A DNA stretch of 57,579 bases, taken from NCBI GenBank assembly GCA_023251775.1, contig JAHEYC010000010.1:1-57579 (forward strand), read 5' to 3'. Below, in pieces: positions 1-57,579 of the stretch. Under the pieces are notes generated by a model. That model was not told where the DNA came from. It saw only the letters and a list, made by a program, of their open reading frames with translations, and made no database searches. The translations under genes and the position numbers were made by a program. The DNA comes from Sphingobacteriaceae bacterium. GTDB lineage: Bacteria; Bacteroidota; Bacteroidia; B-17B0; Aurantibacillaceae. Every line of letters starts with the position of its first letter. Positions within the stretch are counted from its first letter, which is position 1.

Positions 1-879
1 CTCATCTTTGTATTTTCTTAAGCCTCTAAAAATTGATTTTGAGATATAATCTTGACCCTTTTCACTGGCCAAAAATTCTTCTTCTAAAGGATTGGTGAGG
101 TAGCCAATTTCTGTTAAAATACTTGGCATGGCTGTCCTCCAAAGCACCCAAATACTCTGGCGATGCACGCCTTTGTCCACTCTTCCTGCTTTTTTGGCGT
201 ATTCATCTTGAATTTTTAGTCCAAGATTCGCGCTTTGTATCACATAAGCGCTCGTATAATTACTCATGATGATATAACTCTCTTCACTATCCGGATCAAA
301 TCCTTCGTATTTTTTTTCGTAATCATCCTCCAAATAAATTACGGAATTCTCGCGCGTTGCAACTCTCATTTTTCCTTCTTCATTCTTTAAACCCATCACA
401 TAAGTTTCCGAACCAAAAGGAAGAGGATTGGTGGTTTCTACAGGAACAAATTTTCCTTTTTTGTTCTTGCGCATTTTCACGCGCATCTTTTTTGTCTTGG
501 GATCTCTATATTTTACAACCTTTCCCGCTGCATTGCAATGAATGGAAATGAACAGATCTGCTTTGGCTTTATTGGCAATTTGCGCTCTGTCCTCAAGCTC
601 AACGAACACATCAGTTGTGCGAGTATAAATTACCTTCACATCTTTCATGTTCTCTTCAATAAGTTTACCAAGTTTAAGCGCAACGCTCAGCGAAACATCT
701 TTTTCTTTTGCCGAAACACCATTGCAACCCGGATCTTTACCGCCATGTCCTGCATCTATCACAATTGTTTTTATGGTACCAATTTTACCTTTGCCCTTAC
801 CTGGTTTAAATGCAAAAACCGCTACCAATGCAAGAGATAGTAACAGGGTAAATTTGATATTTTTAACCTTTATGGTCAC
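1..879 (-). CDS. N-acetylmuramoyl-L-alanine amidase (Amidase_3), 3' end outside window
   Basis: Cleaves the bond between MurNAc and the stem peptide of peptidoglycan in the periplasm. The minus-strand frame is open from 879 to the left edge (293 codons seen). A short hydrophobic N-terminus (FTLLLSLALVAVFAF) suggests a signal peptide or anchor. The zinc-site motif VIDAGHGGKDPG lies near residue 40, ISIHCNA near residue 118, and the catalytic-glutamate segment ILTEIGYLTNP near residue 260, as in Amidase_3 enzymes. Between these lies an insert of about 75 residues, rich in Lys/Arg at first, as Bacteroidota homologues often have. GTG at 879 is chosen because an in-frame stop lies at 901-903 and the only other candidate is TTG at 888. 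It diverges from lptD across 66 bp. Any C-terminal repeats such as SPOR would lie beyond the window. Confidence 0.93.
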   Translation of the reverse strand, partial: MTIKVKNIKFTLLLSLALVAVFAFKPGKGKGKIGTIKTIVIDAGHGGKDPGCNGVSAKEKDVSLSVALKLGKLIEENMKDVKVIYTRTTDVFVELEDRAQIANKAKADLFISIHCNAAGKVVKYRDPKTKKMRVKMRKNKKGKFVPVETTNPLPFGSETYVMGLKNEEGKMRVATRENSVIYLEDDYEKKYEGFDPDSEESYIIMSNYTSAYVIQSANLGLKIQDEYAKKAGRVDKGVHRQSIWVLWRTAMPSILTEIGYLTNPLEEEFLASEKGQDYISKSIFRGLRKYKDE

Positions 880-888
880 AATTTGCAA

Positions 889-917
889 TTGCTTTCTCGT
901 TTAGGTTTGTAGCTTTG
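889..917 (+). promoter_or_regulatory. Bacteroidota promoter of lptD
   Basis: TTG at 889-891, an 18-nt spacer and TAGCTTTG at 910-917 match the phylum consensus TTG-N17-23-TAnnTTTG exactly. The box ends 28 nt before the TTG start of lptD. It sits in the divergent gap with the amidase gene. Confidence 0.65.
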
Positions 918-945
918 TAAGTCTAGTAAAAATAGAACCTTTAAC

Positions 946-3504
946 TTGAACCCTGCCAGGCACATAGTATTAGTTTTCTTATGGTTTGTGTTAATATCTT
1001 ATAACGCCATTCACGCGCAAAGTAACACCGCTGATACCATAAGGAAAATAGACGTTGACACCCTTGCCGACGATGGAATGCTGGATTCTAAGATCGATTA
1101 TAAAGCCAAAGATTCCATAGTTTACCTCGCTCAACGAAAAGTGGCCATTTTGTATGGAGAAGCTAATGTTGTGTACGAAAGCATGAATATCACTGCAAGT
1201 GCGATCGAAATAGACTATTCAACCAATATCATCACGGCATATGGAATGCCGGATAGCACAGGAAAATTGGCAGGCACTCCTGTGTTCAAAGACAATGATC
1301 AGGAAATGAAGGCCGAGAAGATCATGTATAATTTAAAAACACGAAAAGGAAAGATATTTAATGCACTCACTAAGCAAGGCGAATTATTGGTGTTTGGAAA
1401 TGAGATAAAAAAAGATAGCAACGATGTTATTTACATGAAGAACATGAAATGCATTCCTTGCGAGTACGCCGATTCGCGAACTGTTTTTAGAGCTACACGT
1501 GCCAAAGTAATTCCGAATGATAAAATTGTTACTGGTCCAATGTATTTGGAAATTGGCGGAGTGCCGACACCATTAGGATTACCGTTCGGATTTTTTCCGA
1601 ACACAAAAAAACAACACAACGGAATTTTATTACCGTTTTATGGGAACAGTCCAACACAAGGGTTCTTTTTAAAAGATGGAGGATTTTATATTGGAATAAA
1701 TGATAGAACCGATATGACCATTCGCGGAGATATTTATTCGAATGGAAGTTGGGGATTGCGCACAAGTAATAATTACAATGTACTTTACAAAGCAGTTGGT
1801 GCGATCAATTTAGGATTCAGTCAATTTAATGTGGGGGATAAAGATCTGGCACCATTAGGCCCAAGTAAATTCAACAAACAACAATCATACAGTGTGACTT
1901 GGCAACATAGGCAGGATAATAAAAATAATCCTAAAGTGAATTTTGGCGCCAATGTTAATTATCAAAATCAATTGTATAATAAATTCAATGCATTGAATTC
2001 AGGACAATATCTTACCAATACATTTCAATCGAATATAAATTTTAGCAGAGTATTTAAAGTTGGTTCATTAGGTTTAAATGCAACACACAATCAAAATACC
2101 AATACTAAACAGGTGGATATTTCTTTTCCTCAATTGACCTTTAATGTAAATCGTTTTTATCCGTTCAAACGAGAGAATGTGGTGAAACAAACGGTGATCG
2201 ATAAAATAGGCGTAAATTATTTATTTGAAGCGCGTAATACATTAAGCGGATATGATTCTACCATTTTCAAAGGGAATATTGAAGATAGAATGAAATACGG
2301 GATCAGGCATAGTTTACCGATCTCAACTAACTTTAGTGTTTTGAAATTTATTACCGTTACGCCCGCCGTTAATTTAAGTTCGGTAATGTATACAAGTTCT
2401 ATTCGAAAAGAACATTTGCTAACGGCTGCACGAAAAGATAGTATTACCGATAAAACAATTCGTGGTTTTGCGGGAGGCTACGATGCCAATTTTTCTACTG
2501 CTATGAGTACAAAAGTATTTTTTGATTATATGTTCAAAACAAAAAAATTGAAACAGATCCGACATTTACTGATTCCTACATTAACGTATGTGTATCGTCC
2601 GGATCTTGGCGAAGAACAATACGGCTTTTGGAAAACAGTGAACACGGATACATTGACCAATGGCAGAACTCTTCGTTATAGCATTTTTGAAAAATCGTTG
2701 TTTGCCGGTCCCGCAATTGGCAAACAAAACTCCATGAACGTGAATTTGAACAATAATATTGAGGCTAAAATAAAACATGTGAATGATACGGGCGTTACGT
2801 ATAAGAAAATTGTAGTGTTACAAAATTTAGGCGTTACGGGCTCGTATAATTTTGCCGCCGATAGTTTTCAAATGAGTCAAATTGGAATAAGCGCGCGTAA
2901 TAAATTATTTAAATATTTTGATGTATTGGTGGCTTCAACATTTGATCCGTATGGCTATGATAAAACAACGCAACACAGAGTGAAAGAATATGCGCAAAAT
3001 TATAATGGAAAAATGTTGCGATTCTTAACTGCTAATTTAGCGGTGAATGCAACATTTGGAAGTAATGATCTAGAGGCTCTTCAAAAATCAAAACGTTCGC
3101 CAAACCTTACCAATGGTGCAGAGCGTGGCGCCAAAAAAGAACCGGAAAAAGTAGAAGCTTTGCCTTGGAATTTGAGTGTGTATTACAATTATAATATAAC
3201 ACCCGATGCTACCGAGCCCGGAAACAGCTCAAAATTTAAAACAACACAAGCCTTAACGTTCAGTGGAGATGTATCGCCAACAAAATATTGGAAAGTGGGG
3301 ATCACCAGCGGTTACGATTTTATGGCTAAGAATTTAAGTTATACCAGTTTTGATATTTACCGCGATCTTAAATGTTGGGAAGCGCGCATTGGTTGGGTGC
3401 CTTTTGGATTTAGGAAAAGTTATAACATCACTATTAATTTAAAGACCGGAATGTTGAACGATATCAAAGTGCCTCGTCAAAGGCAGTGGTACGACAATTT
3501 TTAA
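946..3504 (+). CDS. lptD: LPS-assembly protein LptD (OstA-like)
   Basis: Outer-membrane barrel that, with LptE, inserts LPS into the outer leaflet. The protein has 852 residues. A signal peptide ends near residue 24 (AIHAQ). An LptA-like domain follows (about residues 50-200, with IEIDYSTNIITAYG and the repeated K-G turns of a beta-taco). The rest is a long barrel rich in alternating aromatic strands, ending in the family's characteristic segment with WEARIGWVPFGFRKSY and a final Phe. The start is TTG at 946, picked because it gives a complete signal peptide and follows a consensus promoter; no ATG lies upstream in frame. It is followed after 3 nt by a DinB-like gene, so the two are probably co-transcribed. 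The family call is firm; the role follows from homology. Confidence 0.9.
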   Translation: MNPARHIVLVFLWFVLISYNAIHAQSNTADTIRKIDVDTLADDGMLDSKIDYKAKDSIVYLAQRKVAILYGEANVVYESMNITASAIEIDYSTNIITAYGMPDSTGKLAGTPVFKDNDQEMKAEKIMYNLKTRKGKIFNALTKQGELLVFGNEIKKDSNDVIYMKNMKCIPCEYADSRTVFRATRAKVIPNDKIVTGPMYLEIGGVPTPLGLPFGFFPNTKKQHNGILLPFYGNSPTQGFFLKDGGFYIGINDRTDMTIRGDIYSNGSWGLRTSNNYNVLYKAVGAINLGFSQFNVGDKDLAPLGPSKFNKQQSYSVTWQHRQDNKNNPKVNFGANVNYQNQLYNKFNALNSGQYLTNTFQSNINFSRVFKVGSLGLNATHNQNTNTKQVDISFPQLTFNVNRFYPFKRENVVKQTVIDKIGVNYLFEARNTLSGYDSTIFKGNIEDRMKYGIRHSLPISTNFSVLKFITVTPAVNLSSVMYTSSIRKEHLLTAARKDSITDKTIRGFAGGYDANFSTAMSTKVFFDYMFKTKKLKQIRHLLIPTLTYVYRPDLGEEQYGFWKTVNTDTLTNGRTLRYSIFEKSLFAGPAIGKQNSMNVNLNNNIEAKIKHVNDTGVTYKKIVVLQNLGVTGSYNFAADSFQMSQIGISARNKLFKYFDVLVASTFDPYGYDKTTQHRVKEYAQNYNGKMLRFLTANLAVNATFGSNDLEALQKSKRSPNLTNGAERGAKKEPEKVEALPWNLSVYYNYNITPDATEPGNSSKFKTTQALTFSGDVSPTKYWKVGITSGYDFMAKNLSYTSFDIYRDLKCWEARIGWVPFGFRKSYNITINLKTGMLNDIKVPRQRQWYDNF

Positions 3505-3507
3505 AAC

Positions 3508-4086
3508 ATGGAAACAAATTATTTAGAAAGCGCAACAAAGCAGTTTGAATATTACAAACTCCTTGGCGAAAAGGCCATGCAGCAATTAAAGGACGAGCAA
3601 TTATTTTTTGTCCCCTCGCCCGATAGCAATAGCATTGTCGTTATTGTGCAACATTTATCGGGCAATATGCTTTCGCGTTGGACTGACTTTTTAACTACCG
3701 ACGGTGAAAAAGAATGGCGCAAGCGCGATGAGGAATTTGAAGAGATCGTAAAAACAAAAGCTGAATTAATGAACGTGTGGGACAAAGGATGGAATGTTTT
3801 ATTTACCACACTTAAAAGTTTAAGCAATAATGATCTTGGAAAGATAATTTACATTCGCAATCAAGGATGCACAGCGCAAGATGCGATCAATAGACAATTA
3901 GCACATTATCCTTATCACATTGGACAAATGGTGTATGTTGCGAAATTATTAGTGAGTAAGGAATGGCAATCGTTATCAATTCCAAAAAATCAATCGAAGA
4001 ACTACAACAACGATAAATTCTCAAAGGATAAGTCGATACAACATTTCACGGATGAAATTCTTAAGAAGAATAAGAAAGATATCTAA
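3508..4086 (+). CDS. DUF1572 / DinB-like protein
   Basis: A 192-residue soluble protein resembling the DUF1572 branch of the DinB/YfiT four-helix superfamily. The superfamily's metal-site histidines are visible as VQHLSGN near residue 49 and AHYPYHIGQMVY near residues 131-142. No signal peptide is present. Some DinB-like proteins are thiol-dependent transferases, others have no known reaction; nothing here fixes a substrate. The ATG lies 3 nt after the lptD stop, so it probably shares that transcript. Its neighbour does not suggest a functional link. Confidence 0.85.
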   Translation: METNYLESATKQFEYYKLLGEKAMQQLKDEQLFFVPSPDSNSIVVIVQHLSGNMLSRWTDFLTTDGEKEWRKRDEEFEEIVKTKAELMNVWDKGWNVLFTTLKSLSNNDLGKIIYIRNQGCTAQDAINRQLAHYPYHIGQMVYVAKLLVSKEWQSLSIPKNQSKNYNNDKFSKDKSIQHFTDEILKKNKKDI

Positions 4087-4108
4087 GCAATAAATTTTAA
4101 ATTTTTTA

Positions 4109-4414
4109 TTTGGGCGCCTCCCCTTTGCTTATGGAATTAAGGAGCAAGGGGGCCGGGCTTTCGCCACTCGCTCTTTTTTATCTCTATGGAATTACGGATG
4201 ATAAAAAAGGAGCTCAAACAATGGCTCAATCCCTGGCGCGGCAGTTTGGAAAGTTGAAACTCGAAAAACCCTATTTCTCCGCTCGCCGCGTGAGGGATTG
4301 TAGCGAAAATCCTTTTTGCTTCCAGTGTGTTTGGTGCAAAAAGATTGTAGCGGAAAGCCCGACGGCAACCGAACTTCCAGCGTATATGGTGTGAGTGTTG
4401 CCGGCACGCCCAAA
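4109..4414. repeat. Structured GC-rich intergenic element with complementary ends
   Basis: This stretch fills the 391-nt gap between two genes and is clearly richer in GC than its surroundings. Its ends are complementary (TTTGGGCG at 4109-4116, CGCCCAAA at 4407-4414). Inside are nested inverted repeats: CCCC-TTTGCT near 4120-4129 against AGCAAGGGG at 4143-4151; GCTCTTTTTTATC at 4170-4182 against GATAAAAAAGGAGC at 4200-4213; CAATCCCT at 4227-4234 against AGGGATTG at 4293-4300. The word GATTGTAGCG occurs directly at 4296-4305 and 4343-4352, with CTTTTTG and CAAAAAG between them. I recall similar GGGCTTTCCGCTACAATC elements between genes in other Bacteroidota genomes, but cannot check this. The 94-codon frame inside it shows no protein features and is treated as spurious. 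Confidence 0.65.
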
Positions 4415-4430
4415 AAATAAAACAAATAAA

Positions 4431-4457
4431 AAAGCCCTTCCGAAATAGAAGGGCTTT
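4431..4457 (-). terminator. Rho-independent terminator of the thioredoxin-like gene
   Basis: A perfect 10-bp stem (AAAGCCCTTC / GAAGGGCTTT) with a 7-nt loop. On the minus strand it is followed by a T-rich run, 20 nt after the stop codon of the 4478-5092 gene. Confidence 0.85.
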
Positions 4458-4477
4458 GAATTTTATAAAGAAAATTT

Positions 4478-5092
4478 TTACTCTACTCTTTTAATAGTAC
4501 AACCAATTGATTTTGTCTCTTGCATTTTAGGAGTCTCGCCTTTTGCAACCGATGCTAAAGCATCTTTTAAATAAGGAGCTTTTACTGCCGCCGCATCTTT
4601 TACGTTATCATCAATAGCGCCTTTATAAGCCAAACCTTTTGCATTAAATAAAAAACATTGCGGTGTGCGAGTTGCACCAAACGCATCTGCCACTGCGCTT
4701 TTTTCGTCAACAACATAAGGACATTTTAATCCTTGCGCTGTATAATATTTACTCATTTCATCAAAACTATCTGCTTCGCTGCGTTGTGCTTCGTTGCTGT
4801 TAATGATAATGCAACCAATTCCATTGCTCAAACAATAATCAGAGTATTCTTTGATGCGTTTTTCGCTTAGTTTTACATAAGGACACGTATTGCAACTGAA
4901 GATCACTAATAATCCTTTGGCAGTTTTGCTTTCGCCCAAAGAAACAGTTTTACCTGAAACATCTTTCATTTTTGCATCAGCCATTGGTAAAGCAGCGTTC
5001 AACGCAAGCTCAGGTCCGGCTGCTGGTTTCATAAATGAGAATAAGGTTACAACAAGTGCAACCAAGGCGGGATAAATAATTAATTTCTTCAT
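4478..5092 (-). CDS. Exported thioredoxin-fold protein (AhpC/TSA-redoxin type)
   Basis: A 204-residue protein with an N-terminal signal peptide (KLIIYPALVALVVTLFSF). It has a redoxin-type thioredoxin fold with the motif SCNTCPY near residue 70 as CXXC, and a cis-proline segment ATRTPQCFLF near residue 143. It likely acts as a periplasmic thiol-disulfide oxidoreductase or thiol peroxidase; the partner is unknown. ATG at 5092 is chosen over an upstream in-frame start because it begins the signal peptide directly and follows a TAACTTTG box. A strong terminator follows. It stands alone, facing away from the AsmA gene. Confidence 0.85.
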   Translation of the reverse strand: MKKLIIYPALVALVVTLFSFMKPAAGPELALNAALPMADAKMKDVSGKTVSLGESKTAKGLLVIFSCNTCPYVKLSEKRIKEYSDYCLSNGIGCIIINSNEAQRSEADSFDEMSKYYTAQGLKCPYVVDEKSAVADAFGATRTPQCFLFNAKGLAYKGAIDDNVKDAAAVKAPYLKDALASVAKGETPKMQETKSIGCTIKRVE

Positions 5093-5109
5093 GATTGAAT
5101 TTATATGAT

Positions 5110-5117
5110 CAAAGTTA
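5110..5117 (-). promoter_or_regulatory. -7 box for the thioredoxin-like gene
   Basis: TAACTTTG on the minus strand matches TAnnTTTG and ends 17 nt before the ATG at 5092. I find no TTG at the canonical distance upstream. Confidence 0.45.
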
Positions 5118-5311
5118 AGATATGCAAAGGATATTAGGTATTGTTTTAACACAATTCTATGGCATTTTATCCATAAAAACGGCGTTTGTTAACCTAAAAA
5201 GTAACTTTTACAGGCCATAGTATTATGCTATAAAGCAATTAAGAGGCCAATGTTAAAACTCTCTATATTTTTAACGCCTCTTAACAGGCATTTTTTGGCA
5301 AATTTACTTTA

Positions 5312-7918
5312 TTGGACACGCCTGAACACATACAGCAATTACCTAAACCCAAACGAAGTTTTTTAGGACGTTTGTTTCGTTTTATTTTTTGGTTCGGATT
5401 CATCATCATTGTTTTACTGATCACCGCAATTTCTTTGGTATACATTTACGAAGATGATGTGAAAGCGATCATCATTAAAGAATTAAATAAAAATTTAAAT
5501 GCAGAGATAAGATTAGATCCGAAGAATATTGACCTCACTATTGTCAAAACATTTCCTGATTGTGCACTTGAGTTCAAAAATATTGCGTGCATGGAAGCGA
5601 TCAAAAGTGATAAGCGTGATACATTAGTATTTGCTAAAAGTCTTCAACTTAAATTTGACATCAAAGATCTGTGGAATAAAAAGTACGATATCAAAAAAAT
5701 AAAAATGATGGATGCGTTCTGTCGTTTGAAAGTGAACAGCAAAGGAAAACCGAATTATATTGTGTGGAAAGACCCTTCAACAAGCTCAATGACAAGCACG
5801 CTGGTTGCGAATGATAGTTTAAAGTTCAATCTCGAACAAATTGAATTGGTAAATGTGGACATGAGTTATATTGATCACGAATATAAAGTAAGAACGCAAT
5901 TCAATATAAAACAAACAGATCTGTCGGGGAATTTTAGCGATACCGATTACGAGTTAAAAGGAGAGGGTGATCTTTTTGTAAATAAAGTAAGCGTCCATAA
6001 GACCGACTACATTAAGAATAAGAATGTAAAATACAAAGCCGCATTGCAAGTAAGCAAGGATACCTACAAGATCAAAACATGCGACGTTCAATTAAACAAA
6101 ATGATGTTGGAAACTACAGGCAATATTGTTTACGGAGATAGTTTAAGTGAATTGGATCTTGATTTCAAAGGGAAGAATTTGGATATACAATCCATACTTT
6201 CGTTATTGCCCGAATCGCAAAAGGAGCATGTTCGCGATTATAAGAGTGATGGAAATTTTTATGTGAACGGAAAAATGAATTACAGAAATAATTTTGATGT
6301 GAGCGTAGATTTTGGCGTGAGTAATACCACCGTTGTTTATCAACCCAAAGATGCTAAGCTCACTAATTTAAATGCCAAAGGAAGATTTATAAGGACAAAG
6401 GATAAAACCTTGCTTGAACTAAAAAATGTTTCGGGCGATCTGATGAGCGATCATTTTTACGGCGATATGGTAATGACCGAATTTAATGATCCTTTCCTTG
6501 ATCTGAAAGTAGGAGGAACATTGGATCTTGAGAACTTCACAAAATTTTGGCCAATAGATACACTTTCTAAATTAAAAGGTAAAATAGTATTTAATGGTTT
6601 AATGAAAAGTAAAGTGGAAGAGCTGAAGAAAAATGTATTGTCCGAAAATGCATCTTTAGAATTACAAGCCACTCTCAAAGATCTTGTGATCCAATTTAAA
6701 GGACAAAAAGACAGCACAAATATCTATTCATGCGAGGTAAGAGCATTGGATCGCTTGGTTGAAGTAAAAGGTCTTTCCATCAAAAAAGGAAGTTCGGATA
6801 TGAAGATCAATGGAAAATTAGAAGGGGCTTTTAATTATATTTTGGATGCTAAAAATCCGCTAAAAGTTTATGGAGATCTAAAAAGCGATAGAATTGTTCT
6901 AGAGGATTTTATTTATGACGAACAACCTGCGAATGCTTCGAACAAAAGTGAGGTTGATGTCCCTGATAATATCAATTTTATTTTGGATGCGAACATTGGA
7001 ACCTTGAGTTTTGGGAAATTCAATTCAACTCAGGTCCAAGGGAATATAGAACTGAAAAATAAAAAGATCTTGGCAGAAGGACTTAATTTAAATACGATGG
7101 ATGGAAATGCTACTATTGACGCGCTTCTTGACTTTAATGGTAAGAATTTAGAAGTGGCCATGCATGGAGAAATGGTGAAGATCAACGTAGCAAAGATGTT
7201 CTCACAATTAAATAATTTTGATCAGGAAACATTAAAGGATAATAATGTGGGTGGTTTGCTAAATGCAAGTATTGATTTTAGCGGCACATGGAATAAATTT
7301 TTGGAACCTGATCTTAATTCGATGAAGGCAACATCAGATCTGCAAATAGAGCAGGGAAGGTTGATCGACTTTAAGCCACTGGAGAGTTTGGCAAAATTTG
7401 TTGACATCAACGATCTTAAGAGTATAAAATTCTCATCGCTTCAAAGCAGAGTTGAAATAAGCAAAAGCATTATTACTATTCCTAAAACCGCCATTAAAAA
7501 TTCGGCATTGAATATTGATTTCTGGGGAACGCACAGTTTTAATAATGACATAGATTATCATATTCAATTATTGATAAGCGATTACCTTAGTAAAAAACGA
7601 AAACCGGATGCTGATGATGAATTTGGTTTGGTGGAGAATGATCCGGAAAATCATCGCAGCGCTTTTATTTTAATGACGGGCACCGTTGATAAGCCCATTA
7701 TTAAATACGATCGCAAAGGAATGAAACAAAAGATAAAGGAAGACATTAAGAATGAAAAACAAAATTTAAAAGCGATATTGAAAGAAGAGTTCGGTTTATT
7801 CAAAAAGGATTCTATCAAAGTAAAAACAACACCTAAGTCGGATCAGCAATTTAAACTTGAAGATCCAAAAAAGAAAAAGAAAGATCCTGAGAAGGAAGAA
7901 GAGGATGACGATTTTTAG
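5312..7918 (+). CDS. AsmA-like outer-membrane biogenesis protein
   Basis: An 868-residue protein with one N-terminal membrane segment (FWFGFIIIVLLITAISLVYI, about residues 27-46). A long periplasmic region of repeating amphipathic beta strands follows, as in AsmA/YhdP/TamB-like proteins that span the envelope and help lipid or outer-membrane protein traffic. The LNKNLNAEIRLDPKNIDLTI segment just after the membrane helix is typical of AsmA N-termini. The C-terminus is a charged low-complexity tail of Lys followed by Glu/Asp. The start is TTG at 5312, the first possible start with a sensible N-terminus. No nearby gene shares the strand. Function is inferred from the family only. Confidence 0.85.
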   Translation: MDTPEHIQQLPKPKRSFLGRLFRFIFWFGFIIIVLLITAISLVYIYEDDVKAIIIKELNKNLNAEIRLDPKNIDLTIVKTFPDCALEFKNIACMEAIKSDKRDTLVFAKSLQLKFDIKDLWNKKYDIKKIKMMDAFCRLKVNSKGKPNYIVWKDPSTSSMTSTLVANDSLKFNLEQIELVNVDMSYIDHEYKVRTQFNIKQTDLSGNFSDTDYELKGEGDLFVNKVSVHKTDYIKNKNVKYKAALQVSKDTYKIKTCDVQLNKMMLETTGNIVYGDSLSELDLDFKGKNLDIQSILSLLPESQKEHVRDYKSDGNFYVNGKMNYRNNFDVSVDFGVSNTTVVYQPKDAKLTNLNAKGRFIRTKDKTLLELKNVSGDLMSDHFYGDMVMTEFNDPFLDLKVGGTLDLENFTKFWPIDTLSKLKGKIVFNGLMKSKVEELKKNVLSENASLELQATLKDLVIQFKGQKDSTNIYSCEVRALDRLVEVKGLSIKKGSSDMKINGKLEGAFNYILDAKNPLKVYGDLKSDRIVLEDFIYDEQPANASNKSEVDVPDNINFILDANIGTLSFGKFNSTQVQGNIELKNKKILAEGLNLNTMDGNATIDALLDFNGKNLEVAMHGEMVKINVAKMFSQLNNFDQETLKDNNVGGLLNASIDFSGTWNKFLEPDLNSMKATSDLQIEQGRLIDFKPLESLAKFVDINDLKSIKFSSLQSRVEISKSIITIPKTAIKNSALNIDFWGTHSFNNDIDYHIQLLISDYLSKKRKPDADDEFGLVENDPENHRSAFILMTGTVDKPIIKYDRKGMKQKIKEDIKNEKQNLKAILKEEFGLFKKDSIKVKTTPKSDQQFKLEDPKKKKKDPEKEEEDDDF

Positions 7919-7967
7919 GTATTAAAGTCAGAAACCACCAAGTATTTTATCACCATTACCTATTTTC

Positions 7968-8031
7968 AACCACCAAGTCACCAAGACACGGTTTTTTTAT
8001 GCACTAACAGTGTCTTGGTGTCTTGGTGGTT
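7968..8031. repeat. Inverted repeat of doubled CACCAAG words
   Basis: Two 22-nt arms (7968-7989 and 8010-8031) are reverse complements with one mismatch, separated by 20 nt. Each arm is itself a near-tandem duplication: CACCAAG written twice with one extra base. A looser CCACCAAGT copy lies at 7936-7942, and related CCTTGTGATCTTTGTGG words follow near 8050-8070. It lies between the convergent AsmA and porT ends and could serve as a terminator in both directions, though neither side has a clean T run. Confidence 0.75.
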
Positions 8032-8084
8032 AATTTTGTTCTAAAAAAACCTTGTGATCTTTGTGGTTTCTACCTCTATAAATT

Positions 8085-8855
8085 TTACCCTTCAAACGTA
8101 ACAGTAAATGTTACCATACGTGATCGCACTTTATCCAAACTATTCGTAAAAATGCTATTCTCTTTTTGTAAAAGATTTTTTGTGCCCATATGAAGTTTGA
8201 GTTCAAGGCCTAGTTTAAAGTACATCAAATAAAAATCAACGCCCGCACCGCCGCTGTAATAATAATCGTCGCGTTTTAATTTTACATTATCATCTAATTG
8301 ATTAGCGCCACCACTTTGCACACCGGCTGCTTTTTTGCGCGAAGCAAGATCGAGCATATACCCGCCACCTCCGATAACGTAAGCACTAAAATTCCCTAAT
8401 CGTTTGGATTGAATTTTTACTTCGATAGGAAAGATGAGGAATGTTGATTCAACAGTTTTCTCAAAATACTTACTCGAATCACGCGTGGCATTAGAAAGAA
8501 AATATTCAATTTTACGAGAAGCAAAACTGATACTTGGCGTTGTACGTAAACGCATGTATTCAAAAATTCTAAAATCGGTCACTAAGCCGATCGCAAAACC
8601 GGGTCCGGGACGTGTATAAATTGAACGAATGCGATAACGTGTATCCACATTATTGTATTTGATCACCGTATCCGGAAAAGCCGAGTTCTTTACAGTATTT
8701 AATCTAAAATCGGTTTGATTGTATGCAATGGTGAAGCCAAAATGCAGCTGCTGCTTATAAAAGCGAGGTTGATTAACGCTATAACCATCGTTTTGTTGTG
8801 CAAACGAAACGTTAATTAATGCCAGTAAAATGACTATGTATCTTAGTTTGTTCAG
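8085..8855 (-). CDS. porT: PorT-like outer-membrane protein of the type IX secretion system
   Basis: A barrel protein of about 257 residues that T9SS organisms need to move cargo with C-terminal sorting domains. The signal peptide (KLRYIVILLALINVSFA) is followed by HFGFTIAYNQTDFRL and later PGPGFAIGLVTDFRIFEYM and TPSISFASRKIEY, which match the PorT family. A GTG at 8666 would remove the signal peptide and the first strand, so the true start must lie upstream. The frame stays open past 8855 but has no ATG, GTG or TTG giving a good signal peptide; CTG at 8855 is my best guess and follows a TATATTCG box by 5 nt. The family call is solid and the start is uncertain. T9SS cargo genes occur elsewhere in the window. 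Confidence 0.8.
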   Translation of the reverse strand: MNKLRYIVILLALINVSFAQQNDGYSVNQPRFYKQQLHFGFTIAYNQTDFRLNTVKNSAFPDTVIKYNNVDTRYRIRSIYTRPGPGFAIGLVTDFRIFEYMRLRTTPSISFASRKIEYFLSNATRDSSKYFEKTVESTFLIFPIEVKIQSKRLGNFSAYVIGGGGYMLDLASRKKAAGVQSGGANQLDDNVKLKRDDYYYSGGAGVDFYLMYFKLGLELKLHMGTKNLLQKENSIFTNSLDKVRSRMVTFTVTFEG

Positions 8856-8916
8856 TGGTACGAATATAACGGTTTTCGGGGAGAAATATTTTGTAATAAA
8901 AGGATGATTTAAACAC

Positions 8917-10749
8917 CTAGTTTTTAGGCCTGTATAAGCCCGTTTCGAATATGAATTTTAAGGAAGTATAATAAACGCTTATATCAGAAATTATGGCCTT
9001 ATTTTCGTTAGCTGCCGTATCAAGCTTTTTAATTGACCTTACGTACATATTATTTTCGCAATTGATCCTAGCCAATTGTTTTTTAAAGATATTATAACGG
9101 TAAACACAGGTATCGGTTACTTTGTAAATATCGTTGGTATAATTCCGATAATATACATTTGGAGAAACATTTTGTAATACCCCCTTCCCAATTAAATGCG
9201 AGGGACCTTTATAACCCGATCTGCTTAAAATAAATTCGGCTACCTCGGCGTGCGAACATGGCGTATTGATCTGTTTATTTTTTTGTTTATGATCAATGAT
9301 CAATAATGGCACATGAACTAATTTTGTTTCGTTATCCTTGTCGTTGTAAAATTCGCCATGGTCACCCGTAATAATGATCAGACTATTATCATATTTCTTT
9401 TGTGTTTTGAGTTGATCAATAAATTTACCAAGAGCAAGATCCGAATATAAAAATGTCCGTTCGGAAGGAGAAAGTTCTTTTGGAAAATTGAAATTGTTTG
9501 GAACTTCAAATGGTTCATGATTACTCATGCTTAAAACAAGGTAAAAATTCTTTTTAGTTGTTTCTATATCTTTGGCTGCAGTAGTATATAAAGCTTCATC
9601 ATCTACACCCCATGAATTTTTGAATGCAAACGGGTTGATGTCATTCATATCTTTAATATGTGTAACTCCACCCGACTCAAGAAAAAGATCCATATCATCA
9701 TAACCCGTTCTTCCACCATGAAAAAAATGACTTATATATCCTCGTTTCCGGAGAAGCTGAGGCATTCCTTCAAATGGAAGTTTTAATTTATTTTGTCTGA
9801 AAATATTGTACTCCAATATATGCGGGAAACCAAATATAAGTGAGGTAATTCCATATTGTGTTCTTGGTCCGCAAGCAAAACATTTTGTGTAAAGCGTACC
9901 ATCTTTACACAAAGAATCAAAATTAGGACTTAACCACTTCTCACCATTCAATGCACCAATGCGATTGGCACCAAAACTTTCCATCACCACAAGAATAATT
10001 GAATTGTAAGATGAGTCGGCATAATTTACCTCTCGTGAAAGAAGATCGGCGCCCTTGCCTGTGTAATTGTATTTTTTTCTGAACGCTGATAAGGCAAGAT
10101 CCTTATCCATGATGTCCTTTTCAGTTCTATTAATCATCGAAGAGCCCCACGAATAAAATGGGTTTGAAGCAAGTTGTTTACTTTCGGCAGACACAGGGAA
10201 CTGATCGGTATAAAAGTTTATTGGATATGGAAGGTATACCAATGTTGGAATTGAAAAGATAAAACAATACAGCAGTGTTTTTTTTATAGGAAGTTGAGGG
10301 ATCTGAATAAAGAATCTTTTTCGAGCAATGAGAATTAAACTAACACTAGTTATAATTGCAAGGACAAAAAATAGAGTGATCCCCGAATCAAATGTATTGG
10401 ATAAAAGATCACCGGTGCCAAACAGGTTAAAAGATACAAGGCTTAATCGTGTTCGTGTATAATAAAAAGAAAATATATCCAGAGAATTTAAAAGTGCCCA
10501 TATCAAAAGAATGAATACATAAAACCCATTTAATTTTTTCTGATCAATAACTCTACAAAGCAAAAAAAATGAAATAAGGACGAATGAAATAAAACTTAGA
10601 TCATAAATTAATCCAATAAAAATACCCGAAACTAATGATGAGTAACCCGTGAACACGTGGTGGCATACTGCAAATAAAATGAGTCGTTGAAATGCGCCAA
10701 AAAAAAGAAATAGCAGAATTGGTTTTATGACAGCATTAAAAATGATCAT
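8917..10749 (-). CDS. LTA-synthase-like sulfatase-fold transferase
   Basis: A 610-residue inner-membrane protein with about five membrane helices in the first 185 residues. A periplasmic alkaline-phosphatase/sulfatase domain follows. Motifs of the LTA-synthase/OpgB group are VVMESFGANRIG near residue 255, GPRTQYG (probable nucleophile Thr) near residue 295, HFFHGGRTGYD near 343, NHEPF near 410 and GDHGEF near 465. Such enzymes move phosphoglycerol or phosphoethanolamine from lipid to glycans, teichoic acid or lipid A. Its ATG overlaps the GH16 stop by 4 nt (ATGA), so translation is probably coupled. Because its neighbour is a beta-glucanase, a periplasmic or surface glucan is a possible acceptor; that is inference. 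Confidence 0.85.
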   Translation of the reverse strand: MIIFNAVIKPILLFLFFGAFQRLILFAVCHHVFTGYSSLVSGIFIGLIYDLSFISFVLISFFLLCRVIDQKKLNGFYVFILLIWALLNSLDIFSFYYTRTRLSLVSFNLFGTGDLLSNTFDSGITLFFVLAIITSVSLILIARKRFFIQIPQLPIKKTLLYCFIFSIPTLVYLPYPINFYTDQFPVSAESKQLASNPFYSWGSSMINRTEKDIMDKDLALSAFRKKYNYTGKGADLLSREVNYADSSYNSIILVVMESFGANRIGALNGEKWLSPNFDSLCKDGTLYTKCFACGPRTQYGITSLIFGFPHILEYNIFRQNKLKLPFEGMPQLLRKRGYISHFFHGGRTGYDDMDLFLESGGVTHIKDMNDINPFAFKNSWGVDDEALYTTAAKDIETTKKNFYLVLSMSNHEPFEVPNNFNFPKELSPSERTFLYSDLALGKFIDQLKTQKKYDNSLIIITGDHGEFYNDKDNETKLVHVPLLIIDHKQKNKQINTPCSHAEVAEFILSRSGYKGPSHLIGKGVLQNVSPNVYYRNYTNDIYKVTDTCVYRYNIFKKQLARINCENNMYVRSIKKLDTAANENKAIISDISVYYTSLKFIFETGLYRPKN

Positions 10750-11987
10750 TTTTGTAGCTGAACGATCTCCTCTACGGATCTAGTGCCAACATTAATTCTT
10801 ATTTTGATCTGATCAGATCCTGTTAAGGCAGACATATCAAATTCTTTTAAACTGCTATTAATGTTACTTTTCAATACTTCCTTCCCATTAGTATCAACGA
10901 AACTAATAGTATAATTAACTTCTTTACCGAGACTTGTAACAGTGATCTTTTTATTAGAAGAAGGAAGAATAGAGACGGTCACCACATCGTTCTTAAAAGC
11001 TTTTTTGCTGTACATATATCTTATCTTTTTCTTTAGATCAGCTTCTTCGCTTTTGTCGGTTTTTAAATAAGCATAGGTAGTTGTTTTGTTAGAATTAGAA
11101 TTCTTAGCCTTTGCACTTTCTCCGGTATACCAAACCCTTACATAATCCACATCCAAACTATTTGGGAAATAACTTGTTTTATTTATTCCCGGCTCAAAAC
11201 CATAATGATCTTTTGCTGGTCCGGTACCAATTATCAAGTTCATTTGTTGCGAAGCAAAATCCCCTTCAAAATAAGCAATGCCCACACCATTCAAATACCA
11301 TTTTACATAACCATCTTGCCACTCACCTGCCAGCACATTATACTGTTCATTTAAAGCTTCCGACGTTTTTATCCAGCCCGAAAATCCTTTTGGAAATAAA
11401 CCGCTGTTCTTATATTTCTTATCACAACCTTCAGGACAATGCGTTGCAACGTGTATAGAACGTTTACGTTCTCCTTTTAATTCAAAAAAATCAATTTCAT
11501 CTTTTTGATTATTTCCATAGAGCCAAAATGCAGGCCACATACCGTAACTATCGGTTGTTCTAAAACGCATTTCAAAATAACCTTTCCCAAATTGTTTTTT
11601 ACTCCAAACATTACCACAAGAATAAATATATTTGAATTTATTATCAGGAGTCAATTTGCTTTTGTATTCTTTTTTAAAAGCCGAATCCAATTGCCAATCG
11701 GGTACACCACCATATCCGGTATCACGGTAACACATGAATTTAGCTATACCATTTTCGAACTCGATGCGTTTTGGCAACATGATATAATCAAAACGATAAT
11801 TGATCTGGGCATAACTGTAAGAAGGGATCCATTTTTCAAGATCAACTGAGCTGCCATTAAATTCGTCACCATCAATATAGGTCCATTTTACAACGGTGTC
11901 GCTTTTGAACTGGAACATTACTTGCGAACGGATATTACAAAACAATGTAATAAACATACACAGTAAGATATATCTAAGTCTAATCAT
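10746..11987 (-). CDS. Glycoside hydrolase family 16 protein (beta-glucanase-like)
   Basis: A 413-residue exported protein. The signal peptide occupies the first 20 or so residues ([14 protein letters not shown]). A GH16 jelly-roll domain spans about residues 30-285, with the catalytic signature DEIDFFE near residue 165, which holds the nucleophile and acid/base glutamates, and with [20 protein letters not shown] before it. The last 120 residues are beta-rich and unassigned, possibly a small Ig-like module. GH16 enzymes cut beta-1,3 or beta-1,3-1,4 glucans, agars and carrageenans; the substrate cannot be read here. It overlaps the lepA stop by 8 nt and the next gene by 4 nt, so it is the middle gene of a tightly packed operon. 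Confidence 0.9.
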
Positions 11988-13770
11988 TCAACTTCAACAC
12001 AGCCATGAACGCGCTCTGAGGGATCTCTACATTACCAACTTGTTTCATGCGCTTTTTACCGGCTTTTTGTTTTTCGAGTAATTTACGTTTACGCGAGATA
12101 TCACCACCGTAACATTTTGCAGTTACATCTTTACGCATGGCACTAATAGTTTCACGCGCAATAATTTTAGAACCAATGGCGGCTTGGATAGGAATTTCGA
12201 ATTGTTGTTTTGGGATTAATTCTTTTAATTTTTCGCAGATCTTTTTTCCGAACAAATACGAATTACTTCTGTGTATCAAACACGATAAGGCATCAACAGG
12301 TTCGCTCTTTAAAAGAATATCTAATTTTACAAGATCCGAATCGCGCATGCCCGTTGGATGATAATCAAACGATGCATATCCTTTTGAAATGGATTTTAAA
12401 CGATCAAAGAAATCAAATACAACTTCACCTAATGGCATTTCAAATATCAATTCAACTCTGTCGGCCGTTAAATAATTTTGTGTGACAATTTGTCCGCGCT
12501 TTTCAATACATAAACTCATCACCGGACCAATAAATTCTGATTTTGTTATGATGTTCGCTTTGATATAAGGTTCTTCAATTCGTTCTATGCGTCCGGGATC
12601 AGGAAGATCGCTAGGATTATTTACCGTTACAACTTCTCCATTGGTTTGATAGGCTTTATAAGATACGTTTGGTACGGTTGTAATAACGGTCATGTTGAAC
12701 TCACGCTCTAAACGTTCTTGCACAATTTCCATATGCAACATCCCTAAAAATCCGCAACGAAATCCAAAACCTAATGCTAAGGATGATTCAGGTTCCCATG
12801 TTAACGAAGCATCATTGAGTTGTAATTTTTCCATGCTGTAGCGCAGCTCTTCAAAATCTTCTGTATCTACAGGATAAATTCCTGCGAACACCATGGGCTT
12901 CACTTCTTCAAAACCATGAATGCCTTCGGCACACGGACGATCAAAATGTGTGATCGTATCTCCAACTTTTACTTCTTTAGCACTTTTAATTCCCGAAATA
13001 ATATATCCAACATCACCTGTACTTAATTCATTACGCGGTTCGGGTTTTAATCTTAATACACCAACTTCATCTGCATCATAAAATGCACCGGTGTTCACAA
13101 ATTTTACTTTCTCGCCTTTTTTAATAGTGCCATTTATAATTTTGAAGTATGCAATAATTCCTCTAAACGAATTGAATACACTGTCAAATATCAATGCTTG
13201 CAAAGGCGCCTTAGGATCTCCAACCGGCGCTTTGATACGTTCAATGATGGCCGCTAAAATTTCTTCAATGCCCATTCCTGTTTTTCCACTGGCAGGAATA
13301 ATGTCTGCCTTTTCGCAACCAATAAGATCAATGATCTGATCCATCACCACTTCAGGTTCCGCACTCGGCAGATCCATTTTATTTAAAATGGGAATAATTG
13401 TTAGATCGTGTTCTAAGGCTAAATATAAATTGGAAATTGTTTGCGCTTGAATTCCTTGCGCTGCATCTACAATTAAAAGCGCACCTTCACATGCAGCAAT
13501 AGAACGTGAAACTTCGTAACTAAAATCAACGTGACCCGGTGTATCAATTAAATTCAAAACAAACTTTTCGCCTTTATATTGGTAATCCATTTGTATGGCG
13601 TGACTCTTGATCGTAATGCCGCGTTCTTTTTCAAGATCCATATCATCCAACACCTGCGCTTGCATATCGCGACTACTGATGGTATTTGTAAATTCAAGTA
13701 AGCGATCGGCAAGGGTGCTCTTTCCGTGATCTATATGGGCAATGATACAAAAGTTCCGAATGTTCTTCAT
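11980..13770 (-). CDS. lepA: Elongation factor 4 (LepA)
   Basis: Ribosome-associated translational GTPase of the usual length (596 residues). It has the G1 motif [16 protein letters not shown] at residues 9-24, DTPGHVDF for G3, NKMD for G4, and the LepA-specific C-terminal domain rich in Lys/Arg ([19 protein letters not shown]). Ends and start agree with the family. It is the first gene of an operon with GH16 and the LTA-synthase-like gene, with an 8-nt overlap. A TATTTTTG box lies 27 nt upstream. Pairing lepA with envelope glycan genes is odd; it more likely reflects a shared promoter than shared function. Confidence 0.97.
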
Positions 13771-13797
13771 TTCTCTAAAGGTCTCAAATTTAGGCTA

Positions 13798-13805
13798 CAA
13801 AAATA
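13798..13805 (-). promoter_or_regulatory. -7 box for the lepA operon
   Basis: TATTTTTG on the minus strand fits TAnnTTTG and ends 27 nt before the lepA ATG. No TTG is seen at the usual spacing. Confidence 0.4.
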
Positions 13806-13835
13806 ACAATTTTAAGGGTTTTTACCCCTAAAAAC

Positions 13836-13866
13836 TTGCTATTAAGCCTAAAGAAAAATACATTTG
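13836..13866 (+). promoter_or_regulatory. Consensus promoter almost touching the start codon
   Basis: TTG at 13836-13838, a 20-nt spacer and TACATTTG at 13859-13866. Only 5 nt separate the box from the ATG at 13872, so the transcript should begin at or next to the start codon. Confidence 0.6.
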
Positions 13867-13871
13867 GTCAT

Positions 13872-14903
13872 ATGGGACATCATAGGACAAAAAAGCCAAA
13901 AGAGACCATTGAAGTTAAGGAGGTTGAGGCGGCTAAAGAACCCGAAATTCCAACATTGGAGCCCTTTAACCGTGAGGTATTTTATAGTATAAACATCCGC
14001 GATCTTTTTATAGATATTTTATTCGTGATCTTTTCTTTTTCTATCTCTACCGAATTTTTTTCGGAAGGAGGATTGTTTGATAGTTTAAAGACCTGGCAAA
14101 TTTTAGCGATGTATTGCGCGGTAGTGCTTACGCTGCCATATTACCTTGGTTATTTATACATTCACAATTCGGCCTACTTTTCAAAAACGGTGATGAAGAT
14201 CCAGTTGTGGGTATTTATTCTTATTACGTTTGTTGTGTTGGTTGATCTGGTTCGTCTCACATTTAATTTGGAAGATATTGAAGAACCAAAACACGATGTG
14301 AGTGGTTTTTTTGCGGTGTTCAGTATGTTCTTGTTGGTACTCGGACCAATGATGTGCATTGCGGGAGGCATACGCGGCTACAGAGAATTTTCGAAAATAA
14401 AAGAAGACGAATACAAATTTAATTCAGATAATTTTGCAAGTACAGGAGCATTCTTCATCATTATTTTAGCAATTGCTTTCATGATCTATTTTATTGGATT
14501 ATTTCCGGATGATAAAGGTGGACTTGCGGCGGTAGTTGGAATGTTTGCAGGACCATTTGCAGCAGTGATCGTTTTTGGAATTATTATGGGATTTTTTACG
14601 CTGCTTGATAAAATTGGACTTTACAAACCTATTGTAAAATTATCGAGTGGTTTATTTCCCTTATTCATTATTAGTGTTCTGGTTTTTTGGTCGGGAGTGA
14701 ATTTGCATTTTATTCACAACGATTTTGCGAATGCTTCCGGAAAGATTCCCGCAGGAAGTATGATCATTGCCGTACTTCTTTCGGGGTTGATCCCTTTTAG
14801 AATAATTACATTGTTCAATCCGCCTTGGAGAATATCGCAGATCATCATCGGTATTCTTTCCATGGGATATTTTTTTTACCGATTGGCGCAGATCGTATAT
14901 TGA
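13872..14903 (+). CDS. Polytopic membrane protein of unknown function
   Basis: I do not recognise the family. The protein has 343 residues. A charged cytoplasmic N-terminus (about 40 residues, rich in Lys/Glu) is followed by nine likely membrane helices, beginning at about IRDLFIDILFVIFSFSIS and ending at IIIGILSMGYFFYRLAQIVY. No catalytic motif stands out. ATG at 13872 is chosen over TTG at 13836 because that TTG forms the -33 element of a consensus promoter whose -7 box lies between them. It stands alone, divergent from lepA and convergent with the KdnB-like gene. Confidence 0.8.
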   Translation: MGHHRTKKPKETIEVKEVEAAKEPEIPTLEPFNREVFYSINIRDLFIDILFVIFSFSISTEFFSEGGLFDSLKTWQILAMYCAVVLTLPYYLGYLYIHNSAYFSKTVMKIQLWVFILITFVVLVDLVRLTFNLEDIEEPKHDVSGFFAVFSMFLLVLGPMMCIAGGIRGYREFSKIKEDEYKFNSDNFASTGAFFIIILAIAFMIYFIGLFPDDKGGLAAVVGMFAGPFAAVIVFGIIMGFFTLLDKIGLYKPIVKLSSGLFPLFIISVLVFWSGVNLHFIHNDFANASGKIPAGSMIIAVLLSGLIPFRIITLFNPPWRISQIIIGILSMGYFFYRLAQIVY

Positions 14904-14910
14904 TCAGATA

Positions 14911-15049
14911 TTAGCCACTAATTTCACTAATTAACTTTAATAATACTGTGTGAAGAATTATTGCACTAAAAAGCAGCGAAGCTGCTTCTGTTTTAGTGAA
15001 ATTTTGAGTAATCGCGGATTTAGAGATAATTCGTGAAATTAGTGGCTAA
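14911..15049. repeat. Perfect 17-bp inverted repeat around an inner hairpin
   Basis: Arms at 14911-14927 (TTAGCCACTAATTTCAC) and 15033-15049 are exact reverse complements. Inside is a second hairpin (14964-14998) with CACTAAAA/TTTTAGTG flanking GCAGC-GAA-GCTGC. The left arm and its flank (AGCCACTAATTTCACTAATT) recur with two changes at 22693. It lies between convergent genes and could terminate both transcripts. Confidence 0.8.
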
Positions 15050-15070
15050 AAAACGCGCCGCTAAGCGATC

Positions 15071-16153
15071 TTACAAACGTTTGAATAAATTTTTAATATA
15101 GTCGATCGTTGTGATCTCTTTGAAATTATCTCCTAAGGCATGATTCCACATAAATGGTAAATTATAACTCACCGTTGCCATGGCGGTCAATGTCTTATCA
15201 TCCCATTCTTTATGTAAATTTTGAGGAAGTGTGATATTATGTTTTTTGATCATCTCCTTAAATTCTTTTACGCCTTGCGGATAAATATCTTCGAGATGTT
15301 GAAAGATAACGCAGTTGGCGTAACAATGACGCGTGCCATGAATTTTTGAAAGTCCGTAACTCAATGCATGACAAACACCAACTTCGCTATACGTTAAACT
15401 TAATCCGCCCATCAATGATGCCACCATTAATTTATCATCGTTGTCTGCGGTTTGTCCGCTTTTTTCTCCAAGATAAACTTCGCGGCAAAGTTCCAATGCT
15501 TTATCGCCATACGCTAAACTAAATGCGTTATTGCGAATTCCACCGTACGATTCGATGCAATGAATGTACGTATCCATGCCTGTGTAAAACCACCAATCGG
15601 TAGGCACAGATGAAATTAATTCGGGATCTAATATCACTTGATTAAAAACGGTCCAATCACATTTCAATCCTAATTTTTTTTCCGGACCTGTAAGTACGGC
15701 TGTCATCGAAACTTCTGCACCTGTTCCGCTAATAGTTGGAATTCCTAAATGATAGATGCCCGGTTTTTTTACGAGATTCAATCCCTGATATAATGTGGAA
15801 GAACCTTCGTTGGTTAACATGAGTGATAAAGCTTTGGCAATATCCATAATGCTTCCGCCGCCAATTCCAATAACGCCACTTGGTAATCCTTTTTTAGTTA
15901 GGATCTCATCACGTAACGCATCAATTTGTTGTGTGGTTGGTTCGTGAGGATCAACATCAATATAATAAATTAGATCTTCCGGTTTGTTCTGTAATTTATT
16001 GCTGAGTGGTTTTCCTTTGAAATAATTATCTACAACATAAATAAAATAATTCTTGTTCTCCTTGCGAATGGGTTCAACCGTTTCGGCTAATTGGCTAAAC
16101 GAACCTCTGCCGTAGGTTACCTTATCAATGTTCTTAAAATTTTTGTGCGACAT
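15071..16153 (-). CDS. kdnB: Iron-containing alcohol dehydrogenase, KdnB-like (Kdo 8-oxidase)
   Basis: A 360-residue group III (iron/zinc) alcohol dehydrogenase with the nucleotide motif GIGGGSIMDIAKA near residue 97. Metal ligands are visible in MDTYIHCIES, GVCHALSYG and IHGTRH. Along its length it resembles, from memory, KdnB of Shewanella, which oxidises C8 of Kdo before amination to 8-amino-Kdo: KNFKNIDKVTYGRGSF at the start, TLYQGLNLVKKPGIYHLGIP, and SGTGAEVSMTAVLTGPEKKL. The partner transaminase KdnA is not in the window. It is the last gene of an operon, 3 nt after a superoxide dismutase gene. The dehydrogenase family is certain and the Kdo role is probable; another polyol substrate is possible. 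Confidence 0.75.
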   Translation of the reverse strand: MSHKNFKNIDKVTYGRGSFSQLAETVEPIRKENKNYFIYVVDNYFKGKPLSNKLQNKPEDLIYYIDVDPHEPTTQQIDALRDEILTKKGLPSGVIGIGGGSIMDIAKALSLMLTNEGSSTLYQGLNLVKKPGIYHLGIPTISGTGAEVSMTAVLTGPEKKLGLKCDWTVFNQVILDPELISSVPTDWWFYTGMDTYIHCIESYGGIRNNAFSLAYGDKALELCREVYLGEKSGQTADNDDKLMVASLMGGLSLTYSEVGVCHALSYGLSKIHGTRHCYANCVIFQHLEDIYPQGVKEFKEMIKKHNITLPQNLHKEWDDKTLTAMATVSYNLPFMWNHALGDNFKEITTIDYIKNLFKRL

Positions 16154-16156
16154 AAA

Positions 16157-16903
16157 TTATTGCGAGTACAACTCTTCTACTTTATTCCAGTTCACTATAT
16201 TCCACCAGCCTGTGATATAATCAACGCGTTTGTTCTGATATTTTAAATAATACGCATGTTCCCAAACATCCAATGCTAAAACAGGTTTACCTTTTTCGTT
16301 CTCCAAATTCATTAAAGGATTATCTTGATTTGGTGTTGTTATGATCTTTAATTTTCCTTCATTCGTTTTGATCAACCAACACCAACCGCTTCCAAATATC
16401 TTTAAGGCTTTTTCGGAAAATTCTTTTTTAAGATCATCAAACGATTTAAATTCTGCTTCAATGGCCTTTGCTATTTTTCCTTCCGGTAAATTTGCTTTGC
16501 TTTCCGGATTTGGTTTTAATAAGGTCCAAAATAAAGAGTGATTAAAGTGTCCGCCCAAATTATTTCGCATAACAGCACTTGTGGTTTTATCAATGTGTGA
16601 ACACTTTACGTCATCACTACTCAAATAATCAATATTCGTTGAAGGCGTTTCATTTAATTTATTTACGTAAGCTTGATGATGCTTTGTATAATGGATCTCC
16701 ATTGTTTTTGCATCAATAAAAGGCTCGAGTGCATTATAAGCGTATGGTAATTTAGGAAGTGTGAATGCGTTATCGGTACCGGCAATTTTATTTGAAACAG
16801 TTTCTAAGTGCGAAAGTTTTTCCTCGCCCAATAAATTCTTTCCTAAGCCCACTAATCCAAGCAAAGCACTTTTCTTTAAAAAATCTCTGCGGTCGTTACT
16901 CAT
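16157..16903 (-). CDS. Tat-exported Mn-type superoxide dismutase
   Basis: Converts superoxide to peroxide and oxygen. The protein has 248 residues: a twin-arginine signal (NDRRDFLKKSALLGLVGLG) and a linker precede a complete Fe/Mn-SOD domain from about residue 48. Metal ligands appear in EIHYTKHHQAYV, FNHSLFW and LDVWEHAYY. The outer-sphere pattern (GGHFNHSLFW with PNQDNPLM) points to manganese rather than iron. The Tat signal implies folding with metal in the cytoplasm and action in the periplasm. It starts directly after the stop of the biotinyl gene and ends 3 nt before the KdnB-like gene, so all three share a transcript. Confidence 0.93.
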   Translation of the reverse strand: MSNDRRDFLKKSALLGLVGLGKNLLGEEKLSHLETVSNKIAGTDNAFTLPKLPYAYNALEPFIDAKTMEIHYTKHHQAYVNKLNETPSTNIDYLSSDDVKCSHIDKTTSAVMRNNLGGHFNHSLFWTLLKPNPESKANLPEGKIAKAIEAEFKSFDDLKKEFSEKALKIFGSGWCWLIKTNEGKLKIITTPNQDNPLMNLENEKGKPVLALDVWEHAYYLKYQNKRVDYITGWWNIVNWNKVEELYSQ

Positions 16904-17413
16904 TTAAAATTGAATTAAAAGTTGATCTTTTTCTACGGCATTTCCTTTTTGCACCGCAATTCTTTTTATCACACCATCGGTTGGACTCTTAAGCATGTTC
17001 TCCATTTTCATAGCTTCTAATACTAAAAGTACATCGCCTTTTTTTACTTCATTGCCTTCATGCACTAAAATATTCAAAACCATTCCCGGCATTGGCGCTT
17101 TGATCTGATTTATTTTCGCACTCGCAACCTTATCCATTCCTAAGCTGTGTAATAATTGATCGTACTTATCTTTTAGTTCGATGGTATACTTCACCGAATT
17201 TATTTTTAGTACCATTGTTTTTTCGGCAGCGTTTAATTTCATCACATCAATATTAAACGACTGATCATTATGGATCAAATGATATTGATACGAATTAATT
17301 TTAATGAAACTTCCTTTTACCAACGCTTCATTTAATGTGCCTTCAAAATCGTTTCCTTTTAATTTAAGATCACTTTTATGTTTGTTGCTGCCGTTTACGT
17401 TGATGGAATACAT
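16904..17413 (-). CDS. Biotin/lipoyl-attachment protein (carboxylase carrier-like)
   Basis: A 169-residue protein. Its C-terminal 75 residues form a biotinyl domain with the attachment motif EAMKMEN (biotin on the Lys between the two Met) and the preceding PMPGMV segment. The N-terminal half is a beta-rich domain like the linker of acyl-CoA carboxylase alpha chains. It resembles the separate carrier subunit of propionyl-CoA or pyruvate-type carboxylases, but no biotin carboxylase or carboxyltransferase gene is adjacent. ATG at 17413 is preferred to TTG at 17422, because a TAAATTTG box ends at 17420. First gene of the operon with SOD and KdnB-like dehydrogenase. Confidence 0.85.
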   Translation of the reverse strand: MYSINVNGSNKHKSDLKLKGNDFEGTLNEALVKGSFIKINSYQYHLIHNDQSFNIDVMKLNAAEKTMVLKINSVKYTIELKDKYDQLLHSLGMDKVASAKINQIKAPMPGMVLNILVHEGNEVKKGDVLLVLEAMKMENMLKSPTDGVIKRIAVQKGNAVEKDQLLIQF

Positions 17414-17419
17414 AGTGTG

Positions 17420-17427
17420 CAAATTTA
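17420..17427 (-). promoter_or_regulatory. -7 box of the biotinyl-SOD-kdnB operon
   Basis: TAAATTTG on the minus strand, 6 nt before the ATG at 17413. The -33 region is occupied by the terminator hairpin of the upstream gene and holds no TTG. Confidence 0.5.
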
Positions 17428-17433
17428 ATAAAA

Positions 17434-17459
17434 AAACCCCCGGTGTTCGCCGAGGGTTT
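17434..17459 (-). terminator. Terminator of the 17479-18291 gene
   Basis: On the minus strand AAACCCTCGG and CCGGGGGTTT form a stem with one mismatch around GCGAACA, followed by a run of T. It lies 19 nt after the stop codon. Confidence 0.8.
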
Positions 17460-17478
17460 GAATGTGATATCTTTGAGT

Positions 17479-18291
17479 TTATTTCTTTACGAATTCACCC
17501 ATTTTATTATCGTAGTTAAGGAAGTAACCGCCTTTAGGTAAGTTACTTACATCTATCTTATCGCCATAGCCTTTTTTAACCACATTACCGTATTGATCGT
17601 AGATCTCATACATGGTCTCAATTGGTTTTCCTTTGGATACGAAATTAATGTCTTTGCTTGCTTTGATAGGCGCGAATGATATTTCAGGAACTTCACTTAC
17701 AAACTCAGCAGCCTTACTTAAACGTGGTTGCCCGCTATAATCGGTTTGACGGATACGTACTTGATTTTTGCCACTGTGCGGTACAATTTTGAAAGAATAA
17801 TTGTTTGTTGTTGGAGTGCCCATTCCGTCAACTTCACCAACTTTTACCCATTTGTTCCAGCGGAATTGTTCTACTGCGAAAGCTAACTTACCGGTTTCAG
17901 ATTTAGTGCTCCAGGTGAATGTGCCATCTTTGTCAACTTCCATGCTAATAACCTCGTAAGTACTCTTAGGTTTTAACACTTCGGCATTCAATACTTTTGG
18001 CTTACAATCTTCTTTGTGGAATATTTTGATCTCAACTTTATCTCCAATACTGAGCTTATGGGGCTTCATATCGATCTCAAAAGCGCTTGAGTTGATCTCG
18101 TCTGTGGTGATGTTACCATTAACCTTAACCTCTGATACACAGAAGCCTACGCCATTTGATCCAAACGGATTTTGAATATATAGGTTTTTACCTTGGTAAT
18201 TGCCCTCTAAAATGATAACTCCACCGCTTTGGGCAGCTAAGTTCAAGAAGCCTAAGGACAGTACTAAAGCAAGTAAGCCAATTTTTTTCAT
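17479..18291 (-). CDS. Secreted protein with a T9SS-tail-like C-terminus, unknown function
   Basis: I do not recognise a named family. It has 270 residues with a clear signal peptide (MKKIGLLALVLSLGFLNLAAQ). The body is beta-rich, with two Ig/Fn3-like stretches including LAFAVEQFRWNKWVKVGEV. The last 50 residues (METMYEIYDQYGNVVKKG-like, then DVSNLPKGGYFL) resemble the type-A sorting tail of T9SS cargo. Two cysteines near residues 51 and 83 could form a disulfide. It is followed by a strong terminator and stands alone. T9SS export is plausible but the tail is shorter than usual. Confidence 0.75.
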   Translation of the reverse strand: MKKIGLLALVLSLGFLNLAAQSGGVIILEGNYQGKNLYIQNPFGSNGVGFCVSEVKVNGNITTDEINSSAFEIDMKPHKLSIGDKVEIKIFHKEDCKPKVLNAEVLKPKSTYEVISMEVDKDGTFTWSTKSETGKLAFAVEQFRWNKWVKVGEVDGMGTPTTNNYSFKIVPHSGKNQVRIRQTDYSGQPRLSKAAEFVSEVPEISFAPIKASKDINFVSKGKPIETMYEIYDQYGNVVKKGYGDKIDVSNLPKGGYFLNYDNKMGEFVKK

Positions 18292-18296
18292 CGATT

Positions 18297-18327
18297 AAAA
18301 AATACCGTTTGTAACTTTAAGTTGCAA
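18297..18327 (-). promoter_or_regulatory. Promoter of the 17479-18291 gene
   Basis: Minus strand: TTG at 18327-18325, a 20-nt spacer and TATTTTTT at 18304-18297 (one base off the consensus). It ends 5 nt before the ATG at 18291. Confidence 0.45.
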
Positions 18328-18410
18328 TATTATGTTCTTATTTTCGAATTACAAAATATTTTTGACAAAAAAACCATTTTTTATTTAAGTGGCATTTTTG
18401 ATAAATTACC

Positions 18411-18418
18411 TATATTTG
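18411..18418 (+). promoter_or_regulatory. -7 box of the peptide-binding lipoprotein gene
   Basis: TATATTTG fits the consensus and lies 18 nt before the ATG at 18437. An AAAAGGA stretch between them may aid ribosome binding, which is unusual in this window. Confidence 0.5.
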
Positions 18419-18436
18419 TTTGTGAAAAGGATTTAT

Positions 18437-20185
18437 ATGAGATTAGTTAGTTCTGTATGTGTTGTTGCCGCTCTGACACTGGGTTTAAACGCTTGTAAAA
18501 ACGGGAATTCTGACATTGGAAGCAGCTCAGGTTCGTCAATGAAAACCGATTACGAGGGAGGGAATAAAGTAGTAAGAATCGCCGAAAATTCGGCCCCAAT
18601 TAGCATTTTTCCGCATAAACTCACCCAATCTACAGAAGGGCTTATCTCAGGACAGATCTTTGAAGGACTGGTAAAGGTTGACCCTAAGACACTTAAGGTG
18701 GTTCCGGGCCTTGCCGAGAGCTGGGATATACAACCGAATGGCAAAACCATCACATTTCACTTAAGGAAAGGGGTTAGATTTCATAGGTCGGCTGCTTTGG
18801 ACTATAAGGAAGTAGAATTAACAGCGCAAGACGTAAAATTCACCTTTGAATTGCTATGCACTGCAAGTAATGATAACCTTCATTTTGCAACGATCTGTAA
18901 GGATAGGATAGTAGGCGCTAACGAATGTTACGAAAATTCAAAAAAGGGAGAAAAAATTGACCTAAAAGGGCTAAAGATAATTGACGATCACAATTTCTCA
19001 ATAGAATTACTTAATTCGCCTGCTATTTTTTTAGACATTTTGGGTGGTCCTTTTGCAGGAATACTTTCTAAAGAAGCTTACGCTGTAGATAAAACAAAAA
19101 CAATTGTTGGCGCCGGTCCGTTTATTTTGGATACAAAACGCACAACGCCACAACAATATGTGCTTTATAAAAATATTGATTATTACGGAAAAGATAAAAA
19201 AGGAAATTCCTTACCGTATTTGGATAGCGTTATTGTAGATATCACCGGATCATCGGAAATTGCATGGAATGGTTTTAGAGCAGGTAAATATGATTTCATC
19301 AGTTCAATTCCCGCTAACCAATTAAAACAAATTGTTGAGGAGAACATCAAAGATTTTAGCGGTAAGGATCCAAAATATGTTTTGGAAAGAAATGCAGAGA
19401 TGATCACGCAGTATTATCTTTTCAATATTCATAAAAAACCTTTCGATAATATTAAAGTTCGTCAAGCAATCAATTACGGAATAGATCGTGATAAATTAAT
19501 TGAGCGTGTTTTGTTTGGACAAGCATATGGTCCTGCAAGCAATGGAATTGTTCCTCCAACATTTGATTTTTATAAGTCGGGAACTATTGAAGGCTATACG
19601 TTTGATCTTGCAAAAGCTAAAAAATTATTGGCCGAAGCGGGATATCCGGATGGAAAAGGTTTTCCGGAAATAAAATTAATTGTGAATTCGGGTAACATGC
19701 GTAACAATACTGTAGCAGGAGAAATTCAAAAACAATTAATGATGAATTTGAATGTGAACCTCACATTTGAATCACTTCCAAATGATACTAAATTTATATT
19801 GCAAACAAGCGGACAAGGTGATATTTTCCGCGATGGTTGGGTGGCCGATTATCCAAGTCCCGAATCATTCCTTTCGATTTTTTATGGTGAGCCTGTTGAG
19901 AATGATACAGCGCATATCTCGTATCCAAACACCATGCGTTTTGTAAATAAAGAGTATGATAAATATTACGAAATGGGTCGCGATGCATTGAATAGAGATA
20001 CAGCATCCGTTTATTTTTTAAAGGCCGAAAAGATATTGGTACGAGAAGCACCTTTGATGGCTTTGTGGTACGAAAGCAATTATCGTTTGATCACTTCGCA
20101 CTTAATTAATTTTCATGTGAATCCTTTACGTCATTTCGATTTCTCGGAAGTTGATGTGAAAGATAAGGAAGCAGAAAAGAAATAA
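18437..20185 (+). CDS. ABC-type peptide-binding lipoprotein (SBP family 5)
   Basis: A 582-residue extracytoplasmic solute-binding protein of the DppA/OppA type. The lipoprotein signal ends in LGLNAC near residue 19. Family features include VVPGLAESWDIQPNGKTITF, HLRKGVRFH, VRQAINYGIDRDKLI and EAGYPDGKGFPE. It would bind oligopeptides or similar ligands at the membrane. No permease or ATPase gene is adjacent, so the transporter is encoded elsewhere or the protein acts alone. ATG at 18437 is used instead of an in-frame start at 18389, because it alone gives a good lipobox and lies after the TATATTTG box. A strong terminator follows. Confidence 0.92.
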   Translation: MRLVSSVCVVAALTLGLNACKNGNSDIGSSSGSSMKTDYEGGNKVVRIAENSAPISIFPHKLTQSTEGLISGQIFEGLVKVDPKTLKVVPGLAESWDIQPNGKTITFHLRKGVRFHRSAALDYKEVELTAQDVKFTFELLCTASNDNLHFATICKDRIVGANECYENSKKGEKIDLKGLKIIDDHNFSIELLNSPAIFLDILGGPFAGILSKEAYAVDKTKTIVGAGPFILDTKRTTPQQYVLYKNIDYYGKDKKGNSLPYLDSVIVDITGSSEIAWNGFRAGKYDFISSIPANQLKQIVEENIKDFSGKDPKYVLERNAEMITQYYLFNIHKKPFDNIKVRQAINYGIDRDKLIERVLFGQAYGPASNGIVPPTFDFYKSGTIEGYTFDLAKAKKLLAEAGYPDGKGFPEIKLIVNSGNMRNNTVAGEIQKQLMMNLNVNLTFESLPNDTKFILQTSGQGDIFRDGWVADYPSPESFLSIFYGEPVENDTAHISYPNTMRFVNKEYDKYYEMGRDALNRDTASVYFLKAEKILVREAPLMALWYESNYRLITSHLINFHVNPLRHFDFSEVDVKDKEAEKK

Positions 20186-20205
20186 AAATAATTCAATTCA
20201 AAATT

Positions 20206-20240
20206 AAAAAGCCCGGTCGGTAAGATCGGGCTTTTTTATT
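20206..20240 (+). terminator. Terminator of the peptide-binding lipoprotein gene
   Basis: AAAAAGCCCGGTC, a 5-nt loop and GATCGGGCTTTTTT form a long stem with one mismatch and a T run. An A run on the other side makes it usable on both strands. Confidence 0.85.
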
Positions 20241-20246
20241 GGGATC

Positions 20247-20351
20247 TTTAACCACGAAAGGCACAAAAATCCTACACGAAATTCACTAAACGTTTCGTGA
20301 CTTTCGTGAAAAATCCCGATAGCTATCGGGATCGTGTTTTTCGTGGTTAAA
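20247..20351. repeat. Composite inverted repeat of CGTGA/CACGAA words with an 18-20 bp palindrome
   Basis: Outer arms TTTAACCACGAA (20247-20258) and TTCGTGGTTAAA (20340-20351) are perfect complements. Inside, CACGAAAT-type words (20275-20285) face TTCGTGACTTTCGTGAA (20293-20309). The perfect palindrome ATCCCGATAGCTATCGGGAT sits at 20313-20332; its central 18 bp recur at 37465-37482. It fills the gap between convergent genes. Confidence 0.75.
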
Positions 20352-20360
20352 AAGCCCTAT

Positions 20361-21428
20361 TTAAACAGCGTCGTAATCAATAATTACTTTTTCGGTAATA
20401 GGATGTGATTGACATGTGAGCACATATCCTTGCGCTACTTCATCATCGGTTAAAGCAAAGTTGGCATCCATTTTTACTTTGCCTTCAATTACTTTTGCGC
20501 GACACGTACAACACACTGCGCCTTTGCAACTAAATGGCGCATCAACTCCGGCTTCAATGCTTGCATCTAAAATACTTATGCCTGTAGTTTCAAGATCGTA
20601 AGAAGTTTCAACGCCGTATTGGATAACGGTAACTTTTGCTTTTACATCAGCACCGCTGCCTTCGCCACTTGCTTTATTAACGGCATCAATTACACTGGTG
20701 AAATATTCGATGTGAATTTTTTCTTTCTTTATATTGAGTTTTTCTAAAGTGGCTTTTACATTTTCCATCATGGGGCCGGGACCGCAAATAAAATAGTCGT
20801 CGGCATTTCTTGCATCAAGACCTTCGATCAATTGCGCAGCTTTATCGGGAGTGATAATTCCTTTTTGAAGATCAGGGACCGAATTTTGCGGCGCATCAAA
20901 CACATAAACCACTTTTAAATTTGGGTTTGAAGAAGCGAGCTTATCTATCTCACTTTTAAAAATAGTTGAACTCTCATTTTTGTTAGCATAAATAAGTGTA
21001 ATGGTACTATATTTCTCAACGTATAAAATACTTTTTAAAATGCTCATCATAGGTGTTATCCCACTTCCGCCCGCAAACAAAACGTATTTCTTTTTTTGAT
21101 TTCCGGCAAGGATGCTAGTAAAAGTTCCCATGGGTGTCATCACTTCAATAACATCTCCCACTTTTAATTTTTGATTGATGTGCGACGATACCAAACCTTC
21201 TTTTACTTCTTTGATGGCAACACGTAATTCTTTTTCGTGAGGCGCTGTGCACAAACTGTAAGAGCGACGCACTTCGTTACCACCGATCATCATTTTAAGG
21301 GTGATGTATTGTCCTTGCTTAAATAAATATTCGGGTTGCTGAGGTGCTGGTACTTCAAACGCCACCGAAACCGCTTCGGGCGTTTCTCTTTTTATATCTT
21401 TAACTTTTAACGAATGAAAGCGAGCCAT
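20361..21428 (-). CDS. Flavin/2Fe-2S oxidoreductase (PaaE-like ferredoxin-NADP reductase)
   Basis: A 355-residue electron-transfer protein in three parts. First is a flavin-binding barrel with RRSYSLC near residue 60. Second is an NAD(P)-binding domain with FAGGSGITPMMSI near residue 118 and ICGPGPMM near 214. Third is a C-terminal plant-type 2Fe-2S domain with CKGAVCCTC and a later Cys in VLTCQSHP. It passes electrons from NADPH to an oxygenase or desaturase. The order matches PaaE of the phenylacetyl-CoA epoxidase, but no paa genes are near, so the acceptor is unknown. A TATTTTTG box lies 17 nt upstream. Confidence 0.9.
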   Translation of the reverse strand: MARFHSLKVKDIKRETPEAVSVAFEVPAPQQPEYLFKQGQYITLKMMIGGNEVRRSYSLCTAPHEKELRVAIKEVKEGLVSSHINQKLKVGDVIEVMTPMGTFTSILAGNQKKKYVLFAGGSGITPMMSILKSILYVEKYSTITLIYANKNESSTIFKSEIDKLASSNPNLKVVYVFDAPQNSVPDLQKGIITPDKAAQLIEGLDARNADDYFICGPGPMMENVKATLEKLNIKKEKIHIEYFTSVIDAVNKASGEGSGADVKAKVTVIQYGVETSYDLETTGISILDASIEAGVDAPFSCKGAVCCTCRAKVIEGKVKMDANFALTDDEVAQGYVLTCQSHPITEKVIIDYDAV

Positions 21429-21445
21429 GTAAATAAATTGAGCTG

Positions 21446-21453
21446 CAAAAATA
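21446..21453 (-). promoter_or_regulatory. -7 box of the PaaE-like reductase gene
   Basis: TATTTTTG on the minus strand, ending 17 nt before the ATG at 21428. Confidence 0.45.
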
Positions 21454-21621
21454 GCAGAATTAAGCCAATAAAAAAACTTTACAGAAGCACCTGATCTGAA
21501 GACTGATGCCTTTTAAAAATTTAGGATAAATATGACCTCTTTTTTTAATTTGTAAAAGGACCGAATCACAGAATTATTAATTAAATTAGCATTCTTAATA
21601 AACGAATTTAAAACCATAATC

Positions 21622-22092
21622 ATGAGTATCACAAAAGGACAAACAGCGCCAAATTTCAAATTAGTTAATCAAGATAAAAAGGAAGTTGAATTGGCTTCAT
21701 TAAAAGGAAAAAATGTATTGATCTTATTTTTTCCATTTGCATTTACAGGAACTTGCACAAAAGAACTTTGCAGCGTTAGAGATACGATAGCCACATACAA
21801 TAATTTAGATGCTGTTGTATTGGGAATTTCGGTTGACTCACCTTACACACTTGTTAGATACAGAGAAGAGCAAAAATTAAATTTTGATCTGCTTTCTGAT
21901 TTTAACAAAACAACTTCGGAAGCTTATGGAACTATTTACGAAACATTTGGTCCGGGTTTAAAAGGCGTAAGCAAACGATCTGCCTTTGTTGTTGATAAAA
22001 ATGGGATAGTACGTTATGCCGAAGTTTTAGATGTTGCAACCGATCTTCCTAACTTTGAGAATATCAATAGCACACTTCAAGCGCTTAAGTAA
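21622..22092 (+). CDS. Peroxiredoxin (AhpE/Bcp-like)
   Basis: A cytoplasmic thiol peroxidase of 156 residues that reduces hydrogen and organic peroxides. The active-site motif PFAFTGTCTKELC (PxxxTxxC) holds the peroxidatic Cys near residue 47 and a second Cys five residues later. The Arg of the catalytic triad is likely in KGVSKRSAFVVD near residue 123. There is no signal peptide. It is followed by rnhB, whose longest frame overlaps it by 62 nt, so they are probably co-transcribed. No clear consensus promoter is seen upstream. Confidence 0.93.
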   Translation: MSITKGQTAPNFKLVNQDKKEVELASLKGKNVLILFFPFAFTGTCTKELCSVRDTIATYNNLDAVVLGISVDSPYTLVRYREEQKLNFDLLSDFNKTTSEAYGTIYETFGPGLKGVSKRSAFVVDKNGIVRYAEVLDVATDLPNFENINSTLQALK

Positions 22093-22693
22093 AATTTTAA
22101 AACTCTGTTTAAATAAACATCTTTTAGAAGCCGGCTGCGATGAGGCCGGCCGTGGTTGTTTGGCAGGACCGGTTTTTGCGGCGGCAGTAATTTTGCCGAA
22201 GAATTTTAAGAATGAATTGCTGAATGATTCAAAGCAGCTTAAAGAAAAAGATCGTGATGAATTACGAAAGATCATTGAAAAGGAAGCCGTAGCATACGCC
22301 GTTGCACAAGTAAATAATTTAGAGATCGACGAGATCAATATTTTGAACGCGTCTTTTTTAGCCATGCATCGCGCACTTGATCAGTTAAAAACAATCCCGG
22401 AATTTATTTTGATCGATGGAAATCGTTTTAAACCGTATAAAAAAATTCCGCATCAATGCATTATAAAAGGCGATGGCAAATACATGAATATTGCTGCGGC
22501 AAGTATTTTGGCAAAAACTTATCGCGATGATTTTATGAAACAAGCAGCGCAGACATATTCTCAATTTGGATGGGAATCAAATATGGGCTATCCAACCATA
22601 AAACACCGAGAAGCTATTCGTGCGCATGGAACTACACCTTTACATCGCATGAGTTTTCAATTATTACCAAGGCAGCTTGAGCTCGAGCTTTAA
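22031..22693 (+). CDS. rnhB: Ribonuclease HII
   Basis: Removes RNA from RNA-DNA hybrids and single ribonucleotides from DNA. The frame gives 220 residues with EAGCDEAGRGCLAGPV (first two catalytic acids), FILIDGNRF and GDGKYMNIAAASILAKTYRD, and ends as family members do. The start is unclear. ATG at 22031 lies inside the peroxiredoxin gene and adds about 20 atypical residues before LNKHLLEAGCDEAG. A start near 22094, right after the peroxiredoxin stop (an ATT codon there), would give about 199 residues, closer to the family. I report the ATG form and note the alternative. Confidence 0.9.
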   Translation: MLQPIFLTLRISIAHFKRLSKILKLCLNKHLLEAGCDEAGRGCLAGPVFAAAVILPKNFKNELLNDSKQLKEKDRDELRKIIEKEAVAYAVAQVNNLEIDEINILNASFLAMHRALDQLKTIPEFILIDGNRFKPYKKIPHQCIIKGDGKYMNIAAASILAKTYRDDFMKQAAQTYSQFGWESNMGYPTIKHREAIRAHGTTPLHRMSFQLLPRQLELEL

Positions 22694-22788
22694 GCCACTA
22701 ATTGCACGAATTAACACTGAGCGCGGTGATAGATTAGTGCAATGATTACACAGAGCATGGTTTAGAGAAAATTAGTGGAATTAGTGGC
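22693..22788. repeat. Inverted repeat of CCACTAATT words
   Basis: GCCACTAATT (22694-22703) faces AATTAGTGGC (22779-22788), and the right arm holds TTAGTG twice. The left arm and flank match the repeat starting at 14912 with two changes, so both are copies of one element. It lies just after the rnhB stop. The remainder of the 22694-22861 gap holds nothing else that I can identify. Confidence 0.65.
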
Positions 22789-22845
22789 AAAAAAAGGATG
22801 CTGTTTCCAAACAATAAATGTTTCATAACTTCATTAGCATTTCCT

Positions 22846-22874
22846 TTGCAAAAATAATGTAGTGCTTATCTTTA
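22846..22874 (+). promoter_or_regulatory. Possible promoter of the 22862-25447 gene
   Basis: TTG at 22846-22848, 18-nt spacer, TATCTTTA at 22867-22874 (last base off consensus). If used, it excludes the GTG start at 22862 and favours TTG at 22883. Confidence 0.4.
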
Positions 22875-25447
22875 AACAGGATTTGCCGCTCATTAAAAAA
22901 ATAATTTTCGGAGTATTTGTTGCTCTATCGATCGGCTTAGCTATTTGGGCATATAAAGCTTTGCAACAAAACAAAAAACCTTCCAAAGAAGTTCTAGCGG
23001 TTATGCCCGATAGTTGCATTCTGTATTGTTCTACACGCAATTTCACCGATCTGAGCATCAAATTAAATTCGCAGAGTTTGATATTCACTAAATGGAAAAG
23101 TTTTGCCGATGTAAAAAAATTATCGAGCGTTATTGATCTTTACGATTCGCTTATTTACAATAACGAACTTATCAATTCCATTGTTCTAAACAATACCATT
23201 CATTTTGCTTTTTACAAAGGTGATCATTGGTTGGCAGGATTTGGTTTAAAGGAATTGAAACAAGAAAGTGAACTTTGTCAATTATTAGAGAAAGTGCTTG
23301 TGAAAAAAAGCGAGAACGAATTTGTGATCAACACTAACAAAGTAAAAATAAAATACGGCGTTGTTCTTATTTCCGATTCGGATGAGCTTATTGAAATGGC
23401 GTTTGGCAATGGAAATAAATTGGGAAGTAATAAATTATTTGTTGATCAACTGGAAGCCATTGGAAAAAATGAGACCATGCGATTATACATCAATGAGGAT
23501 CTTTTTCAAAAGAATATCATATCACCATTTAAATTAAATAAATTATTAGATGCTTCGGAAATTATTGCCAATATAAAATTCAATCCGAGTGAGCTGATCA
23601 TTAATGGCAATTATAAACCAAACGATCAATTTCTTCAAACAGTGATACAAAAACAAGATCCGGTAAGTATGGATGTCTTTGAACGTTTACCTTTTGGAAC
23701 TAATTGTTTTAAAGCGCTCGCGATAAGTTCGCCTCAGGAATTTCAAAAAGTTTTGGGAACAAAAAAAGAAAATGAAACGTTTTGGAAAAAAATAAACGAT
23801 AAGGCTCTTTATAAAGTGAGTAATGATCTTTATGATTGTATCAATGAGTACGTGGTTGAATTCAGTTCTTTTCAGCACAAAGCTTTGGCTATAAATTTAA
23901 ATGATACAGTAAAAACAAATGAGGTACTAAAACAATTGAGCGTTTCTGATTCTTTATTCGGTGATGTGAACATTTTTAATTTAAAACAGGCGGACATCAT
24001 TCAAGGGGCATTTACCGATCTTTTCGACGTGAAAGCCACGCATGCATTTATTTTTAATGAAGCACTTTATATGTGTCAAAGTATGAGTTCTTCACAAGAA
24101 ATAATAAATGCGTTGAAAAATAATTCTACTTTAAAAAGTAACGAGACCTTTATGAATTATGCCGGAGATAATTTGAATGGGGCTTGTAATTACCTTTATT
24201 ATCTTGCTCCAAACATGAACAAGCCCTTGGTAAAGCAATTTACGTCACTGGATATTGAAAAGAATAAAGAAGCGATAGAGAATTTAAGTGATGCTAATGT
24301 GATGATAAGTAATCAAACCGGCGGTTTAAAATTTAGGATGCAATTGAATTATCAATCACCGTCATCAGAGAATATCCCAAATATGTTATGGCAATGTGCG
24401 CTTGATTCGGGAAGTGCGCAACAACCTTATTTGTTCGTCAATCATTTAACCAAAGAGAACGAACTAGTGATACAAGATAAATTAAAGCAATTGTATTTGG
24501 TGAATTCAACCGGTAAAGTTCTTTGGAAGAAAAAAATAAATGAGACCATTCGTTCAAAGATATATACAGTGGATATTTTTAGGAACAACAAGTATCAATT
24601 ATTTTTCAATACCGATAATTATTTGCATTTGATAGATCGTAATGGAAAATATGTGGATGGTTATCCTATAAAATTATCTTCGCCTGCCACGAATGCAATT
24701 TCGTTGATAGACTACGAGGGAAATAAAGATCTTCGAGTTCTTATTGCTTGTAAAAATCATTTGATCTACAGTTATACATTATACGGAATACGATCAGAAG
24801 GATTTAAACCATACAGAACAGATGCCTCGGTGAAACTTCCTGTAAAATTTGTAAGAGTAGGAGAGAGTGATTATTTAATTACGGTGGATGAAAGTGGGAT
24901 CATTCATGCGTTCAGTAGAAAAGGGGAGGGAAGGATCGGATTTAAAAATAGAGCTGTTGAAGGTTGCCAGGATTTTGCCATTGTTGCAACAAATAATATC
25001 AATCGCACATTTTTATATTACATAGATGAAAAGAACAATTTGATCAATCGCGTGTCGTTTGCCGATAAAAAGGATGTGATCAAACTAAAGGTTGATCTTA
25101 CGGATGCAAAAATTTCTTTTCAAGATGTGAATGGCGATCAAACACCTGATTTTACGGCCCAATTGTTCAATGGTTTGTATGCTTATGATATTAACGGAAC
25201 TATTCTATACAACAATCCTAAGTTAAATGGAAATAATGTAGCGTTTGTAAGTCCTGTTAGGGCTAAAAAATTATTTTACGGATACGACGAGAACAAACGC
25301 ATTATTTTAATGTCGTCAAATGCCAATTTACAAGTTCAGGAATTAGGCTCGGGAACTATTCCGGGAATATTTGATCTTTATAAGGACGGGAAAATGTATC
25401 TGGTGTATTCCAACGATGGTAAACTTCGCTGTAATCTCTTAAAATAG
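22862..25447 (+). CDS. Membrane-anchored propeller-like protein of unknown function
   Basis: I cannot name the family. The frame has 861 residues. A single N-terminal membrane helix (IIFGVFVALSIGLAIWAY) is followed by a periplasmic region of about 450 residues that opens with AVMPDSCILYCSTRNFTDL, as in DUF3352-type proteins. The last 330 residues carry repeated strands typical of a beta-propeller (QPYLFVNHLTKENELVIQD, LHLIDRNGKYVDGYPIKL, ITVDESGIIHAFSRKG, FQDVNGDQTPDFTAQL). The GTG start at 22862 overlaps a possible promoter box; TTG at 22883, eight nt after the box, may be the real start. It stands alone on its strand. Confidence 0.75.
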   Translation: MLIFKQDLPLIKKIIFGVFVALSIGLAIWAYKALQQNKKPSKEVLAVMPDSCILYCSTRNFTDLSIKLNSQSLIFTKWKSFADVKKLSSVIDLYDSLIYNNELINSIVLNNTIHFAFYKGDHWLAGFGLKELKQESELCQLLEKVLVKKSENEFVINTNKVKIKYGVVLISDSDELIEMAFGNGNKLGSNKLFVDQLEAIGKNETMRLYINEDLFQKNIISPFKLNKLLDASEIIANIKFNPSELIINGNYKPNDQFLQTVIQKQDPVSMDVFERLPFGTNCFKALAISSPQEFQKVLGTKKENETFWKKINDKALYKVSNDLYDCINEYVVEFSSFQHKALAINLNDTVKTNEVLKQLSVSDSLFGDVNIFNLKQADIIQGAFTDLFDVKATHAFIFNEALYMCQSMSSSQEIINALKNNSTLKSNETFMNYAGDNLNGACNYLYYLAPNMNKPLVKQFTSLDIEKNKEAIENLSDANVMISNQTGGLKFRMQLNYQSPSSENIPNMLWQCALDSGSAQQPYLFVNHLTKENELVIQDKLKQLYLVNSTGKVLWKKKINETIRSKIYTVDIFRNNKYQLFFNTDNYLHLIDRNGKYVDGYPIKLSSPATNAISLIDYEGNKDLRVLIACKNHLIYSYTLYGIRSEGFKPYRTDASVKLPVKFVRVGESDYLITVDESGIIHAFSRKGEGRIGFKNRAVEGCQDFAIVATNNINRTFLYYIDEKNNLINRVSFADKKDVIKLKVDLTDAKISFQDVNGDQTPDFTAQLFNGLYAYDINGTILYNNPKLNGNNVAFVSPVRAKKLFYGYDENKRIILMSSNANLQVQELGSGTIPGIFDLYKDGKMYLVYSNDGKLRCNLLK

Positions 25448-25497
25448 ATTTTGTGGTTTGTATAACCTAACCTAACTTTACCAAAACAAATTCGATC

Positions 25498-26088
25498 ATG
25501 GCACTTCTTACAGTACAAAATGAAAAAGCGGTTAAACGAGTGATCTATGGAGCTGCAGTATTGGTTTGTGGATTGGTGGTGATCCTTCAACAAAAATTCT
25601 TGCCACATCCGGATGTCTTTCCTCAATTCATTTATAAATTACCAATGGTAAATGCTATTTTAAATGGCTCGTGCAGTGTGTTGCTTATCTTCTCTCTTCT
25701 TGCGATCAAAAAAAGAAATATTACCTTACACAAAAAATTAAATTTAACCGCTTTTGTTTTGAGCTCTTTGTTCTTAGTATGTTATGTTACCGCACATTAT
25801 TTTATTCCTGATACAAAATTTGGTGATGTGGATCATAACGGAATTATGAGTGCGGAGGAATCGTCGGCTGTTTCGGGAATTAAACCCGTTTACGTTATAA
25901 TTTTATTATCGCATATTTTTTTAGCTGCCATCGTTCTGCCTTTTGTGCTTTTATCGTTTTACTACGGACTCACCGATCAACGCGAGAAACACAAAAAGAT
26001 CACTAGGATCTCGTATCCTGTTTGGTTGTATGTGACAATTACAGGCGTTGTGGTTTACTTAATGGTTTCGCCATATTATAATTATTGA
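25498..26088 (+). CDS. DUF420 integral membrane protein (CtaM/YozB-like)
   Basis: A 196-residue protein with five or six membrane helices that matches the DUF420 family. Histidines in CYVTAHYFIP, LLSHIFLAA and KHKKITRISYPVWLYV fall in membrane segments as expected for that family. In some Gram-positive bacteria DUF420 proteins help mature cytochrome oxidase, so a respiratory role is possible. It has an insert with DVDHNGIMSAEE between helices. The stop codon lies 5 nt before the start of a cytochrome-monooxygenase lipoprotein gene, so the two form an operon, which fits a redox role. A weak promoter (TTG-N19-TAACTTTA) lies upstream. Confidence 0.85.
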   Translation: MALLTVQNEKAVKRVIYGAAVLVCGLVVILQQKFLPHPDVFPQFIYKLPMVNAILNGSCSVLLIFSLLAIKKRNITLHKKLNLTAFVLSSLFLVCYVTAHYFIPDTKFGDVDHNGIMSAEESSAVSGIKPVYVIILLSHIFLAAIVLPFVLLSFYYGLTDQREKHKKITRISYPVWLYVTITGVVVYLMVSPYYNY

Positions 26089-26093
26089 TAAAG

Positions 26094-27473
26094 ATGCGTG
26101 GATATTATTTAATTTCCTGCGCAGCTATTTTTATAACAGCTTGTAATACGTCTCCGGAAAAAAAAGAACAAGCTTCAGAAATAACTTGGAGTCAACACAT
26201 CGCTCCCATTATTTACCAAAATTGTTCTCCTTGTCATCGCCCGGGGCAAAGCGGACCGTTCAATTTATTATCATACGCCGATGCGGTAAAAAAAGCTAAG
26301 CAATTAAAATTTGTTACCAAAACCAAATACATGCCACCTTGGCCTGCGGATGCAAACTATTCGCACTTTGTTGGCGAACGCGGATTAAGTGATGAGCAAA
26401 TAAAACAAATTGGCGATTGGGTGGATGCCAATATGCCAAGGGGAGATTCTTCAAAAGAGATCTCGGCACCCGTATTTAAAAATAATTCTTTTTTCGGAAA
26501 ACCTGACCTTGTGATCAAGGCACAAAAACCTGTTGTGATAAAAGGAAATGGCACGGATGCTTTTTTGATCATGAAATTTCCTTATCAAATGGATAGAGAT
26601 ACCATTGCTGATATCATCGAATTTGTTCCTGATCAACGTAAGTTAGTGCATCATGTGAACGGACATTTAATTAGCTACGATGAAAAACGCCAATTCAATT
26701 ATATGAGTGGTGAGAATATTCACAGCGATACAAAAGCGCAGTTGATGGATGTATATAAGAACATGCATATTCCTTATACAGATAAATTACAACCAAATTT
26801 CCCGATGTTAACACTTAATACTGTTTATTATTTGCCGGGATACATTCCGCCTTCTTATCCAAGTGAAATAGGAGGATACCGTTTAAAAAAGAACGGCGCT
26901 TTTCTTTTAAATAATATTCATTACGGACCAAGCAACAAGGATCTGTTAGATTCGAGTTATGTTAATGTGTTCTTTAAAAAAGATCCGATCAAGCGACCAA
27001 TAAAAGAAACACAACTGGGAACGTTTGGCGTTTCGAAAATAGAACCTGAATTTATTATTCCGCCAAACGAGGTTAAGACATTTCATACACAAGCAAAAAT
27101 TGAAAAAGCAATTTCAATGTTATCTATTAATCCTCACATGCATTTAATTGGGAAAACATTTTGGGCCTTTGCTTTAAAACCAAATGGCGATACCATTCCT
27201 CTGATCAAAATACATAAGTGGGATTTTAAGTGGCAGTATTATTATACATTCAAACATCCAATAAAATTAGATGCAGGCACAACCGTTCATGTATATGGAA
27301 CTTTTGATAATACAAAAGAAAATCCTTTGAATCCGTATTCTCCTCCACAAACTATCACACAAGGCAATGGTGTAGAAAGTATGAGAACAACGGAAGAGAT
27401 GTTCCAGTTCATTTTTACATTTGTGCCTTATAAAGAAGGGGACGAGAAGATCGATCTGGAGAGAAAACACTAA
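26094..27473 (+). CDS. Lipoprotein fusing cytochrome c to a PHM-like copper monooxygenase
   Basis: A 459-residue lipoprotein; the lipobox is FITAC near residue 17. A cytochrome c domain follows with the haem motif NCSPCHRPGQ near residue 47 and axial-ligand candidate TKYMPPWPAD near residue 80. Residues from about 145 on resemble type II copper ascorbate-dependent monooxygenases: KLVHHVNGHLI for one copper site, NPHMHLIGKTFW for the other, and HVYGTFDNTKENPLNPY. Such enzymes hydroxylate small organic substrates. Having its own haem donor could replace ascorbate; that is inference. ATG at 26094 gives the lipobox directly; a TTG at 26085 overlaps the upstream stop. It overlaps the convergent LytTR gene by 4 nt. 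Confidence 0.82.
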   Translation: MRGYYLISCAAIFITACNTSPEKKEQASEITWSQHIAPIIYQNCSPCHRPGQSGPFNLLSYADAVKKAKQLKFVTKTKYMPPWPADANYSHFVGERGLSDEQIKQIGDWVDANMPRGDSSKEISAPVFKNNSFFGKPDLVIKAQKPVVIKGNGTDAFLIMKFPYQMDRDTIADIIEFVPDQRKLVHHVNGHLISYDEKRQFNYMSGENIHSDTKAQLMDVYKNMHIPYTDKLQPNFPMLTLNTVYYLPGYIPPSYPSEIGGYRLKKNGAFLLNNIHYGPSNKDLLDSSYVNVFFKKDPIKRPIKETQLGTFGVSKIEPEFIIPPNEVKTFHTQAKIEKAISMLSINPHMHLIGKTFWAFALKPNGDTIPLIKIHKWDFKWQYYYTFKHPIKLDAGTTVHVYGTFDNTKENPLNPYSPPQTITQGNGVESMRTTEEMFQFIFTFVPYKEGDEKIDLERKH

Positions 27474-28174
27474 AGCCTTTTCAAATTCTTTTTTGACGCA
27501 ATAAAATTCAGAAGATCCTTTTTGAATGCTTCGCCAATGGATAATTGCTCGTTATCCAAATTCACATGATCATTATCGATCGACTTTACCTTAGAGATAT
27601 TTACCAGATTGGATTTATTTATTCGTATGAAAATGCTTTCGGGTAATTGTCCCAAAATAGATTTTAGATTAGTGGCCACCATATGTTTTTCAGCACCGCA
27701 ATGAACGATCACATAATCTTTTAAGCCTTCAATAAAATCAATATCATTATAACTCACCCGTATGAATTTTCGTTCGGAGCGAATGAACACATGATCATCA
27801 TCGCCCGAGATATTACTTTTTGGAGTTGTACTTTCTTTTATTTTATTGATCGCTTTAAAAAAACGTTCAAAGCGAATTGGTTTTACCAAATAATCTGCCA
27901 CATTCAATTCAAAGGCTTCTACGGCAAATTGAGGATAGGCGGTGGTAATGATGATGTTTGTTGTAATAGAACTTGTTTTTAAAAAATCAAGTCCTGTCAT
28001 GCGCGGCATTTGAATATCAAGGAAAATAATGTCTACGGGATTTTGTTTTAAAAAACCTGCTGCATCAATTACATTGCTAAATTGCCCTGCTAAATTCAAC
28101 CAATCCACATCATTGATCAATAATTCCATTCCCTGTCGGGCCAATGGTTCATCATCTATAACAATACAATTCAT
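27470..28174 (-). CDS. LytTR-family response regulator
   Basis: A 234-residue two-component regulator. The receiver domain (1-115) holds the acidic pair in VIDDEP, the phosphoacceptor Asp in IIFLDIQMPRM near residue 53 and the switch Lys in YLVKPIRF near 103. A LytTR DNA-binding domain fills residues 130-230 (FIRSERKFIRVSYNDIDFIE). Its ATG overlaps the stop of the sensor kinase gene by 4 nt, so kinase and regulator are translated together. Its 3' end overlaps that of the cytochrome-monooxygenase gene on the other strand. Targets are unknown. Confidence 0.95.
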   Translation of the reverse strand: MNCIVIDDEPLARQGMELLINDVDWLNLAGQFSNVIDAAGFLKQNPVDIIFLDIQMPRMTGLDFLKTSSITTNIIITTAYPQFAVEAFELNVADYLVKPIRFERFFKAINKIKESTTPKSNISGDDDHVFIRSERKFIRVSYNDIDFIEGLKDYVIVHCGAEKHMVATNLKSILGQLPESIFIRINKSNLVNISKVKSIDNDHVNLDNEQLSIGEAFKKDLLNFIASKKNLKRL

Positions 28175-29220
28175 TTTAGTTGCAATTGCAGATCAGCGGT
28201 AAAAGTATTCTTATCATTAATGAGTTTAAGATCATGTTTCCCGGGATAAAGAATATTCAAACGACTTTTCAAATTTTCTATCCCAAGTCCTAACGATCCT
28301 TCCTTACCAAATATAGCATTTTCCGGCTTTGAATTGGTAACATTAATGGTAAAAAGTCCGTTGCTTCGTTCAAGTTTAATATGAATAAAGGCTTTTTCCA
28401 TTTGCTGTGAGCCATGCTTAACGGCATTTTCAATAAGCGTTGTAAAAAGTAATGGCTCCACCGTGAATCCGTTCAATTTACTTTTATCATAATCGATCTT
28501 TAATTCTAAATTATCTTTTCTTATTTTTTCAAGATTCAAAAGATTGTGAATATAATCGATCTCTTTTTCGATCCCGATCTTTTCAACATTGGATTCATTC
28601 AATTGGTAACGCATTAGATCTGAAAGTCCTAATATCATTTCGGATGCCAAGGCAGGTTTTGTTTTGGTGAGCACGTATAAATTATTAAATGTATTGAATA
28701 AGAAATGCGGATTGACCTGACTCTTTAAATTACTGAGTTTTGCTTTCAACACTTCTTGCTCCAATAACATCAATTTTGATTCACTGTTCAACCACATTTT
28801 TAGCATTTTAAACGCCAAGCCAATGCAGATGAACATAAAAAAGGTGAACGCATTAATGGCCATGTCTCTTAATAATGGACCTGTATGCGACATGTCTTCC
28901 AAAAATGCTTCTTTGGTAGTAAAGTAAATTAATTGTTGAGTAAAATATCCTGTAAGGAATGTGAGTACCGAAATTGAAACGTAAGCAAACACCTTCCCTT
29001 TAATGAAAAATCGTTGGAAAAGAAAATAGATATTAAAATAAGCGATCACTACATACGTTGTACTATAGGCTATCGTTTTTAAAACATCGGTAAATGAGTT
29101 AAGCGACCGGAAACTCCAGATGAACCAAAAAGATGCTATCAAACTAATATAAATAGCATGATGAATGATCCTGTAACGATTATCAAGCAGTTTGGCAATT
29201 ATAGAATTTGTAGCGCCCAT
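28171..29220 (-). CDS. LytS-type sensor histidine kinase
   Basis: A 349-residue inner-membrane kinase. Four membrane helices occupy about residues 20-140 with no sizeable sensor domain between them. The His_kinase motif QVNPHFLFNTFNNLYVL (phosphoaccepting His near 184) is followed by an ATPase domain with LIENAVKHG and GLGIENLKSRL. ATG at 29220 is chosen over TTG at 29235, since the extra residues add nothing. It precedes and overlaps its response regulator. The signal may be sensed within the membrane. Confidence 0.93.
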   Translation of the reverse strand: MGATNSIIAKLLDNRYRIIHHAIYISLIASFWFIWSFRSLNSFTDVLKTIAYSTTYVVIAYFNIYFLFQRFFIKGKVFAYVSISVLTFLTGYFTQQLIYFTTKEAFLEDMSHTGPLLRDMAINAFTFFMFICIGLAFKMLKMWLNSESKLMLLEQEVLKAKLSNLKSQVNPHFLFNTFNNLYVLTKTKPALASEMILGLSDLMRYQLNESNVEKIGIEKEIDYIHNLLNLEKIRKDNLELKIDYDKSKLNGFTVEPLLFTTLIENAVKHGSQQMEKAFIHIKLERSNGLFTINVTNSKPENAIFGKEGSLGLGIENLKSRLNILYPGKHDLKLINDKNTFTADLQLQLK

Positions 29221-29363
29221 GTAAATCTTCTGCAAATTAGTATTTTAACATTACATACAGGCTAAAATTGAAGCGGTTTAGTATAAAAAAGTACAGGCTT
29301 GGTATAAAATGGCCATTAGAGCAATAATAAAAAGTGATATTTGAACAAATAAAAACAAAACAC

Positions 29364-30485
29364 ATGAAAAAAACATTTACTTTAATTATTGCACTTGTTT
29401 CAGCAGCATTTAGCTCACAAGCACAATGTGCATTTACCAGCACGCCATACGCTACGCAACAACCGGGCATCACTAATTTTAAACTGGGAACCATTAACCG
29501 TAATTCATCAAACATTGAAGGTAACAATGCTTTGGTATTAACAGGAGTTACAGTAACATTAACAATTGGTCAAACATATTCATTTAGTATCACAAGCACC
29601 AATGATATTGTAAATGGCGCACCATTAACCGGGGCTCCTCAACATTGCAGGATCTATGTTGATTTTAACCAGAACAATATTTTTACAGATGCAGGAGAAA
29701 CAGCGTTCACGCTTGATTATTTAAATTTTGCAACGCCAACTTCACCATCTTTAACTTATACAAACGCAGCAGGAGTTACTGTTCCGGCAACCGTTACACC
29801 GGGAACTGCAAAAATGCGCGTAACTGCTAAAATGGGTCCTGTTGCGGGCCACACGCCTCCAACGCCTTGTAATATTCCGGCCGATCCATTAGGATATCAT
29901 GGAGAAATGGAAGAGTATACTGTGGTGTTTGTTGCAGGAAGTACAAATGCAGTAGCTAATTTTAATTCTGTAGCAGCAACGTGTACAGGTATTGCAGTAA
30001 CAATGACCAATAGTTCTACCGGTTCGCCAACACCAACGTATACATGGAGTACAAATCCTGCGGCTGTTATTTCAAGCACTTCGGCTACAAATCCAAACAT
30101 TACATTTAATAATGCGGGAACATATACAATAACGTTAGCAGCTTCTAATTCAACTGCAACAAGTGTAACAACTCGCACTATAACTGCATCAGTTTGTAGT
30201 GGAATAAATGAAAATGGTTTATATACTATCAATGCATCTATTGCTCCAAATCCATTTGATAAGTCAACTCAATTGACATACGTATTGGATCACACTGCGC
30301 AAACAAACATTACGGTTTATAATTTATTAGGCAAAAAAGTCGCTATCATTTTAAATGAAGAGCAACAAGCCGGAGAACATACGATCAGTATCAATAGAAA
30401 TGAATTGATGAGTTCAGGGATCTATTTTGTTGAGTTAACTTCGGGCACGGCGGTTTATCGTTCGCGCTTAGTTATAGCCGAATAA
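29364..30485 (+). CDS. T9SS cargo protein with GEVED and PKD-like domains
   Basis: A 373-residue secreted protein. Signal peptide MKKTFTLIIALVSAAFSSQA; then a GEVED domain (about 30-195, with QHCRIYVDFNQNNIFTDAGE and GYHGEMEEYTVVF); then a PKD/Ig-like domain (about 200-280); then a type-A sorting tail (IAPNPFDKSTQLTY ... GIYFVELTSG) that directs export and anchoring by the T9SS. Likely an adhesin-like or matrix surface protein; no catalytic motif is seen. ATG at 29364 gives the full signal peptide; TTG at 29334 adds only charged residues. A terminator follows. Confidence 0.9.
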   Translation: MKKTFTLIIALVSAAFSSQAQCAFTSTPYATQQPGITNFKLGTINRNSSNIEGNNALVLTGVTVTLTIGQTYSFSITSTNDIVNGAPLTGAPQHCRIYVDFNQNNIFTDAGETAFTLDYLNFATPTSPSLTYTNAAGVTVPATVTPGTAKMRVTAKMGPVAGHTPPTPCNIPADPLGYHGEMEEYTVVFVAGSTNAVANFNSVAATCTGIAVTMTNSSTGSPTPTYTWSTNPAAVISSTSATNPNITFNNAGTYTITLAASNSTATSVTTRTITASVCSGINENGLYTINASIAPNPFDKSTQLTYVLDHTAQTNITVYNLLGKKVAIILNEEQQAGEHTISINRNELMSSGIYFVELTSGTAVYRSRLVIAE

Positions 30486-30506
30486 TTAGTTTCATTCATT
30501 ATTAAG

Positions 30507-30545
30507 GTCCTTTTTTCTTGCGAAAGAGAAAAGGACTTTTTATAT
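30507..30545 (+). terminator. Terminator of the GEVED-domain gene
   Basis: GTCCTTTTTTCTT and AAGAGAAAAGGAC form a stem with minor mismatches around a 4-nt loop, followed by TTTTTAT, 22 nt after the stop codon. The T run merges with the -7 box of the next gene. Confidence 0.75.
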
Positions 30546-30548
30546 TTA
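30541..30548 (+). promoter_or_regulatory. -7 box of the CX4CH lipoprotein gene
   Basis: TATATTTA, one base off consensus, ends 6 nt before the ATG at 30555. It overlaps the T run of the preceding terminator. Confidence 0.4.
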
Positions 30549-30554
30549 CAATAC

Positions 30555-30899
30555 ATGCGAACCTCTATCATACCTTTTGTTATTGCAGTTGTATTTTGTT
30601 TGAGCTGCACAAAAGATATTGGCTATATTCCCTTTTGCGATAAAACCCCTTCAAATTACAATACGGTTTTAAAACCTGTTATCCTGCAAAAATGTTCGCA
30701 AGGGTATTGCCATCATGATGGTGCTTTTATGGGAGATTTTACAACGTACGCGGGATTGAAAGAGAAAATAGATAAGGGAACTTTTAAACTCCAAGTATTT
30801 GATAATAAAGTTATGCCTCCTTCGTTTTCGGAGCAATTAACCGATGATGAATTGAAAAAGATTAAATGTTGGCTCGATGATGGCGCACCTGAAAATTAA
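30555..30899 (+). CDS. Small c-type-cytochrome-like lipoprotein with a CX4CH motif
   Basis: A 114-residue lipoprotein (lipobox CLSC near residue 17). It carries one possible haem site written CSQGYCHH, that is CX4CH instead of CX2CH, and a possible axial Met in NKVMPPSF near residue 90. The layout (motif, then a Met-Pro-Pro loop, then DDELKKIKCWLDDGAP) is that of small haem-binding lipoproteins of Bacteroidota. It may pass electrons in the periplasm. The next gene starts inside its last 23 nt and has the same unusual motif, so the two are co-translated partners. Confidence 0.8.
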   Translation: MRTSIIPFVIAVVFCLSCTKDIGYIPFCDKTPSNYNTVLKPVILQKCSQGYCHHDGAFMGDFTTYAGLKEKIDKGTFKLQVFDNKVMPPSFSEQLTDDELKKIKCWLDDGAPEN

Positions 30900-32349
30900 C
30901 TTTCTATTAGCGCTCGCTATTCTGTGTTTTTCAAATTGTACGAAAGATAAAGCATCTCTCGATTATTCTTCAAGCTCATATCCCCATGATGTAGCGAATA
31001 TTCTCATTAATAAATGCGCAACAGGCGGATGCCATAATGATATCAGTAAGGATGCAGCCGGAGGAATTTCTTTTTCTACTTGGGATAAATTATTTGAGGG
31101 GACCAATAGTGGCGCTGTTGTAATTCCTTATCGTCCCGATTTTAGTACCCTTTGTTATTATATAAATACAAAAACAGCAAATGGACCAGCGCTTTTGCCT
31201 ACCATGCCGCTCAATAAGGATGTATTAAGCGATGAAGAATATACTATAATAAAAAATTGGATCAAGGAAGGAGCGCAAAATACTAAAGGATCTGTAAAGT
31301 TCTCGGATGATCTGCAACGCAAAAAAATATATGTTGCAAATCAAATTTGTGATGTGATCACCGTTTTTGATTCGAAAACTTTATTGCCAATGCGATATAT
31401 TGATGTTGGACAATTACCCACGCAGGAATTTCCCATTCAGGTAAAAGTAGCACCTGATCGAAATAATTGGTACGTCAGTTTTTTATCTCAAACCACGTTT
31501 ATACAAAAATTTGATGCCAAAACGGATACATATATTGGTAAGTTAGATCTTGGTTTCGGGTGCTGGACCACATTCGATATTACAGCCGATTCACGCTATG
31601 GTTTTTTTGTGGACAATAGTTCGCCCGGAAAAATTGCCTATGTGGACCTTAACTCTATGCAAATTTTGGCAACCTATACCTTTGGAGGAAATTTTATGAA
31701 TCCGAAGAACGCGGTTGTAAATAGTAACTCAACCAGATTATTTGTTGGAACAGAACAAGGAAATTTTATTTATGTATTGGATATCACAGATCCCATGAAT
31801 CCTGTGATCGTTGAAAAACCAATTGATGGAACTTCAACCGTTTTGCATAACCAAAGTAACGATCCGCATTTTTTAATGAAGACGCAAGACGACAGCTATT
31901 GCTTTATTGGTTGTGAATTTTCAAATGATGTGCGCATTATGGATCTGCAAACAAATAGCGTTGTAGCAACACTAAGTTTACCTTCAAATCCACAACAAAT
32001 GGATGTGTACGATGAATACGGTTTATTATTTGTGACTTGTCCTGAAGATATAAGTTCTTTTCCCGGCAATCGCGGTTCGGTAGTTGTGATAAATTATATC
32101 ACTAAAACTATTATAAAAAAGATCAATACCGGATTTCAACCGTATGGAGTAGGAGTGGACAGATCAAAAAAAATTATTGCCGTTGCCAATAGTAATTTGG
32201 ATTCGGGTGGTCCGGCCCCGCATCACAGCACAAGTTGTGGCGGAAGAAATGGGTATGTAACTTTTATTGATGTGAACACTCTTGATCTTATTCCCAAAAA
32301 AAGAATAGAGGTCGCGGTTTTCCCAAGATGTATTTCTGTAAGGAATTGA
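30877..32349 (+). CDS. Lipoprotein with CX4CH cytochrome domain and YncE-like propeller
   Basis: A 490-residue lipoprotein (lipobox FSNC near residue 21). The N-terminal domain (about 35-130) holds the possible haem site CATGGCH, again CX4CH, and LLPTMPLNK as an axial-ligand loop. Residues 145-490 form a seven-bladed propeller like YncE (KKIYVANQICDVITVFDSKT, FVGTEQGNFIYVLDI, VRIMDLQTNSVVATL, GVGVDRSKKIIAVANSN). A Cys/His-rich loop PAPHHSTSCGG near residue 455 could bind metal. It may oxidise a periplasmic substrate and donate electrons to the upstream lipoprotein; that is inference. ATG 30877 or 30880 are equally possible starts. Confidence 0.82.
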   Translation: MMAHLKINFLLALAILCFSNCTKDKASLDYSSSSYPHDVANILINKCATGGCHNDISKDAAGGISFSTWDKLFEGTNSGAVVIPYRPDFSTLCYYINTKTANGPALLPTMPLNKDVLSDEEYTIIKNWIKEGAQNTKGSVKFSDDLQRKKIYVANQICDVITVFDSKTLLPMRYIDVGQLPTQEFPIQVKVAPDRNNWYVSFLSQTTFIQKFDAKTDTYIGKLDLGFGCWTTFDITADSRYGFFVDNSSPGKIAYVDLNSMQILATYTFGGNFMNPKNAVVNSNSTRLFVGTEQGNFIYVLDITDPMNPVIVEKPIDGTSTVLHNQSNDPHFLMKTQDDSYCFIGCEFSNDVRIMDLQTNSVVATLSLPSNPQQMDVYDEYGLLFVTCPEDISSFPGNRGSVVVINYITKTIIKKINTGFQPYGVGVDRSKKIIAVANSNLDSGGPAPHHSTSCGGRNGYVTFIDVNTLDLIPKKRIEVAVFPRCISVRN

Positions 32350-32360
32350 TCCTTGCAGAT

Positions 32361-34025
32361 CTATTTAATAAGAACTCTCCCTGTAATAACACCTTTTTTC
32401 TCACTGATCACTTGATACAAGTATGCACCTTTAGGTTGTGATGAAAGATCAAATTGTTTTTTGCCATTTAATTTTTCGCTCAACACAATTTCCCCTAACG
32501 AATTATAAAAAACAAGTTCTCCATCAGCTTCCATTGTAAATTTTCCTTCAGTCGGATTTGGAAATACCGACAACTGATCCTTAATAAATTCTTCACTGAC
32601 ACCGGTAACAGGGCTAGATAGTCGTGCCACAAAAACATCATCGCCGCAACCTTTGAACAGCATTATGGCATCAAACGAAACCGTGCCGCTATTGAACATA
32701 CCGCCTACATACATATAAGTTCCATTACTACTAACGGTAATGGCATTACCAACTTCACCAAAAGCTCCTCCTGTAGTAGTTTTTGCCCAATTCGGATTTC
32801 CATTGGGGCTATATCCCGCCACAAAAAGATCACTATAACCTGCTCCTGCATTGGTAAGAGTATTGCCGCCAAAACTAATTGTGTTACTAATAAAATATCC
32901 TGTGATAAAAATATTTTCTGCTGCATCAATGGCTACACAGTTCCCTGCTTCAGAATCTGAATCTCCGGCTCTGCTTGCCCATAATGAATTTCCATCAAGA
33001 TCATACTTTGCTAAAAATACGTCGGTTGTTCCAAGTGAATTATTAGTTAATGTGGATGTGCTAAAAGAAATAGACGCGCTGTTAAATCCTCCGGTGATAC
33101 ACACGCTGCCTTTTTTAACTGCAATTCCATTTGCTGCATCATCTAAAATTCCACCTGAACGACTCGTCCAAACAACTGTTCCCGAAGTATTATATTTCAC
33201 CACAAATATATCTTGTGTTCCCGAACTTGAATTAGTAAGTGCTCCAGATCCAAAATTAATGGTTGGACTTGCAAAAGCTCCGGTTGCATACGCATTTCCC
33301 AGTGAATCTGTCGCAATGGAAAAACCCGTATCTGCATTTATTCCTCCCGCATTTTTTGCCCATTGAGGATTTCCATTTGTATCATGCTTCACGATAAAAA
33401 AATCATTCACCGAACTTGCGTTGGCTAAACTTCCTGTGCCGAAATTAATAGTTGAACTGCTGAATGCTCCTGTTGTAAAAACATTTCCGGAAGGATCGGT
33501 TGTGATACCATAACCTCTATCGCTTGCCGAACCTCCAGCAGTTTTCGCCCAAATATCAGTTCCTGAAGAATTAAATTTCACAATAAAAACATCACTGCCT
33601 GTTCCCGCATTTGTAAGTGTATTGGTTCCAAAACTTATGGTAGAACTTGCATACCAACCTGTGATATAAACATTGCCCGCTACATCAAGTGCAATACCAT
33701 TTCCAATATCGCCATCAATACCACCAAACGTTTTTGCCCAAAGCGCAGTTCCTGAAGGATCGTACTTTACCAAAAAAACATCACCGGTACCAACTCCGGG
33801 ATTCGTTAATGTTATTGATCCAAATGTAATAGTGGCGCTGGAATACCAACCTATCACATATAAATTTCCGCTCGCATCCGAAGCTGTTCCTAAGGTGGCT
33901 TCGTAACCGGTTGATCCGGCACTTCTGGCCCATTGCCAATTTGCGGTTTGAGCAAAACTTCTTTCGGTTTGGAATGCCATTACAAACACAAGAGTTAATA
34001 CAAAAATTTTAAAAGTTGTTCTCAT
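32361..34025 (-). CDS. SBBP-repeat beta-propeller protein with T9SS tail
   Basis: A 554-residue secreted protein. The signal peptide ends near residue 25 (RSFAQ). About seven repeats of 50 residues follow, each with a W-A core (ALWAKTFGG, DIWAKTAGG, QWAKNAGG, SLWASRAGD) and a GNVYITGWY-like strand, the SBBP repeat type; seven units fit one propeller. A type-A sorting tail (SVFPNPTEGKFTMEADGELVF, kept short here as FPNPTEGKF) ends the protein. It is the last gene of an operon with two lipoproteins. No catalytic residues are evident; binding at the cell surface is likely. The repeats differ enough that recent expansion is not obvious. Confidence 0.9.
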   Translation of the reverse strand: MRTTFKIFVLTLVFVMAFQTERSFAQTANWQWARSAGSTGYEATLGTASDASGNLYVIGWYSSATITFGSITLTNPGVGTGDVFLVKYDPSGTALWAKTFGGIDGDIGNGIALDVAGNVYITGWYASSTISFGTNTLTNAGTGSDVFIVKFNSSGTDIWAKTAGGSASDRGYGITTDPSGNVFTTGAFSSSTINFGTGSLANASSVNDFFIVKHDTNGNPQWAKNAGGINADTGFSIATDSLGNAYATGAFASPTINFGSGALTNSSSGTQDIFVVKYNTSGTVVWTSRSGGILDDAANGIAVKKGSVCITGGFNSASISFSTSTLTNNSLGTTDVFLAKYDLDGNSLWASRAGDSDSEAGNCVAIDAAENIFITGYFISNTISFGGNTLTNAGAGYSDLFVAGYSPNGNPNWAKTTTGGAFGEVGNAITVSSNGTYMYVGGMFNSGTVSFDAIMLFKGCGDDVFVARLSSPVTGVSEEFIKDQLSVFPNPTEGKFTMEADGELVFYNSLGEIVLSEKLNGKKQFDLSSQPKGAYLYQVISEKKGVITGRVLIK

Positions 34026-34034
34026 TTTATTTTT

Positions 34035-34421
34035 TTATTCTAAAGTGATACTTACATCTAAGGTCTTTTTTTTATTTTCAAAACGAACGCCAACACCGGA
34101 ATTAGTATAACTAAAACCATTGGCATCTGTATATCCTGCTTTAATAAAATAGTTTCCTTTATTCAATCCTTCTATTTTATAATTTCCACTCGCATCAGTT
34201 AATATAGTTTGATCAACTGTTGAGGTTGCTTCATTTGTTCCGTACGCGATCGATACCCAAGCCATTGGTGCAGCATCATTACTTCCACTTAGGCCATTTT
34301 TAAAACGTATAGTTCCGCTAATGGTATTTTTTCCACCCGGACCGGCTTCCTTTTTTTTGCAACTTCCAATGAAAGCAAACAATATCAATAAACTAAACGC
34401 TATGAGTATTTTCATTTTCAT
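34035..34421 (-). CDS. Small lipoprotein with a CarboxypepD-regulatory-like domain
   Basis: A 128-residue lipoprotein. The lipobox is FIGSC near residue 21, followed by Lys residues. The rest is one beta-sandwich of the carboxypeptidase-regulatory (transthyretin-like) type, seen in ISGTIRFKNG, LTDASGNYKIEGLNKGNYF and KAGYTDANGF. Such domains sit on surface proteins of Bacteroidota as spacers or binding modules. ATG at 34421 begins 1 nt after the stop of the YceI-like gene. The middle gene of a three-gene operon; function unknown. Confidence 0.85.
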   Translation of the reverse strand: MKMKILIAFSLLILFAFIGSCKKKEAGPGGKNTISGTIRFKNGLSGSNDAAPMAWVSIAYGTNEATSTVDQTILTDASGNYKIEGLNKGNYFIKAGYTDANGFSYTNSGVGVRFENKKKTLDVSITLE

Positions 34422-34422
34422 T

Positions 34423-35244
34423 TTAATGATTCTTATAAAATTGCGCATTAAAATTAAAATTCATTTCGTCGGCTACGTTGGTTGTCCATACACCATAAGT
34501 TTTATTATTGGCTGCTGTTATGTTTCCTATTTGGTCGGCAAGTTTTGGAACAGGCACCCACTGCACCGTTGATTTGGTATCGATAAAATCGGAGCGCTTG
34601 AATTTTAATGTGGCACTAAACGATGCGCGGTATTTATCATTCACCATATCTCCGTCCGTATCAAAATCGCTTGTGCCGTTATAAACCAAATACATGATCG
34701 CAGGCTTTATAATGGGCGTTCCATCAGCGTAACCACTTGGCGCACGATATTTGTTGAATCGTAAATTCCCAAAGACAACATATCCTGTTCCTGATCTTAC
34801 AAAACTTGTGCTTCTGAACCAGGCCGAATCACTAACGGGATTTGTGATCGTTTTCATGGTATCCAAATACGTAACGCCCATATAACTGCGAATGCAATTT
34901 CCAATACCGTCTCTTCCCGGTTCGCCGGAATCAATAGAGGAAAGTTGAACCCAAGCATTAACACTGCATTTGCTAAGATCGGTTTGATCAAATGAAAATT
35001 TTGGATTGAAATTATAATTATTGAAACGACCGGTAAGCATGCCTGCCGACCAATCCAAATATCTTGTTTCCCAGTTCACATTACTGTGAGGTTTATCAAA
35101 GGTCCACGAAATATCCACTAAACCATTTCCAATAATTGGTGTGCTCGCAAGTGGCGTTACAGAATCTTTTTTACGACAACTCATGAACGCAATTGTAGCG
35201 ATGAAAAAAAATGCGAATGCTATTTTAAGATATTTTAGGTTCAC
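34423..35244 (-). CDS. YceI-like lipoprotein
   Basis: A 273-residue lipoprotein (lipobox FMSC near residue 22) with a YceI-type lipocalin-like barrel: WTFDKPHSNVNWETRYL near the start, GMLTGRFNNYNF and VFGNLRFNK. YceI proteins bind isoprenoid or other long lipids in the periplasm. Start is GTG at 35244, 5 nt after a TAGATTTT box. It leads an operon with a CarboxypepD-like lipoprotein and an SBBP-repeat protein. A Cys in DLSKCSVNAW and another in GIGNCIRSYM could pair. Confidence 0.85.
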   Translation of the reverse strand: MNLKYLKIAFAFFFIATIAFMSCRKKDSVTPLASTPIIGNGLVDISWTFDKPHSNVNWETRYLDWSAGMLTGRFNNYNFNPKFSFDQTDLSKCSVNAWVQLSSIDSGEPGRDGIGNCIRSYMGVTYLDTMKTITNPVSDSAWFRSTSFVRSGTGYVVFGNLRFNKYRAPSGYADGTPIIKPAIMYLVYNGTSDFDTDGDMVNDKYRASFSATLKFKRSDFIDTKSTVQWVPVPKLADQIGNITAANNKTYGVWTTNVADEMNFNFNAQFYKNH

Positions 35245-35359
35245 CGTATAAAATCTAATGAAATTAAAGGTAATTCATTCTTGTTGATTAACAAAAAGGC
35301 AAATAGCGATTTTAACATCAAAGAAGACCAACTACTGAATAGATCGTGTAAAATGAGGG

Positions 35360-36331
35360 TTAATACCCAATAACTTCTCGCACTTGCTTCAATTTCTCAT
35401 TGGCAATTTTGGCGGCCTTAGCTTCACCAATGCTTAATTCTTTTTCGAGAAGTGCTTCGTTATTCATAAGTGAGTTATAGCTTGCTCTTTCTTTTTTGAA
35501 TTTATCCAATATCAATTCAAACAAAGCTGTTTTGGCATGGCCATAACCAAAACCTCCTTTTAAATAATTGGCGCGTAAACTTTCAACTTGATCTTTATTC
35601 CCAAGTAATTGATATAATTTAAAAACGTTGTCGGTGTTTGGATCTTTCGGTTCTTCCAATGCTTTGCTATCGGTAACAATAGTTCCGATCACTTTTTTCA
35701 ATTCGTTCTCAGGTAAAAATATATTGATGAAGTTATTGTAAGATTTACTCATTTTTTGTCCGTCAATTCCCGGAACAACTTTTGTTTGTTCGTTTATCAT
35801 TGCTTCGGGCAATACAAAAACCTCTTTCCCCATTTTATTATTGAAAGCAGAAGCAATGTCGCGCGTCATTTCTAAATGTTGTAATTGATCTTTGCCTACC
35901 GGAACATAATTTGCATCGTACAATAAAATATCTGCTGCCATCAAAACAGGATACGTAAATAAACCTGAATTCACTTCGTTCAATCGCGATGCTTTATCTT
36001 TGAACGAATGCGCATTTGCCAACATCGGAAAAGGTGTAAAGCAATTTAAATACCAAGTAAGTTCGGCAACTTGTTGTACGCGACTTTGACGATAGAATAA
36101 ATTATGTTGTGTATCAAAACCAAAAGCCAACCAGGTTGCTGCAACCGCTTTTGTACTCGCTTTAATAAAAGCAGAATCTTTAACGCTAATAAGTGTATGC
36201 ATATCGGCAATAAAGAACAAACTATCATTGCCCGGTTTTTCGCTTAACTCAATAGCAGGCATAATGGCTCCTAAGATATTGCCAAGATGTGGAACATTGG
36301 TACTTTGTATGCCTGTTAAAATGCGTGCCAT
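35360..36331 (-). CDS. trpS: Tryptophan--tRNA ligase
   Basis: Class I aminoacyl-tRNA synthetase charging tRNA-Trp. The 323-residue protein has the HIGH-like site in TNVPHLGN near residue 10, the KMSKS loop as GQKMSKSYNN near residue 190, and family length. ATG at 36331 (MARILTGIQS) is the standard start; an in-frame TTG at 36346 overlaps its TACCTTTG box. It diverges from plsC. No leader peptide or T-box is seen upstream. Confidence 0.96.
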   Translation of the reverse strand: MARILTGIQSTNVPHLGNILGAIMPAIELSEKPGNDSLFFIADMHTLISVKDSAFIKASTKAVAATWLAFGFDTQHNLFYRQSRVQQVAELTWYLNCFTPFPMLANAHSFKDKASRLNEVNSGLFTYPVLMAADILLYDANYVPVGKDQLQHLEMTRDIASAFNNKMGKEVFVLPEAMINEQTKVVPGIDGQKMSKSYNNFINIFLPENELKKVIGTIVTDSKALEEPKDPNTDNVFKLYQLLGNKDQVESLRANYLKGGFGYGHAKTALFELILDKFKKERASYNSLMNNEALLEKELSIGEAKAAKIANEKLKQVREVIGY

Positions 36332-36343
36332 AATATAATGGAG

Positions 36344-36351
36344 CAAAGGTA
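36344..36351 (-). promoter_or_regulatory. -7 box of trpS
   Basis: TACCTTTG on the minus strand, a perfect consensus match ending 12 nt before the ATG at 36331. It lies back to back with the plsC box. Confidence 0.55.
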
Positions 36352-36364
36352 TAATTTTATTGTT

Positions 36365-36372
36365 TATTTTTG
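36365..36372 (+). promoter_or_regulatory. -7 box of plsC-gatC
   Basis: TATTTTTG ends 34 nt before the ATG at 36407. The two divergent boxes are only 13 nt apart, so trpS and plsC transcription may interfere. Confidence 0.45.
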
Positions 36373-36406
36373 TGGCTTAAACCAAATAAAGGTGATAATT
36401 GTTCGG

Positions 36407-37144
36407 ATGATATTAATGCCCCTTTGGAAGATCTGGTTTGCCTTATGTTTTGCCATTCCTTTTATTATCCTTTTTCCGTTTTTTTACTTTGCTTTGGTCA
36501 CCAAACGCTTTGATACGGTGTATAAACTCAAACGTGTTTGGGCTCGTACTATTTCGATCGGCAGCATGTTATATCCTAAGATCATTTATGTGTCTAAAAA
36601 ATATGCTTTGCCAAAACCATGTGTGATAGTGCCAAATCATACCTCGTATATTGATATTATCTTTTCTCCTTTTTACATTGATCATACGGCGGTTTACATG
36701 GGAAAAAGTGAATTACTCAAGATCCCTTTATTCAAATATTTCTTTGTCTATTTAGATATTCCTGTGCAACGCAAAAGTGCTAGCGATTCTCATAAAGCAT
36801 TTCACAAGGCCGGCGCCATGATAGATGCGGGTATTAGCATGGTAATTTATCCCGAGGGAACTATTGGCGATAGAGGGCATTTAAAACCCTTTAAAAATGG
36901 TGCGTTCAAGCTGGCTATCGAAAAGCAAGTTCCCATTGTGCCTGTAGTTAACTTAAATAATTGGTGGTACCTCGAGAATGGAGGCTTTTTTAAAAGCAAC
37001 GGTAGGCCGGGATTCCCAATAACAGTGGTTGGCGACCCAATAGAAACAAAAGGCATGACAGAAAAAGACATGGAGGAACTTAAAAATAAAGTTCATACCT
37101 TTATGAAGTACGAATTAGACAAATTCAATGGCAAAAAAAATTGA
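36407..37144 (+). CDS. plsC: 1-acyl-glycerol-3-phosphate acyltransferase (PlsC-like)
   Basis: Makes phosphatidic acid by acylating lysophosphatidate. The 245-residue inner-membrane protein has an N-terminal hydrophobic segment (FALCFAIPFIILFPFFYFA) and the acyltransferase motifs NHTSYIDI near residue 77 and YPEGTIGDRG near residue 148. Start is uncertain: ATG 36407 follows the promoter box and begins at MILMPLWKIW, while GTG 36392 is possible. It overlaps gatC by 17 nt, so translation is probably coupled. Confidence 0.9.
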   Translation: MILMPLWKIWFALCFAIPFIILFPFFYFALVTKRFDTVYKLKRVWARTISIGSMLYPKIIYVSKKYALPKPCVIVPNHTSYIDIIFSPFYIDHTAVYMGKSELLKIPLFKYFFVYLDIPVQRKSASDSHKAFHKAGAMIDAGISMVIYPEGTIGDRGHLKPFKNGAFKLAIEKQVPIVPVVNLNNWWYLENGGFFKSNGRPGFPITVVGDPIETKGMTEKDMEELKNKVHTFMKYELDKFNGKKN

Positions 37145-37427
37145 TATTAAAACGGTAGATGAAATTGCGCACTTAGCTCGTTTGGAATTTAACGATGAGG
37201 CTAAGCAAGGCATTATTACCGATATGAATCGCATGTTAGATTTTGTAGATAAATTGAATGAAGTAAATACTGATACTATCGAGCCTCTTATTTATATGAC
37301 ACAAGAGCAAAATGTGTTGAGAGATGATATTCCCCAAATTACACTCACCCAAAAAGAGGCATTAAAAAATGCGCCTCAAAAAGATACCGATTATTTTAAG
37401 GCGCCGAAGGTTATTGATAATAACTAG
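37128..37427 (+). CDS. gatC: Aspartyl/glutamyl-tRNA amidotransferase subunit C
   Basis: Small subunit (99 residues) of the GatCAB complex, which converts misacylated Glu-tRNA(Gln) or Asp-tRNA(Asn). It matches the family from VDEIAHLARLEFNDE through MLDFVDKLNEV to the C-terminal LRDD...FKAPKVI. It starts within plsC. gatA and gatB are not in the window. Confidence 0.96.
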   Translation: MAKKIDIKTVDEIAHLARLEFNDEAKQGIITDMNRMLDFVDKLNEVNTDTIEPLIYMTQEQNVLRDDIPQITLTQKEALKNAPQKDTDYFKAPKVIDNN

Positions 37428-37437
37428 GGATCTAATG

Positions 37438-37596
37438 GCACGCGGATGACGCGGATCTTTTATGTCCCGATAGCTATCGGGATGCGCTGATCTTTGTGTG
37501 CTTCGTGAAAAAACTTTGTGCGCTTCGTGATTTCTGCCTCTAAAATCGTTTGAAAAAATCATATTTGATCATAAGCAATCCGCGTTATCCGCGTGC
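37438..37596. repeat. Inverted repeat of doubled ATCCGCGT words with a shared palindrome
   Basis: Arms at 37438-37456 and 37578-37596 are complements over 19 nt with one mismatch; each is ATCCGCGT written twice. The palindrome TCCCGATAGCTATCGGGA lies at 37465-37482 (also at 20314-20331). CTTTGTGTGCTTCGTGA-type words occur twice between (37493-37531). The right arm with its flank (37568-37594) recurs at 42994-43020 with one change in 27 nt. It fills the gap between convergent genes. Confidence 0.8.
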
Positions 37597-37604
37597 AATG
37601 ACGC

Positions 37605-38210
37605 CTAGTGCTTCACTAATTTTTTCATCATTTCAGAATGTTGCGGAGTAATTATAACTTCAGCAACCGTTGAATCATTCTTTAATCCAATTTCAAATAG
37701 TAAATTTCCTTTGTAAGTATACACCGATTTGTAACATACATCGGGAATATTTAAACCATCAATGTATAAGGTATTGTATTCATTATAACACACAACAAAA
37801 AGCGAATCCATTTGCGAAAGTTTGCGAACTTTATTCTCGTATTTTTTCCATTTACCTCTGTTGAGTTTTGGTAATTGCGGAACGCAATTATAATAGCTAA
37901 AGGTTAACCCTTGCAAACTATCGCTGTAAGCAAGATCCTCGGCAGGCACTAAATGTCCGCGATCATAACCCGAATGCAAATAATCTTTATCCGAAAGCGT
38001 AATGGATGTCCCTGTAAAATGATCGTTGCTTCTGCTTGCATCTCCGCCGCCCTTGTACAAAGTATAGGTAACGGCAACCGGTTGTTTTAAAAGTGAATTG
38101 AAATAACTTTTGTAAATACCTTTATCAATAATGGTATCGTAATGTAATTGCGAATAAGATGAAGTGACGAAAGATGAAGTGACTAAAAATAAAAAGATCC
38201 ATCTCATCAT
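37605..38210 (-). CDS. Exported DNA/RNA non-specific endonuclease (NUC1-like)
   Basis: A 201-residue nuclease of the beta-beta-alpha-metal class. A signal peptide (WIFLFLVTSSFVTSSYS) precedes the domain. The catalytic motif DRGHLVPAEDLA (general-base His) lies near residue 96, and the metal-ligand Asn region YYNCVPQLPKLNRGKW about 20 residues later. It is shorter than typical Serratia-type nucleases, mostly at the C-terminus. Start ATG 38210 lies 13 nt after the preceding stop. Last gene of a three-gene operon; likely degrades extracellular nucleic acid. Confidence 0.88.
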   Translation of the reverse strand: MMRWIFLFLVTSSFVTSSYSQLHYDTIIDKGIYKSYFNSLLKQPVAVTYTLYKGGGDASRSNDHFTGTSITLSDKDYLHSGYDRGHLVPAEDLAYSDSLQGLTFSYYNCVPQLPKLNRGKWKKYENKVRKLSQMDSLFVVCYNEYNTLYIDGLNIPDVCYKSVYTYKGNLLFEIGLKNDSTVAEVIITPQHSEMMKKLVKH

Positions 38211-38223
38211 TGTGTGAGATGTA

Positions 38224-38484
38224 TTAAGACGAATGTACAAGTTTTGCCTTGATCCTAAGAAAAACGGTCTTTAATTGTTTACGGAAAATAAAAGCGAGCA
38301 ATACGTATGGCACTGCCATTAAATATAAAATACCGGAATTTAAACCGCGAGCCATCGACCTTGGATCATTTTCTAAACTGCTTGATGCAGCTTGTTTACA
38401 CATGGCGCATTGTGCCTCGGAAGTAATAGGAATTAAAAGAAATATTAATACTACAAAAAAAACTATGTAATATGGCTTACGCAC
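38224..38484 (-). CDS. Small membrane protein with CAMC motif
   Basis: An 86-residue protein with a signal-like first helix (YYIVFFVVLIFLLIPITSEA), then CAMCKQAASSSLEND, then a second helix (GILYLMAVPYVLLAFIF) and a basic tail. I recall this layout as a conserved unknown in Bacteroidota. The CXXC may bind metal or act as a thiol switch at the outer face of the membrane. Start GTG 38484 shares one base with the stop of the upstream gene. Function unknown. Confidence 0.8.
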   Translation of the reverse strand: MRKPYYIVFFVVLIFLLIPITSEAQCAMCKQAASSSLENDPRSMARGLNSGILYLMAVPYVLLAFIFRKQLKTVFLRIKAKLVHSS

Positions 38485-39113
38485 TATTGATCAAATTTTT
38501 TGTAATCAGGAGGAACTTCCAATTTAGAGGCTTCTACTTCGCTTTTATTTAATTTGATGATCTCGAGTTTGGATACCATTTTGTTATCCGAAATTTGTCT
38601 TTCTTCACTCATAAAAGGCATCGATCCTTTTGCAAGACCTTTGATCTTTCCAAAATAAATACTTTGTTTATCCTTACGATTCCATAATTCCATCATAGGA
38701 ATAAAGAATTCATAACTATCAGTTGAAATGAAATAAGTAATAACTGTGTTCTCTTCGGTATTCTTTACAATATATTCGGCGCATTTTACACCATTAAAAA
38801 CCTGACCTTTTCCTTTTTTAACTTCACACTTACCTTTCATTACCGGAGGAATCTCACTTTTTTGATCGCCCCAAACTTTACGTTTTGGATTCACAAATTT
38901 GATGGTCTTTTCGGTAAGGTCAAAAATAAAGCTGCCCTCAATGGCATTACCCCTTTTGGCGTATTGGTCGAGTTTTATTTTTTTATCCTTAACCCAATAG
39001 GTGTTCAAGGTTGTGTCTTTTGTGGTATAATACTTAAACTCAACCGAACCCATGAACTGAGAAAAAGAACTTAGAAATGCTAAGCCAAAGAATAATGTGA
39101 AAAACGCTCTCAT
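38484..39113 (-). CDS. Secreted DUF4412-like protein
   Basis: A 209-residue protein with a signal peptide (FFTLFFGLAFLSSFS). The body is beta-rich (GSVEFKYYTTKDTTLN, GSFIFDLTEKTIKFVNPKRK, GVKCAEYIVKNTEENTVITYF) and fits the DUF4412/GLPGLI-like lipocalin-type group of periplasmic proteins. It leads the operon with the CAMC protein and the nuclease. It diverges from yraN; a TAAATTTA sequence at 39131-39138, identical on both strands, could be a -7 box (TTG-N23 for this gene). Function unknown. Confidence 0.75.
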   Translation of the reverse strand: MRAFFTLFFGLAFLSSFSQFMGSVEFKYYTTKDTTLNTYWVKDKKIKLDQYAKRGNAIEGSFIFDLTEKTIKFVNPKRKVWGDQKSEIPPVMKGKCEVKKGKGQVFNGVKCAEYIVKNTEENTVITYFISTDSYEFFIPMMELWNRKDKQSIYFGKIKGLAKGSMPFMSEERQISDNKMVSKLEIIKLNKSEVEASKLEVPPDYKKFDQ

Positions 39114-39167
39114 ACTTTAAATTTTGTACGTAAATTTATGAAATTAAATCAATTTTTCTACCAAAAA

Positions 39168-39536
39168 ATGAAAGATAATTCACAAAATTTAGGCAAAAAC
39201 GGCGAACAGGAGGCTGTTAAATATTTAGAAAAGAAAGGCTTAAAGATCATGAAAATAAATTGGCGTTTTGGTAAGCTCGAAATTGATATTATTGCCATGG
39301 ATAAAGACGAATTGGTTATAGTAGAGGTGAAAACCCGCGCCACTGATGCCTTTGGGGAGCCTGAGGTATTTGTAGATAAGAAGAAACAGAACCGTTTAAT
39401 TAAGGCCGCCAATGCCTATATTTTGGAAGTTGATTTCACCGGCGAAACGCGTTTTGACGTGATCTCGGTACTCGAAAAGAACTCTCAATTAATGGTAAAA
39501 CACATCCCAAATGCCTTTGCACCCTCAATTATCTAA
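39168..39536 (+). CDS. yraN: YraN/UPF0102 family endonuclease-like protein
   Basis: A protein of about 122 residues with a restriction-endonuclease-like fold: NLGKNGEQEAVKYLEKKG, then IDIIAMDKDELVIVEVKTR, the (D)-ExK core. The family may act at DNA ends or in recombination; its role is unsettled. Family members begin just before LGKxGE, which favours ATG at 39168; ATG at 39138 adds ten residues and overlaps a possible promoter box. Its end contains the promoter of the rluB-like gene. Confidence 0.88.
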   Translation: MKDNSQNLGKNGEQEAVKYLEKKGLKIMKINWRFGKLEIDIIAMDKDELVIVEVKTRATDAFGEPEVFVDKKKQNRLIKAANAYILEVDFTGETRFDVISVLEKNSQLMVKHIPNAFAPSII

Positions 39537-39546
39537 ACTATCTTTG
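39517..39546 (+). promoter_or_regulatory. Promoter of the rluB-like gene
   Basis: TTG 39517-39519, 19-nt spacer, TATCTTTG 39539-39546: a full consensus. It ends 7 nt before the ATG at 39554 and its -33 part lies in the yraN coding sequence. Confidence 0.6.
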
Positions 39547-39553
39547 CGCGATC

Positions 39554-41035
39554 ATGGCATACAACAAACCGGGAGGCCGACCCCGTATATCTTCGGCCGG
39601 TAAAGGCAAGGGGAAACCTACAAGAAGTAAGGATAAATTTTCTACATCAAGGGACAAAGACTCGAGCAAAAGTTCAGAAAAAAAGTTCAGAAAACCGTAT
39701 TCAGAAAAAGATAAAAAACACCGCTCCGAAGGAGAAGGTGGATTTTCGCGTTATAAAAGATCAGGAGGCAGCGATAAAAAAAGCGACTCTTACGGAAAAG
39801 ATAAATACGCCTCTTCAAAAGACTCTGATAAAAAACCCCGTCGTTCGTACGGAGATAAAGATCCAAAATTCAGATCGGATAAAGGCGATGGTGCTTCAAA
39901 ATACAAACGAAAAGATGATGCAGGTTTTGAACGCAAACCAAAATTCGAAAAAGATGATTCGTATCGTAAGAATGATAAATACAAAAACGACGACGAAAAA
40001 AAACCGTACAAAAGTGATGGCGATAAAAAACATCATCGTCCATTTACAAAATCATACGGAGATAGTTCAGAAAAAAAACGCACGTACGATAAATCTTTTT
40101 TTGATAAAAATAAAACGAGTTCAGATAAAGATGAGTCTTCCGACAAACCTTTCAAGAAAAGATCAAATGAATTTACAGAGGAAAAACGCTTTAAGCACGA
40201 TGATCTGGAAGAGGGAAAAGCATTTAAAGGACATAGCAAAGATAAAAGCGATTTCAAAGAAGGAAAGTTTCGCAAAAATAAATTTGGTAAGGATAGTAGC
40301 TCTAAACCTTACAAAAAAGATGATGATGGCACAGTTCGCCTGAATAAATATTTGGCGCACGCCGGAATTTCTTCTCGTCGTGAAGCAGATGTATTGATCA
40401 AAGGTGGAACCGTAAAAGTAAATGGTGTTGTGGTTGATCAAATGGGTTATAAAGTAAAACCGGGCGATGTGGTTACTTATGCCGATTCAACCATTAAGAA
40501 CGAACGCAAAGTATATTTGCTTTTAAATAAACCAAAAGATTTTATTACAACAACCGACGATCCGCAAGAACGCAGAACAGTAATGGAATTAGTTCGTCCT
40601 GCTTGTAAAGAACGCATTTACCCTGTTGGAAGATTAGATAGAAACACAACCGGTTTATTATTGTTCACCAACGATGGTGATATGGCAACAAAACTTATGC
40701 ATCCAAAACACGAGATCCGAAAAGTATATCACGTTACCTTAAGCAAGCCCTTAAGAGGCGAAGATTATAAAGCCATTACCGATGGTTTTGACTTGGAAGA
40801 TGGTCCTGTAAAAGTAGATGATATTGCTTATGTGGGCGAAGGAAAAAAAGAAGTAGGACTCGAAATTCACAATGGCCGCAATCGTATTGTTCGTCGTTTA
40901 TTTGAACATTTGGGTTATGAGGTATTAAAATTGGATAGGGTATCTTACGCAGGACTAACCAAGAAGGATCTGCCCCGCGGTAAGTACCGTTTTTTGAGTG
41001 ACAAAGAGATCTCTTTCCTAAAAATGTTAGGATAG
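39554..41035 (+). CDS. RluB/RsuA-family rRNA pseudouridine synthase with a 255-residue charged N-terminal tail
   Basis: Isomerises a uridine in rRNA. Only the last 235 of 493 residues are enzyme: an S4 domain (VRLNKYLAHAGISSRREAD, near 260) and the catalytic domain with GRLDRNTTGLLLFTNDGD (catalytic Asp) and NGRNRIVRRLFEHLG. The first 255 residues are low complexity, mostly Lys, Ser, Asp, Arg and Phe/Tyr, with recurring KDKxSS, RKPYSEKDKK and SYGDK-like words, and no fold. Such tails occur on RluB-like proteins in Bacteroidota and may bind RNA. Codons in the tail are consistent and in frame; no frameshift. Antisense long frames in this region are shadows of its composition. Confidence 0.93.
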   Translation: MAYNKPGGRPRISSAGKGKGKPTRSKDKFSTSRDKDSSKSSEKKFRKPYSEKDKKHRSEGEGGFSRYKRSGGSDKKSDSYGKDKYASSKDSDKKPRRSYGDKDPKFRSDKGDGASKYKRKDDAGFERKPKFEKDDSYRKNDKYKNDDEKKPYKSDGDKKHHRPFTKSYGDSSEKKRTYDKSFFDKNKTSSDKDESSDKPFKKRSNEFTEEKRFKHDDLEEGKAFKGHSKDKSDFKEGKFRKNKFGKDSSSKPYKKDDDGTVRLNKYLAHAGISSRREADVLIKGGTVKVNGVVVDQMGYKVKPGDVVTYADSTIKNERKVYLLLNKPKDFITTTDDPQERRTVMELVRPACKERIYPVGRLDRNTTGLLLFTNDGDMATKLMHPKHEIRKVYHVTLSKPLRGEDYKAITDGFDLEDGPVKVDDIAYVGEGKKEVGLEIHNGRNRIVRRLFEHLGYEVLKLDRVSYAGLTKKDLPRGKYRFLSDKEISFLKMLG

Positions 41036-41060
41036 AATAATATTGAAATAAACTTTTCGT

Positions 41061-41068
41061 TATATTTG
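41061..41068 (+). promoter_or_regulatory. -7 box of glmS
   Basis: TATATTTG ends 4 nt before the glmS ATG. A TTG lies 15 nt further upstream, slightly too close. The mRNA would start at or within a base or two of the ATG, leaving no room for a glmS ribozyme. Confidence 0.55.
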
Positions 41069-41072
41069 ATAT

Positions 41073-42920
41073 ATGTGTGGAATAGTAGGATACATTGGAA
41101 AAAATAACGCCTACCCTGTACTTATAAAGGGGTTACAAAGGCTTGAATATCGCGGTTACGATAGCGCCGGGGTTGCATTAATTAATCCTGAAGGCAAACT
41201 TTCTGTTTATAAGAAAAAAGGAAAGGTAAGTGAACTTGTAACCAACAATAAGGAAAAGGATCTTAGTGGCACCATTGGAATTGGTCACACACGCTGGGCC
41301 ACACATGGTGAGCCAAATGATATTAACTCACATCCGCATCGCTCCAACAGTAAAGATATTGTACTAATTCATAATGGCATCATTGAGAATTATGCTTCTA
41401 TAAAAGAACGTTTGATAAAACGCGGACATCAATTTGAATCGCAAACCGACACGGAAGTATTGGCGCATTTAATTGAAGATATTCAAAAAGCAGAAGGAAT
41501 TAAATTAGGGCACGCAGTTATTGCTGCGTTAAAACAAGTAATTGGTGCGTATGCTATTGTTGTGATGGATAAAAATGATCCTGATACTTTGATCGCTGCA
41601 AAAAAGGGAAGTCCAATGGTAATTGGCATTGGCAATAATGAAGATTTTTACATTGCATCAGATGCATCGCCCATTGTTGAGTATACAAAAAATGTGGTGT
41701 ATATGGAAGATGAGCAAGTAGCTATTATTCGCCGTGGAAGAGAATTAAAAATAAGGAATTTAAAAGATAAAGAGATCACACCTTATGTTCAAGAGCTCAC
41801 CATTGAATTGGAAGCCATTGAAAAAGGAGGCTATGCTCACTTTATGCTGAAAGAAATTTATGAGCAACCGCGTTCGGTAAAAGATAGTATGCGCGGACGT
41901 TTAATTGCCGAAGAAGGAAAAGTGCAGTTGGGCGGAATTGTAGATCACGAAGGAAAATTTAAAAATGCCAAACGAATTATTTTTATTGCCTGCGGAACAT
42001 CATGGCATGCAGGTTTAGTTGGCGAATATTTATTTGAAGAGTATGCGCGAATTCCTGTTGAGGTTGAATACGCTTCGGAATTCCGTTATCGCAATCCAAT
42101 TATTTACCAGGATGATATTGTAATTGCAATTTCACAAAGTGGAGAAACTGCCGATACACTTGCAGCAATTGAATTAGCAAAAAGTAAAGGTGCCACCATC
42201 ATTGGCGTTTGTAATGTGGTTGGATCTTCTATTCCGCGCGCATCGCATGGTGGAAGTTATACGCACGCAGGCCCTGAGATTGGTGTAGCATCAACAAAAG
42301 CATTTACAGCACAAGTTACAGTGCTTACCTTAATGGCATTGCATGTGGCGCGTTTACGTTCTGCCATTGCCGAAAGCCGTTACCGACAATTATTATTTGA
42401 AATGGAATCTATTCCCGGAAAAATAGAAGAAGTTTTAAAATTAAATGATAAGGTAAAAATGATCGCTGCCGAATATAAAGATAGTACCAATGCTTTGTAT
42501 TTAGGACGCGGTGTAAGTTTCCCTGTTGCATTAGAAGGCGCATTAAAATTAAAAGAGATCTCGTACATACACGCCGAAGGGTATCCTGCTGCGGAAATGA
42601 AGCATGGACCTATTGCTTTAATTGATGAAGAAATGCCGGTGTTTGTAATTGCAACCAAAGGTGCCAATTACGAAAAAGTAGTAAGCAATATCCAAGAAGT
42701 AAAGGCGCGTAAAGGAAAAATTATTGCTGTAGTTACTGCAGGTGATGTTGAAGTTAAAAAAGTAGCCGACCATGTGATCGAAATTCCTGAAACCGATGAA
42801 TCCTTAGTTCCATTGATAGCGGTAATTCCTCTTCAATTATTATCCTACCATATTGCCGTAATGCGCGGATGTAATGTGGATCAACCAAGAAATTTAGCGA
42901 AGAGCGTTACGGTAGAGTAG
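41073..42920 (+). CDS. glmS: Glutamine--fructose-6-phosphate aminotransferase
   Basis: Makes glucosamine-6-phosphate, the first step to UDP-GlcNAc for peptidoglycan and LPS. The 615-residue protein has the N-terminal amidotransferase Cys2 (MCGIVGYIG), RGYDSAGVA and GHTRWATHGEPN, and two SIS domains (CGTSWHAGLVGEY, SQSGETADTL, and ALKLKEISYIHAEG). It ends in the family's ...PRNLAKSVTVE. Its -7 box nearly touches the ATG. No ribozyme is visible upstream. It is followed by a composite inverted repeat. Confidence 0.98.
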   Translation: MCGIVGYIGKNNAYPVLIKGLQRLEYRGYDSAGVALINPEGKLSVYKKKGKVSELVTNNKEKDLSGTIGIGHTRWATHGEPNDINSHPHRSNSKDIVLIHNGIIENYASIKERLIKRGHQFESQTDTEVLAHLIEDIQKAEGIKLGHAVIAALKQVIGAYAIVVMDKNDPDTLIAAKKGSPMVIGIGNNEDFYIASDASPIVEYTKNVVYMEDEQVAIIRRGRELKIRNLKDKEITPYVQELTIELEAIEKGGYAHFMLKEIYEQPRSVKDSMRGRLIAEEGKVQLGGIVDHEGKFKNAKRIIFIACGTSWHAGLVGEYLFEEYARIPVEVEYASEFRYRNPIIYQDDIVIAISQSGETADTLAAIELAKSKGATIIGVCNVVGSSIPRASHGGSYTHAGPEIGVASTKAFTAQVTVLTLMALHVARLRSAIAESRYRQLLFEMESIPGKIEEVLKLNDKVKMIAAEYKDSTNALYLGRGVSFPVALEGALKLKEISYIHAEGYPAAEMKHGPIALIDEEMPVFVIATKGANYEKVVSNIQEVKARKGKIIAVVTAGDVEVKKVADHVIEIPETDESLVPLIAVIPLQLLSYHIAVMRGCNVDQPRNLAKSVTVE

Positions 42921-42921
42921 G

Positions 42922-43020
42922 TCTCGATACAATTTTTTGCAAGAGGCAGGCAAAAAATCACTCGACCTGACATCGAGTTTCTTATCCGCGTAAATCATAA
43001 GCAATCCGCGTCATCCGCGT
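42922..43020. repeat. Composite repeat: TCGATAC/TCGAG hairpin and ATCCGCGT words
   Basis: ATTTTTTGC (42932-42940) and GCAAAAAAT (42950-42958) form a stem just after glmS, flanked by CTCGA words that also recur (42961, 42973). Then 42994-43020 repeats, with one change in 27 nt, the right arm at 37568-37594. It could terminate glmS and the convergent gene. Confidence 0.7.
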
Positions 43021-43031
43021 TCAATTTATCT

Positions 43032-44900
43032 TTATTCCACAATAACCTTCTTAGTAATAGCCGTATTATAATTCCCGTTTATTTTTAAGAAGTAAACACC
43101 TCTGGTAAGATGATCTGTTCTAAAGCTAAATACATTATCTACAACCTTAACCCAATCTTTTAAAAGTACGGTCACTAATTTTCCTTGTGCATCGTATAAT
43201 TCAAATCGTAAGTATTCGGGTTTGTTTAAATGTAATTCAACGCTAAAAATATCTTTTGCAGGATTTGGAAAAAGTTTAGCATCACTGGTAACTTCATTTT
43301 GGTTTACCGAAGATAAAACACCACCGGTTGCAATTTGTGCTACCCATGCTCCATGTGCGTATGGATAAGAAAAATTATAATTATACATATAATACCCACT
43401 CATCCACACTTCGCCCGGATGATTATAGCGTCGCTGCGAACCGGAGTAATCGCCCCAGCGTTCTAAACTTGCGGTTAGTAAATTCACATAGGTAATTCCA
43501 TTTTGTATTCGCAAAATAGGCGAGAAATCTCCCATAGCATCAGCTCGAATGGCCGAAACACCGCCAAATATTTTTGGTGATGAATGATCGAACGTTAAGA
43601 TGGATGTATTATCGCTTGATGAGGTTCCCGCATAAGAAATATTAGGGTATGCAAAATCTACGGTATCATTTTGAATATAATATCCTGTAACTGTTGGATT
43701 GATGGCCGCAGGATTATTGATCACACCATAATAAATTGTACTCAAAGTATTAGTAGGGTGCATGGTATTATGAACGTACTGGATCTTACCATTTTCGTAA
43801 AATGCACCTAAATTCCTGCAATCATTGGTTGCTAGAACATTTGCTGTATTTGTTTGCTTTCCGCTTGGCGGAAAATAATAGGGCACACTGGCTGTCATAC
43901 ATTTTACAGTGAGCGTTTGTGTTGGCGCGCCAATGGTATCGGTTATGTTCACCAAAAACACCGTATCGTTTTGATTCGCTAAATTTCTATTGGAAACAAA
44001 ATACATATTTGGCGTGTACAATTGACTTCCTCCCTTTACAGGACATAAATTTCGAATGGGTTTATTATTGTATTTGATATTGTAATGTAACGTAGAACCA
44101 ATTGGTTGTCCCACATAACCGCTATCTTTTTTCATTTGCCAAACCAATGTTTCAACAAAGCCGGCTTGCCAGGTGCTATCGTTGTATAAATAATTTACAC
44201 TTAAGAATAATTCTTTTTCGGTCATAGATATCATTGGGTAATCGCTCCATAAACCATAATTCAATGGATCGCCCGGCAGTGTATATAAATTCCACGAACC
44301 TGCAGGATTATTTGTTTGAGAGAATCCAACAATGATCTTACTGGTTGTATCTACAAATCCAACTAAACACACCAATACAAAACGGTCTTTCAAAGGATCG
44401 TACATTACTTTTGGATCGAACTCCTGATGTAAACTATTTGTTGGCGTAGTGAACATGGCCAGTGATTTATAAGGAGAAACAGATGCAGTAGCAATATTTT
44501 TCACATAAATATTGGTATTCACCACCGATATCATTCTTCCCGAATCGGAAATCGCCATATCATTATCATTTGGTGTACTTAATCCCCAACCGTTAGCTTG
44601 AAAACTTTGCCCTTTTACTAATGCCGGCAAAGTGCTTGAATTGGTTTGACCTTTACCTGCATTTTTATTTTCGGGATAATTATACTTCTCCATTTTTTGA
44701 GAACCTTGCTTTGGCAATTCGTTCACCATTAGTTTTGGAGAGTAATCATCTTGAAGCTCGCTATAATTTACCGTAGCTGCTTTTTTGATGGTAAAAGTTT
44801 TTTTAGCGGGGATATTACTATCCAGGCCATATTTTTTCTTAGAAACCTGCGCAGTTCCAATTGCTGAAATAAATACTAAACAAAGTAAATGATTCTTCAT
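43032..44900 (-). CDS. Secreted T9SS cargo protein, unknown function
   Basis: A 622-residue protein. Signal peptide (HLLCLVFISAIGTAQ), a basic-rich stretch to about residue 80, then a long beta-rich region that may be propeller-like (ASVSPYKSLAMFTTPTNS, DPKVMYDPLKDRFVLVCLVG, VGFSQTNNPAGSWNLYTLP) and shows no catalytic motif. The type-A tail (LFPNPAKDIFSVEL ... RGVYFLKINGNY) routes it through the T9SS. I do not recognise a named domain in the body. A TATCTTTA box lies 18 nt upstream of the ATG (44919-44926). Confidence 0.85.
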   Translation of the reverse strand: MKNHLLCLVFISAIGTAQVSKKKYGLDSNIPAKKTFTIKKAATVNYSELQDDYSPKLMVNELPKQGSQKMEKYNYPENKNAGKGQTNSSTLPALVKGQSFQANGWGLSTPNDNDMAISDSGRMISVVNTNIYVKNIATASVSPYKSLAMFTTPTNSLHQEFDPKVMYDPLKDRFVLVCLVGFVDTTSKIIVGFSQTNNPAGSWNLYTLPGDPLNYGLWSDYPMISMTEKELFLSVNYLYNDSTWQAGFVETLVWQMKKDSGYVGQPIGSTLHYNIKYNNKPIRNLCPVKGGSQLYTPNMYFVSNRNLANQNDTVFLVNITDTIGAPTQTLTVKCMTASVPYYFPPSGKQTNTANVLATNDCRNLGAFYENGKIQYVHNTMHPTNTLSTIYYGVINNPAAINPTVTGYYIQNDTVDFAYPNISYAGTSSSDNTSILTFDHSSPKIFGGVSAIRADAMGDFSPILRIQNGITYVNLLTASLERWGDYSGSQRRYNHPGEVWMSGYYMYNYNFSYPYAHGAWVAQIATGGVLSSVNQNEVTSDAKLFPNPAKDIFSVELHLNKPEYLRFELYDAQGKLVTVLLKDWVKVVDNVFSFRTDHLTRGVYFLKINGNYNTAITKKVIVE

Positions 44901-44942
44901 GCCTTTATATTTGAATTATAAAGATATGAAAAAAACTCTAGT

Positions 44943-46418
44943 TTAAAAGGAGTATCCAAACTGAAAGGATAAATTGAAAAAGACACCTATATCGCAAATA
45001 TTGGCTCCATATTGATTCATGTATGGATTTGCATTGCCCTTAGTATAGTTGTTAAAATAGTACCCAAATTGGAGTGATGTTAAAAAACTCAATCCTTTAT
45101 CTGAACGTGCAAGCGCTCCAAGATTTAATCCTGCATAATATTTATCAAGAGTAAAATCGTGACTGTAACAAGTCCCTTCAAATCGTGCTAATCTTGACAT
45201 TATACCAACAAAGCCGAATGATTGTTGATCTATACTAAAGTTATGATTTACGCCTGTATTTACATCAAAAAGTCTTCTCGACAGATAGTAATTTCTATTT
45301 TGCTCAATTAGAGTTCCGTTACTAAATGTACAGGAATTATTTTTATTTGTATTAAAGGAAACAGAACCAGATAAACTTAAAGCACGCGGATAAATTATTC
45401 TCATATAAGTTCCTCCTACATTTCCATCAGCTAAAGTAAAAATATCGTAAAGAATGATATTTTTTCTTGAGAACTGACTCTTTTTTCTTTCTTCTATTCG
45501 CTGCGCTCGTCTTCCATCTTCGGGTTGTTTTATTTTTAAATCAAAACCAAAATTAATATAGGGCAAGGCTGCAAAACCGGATCTCAAATAATAATTTTTA
45601 ATTGGTGGTATTAGCGATGGGTCGGAAATTACATTTCGAGAAGAATTGCTTGGCCAATATTGAATGTACTTGTTTTTTGTGAAACATAAGTAACCGCCAA
45701 TAAGTACAAAAAATTCGATACCTGAACGACGAGGCTTGAATTGAATATTTGTTTTATTAAATAATCCAATACCACGTTTGGTTTGACTAAATAAATATGC
45801 TCCATCTTCAGGATAATTTAAAAAGTAATATTTGTTGGCAAAAGTTTGTTCCCTGTACGATAAACAAAACCCAACAGACAAGGTTCTCTTCTTTAATGTA
45901 AAATGCTTACTCAAACCTGAACGTAATTCTCCACCCTGAAAAGACTCTAGGAAACCTGAAGAAAGGTGACCAGAGTATATAGCATCTAGATGTGCTGGAA
46001 ATTTGTAGAAACAATCAAACTCGAACGAATATTTTGAGTTTAATAAACGCTCATATCCAAAAGACAGTTTGTATGCAAAAATATCAGTAAAATAGTATCT
46101 GAAAAAATTCTTTTTTGTTGAAGGAGGTTCGAGAACTGTGGAATTTATTTTGTCTAATTTCTCTACAATGGGTTTTCCTGAAGCGGGTCTATATTCCTTT
46201 ATGGTGCCGTTTTTAAAAGTGACCCTTGCAATTTGGTATTCAGGAATAACGTATAATGGTCCGTCGGGGTTTATCACCATTTTATAACTCACATGCGTAT
46301 CAGAGATCTCCGTGATGTTCACTTCAACTACGCTGCTATCTGTAAACAATACTTTATCTTGTGCAATAGTTTTAAAATTGCAACAAAAGAACATGATAAG
46401 TAAAAAGAGTTTTTTCAC
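44943..46418 (-). CDS. Predicted outer-membrane beta-barrel protein, unknown function
   Basis: A 491-residue protein with a signal peptide (FLLIMFFCCNFKTIAQ). Residues 20-85 form a small beta domain (VLFTDSSVVEVNITEISD, YVIPEYQIARVTFKNG) seen at the start of several Bacteroidota outer-membrane proteins. The rest shows alternating strands and ends with aromatic residue Phe, as barrels do (FFNLSFQFGYSF). No named family is recognised. Start is GTG 46418, 13 nt after a TATTTTTG box whose TTG (46456-46458) lies in the metH 3' end. Confidence 0.8.
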   Translation of the reverse strand: MKKLFLLIMFFCCNFKTIAQDKVLFTDSSVVEVNITEISDTHVSYKMVINPDGPLYVIPEYQIARVTFKNGTIKEYRPASGKPIVEKLDKINSTVLEPPSTKKNFFRYYFTDIFAYKLSFGYERLLNSKYSFEFDCFYKFPAHLDAIYSGHLSSGFLESFQGGELRSGLSKHFTLKKRTLSVGFCLSYREQTFANKYYFLNYPEDGAYLFSQTKRGIGLFNKTNIQFKPRRSGIEFFVLIGGYLCFTKNKYIQYWPSNSSRNVISDPSLIPPIKNYYLRSGFAALPYINFGFDLKIKQPEDGRRAQRIEERKKSQFSRKNIILYDIFTLADGNVGGTYMRIIYPRALSLSGSVSFNTNKNNSCTFSNGTLIEQNRNYYLSRRLFDVNTGVNHNFSIDQQSFGFVGIMSRLARFEGTCYSHDFTLDKYYAGLNLGALARSDKGLSFLTSLQFGYYFNNYTKGNANPYMNQYGANICDIGVFFNLSFQFGYSF

Positions 46419-46431
46419 TTATATGAATGTA

Positions 46432-46458
46432 CAAAAATAATTTGAATTAATACGCCAA
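46432..46458 (-). promoter_or_regulatory. Promoter of the 44943-46418 gene
   Basis: Minus strand: TTG 46458-46456, 16-nt spacer, TATTTTTG 46439-46432. It overlaps the last codons of metH, so this gene can be transcribed independently of the riboswitch. Confidence 0.5.
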
Positions 46459-49400
46459 TACAGGACCAAGCCAACGCTCTATGTCGGCAACGCTCATGTT
46501 CTTACGCTTGGCATATTCTTCCACTTGCTCTTTCGTTATTTTTCCTAAACCAAAATAACCGGAGTTCTCGTTGGCAAAATATAAACCACTTACAGCGGCA
46601 GTAGGGAACATTGCTAAACTATCCGTTAAAATAATGCCCGTATTTTTTTCTACATCCAATAGTTTCCAAATGGTTGTTTTTTCGGTATGATCGGGTTGAG
46701 CAGGATAGCCTGGGGCAGGACGAATACCTAAATATTCTTCTTTTATTAAAGCATCATTGGTTAAACTTTCATCAGCCGCATAACCCCACAATTCTGTACG
46801 TACTTTTTTATGCATCAATTCGGCAAATGCTTCTGCTAAACGATCAGCTAAAGCTTTTAATAAAATAGCACTGTAATCATCATGATTTTTTTCAAAGGCT
46901 TTTACATGTTCGTCAATTCCAAATCCTGTTGATAAGGCAAATGAGCCTATGTAATCTGTCTTCTCGACTCCGCTCGAAGTAACAGTCCCTTTTGGCGCAA
47001 CAAAATCAGAGAGCGCAATATTATATTGTCCCGCCGGTTTTTTACTTTGCTGGCGTAAGGTATGGAATGTACACTTTGCATTTCCTTTTTCATCCGTTAC
47101 TTCAATATCATCATTGCCATTACTGTTTGCAGGATAAATTCCTATCACCGCTTTTGCAGTTAACCATTTTTCCGAAATGATCTGTTTAAGCATAGCTTGC
47201 GCATCATTGAATAATTTTGTTGCTTCAACGCCACGCTCAGGATCTTTCAATATTTTAGGATAAATACCTTTCATTTCCCAACTGTGGAAGAATGGCGTCC
47301 AATCAATAAATTCTGCGATCTCGGCAATACTATAATTATCAAATACTTTATTTCCAATAAAATTTGGTTTACTTATCTTACAAGTATTCCAGTCTACAGG
47401 ATATTTATTATCGCGTGCATCTTTTAGCGAAATGAATTTATTTTGCGATTGTGCATTCTTGTTCAGTTCGCGCACACGCGCATAATCTTTATTTACATCT
47501 ACCATAAATGCAGCACGCAATTCGTTTGAAATTAAACTGCTGGCCACAGGAACCGATTTACTGGCGTCATTTACATGCACTACCGGTCCCGAGTAATTTT
47601 GCGCAATTTTTACAGCGGTATGAACTTTAGACGTTGTTGCACCGCCAATTAATAAAGGCAATTTAAAATTCAAACGCTCCATTTCCTTAGCAACATGCAC
47701 CATTTCATCAAGAGAAGGGGTGATCAATCCGCTCAATCCAATAACATCCACATTTTGTTTTTTGGCTTCATCCAAAATTTTATCGCACGACACCATTACG
47801 CCAAGATCAATGATCTCGTAATTATTACAAGCCAATACAACGCCAACAATATTTTTTCCAATATCGTGTACATCGCCTTTTACAGTGGCCAATAAAATTT
47901 TTCCAGCGTTAGTTCTTCCATCGCCAACAATACCTGCTTTTTTGTTCGCTTCTTTTTCGGCTAATAAATATGGTTCTAAATACGCTACGGCTTTTTTCAT
48001 CACGCGCGCGCTTTTTACAACTTGCGGTAAGAACATTTTCCCCGCGCCAAACAGATCGCCAACAATGTTCATGCCATCCATTAACGGACCTTCAATAACG
48101 TGTAAAGGTCTTCCTAATTTTTTTCGCGCTTCTTCTGTATCCTCATCAATGTATTCTACAATTCCTTTTACTAAAGCATGGCTCAAACGCTCTTCCACCG
48201 TGGTTTTGCGCCAGGCCTCATCTTTTTCGGTAACATTTTTTACAATACCCTTTAATGATTCGGCATGATCAACCAAACGCTCGGTTGCATCATCTCTTCT
48301 GTTCAATAAAACATCTTCGATGAGGGTCAATAATTCTTTTTCAATATCATCATAAACCACCAACTGACTTGGATTTACAATACCCATATCCATTCCGTTC
48401 TTCACCGCATGGTATAAAAATGCGGAGTGAATAGCTTCACGCACATGATCATTTCCTCTAAAAGAAAAAGAAACGTTACTTACACCGCCGCTCACTTTTG
48501 CACCGGGTAAATTTTCTTTTATCCATTTGGTTGCATTAAAAAAGTCTAAAGCATTCAAGCGATGTTCTTCCATGCCTGTTGCAACCGGAAAAATATTGGG
48601 ATCAAAAATGATATCTTCCTTTGGGAAATCAACCACATTCACCAAAATATCATAGGCACGTTTGCAAATATCAATTCTGCGTTGCAAAGTATCCGCTTGT
48701 CCAACTTCATCAAAGGCCATAACAATAACCGCAGCGCCGTACTGTTTTACTTTACGCGCTTGTTCAATGAATTTTTCTTCGCCTTCTTTCATCGAAATAG
48801 AATTCACAATGGCTTTTCCTTGAACACATTTCAATCCAGCTTCAATAACGGTCCATTTAGATGAATCGATCATAATTGGAACGCGACAAATATCCGGTTC
48901 GGATGCAATAAGATTTAAAAATGTGGTCATGCTTTCTTCGCTGTCCAACATTCCTTCGTCCATGTTCACATCAATCACTTGCGCGCCGCCTTCTACTTGT
49001 TCTTTAGCTATTGATAATGCTTCTTCAAAATTTCCTTCTTTAATTAAACGAAGGAATTTTTTTGAGCCGGTAACATTCGTGCGCTCTCCAACATTCATAA
49101 AATTACTTTCCGGCCTAAGCGTTAAAGGTTCTAGTCCGCTCAAATGCATCAAGCCATCGCGTTGCGGTTTTTTGCGAGGCTTTGAAAGTTTCGCTAACTC
49201 TGCAATACGTTTAATATGCGACGGGGTAGTTCCACAACATCCGCCAACAATATTTATAAATCCCGCTTTTAAAAAATCTTCGATCTCATGTCCCATGTCA
49301 TGTGCATCCTGATCGTATTCACCAAACTGATTTGGCAAACCGGCATTGGGATATGCACTCACATAAAATGGCGCTTTGGCCGAAAGTTCTTCCAAATACG

Positions 49401-50166
49401 GTCTCATGTCTTTTGCACCCAAGGCACAATTCAATCCTACGCTTAACAGATCAACATGCGAAACCGAATTTAAAAATGCTTCGGTGGTTTGTCCCGATAA
49501 AGTTCTTCCACTTGCATCAGTAATTGTTCCCGATACCATCACAGGCATTTTTCTATTGATAGACTTGCAATAATTTTGGATCGCAAACAAAGCTGCCTTT
49601 GCATTTAGCGTATCAAAAATTGTTTCTATCAATAAAATATCAGCGCCACCTTCTACCAAACCTTTTACTTGTTCTTGATACGCGGTAACCATTTCATCAA
49701 ATGTTACGGCGCGAAACCCCGGATCGTTCACATTGGGTGATAACGACAATGTACGATTAGTTGGACCAATAGCACCGGCCACATATTTATTTACATTGGC
49801 AAATTCAGGAAATTCTTTTTTGAATTCCGCAATAGCTTCTTTGGCAATTTTGGCCGATTCATAATTCAATTCATGAACCAATTCTTGCATGCCGTAATCG
49901 GCCATGGCAATAGTTGTACCACTGAATGTATTTGTTTCAATGATATCAGCACCGGCCTTTAAATATTCTTTGTGAATGGCCTTTATGATATTGGGTTGCG
50001 TGATCGACAAAAGATCGTTATTGCCCTGAAGATCCTTTGGCCAATCGGCAAAACGTTTACCGCGATAATCTTTTTCCTCCAATTTATATTGTTGGATCAT
50101 GGTGCCCATAGCCCCATCAATTACGAGTATGCGTTTTTCGAGTTCTTGTTTTATATCTGAGTTCAT
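46447..50166 (-). CDS. metH: Cobalamin-dependent methionine synthase
   Basis: Methylates homocysteine to methionine using methyltetrahydrofolate and cobalamin. The 1239-residue protein has all four modules: Hcy-binding (1-330, zinc Cys in SVGLNCALG and [11 protein letters not shown]), folate-binding (350-630, [13 protein letters not shown]), B12-binding (about 650-890, with [14 protein letters not shown], the DxHxxG ligand) and the reactivation domain (about 900-1239, [13 protein letters not shown] and [16 protein letters not shown]). It follows a class I methyltransferase gene by 9 nt, so both lie behind the SAM-I riboswitch. Feedback by SAM on its synthesis route fits. Confidence 0.98.
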
Positions 50167-50175
50167 AAATTTCGT

Positions 50176-50937
50176 TTATAGAGTTCCGTAATAAACTTTT
50201 GTATCATAATCCAAACGCACTGTATTGTTTTGCTGATACCTTGCAAATACTTTTTTTAAACAGTACATCATATGTTCGTAATCTTTATGCCCCTCATTGG
50301 GCATATACGATGATGATAATACGCGACCTTTCAATCCTGCAAAGTCAACATCCTGAAAATTGTAAAACCATTTCTCTGCATAATTTCCTCCAAAGAATGC
50401 ATCAAATATTTTTTTGTCTTGCGTATTTTTATGATTCACTTCTTTGTAATCTGTTCCACAGGCTTGCAAAAAATCTTCGTACGATCTTAAAAACTCTGTA
50501 CTATCAGTTCGTCTATCATTCCAAAGCAAAACAACATATCCGCCCGGTTTTAAAATACGTTTGAATTCCTGTTTTGTTTTCTCTTTATCAAACCAATGAA
50601 ATGCTTGTCCTGCAATAACAACATCTACCGAATGATCTTTCAATGTTGTATTTTCTGCCGCGGCGTTCACGCTATGGAATTTTTTATTCTCGCCTAATAA
50701 TTTTTCGGCAGCTTCTCTCATTTCTTTGTTTGGCTCAACGGCAAATACTTCCAAATCTAATTTCAAAAATGGTTCAGTCGAAATTCCTGTGCCTGAACCA
50801 ATATCTGCTACAACCGAATTTTTTGTGATGATGTTTTGAGACAATAGAAAGTCGAACATCTCCTGAGGATAATGCGGACGATACTTGATATAATTATCAA
50901 CTCTATCGGCGAATCTATGTGTTGTTTCTGTGCTCAT
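50176..50937 (-). CDS. Class I SAM-dependent methyltransferase in the metH operon
   Basis: A 253-residue soluble methyltransferase of the Methyltransf_11 type. The SAM site VADIGSGTGISTEPFL lies near residue 43, the acidic loop FAVEPNKEM near 69, and VIAGQAFHWFDKEK near 109, with the post-II motif ILKPGGYVVLLW near 128. It resembles YcgJ/trans-aconitate-type enzymes, whose substrate cannot be read from sequence. It is the first gene after the riboswitch and 9 nt before metH. A role in methionine or homocysteine metabolism is inferred from that only. Confidence 0.9.
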   Translation of the reverse strand: MSTETTHRFADRVDNYIKYRPHYPQEMFDFLLSQNIITKNSVVADIGSGTGISTEPFLKLDLEVFAVEPNKEMREAAEKLLGENKKFHSVNAAAENTTLKDHSVDVVIAGQAFHWFDKEKTKQEFKRILKPGGYVVLLWNDRRTDSTEFLRSYEDFLQACGTDYKEVNHKNTQDKKIFDAFFGGNYAEKWFYNFQDVDFAGLKGRVLSSSYMPNEGHKDYEHMMYCLKKVFARYQQNNTVRLDYDTKVYYGTL

Positions 50938-50977
50938 TAAAATATATCCGTTGTCTCTGTACTATAAAAACAAAAAT

Positions 50978-51002
50978 CCCTTCACGTTTTTAGTCGGAAG
51001 GG
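50978..51002 (-). terminator. Riboswitch-controlled terminator in the metH leader
   Basis: CCCTTC and GAAGGG pair around a 13-nt loop, then ATTTTTGTTTTT. TTCCGACT (50999-50992), which is partly in this stem, can instead pair with AGTCGGAA (51045-51038) as antiterminator; that strand overlaps P1 of the riboswitch. SAM binding should therefore favour termination. Confidence 0.85.
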
Positions 51003-51042
51003 AGCGTTATTTGTTGTTAAATTTGATCTCTTTTTATTTCCG

Positions 51043-51245
51043 ACTTATCTTTCCCGGTTAAACCGAGACGAATTTCCACCTTCTAATAAGTTGTAAAGTT
51101 TGAGAAAGTTTTGAAAGTTGAGAAAGTTCGGAGATCGCTTCATCACGATCTTAACTTTCTAAACTGATCAACTTTCTTCACTTTTCAACTGAATCAGGGT
51201 TGGTAAGGCTTCAAAGGGCGTATCCCTCAGCCTTTCTTGATAAGT
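51043..51245 (-). ncRNA. SAM-I riboswitch with an enlarged P3 arm
   Basis: P1 pairs ACTTATC (51245-51239) with GATAAGT (51049-51043). Then come CAAGAAAGGCTGAGGGATAC, GCCCTTTGAAGCCT and TTACCAACC, matching the conserved P2 and P2/P3 junction, and later AAGGTGGAAATTCG plus a P4 hairpin (CTCGGTTTAACCGGG) and GGAAAGATAAG. These are the SAM-I core in order. P3 (between ACC near 51199 and GGT at 51080) is about 120 nt instead of the usual 25-35, filled with AACTTTC/GAAAGTT words (51088-51190) that fold on themselves. An attenuator follows. It controls the methyltransferase-metH operon. Confidence 0.9.
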
Positions 51246-51262
51246 TTGTTAAAGAACTAGAA

Positions 51263-51270
51263 CAAAGGTA
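51263..51270 (-). promoter_or_regulatory. -7 box of the riboswitch-metH transcript
   Basis: TACCTTTG on the minus strand, a perfect consensus match, lies 17 nt before P1 of the riboswitch, as expected for a leader that starts near 51255. Confidence 0.6.
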
Positions 51271-51301
51271 AACAATTATTTAATTATTTGAAAATTCATC
51301 C

Positions 51302-51309
51302 TAATTTTG
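51302..51309 (+). promoter_or_regulatory. -7 box of the phosphatase operon
   Basis: TAATTTTG ends 5 nt before the ATG at 51315. It is divergent from the riboswitch promoter. The AAGGA between box and ATG would be at the very 5' end of the mRNA. Confidence 0.45.
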
Positions 51310-51314
51310 AAGGA

Positions 51315-53624
51315 ATGAAGCGATTGGTCGCCATTTTGCTGCTTTTTATCGGACATTGGGCTCAGGCACAAAGGTCTGCTTGGACCTCCTATGAACTGTA
51401 TTTGGGCGACACGGTAAATGTGGTTGAGAAGAATGGAAGTAAGCAAGGCCGATGGGTTCATTTGGGAAAAGACAAGAAGGGAAAGAAATATAAATTTTAC
51501 AAGAACAGTCAGATCGTTGAGGATGGAAATTATAAGGACGGAAAAAAGATCGGACTTTGGAAAAGCTATCATCAAACCGGAAAAGTTGAAACGGAAATAC
51601 GATATGTGAATGATGAAGCGAATGGTCCCGCCAAATTTTATAACAAAGAAGGAAAGATCATAGCCGAAGGAAATTTACAGGGAAAAGATTTTGCGGGAGA
51701 TTATTTTATTTATGATGTTGAGGGGAATAAGGTAAAAAAGAACTCCGACAACAAGAACAAGAATTCCTATTTAGCATTTAGTGGAAAGATAGATAAGTTT
51801 GGAAAGGAACTTAGCGATGTTCATATCGTTGTTGAGCGCGATAATTTTGAAACGTACGAAGGAGTTAATAATTCTGACGGAACATTTAAATTGAAGTTGG
51901 AATTGAATTTTGAATATATCATTCATTTCACAAAAGAAGGATTCAATGAAGTGTCGCTGATATTGGATGCAAACGTTGGGAATTTAAATGATACTAACAT
52001 TTACAAATTAGAAAAATGGAAAGTGCAAATGTCGGACAACATTGCCAATTCATTGAGTTCTGACTTTATGAGTTTATTGTTGAACAAACCTGCGGGCAAG
52101 ATCTATTTCAGTAAACGTAAAAAACGATTCACCACTGATGGTGCGTATGTGAACTTGTTCAATAAACAAGTGAAAGGTATTAGTGAATCCACTAAATTCA
52201 TCTTAGCACAAGCGGCCGATGATAATAAGAAATTAGAGATCGAAAATCTTCGCATGGAATCGGAAAAGAAGATGAACGAGATCATGATGTTGAAAAAAGA
52301 ACAAGAATTGAAGGATGCGGAATTACGGCACAAAGAAGCACAAATTTTAACGGAGAAGTTGGCGCGCGAAAAACAGCAATCTGATCTTGCCATGGCAGAA
52401 CAAGACAAGAAGATCAAGAATATGAAATTGGAGCAGCAACAAATTGAATTGGAGAAAAATGCTTTGCAAGCTCAAGCCAATGCCAAAGAGTTGGAACGCT
52501 TAGCGGTTTTGAAAAAAGTTCAGGAGTATGAGTTGAAAGAGAAACAAAGCATGCTCAATAAATCCAACCAAAGTTTGTCGATGCAATTAGCCGAGAATGA
52601 AAAGAACACCATGCAATTGGAATTTGCAAATAAGGAAAAAGCTTTAAAGGAAACGGAGATCAAACAACAGAAATTATATTTCTATTTCATGGCCGGCGGT
52701 TTGTTGCTGGTTGGTTTTTTTGCATTTTATATGTTCCGCAGTATGCAGCAAAAGAAAAAGGCGAATACCCTTTTAGAGAAACAATCACAAGAGATCAATT
52801 TGCAAAAACACGAGATAGAAGCAAAAAGTAAATTGATAGAGCAAAAGAATGTTGAGACCGAGCAAAGTATTCAATACGCCAAACGAATTCAACACGCAAT
52901 TCTTCCTCCGCACGAAGAGATCAATTTATATTTACGCGATTATTTTATTTTGTACAAATCAAAGGATATTGTAAGCGGTGATTTTTATTTCTTCTCTGAT
53001 AAGCGCGCAGAGGATGGAAAAGTGTATATAGCTTCGGTGGATTGTACAGGACACGGAGTTCCCGGAGCCTTCATGAGCATGATCGGTTATGAGAAATTAA
53101 AAGATGCCGTGGATCTTGCAGCAGAACCCGGAAAAATATTAAGTGAATTGAATAAGGGAGTTAAATCTGCTTTGCGTCAATCTTCTGAAGCCACGTCAAC
53201 CCGAGATGGAATGGACTTGAGCTTGTGCGCTTTCCCAACAAAAGCAAACGGATCAACCACTATTTCTTATGCGGGAGCTAATCGTCCGCTTTGGATCATT
53301 AAAAAGGATTCGGGAATTGTGGATGAGATAAAAGCTACTAAAGTTGCCATTGGCGGTTTAACGCACGATTCGCAAGAATTTCAGCAGCACGATATCAAAT
53401 TGAATAAAGGAGATACCATTTACATGTTCAGCGATGGATATGCCGATCAGTTTGGCGGACCGAAAAAGAAAAAATTAATGACGGGTAAGTTCAAAGATAT
53501 TATTTTAAGCATCCAACATCTTACTATAAAAGAACAGCACGATCATTTAAATGATTTTATTGAAAAATGGATGGAAGACAGCGAGCAGGTAGATGATATT
53601 TTAGTAATTGGTGTAAAAGTGTAA
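51315..53624 (+). CDS. Membrane SpoIIE-type PP2C phosphatase with MORN-like N-terminus
   Basis: A 769-residue signalling protein. Signal peptide (RLVAILLLFIGHWAQAQ); MORN/antitoxin-like repeats (about 30-140: GKKIGLWKSYHQTGKVE, EGKIIAEGNLQGKD); a small CarboxypepD-like domain (about 150-220); a long coiled coil (about 295-455); one membrane helix (MAGGLLLVGFFAFYMF); a second coiled coil; and a C-terminal RsbU/SpoIIE phosphatase with SGDFYFFSD, DCTGHGVPGAFMSMIG and YMFSDGYADQFGG. The sensor faces the periplasm and the phosphatase the cytoplasm. Its substrate, probably a phosphorylated anti-sigma-antagonist-like protein, is not in the window. ATG at 51315 is used because TTG 51288 precedes the -7 box. 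It heads an operon with an NTF2-like gene and dsbD. Confidence 0.9.
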   Translation: MKRLVAILLLFIGHWAQAQRSAWTSYELYLGDTVNVVEKNGSKQGRWVHLGKDKKGKKYKFYKNSQIVEDGNYKDGKKIGLWKSYHQTGKVETEIRYVNDEANGPAKFYNKEGKIIAEGNLQGKDFAGDYFIYDVEGNKVKKNSDNKNKNSYLAFSGKIDKFGKELSDVHIVVERDNFETYEGVNNSDGTFKLKLELNFEYIIHFTKEGFNEVSLILDANVGNLNDTNIYKLEKWKVQMSDNIANSLSSDFMSLLLNKPAGKIYFSKRKKRFTTDGAYVNLFNKQVKGISESTKFILAQAADDNKKLEIENLRMESEKKMNEIMMLKKEQELKDAELRHKEAQILTEKLAREKQQSDLAMAEQDKKIKNMKLEQQQIELEKNALQAQANAKELERLAVLKKVQEYELKEKQSMLNKSNQSLSMQLAENEKNTMQLEFANKEKALKETEIKQQKLYFYFMAGGLLLVGFFAFYMFRSMQQKKKANTLLEKQSQEINLQKHEIEAKSKLIEQKNVETEQSIQYAKRIQHAILPPHEEINLYLRDYFILYKSKDIVSGDFYFFSDKRAEDGKVYIASVDCTGHGVPGAFMSMIGYEKLKDAVDLAAEPGKILSELNKGVKSALRQSSEATSTRDGMDLSLCAFPTKANGSTTISYAGANRPLWIIKKDSGIVDEIKATKVAIGGLTHDSQEFQQHDIKLNKGDTIYMFSDGYADQFGGPKKKKLMTGKFKDIILSIQHLTIKEQHDHLNDFIEKWMEDSEQVDDILVIGVKV

Positions 53625-53626
53625 AG

Positions 53627-54067
53627 ATGAAACTGCTCCGAATTTTATTTTTTATTCTCTCTATTCAGCTCTTTGATTCTGTTTATTCTCAAAACAATTC
53701 AAAGATCATTAGCGAAATTCAACAGATCATGAAGCTGCAAGAAAAAGCCTGGAACGATTTTGACATTGATGGCTTTATGAAATACTATTGGAATAATGAT
53801 AGTTTGATGTTCATTGGAAATAAGTCGATCACTTATGGCTGGAAACAAACTTTAGCCAATTACAAAAAGAATTATTCCAGCAAAGAATTAATGGGTGTGC
53901 TAGCGTTCACAAATATTAAATGTGAGCTATTCTCAAAAGACGTTGCAACAGTGGTTGGAAAATGGCAGATCACAAGACCTGATGCAACGCAAGTGGGCGG
54001 ACATTATTCTTTACTCTGGAAAAAGATCGACGGTAAATGGGTCATTGTTCGCGATCATACAAGCTAA
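53627..54067 (+). CDS. Exported SnoaL/DUF4440-type NTF2-like protein
   Basis: A 146-residue protein with a signal peptide ([18 protein letters not shown]) and a single NTF2-like domain: [38 protein letters not shown] and [21 protein letters not shown], as in DUF4440. Such pockets bind small molecules or, rarely, catalyse; no residues point to a reaction. It begins 2 nt after the phosphatase stop and ends 8 nt before dsbD, so it is the operon's middle gene. Confidence 0.88.
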
Positions 54068-54075
54068 AAAAATTT

Positions 54076-56577
54076 ATGAAAAGATATTTTTTGTTTCTGT
54101 TTCTGTTACCGGTTGTACTTTCGAGTCAAATACTCACTCCCGTGAAATGGAGTTTTTCTCAAGTTCAAATTTCGGATAATGTTTATGAATTACGCTCTAA
54201 AGCTACCATTGATATAACTTGGCATATCTATTCTCAGTTCATTGAAGATAATGGCCCTGTTCCAACAAAATTTACATTTCAACCAAATCCTGATGTAACA
54301 TTTGATGGAAAAACATCTGAACCAAAAGGGCATGAAGAATTTGATCCGAATTTCGACATGAAATTAACTTACTTCGAGAAAGAGGTAACCTTTGTTCAAA
54401 AAGTAAAGATCACCAAAACAACCAAATTAAAAGGGAATGTGGAATACATGGTGTGTGCTATGCAATGTTTGCCGCCAACCAAGGAGCCTTTTGAATTTTT
54501 ATTGGTGGGAAAGGAAGATGTAACGGTGGAAACACAGAGTTTAGCAATTCCCGGAAAAACAACGGCTGCCACAACTACACCAACGCTTACGTTGAATTTG
54601 CAGAATCCTTTGACCTTCAATGTTCCATCATCACATGGCATTCTTGATCCTGTAAAATGGGATATACAAGGGGTGATGGCTCCCGGAAGCAAGGGCAAAT
54701 ATATGATCACCTTTAAAGCAGCAATTGATAAGGGATTTCATATCAATGCCAATAAACTAAAGGAAAAAGAATTAGTGCCTACTACATTTAGTTTTGATTC
54801 TTTAGTTGGGGTAAAATTAAAAGGAGAGCTTAACTCTTTATCTAAAGTGGTCGAGAAAAAGGAAGCTGTATATAAAGAGAAAACAAGATACCACGAAGAC
54901 GAGGCCATTTTTACACAGGAGTTTGAAGGAGAGTTGAATGGTTATATCAAAGGAAAATTAGAATTCCAAACCTGCGACGATTCAAAATGTTTGCCTGCAC
55001 AAAAAGTAAAATTTGAATTTAGTATTAAAGATGGTGTATTTAAAAGAGTAGAAGAAAATACTACTCAACAAGTTGCTCAAACGGTTGTTGGCGCATTTCC
55101 TTACAAACATCCAACCATTGATCACAACTCCCCATTAAGTTCTTGCAGTATAACTTCCGACGAAATAAAAGGAAAAGGCAACTGGACCATTTTTATTTTA
55201 GGATTTTTAGGAGGCTTACTTGCTTTACTTACGCCTTGTGTTTTTCCTATGATACCATTGACCGTAAGTTTTTTTACAAAGAACAGTAAAGATAAAAAAG
55301 GAATATTCAACGCCACCTTGTATGGATTTTTTATTTTGCTGGTATATATTCTACTCAGTTTACCATTCCACTTATTAGATAAGATCGATCCCAATATTTT
55401 AAATACGATTTCCACTAATGCTTGGTTAAATGTGGCCTTCTTTGTTGTGTTCGTTGTATTTGCCATTTCATTTTTTGGATACTACGAAATTACTTTACCA
55501 AGTTCTTTAGCCAACAAAGCCGATTCTGCTTCTAATGTTGGGGGAATGATAGGGATATTTTTTATGGCCTTAACATTGGCTTTAGTTTCTTTTTCGTGTA
55601 CAGGACCAATTTTAGGATCACTCTTAGCAGGATCATTAACTTCTGATGGTGGCGCATGGCAATTAACCGCGGGCATGAGCGGATTTGGTTTGGCATTAGC
55701 CTTGCCATTTACATTGTTCGCAGCATTTCCAAGTTGGTTAAATGCTTTACCAAAGTCGGGTGGGTGGTTATCGAAAGTAAAAATTATTTTAGGATTCATT
55801 GAATTGGCCTTAGCGGTTAAATTTTTATCGAACGCCGATCTTGTGGAGCATTGGGGAATTTTAAAATACGAAGTGTTCATGGGACTTTGGATCTTAATTG
55901 CAGCAGCCATGTTGGTTTATCTTTTGGGCAAGATCAAATTTCCGCATGATGATCCGTTTAAAAAATGGACAACAGCGCGCAGTATCATTGCCGCGTTTTC
56001 ATTGGCGTGTGTTATTTATTTTAGTGCAGGCTTTAGATATAGTAACGAAACAAAAACATTTACCAGTTTAAGTTTATTAAGTGGATTGGCGCCGCCTGCG
56101 GGTTATAGTATCATTCATCCAAATCATTGTCCCCTTAATTTAAATTGTTTTCATTCTTACGAAGAAGGTTTAGCCTATGCAAAACAAACAGGTAAACCTA
56201 TCATGTTGGATTTTACGGGATGGGCTTGTGTGAATTGCCGAAAGATGGAAGAGAATGTATGGAATCAACCGGAAGTATTCAGCATCATCAACGAAAAATA
56301 TGTATTGATCTCGTTGTATGTTGACGATAGAGAAAAATTGCCGGCCATTATGCAACATGATTACATGACCGCTCTGGGAAAACTAAAACATATTGAAACT
56401 GCTGGAGATAAGTGGGCCACTTTTCAAACCGAGACATTTGTAAATAATTCGCAGCCTTATTATGCACTTTTAAGTACGGATGAAAAATTGCTTGTGAAAC
56501 CTGTGGGATACACGCCAAAGGTATCTGAATTTGCAACGTATTTGAATTGTGGATTAGATGCTGCAGGAAAGAAGTAA
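54076..56577 (+). CDS. dsbD: Thiol:disulfide interchange protein DsbD with two N-terminal sensor domains
   Basis: Carries electrons across the inner membrane to periplasmic thiols. The 833-residue protein has a signal peptide, two successive DsbD-alpha-like domains (about 22-150, [13 protein letters not shown] and [13 protein letters not shown]; about 195-325, [14 protein letters not shown] and [10 protein letters not shown]), a membrane core of eight or so helices from about residue 365 ([24 protein letters not shown]), and a C-terminal thioredoxin-like domain with [10 protein letters not shown] near 720. E. coli DsbD has only one alpha domain. ATG at 54076 begins the signal peptide; the in-frame ATG at 54037 is inside the upstream gene. 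Its stop abuts the stop of the next, convergent gene. Confidence 0.93.
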
Positions 56578-57579
56578 TTACTTATCTCCCACCGGAGCTT
56601 CTTCCTTCTTAGCAAAATACTTCTTTATATTATAGGTGAACGTTAGCATGTAATAACGTTGCAGAATGTTCGATCGGGTATCTTCAATATATGTTTCGGT
56701 GATATTACGTTGTATACTTTTATTTTGATCTAAAATATCAAATACAAACAATCTCAATTCGGCTCGGTTATCTTTTAAGAACTTAAAGGCAATGGCACCA
56801 TTCAATAAATTGATACTTTGATTGAAGGAAGCTGTTAATCCGGTATATAATGTATTTGTATATTCCGCTTGCAGAACTAATTTTTTAAAGAAGGTTAAAT
56901 TTATTTTAGCTTTTGATACTTGATTGAGGTAGGAAGAATTTAAACTGGTTTGCAAACTATTTACAACAGTATTGTAGGAAGAGTTGGATGAAATGGTGAA
57001 ATCTATTTTTTCGCTGAAGTTACTGCTTATCACTAAACCGAGTGAGGGACTTGTTGTTTTTGAAAAATTTGTTTTATTATTGATCAAGGCCGGCACATTG
57101 CTGTAATTACATCCTGTATTTATATTGATATTAGACTTAATGAATTTTGCAGGAAATCCGTAATTAAAGAATGCGCGCAGCGTATAATACCCATTAAAAT
57201 TCTCTTGACGCGAGATCTGCGAACTTTTTGCTAAAAATATATTGGAGTAAACAACCGTATCTTTATTAGCAATAATAGTGCTGTTGCCAATATAATTATC
57301 AGTATATGTTCCGCCCAACATAATAAAAGTATTGGTCGATTTTTTAGTATTAACGCCCGAATATCTTACGAAAAGATTGTTTTGGAAACTTTGTTTGAGA
57401 TTTGGATTACCAATACTCAATTGTAAACTATTGCTGTTATTCAACACATTTTGTAATTGATCGATGCTTGGCGGGGTATTATTGGCGCGGTAAGTAAGCC
57501 TTACATTATTTTGTTTTGAGAATTTATATTGATACGATGCATTCGGCAATATAGAGATGAATAGTTTTGTAGCATTAGA
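56578..57579 (-). CDS. TonB-receptor-like outer-membrane barrel, 5' part outside window
   Basis: The minus-strand frame is open from 56580 to the right edge with 333 codons seen. It resembles the C-terminal barrel of the OMP_b-brl_3 (PF14905) type TonB-dependent-receptor-like proteins: RLTYRANNTPPSIDQLQNVLN, GNPNLKQSFQNNLFVRYSG, and a C-terminal strand RYYMLTFTYNIKKYFAKKE with a short basic-acidic tail. The plug, signal peptide and any carboxypeptidase-like domain would be beyond the window. A TTG at 57549 is in frame but is not the start, since coding continues upstream. Confidence 0.85.
   Translation of the reverse strand, partial: SNATKLFISILPNASYQYKFSKQNNVRLTYRANNTPPSIDQLQNVLNNSNSLQLSIGNPNLKQSFQNNLFVRYSGVNTKKSTNTFIMLGGTYTDNYIGNSTIIANKDTVVYSNIFLAKSSQISRQENFNGYYTLRAFFNYGFPAKFIKSNININTGCNYSNVPALINNKTNFSKTTSPSLGLVISSNFSEKIDFTISSNSSYNTVVNSLQTSLNSSYLNQVSKAKINLTFFKKLVLQAEYTNTLYTGLTASFNQSINLLNGAIAFKFLKDNRAELRLFVFDILDQNKSIQRNITETYIEDTRSNILQRYYMLTFTYNIKKYFAKKEEAPVGDK

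Follow-up and report, generated by a model that had tools for sequence, protein, structure and literature searches.

Probable exchange of the P3 arm of a metH-leader SAM-I riboswitch, independent of its flanks, in a genus of Bacteroidota

How does a riboswitch come to carry, within its own aptamer, a long arm made of short repeated words, and what becomes of such an arm as species diverge? The question is raised by the metH leader of a Sphingobacteriaceae bacterium (genome G000), which lies in the window, i.e., the whole stretch of 57,579 nt analysed here. The original prediction read this leader as a working SAM-I riboswitch in which a repeat had landed, or grown, in a tolerated stem. Based on comparisons with the leaders of related genomes, we consider it likely that P3 is a tolerated site of an attenuating SAM-I switch, the content of which is replaced wholesale by word-built hairpins.

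The metH-leader riboswitch

The features of the locus, in the order of transcription, are:

51263–51270, minus strand: TACCTTTG, likely -7 promoter element (from the sequence, and from TAnnTTTG at equal distance in leaders of the genus)
51042–51246, minus strand: SAM-I riboswitch aptamer (RF00162), P1 to P4 (covariance-model match; the minimum free energy fold gives P1, P2, P3 and P4)
51081–51197, minus strand: P3 arm of 117 nt, bordered by CAACC and GGTG, a rod of AACTTTC/GAAAGTT words (sequence, fold and repetition test)
51132–51151, minus strand: apical cap AGATCG/CGATCT, with halves at 51132–51137 and 51146–51151 (from the sequence; absent from the related arm of G033)
51038–51045, minus strand: 3' P1 strand AGTCGGAA, also the antiterminator strand (8-bp complement of the 5' part of the terminator)
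50970–51003, minus strand: intrinsic terminator, CCCTTC/GAAGGG stem and T run (sequence and fold)
50176–50937, minus strand: SAM-dependent methyltransferase gene (Methyltransf_11), the first behind the leader (Pfam PF08241, 73.6 bits)
46447–50166, minus strand: metH, cobalamin-dependent methionine synthase (five Pfam domains of MetH)

By sequence membership, the locus is a SAM-I riboswitch. When a short stretch was searched with lax filters, RF00162 matched 51246–51042 (minus strand) over model positions 1–108 with 62.2 bits (E 3.2e-14; gathering score 44.4 bits), and 104 nt of P3 were omitted from the printed match. The coordinates originally predicted agree with this match to within one base, and the strand, left unnamed there, is minus. 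The covariance-model alignment and the folds give the four-way arrangement of P1 to P4 with the GAGGGA kink element. Moreover, folding in silico with and without 51088–51190 predicted identical P1, P2 and P4 helices, with P1 pair probabilities of 0.99–1.0 either way; core and expression platform look intact in the metH leader, as had been proposed.

With default filters, a scan of the whole window did not detect the metH-leader SAM-I, and a scan of the whole genome returned it solely as a truncated piece of 42.5 bits, below the cut-off. Since default covariance-model filters skip or truncate such copies, SAM-I riboswitches with a P3 of this length are probably under-annotated. SAM-I was detected in 56 of 60 relatives. 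G000 also has a second SAM-I (L001; G000:C142:7012-7141, minus strand; 65.5 bits), whose P3 is shorter and varies in sequence, and copies of the same kind occur in relatives. The window further contains a Flavo-1 RNA (RF01705) at 4280–4368 on the plus strand (59.9 bits; gathering 42).

Both the terminator and the antiterminator that had been predicted behind the aptamer are present, AGTCGGAA being the exact complement of the terminator stretch TTCCGACT and thus forming an 8-bp antiterminator. Among the 37 genomes of the genus (G000 to G036), an automatic search with a tally of rows found this pairing in 34 leaders and in two alternative types, GTCGGA opposite TTCCG (20 leaders) and GTCAG opposite TTCTG (12 leaders); G-U pairs were needed in two (G005, G014), and the search found no pairing at the terminator in G002, G019 and G024, nor in G041, a genome of another family. 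The antiterminator is supported by this change from G-C to A-U on both sides across the genus. Upstream, TAnnTTTG, which we take to be the Bacteroidetes -7 promoter consensus, stands at equal distance in 32 of the 37 genus leaders (32 of 38 when G041 is added). Judged by its sequence, the metH-leader switch controls transcription by attenuation: in the presence of SAM, the P1 helix would hold AGTCGGAA and the terminator would form, and in its absence, AGTCGGAA would pair with the 5' part of the terminator and metH would be transcribed. The leader presumably responds to SAM in this manner. A methyltransferase gene between riboswitch and metH is found in some leaders only (matches in G000, G003, G021, G029, G032 and G041); for G013 and G036, neither gene lay in the first fetched stretch, and metH followed about 1.6 kb further on.

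The leader resembles the SAM-I (S-box) family of RF00162 in P1, P2, the base of P3, P4, the letters of the core, the terminator with antiterminator and the methionine-cycle gene downstream. It differs from it in P3, which measures 117 nt here but 11–19 nt in most metH leaders found by pattern outside the genus, and which consists of repeated words whose content changes independently of the core.

Length and composition of the P3 arm

P3 arms were excised by letter patterns rather than by the covariance model, from the metH-linked SAM-I copy in all 37 genus genomes. P3 measures 67–117 nt in 32 of them and is short (15–43 nt) in five (G023, G024, G026, G014 and G027). Comparison with the leaders of relatives revealed a long P3 common to most of the genus, and the view of the extra length as an event of this one genome did not hold up. 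The arm of G000 is the longest, followed by that of G033 (105 nt), to which it is related (66% identity, Z 6.7), and the arm of G041 measures 93 nt. When this arm is added to the 32 long genus arms, 26 of the 33 fall between 80 and 93 nt. Genus arms start with CTT, CTG or CTA and end with GAA. Among the metH loci of other genomes, the pattern matched 45 of 80 named ones. Of the seven whose metH is at least 85% identical, six have a P3 of 71–93 nt; one of these seven belongs to Bacteroidetes bacterium RIFCSPLOWO2_12_FULL_35_15, presumably of GTDB genus 2-12-FULL-35-15. P3 measures 11–41 nt in 37 of the remaining 39 loci, and L154 and L181 look like chance pattern matches.

The words, their pairing and the cap described at the outset for about 100 extra nt of P3 were all found in the arm of G000. 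Its five AACTTTC/GAAAGTT words start at 51104, 51113, 51122, 51153 and 51170, and it folds at -45 kcal/mol (z -6.9), with none of 200 shuffles as good. Repetition was tested by counting repeated five-letter words in each arm half against dinucleotide shuffles, and reached 43 in the G000 arm against 16.8 on average in the shuffles (p 0.003, the lowest value that 300 shuffles allow). Across the 33 arms, repetition exceeded the shuffles in 25 (p < 0.05), with no significant word repetition found in eight, and folds with z < -2 were obtained for 26, a value that seven did not reach.

Such words also occur outside the riboswitch. GAAAGTT followed within 0–12 nt by another GAAAGTT has 31 matches in G000, compared with 3 for the backwards control. 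Three of them belong to P3, and the other 28 are spread over 11 places on 10 contigs. Eight of these places fold as hairpins (C5, C25, C58, C83, C106, C19, C23 and C90), and no hairpin fold was found at the two places on C16 and at C30. With respect to called ORFs, eight of the 11 follow a 3' end directly, and four of these (C5, C25, C83 and C106) stand between convergent ORFs; C16b overlaps an ORF end, C90 is located upstream of an ORF, and no ORF was called next to C19. The best match to the arm elsewhere in G000 is 84% identical over 44 nt (E 7e-7).

The original prediction had further likened the arm to intergenic repeats of the window. In fact, four window hairpins (7968–8031, 14911–15049, 20202–20365 and 22689–22793) carry repeated words in their arms and sit between called ORFs, two of them reaching about 5 nt into the end of an ORF, and the first three being flanked by convergent ORFs. 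The likeness extends to this build and not to the words themselves, which are ACCAAG, CACTAATT, CACGAAA and similar, i.e., other than AACTTTC. Across the whole window AACTTTC is not enriched (18 observed, 14.6 expected), and the idea that it is a repeat word common to the window was rejected. The gap behind rarA (L245–L274), which in G000 is one of the 11 places with the doubled word, was compared at 30 loci out of 38 matches, one of which runs off its contig, leaving 29 readable relatives. By eye, word hairpins stand there in G000, G033, G018, G025, G020 and G006 and mostly not in the other readable relatives, and the words differ even between the near relatives G018 and G020. Because this gap varies among relatives, word hairpins are gained and lost at an intergenic site as well.

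Arms could in principle be regrown in place, i.e., collapse and then be restored on the spot, without a donor, through replication slippage and template switching. Tandem words on one strand with their complements on the other are the expected trace of slippage and fold-back copying, many arms fall outside any shared class, and the difference between G018 and G020 behind rarA points in the same direction. Template switching has been reported to create and repair RNA stems, as outlined for RNA genes by Monttinen and Loytynoja (2022; PMC8794818). This mutational route likewise yields stems in a single event, but the account concerns small stem changes, whereas in this genus the unit replaced is an arm of roughly 85 nt, and the same arm types turn up in different species. 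Arm classes (A–E) were set by hand from the stronger similarity links and cover 19 genomes, and Z within them is not always above 6.9 (4.9 for G003/G022, 6.7 for G000/G033), while single linkage at Z > 6 chains 14 genomes into one arm group. Classes A, B and D are common to distant species with diverged flanks, and regrowth would need an independent origin of arms that are 80–95% identical, which leaves it possible but rather doubtful.

The narrow length of otherwise unrelated arms, together with their folds, could also reflect a job of the arm itself, e.g., as RNase III site, pause or insulating rod, so that length would be selected and sequence left free. This would be compatible with replacement. 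It has to account, however, for the five short arms within the genus and for those of the 37 credible loci outside the genus-like set; because of these, the arm is dispensable across the group, and we regard a function of its own as unlikely. Two-sided changes were found in two of 30 pairs in the best-sampled class (A), which lends weak support to selection for pairing. In the reading favoured here, the arm is taken to be neutral or close to neutral.

Arm content changes independently of its flanks

The stronger result of this study is that arm content has been exchanged between species independently of its flanks. The 32 long arms were compared in 496 pairs, with the flank taken as 110 nt upstream plus 100 nt downstream, conserved core included, and arm similarity expressed as Z over shuffled arms. 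Arm and flank similarity did not correlate (Spearman rho -0.03), and 13 of the 17 pairs with a flank similarity of at least 0.85 had an arm Z below 3. G006 has nearly identical flanks to G018 (0.96) and G020 (0.97), including promoter, P4 and terminator, and an arm unrelated to either (Z 1.7 and 2.0). G001 and G030 are sisters on the metH tree (support 100/96) and share an upstream flank of 0.92 with an arm of 0.47. For G004 and G005 (metH 94%, arm Z 1.3), the base of the arm is still related, and partial replacement or fast change within the arm is therefore possible.

Conversely, similar arms persist where the surroundings have diverged, as in G011/G031 (arm 95%, flank 0.75, metH 82%), G015/G029 (arm 93%, metH 83%) and G030/G034 (arm 82%, flank 0.71). 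Placed on the metH tree, in which 14 of the 35 inner branches are starred and 12 open, the five hand-set classes need 9 changes, compared with a mean of 10.7 for shuffled labels (9 or fewer in 27 of 300).

A single ancestral long arm that drifts fast under constraints on pairing and length, its words following from AT-rich composition, would explain why 32 of 37 genus genomes have long arms of similar length with shared starts and ends. Such drift would, however, let arm divergence rise with flank divergence, and the correlation is nil. Flanks of 96–97% identity around unrelated arms, arms of 93–95% identity persisting at 82–83% metH identity and the word repetition above dinucleotide shuffles in 25 of 33 arms speak against it as well. 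Since arms are slow to change when kept and abrupt when changed, the pattern argues for replacement, and drift from one ancestral arm is already disfavoured and appears quite improbable.

A repeat in a tolerated stem fits, as core and platform look intact, the arm is word-built and the same doubled word occurs at 11 other places in G000, eight of them hairpins. The part of the original prediction that did not survive is a single landing in this genome, e.g., of a REP- or MITE-like mobile repeat. The other doubled-word places and the match of 84% would agree with such an event, but the P3 site already holds long arms in 31 of the 36 genus relatives, the arm of G033 is related, and no target-site duplication or terminal repeats were visible in a non-systematic look at the alignments. 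In its simple form, a single landing was rejected, the orthologous site being occupied in relatives, and we judge it very improbable. The long P3 is thus widespread among relatives, and the arm does resemble other repeats of its genome. Chimeric metagenome contigs joined at the conserved core are hardly credible as the cause: most genomes look like drafts of many contigs and the core is conserved between species, but each arm shares a single contig with both its flanks, the sisters G001 and G030 carry unrelated arms in assemblies of one and two contigs, and the short conserved core on the 3' side would demand two mis-joins 85 nt apart every time.

Source of the arms and implications

Several results run counter to a simple origin of the arms within their own genomes. 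With the G000 arm as query (E ≤ 0.01), five other places were found in G000, eight in G008 and none in G033. G008 has 57 GAAAGTT doublets (2 in the control), yet its own arm is of another class; its tandem GAAAGTT run at G008:C1:42608-42713 is far denser than in G000. G033, with 4 doublets (1 in the control), is not clearly enriched, though its arm is of the AACTTTC class. Strict doubled-word patterns for two other arm classes were not dispersed, matching once each in 6 and 5 of 40 genomes, and three of these matches were P3 arms themselves. A-like places, searched with the G018 arm, averaged 2.6 in 8 class-A genomes and 0.66 in 29 others (Mann–Whitney p 8e-5, uncorrected for kinship); they were counted by hand, with P3 places omitted, near neighbours merged and G060–G062 left out, and G002 was treated as class A in this count and not in the tree test.

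The G006 arm most resembles the one that G003 carries in P3 (90% over 59 nt, E 1.6e-16), followed by the P3 arms of G010 and G022. Outside P3, its own genome gave weak matches only (best E 5e-4) and no near-identical donor. As the sequences nearest to it are P3 arms carried by other species, the G006 case favours exchange from P3 to P3 between species over conversion by dispersed copies. The 75-nt upstream core is 97% identical between G006 and G022 (both class B), and homologous exchange via the core is therefore possible. A donor search for the G004 arm found nothing close.

In the crystal structure of the SAM-I riboswitch, P3 is a stem with a free outer end, and a long hairpin could therefore be tolerated there. 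We propose that this site holds, in the genus, a rod of commonly 80–93 nt (about 85 nt), the sequence of which would not be inherited with the surrounding leader. Instead, the whole arm would be replaced in discrete events by hairpins of short repeated words, such as also stand between genes of the same genomes, with the arm of G000 carrying the AACTTTC family. Replacement would most likely proceed by recombination or conversion via the conserved core or the base of the arm, and new arms could arise from slippage combined with template switching. The routes may comprise recombination between species, conversion within a genome and regrowth in place. As a more tentative extension, which we consider quite possible, the aptamer core could act as a recombination handle, so that P3 hairpins circulate as modules at the metH riboswitch from one species of the genus to another, independent of promoter, P4 and terminator, and stem from a wider pool of word hairpins turning over between genes.

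REP, ERIC, MITE and similar elements are short palindromes scattered through intergenic regions, frequently on the 3' side of a gene, and the word hairpins of G000 share these traits. Unlike them, the hairpins described here have no fixed consensus and are united by words of 7–9 letters and by their hairpin form; the family varies from species to species, and one of its members is embedded in an aptamer. Among the titles and abstract openings covered, a scope largely outside the subscription literature, none described a P3 arm that is exchanged or built from repeats.

In structured RNAs, the usual expectation for peripheral arms is drift accompanied by compensatory changes. The present riboswitch, which looks functional, has kept its core and platform while, in several lineages of the genus, the whole arm was replaced in discrete events, and the interest lies in this pattern of replacement more than in the repeat itself. 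The leaders of the genus thereby offer a natural series for the tolerance of P3 in a riboswitch, for the origin of new RNA stems and for the question whether a conserved RNA core can target short exchanges, and they suggest that a regulatory RNA can have some of its parts swapped as modules.
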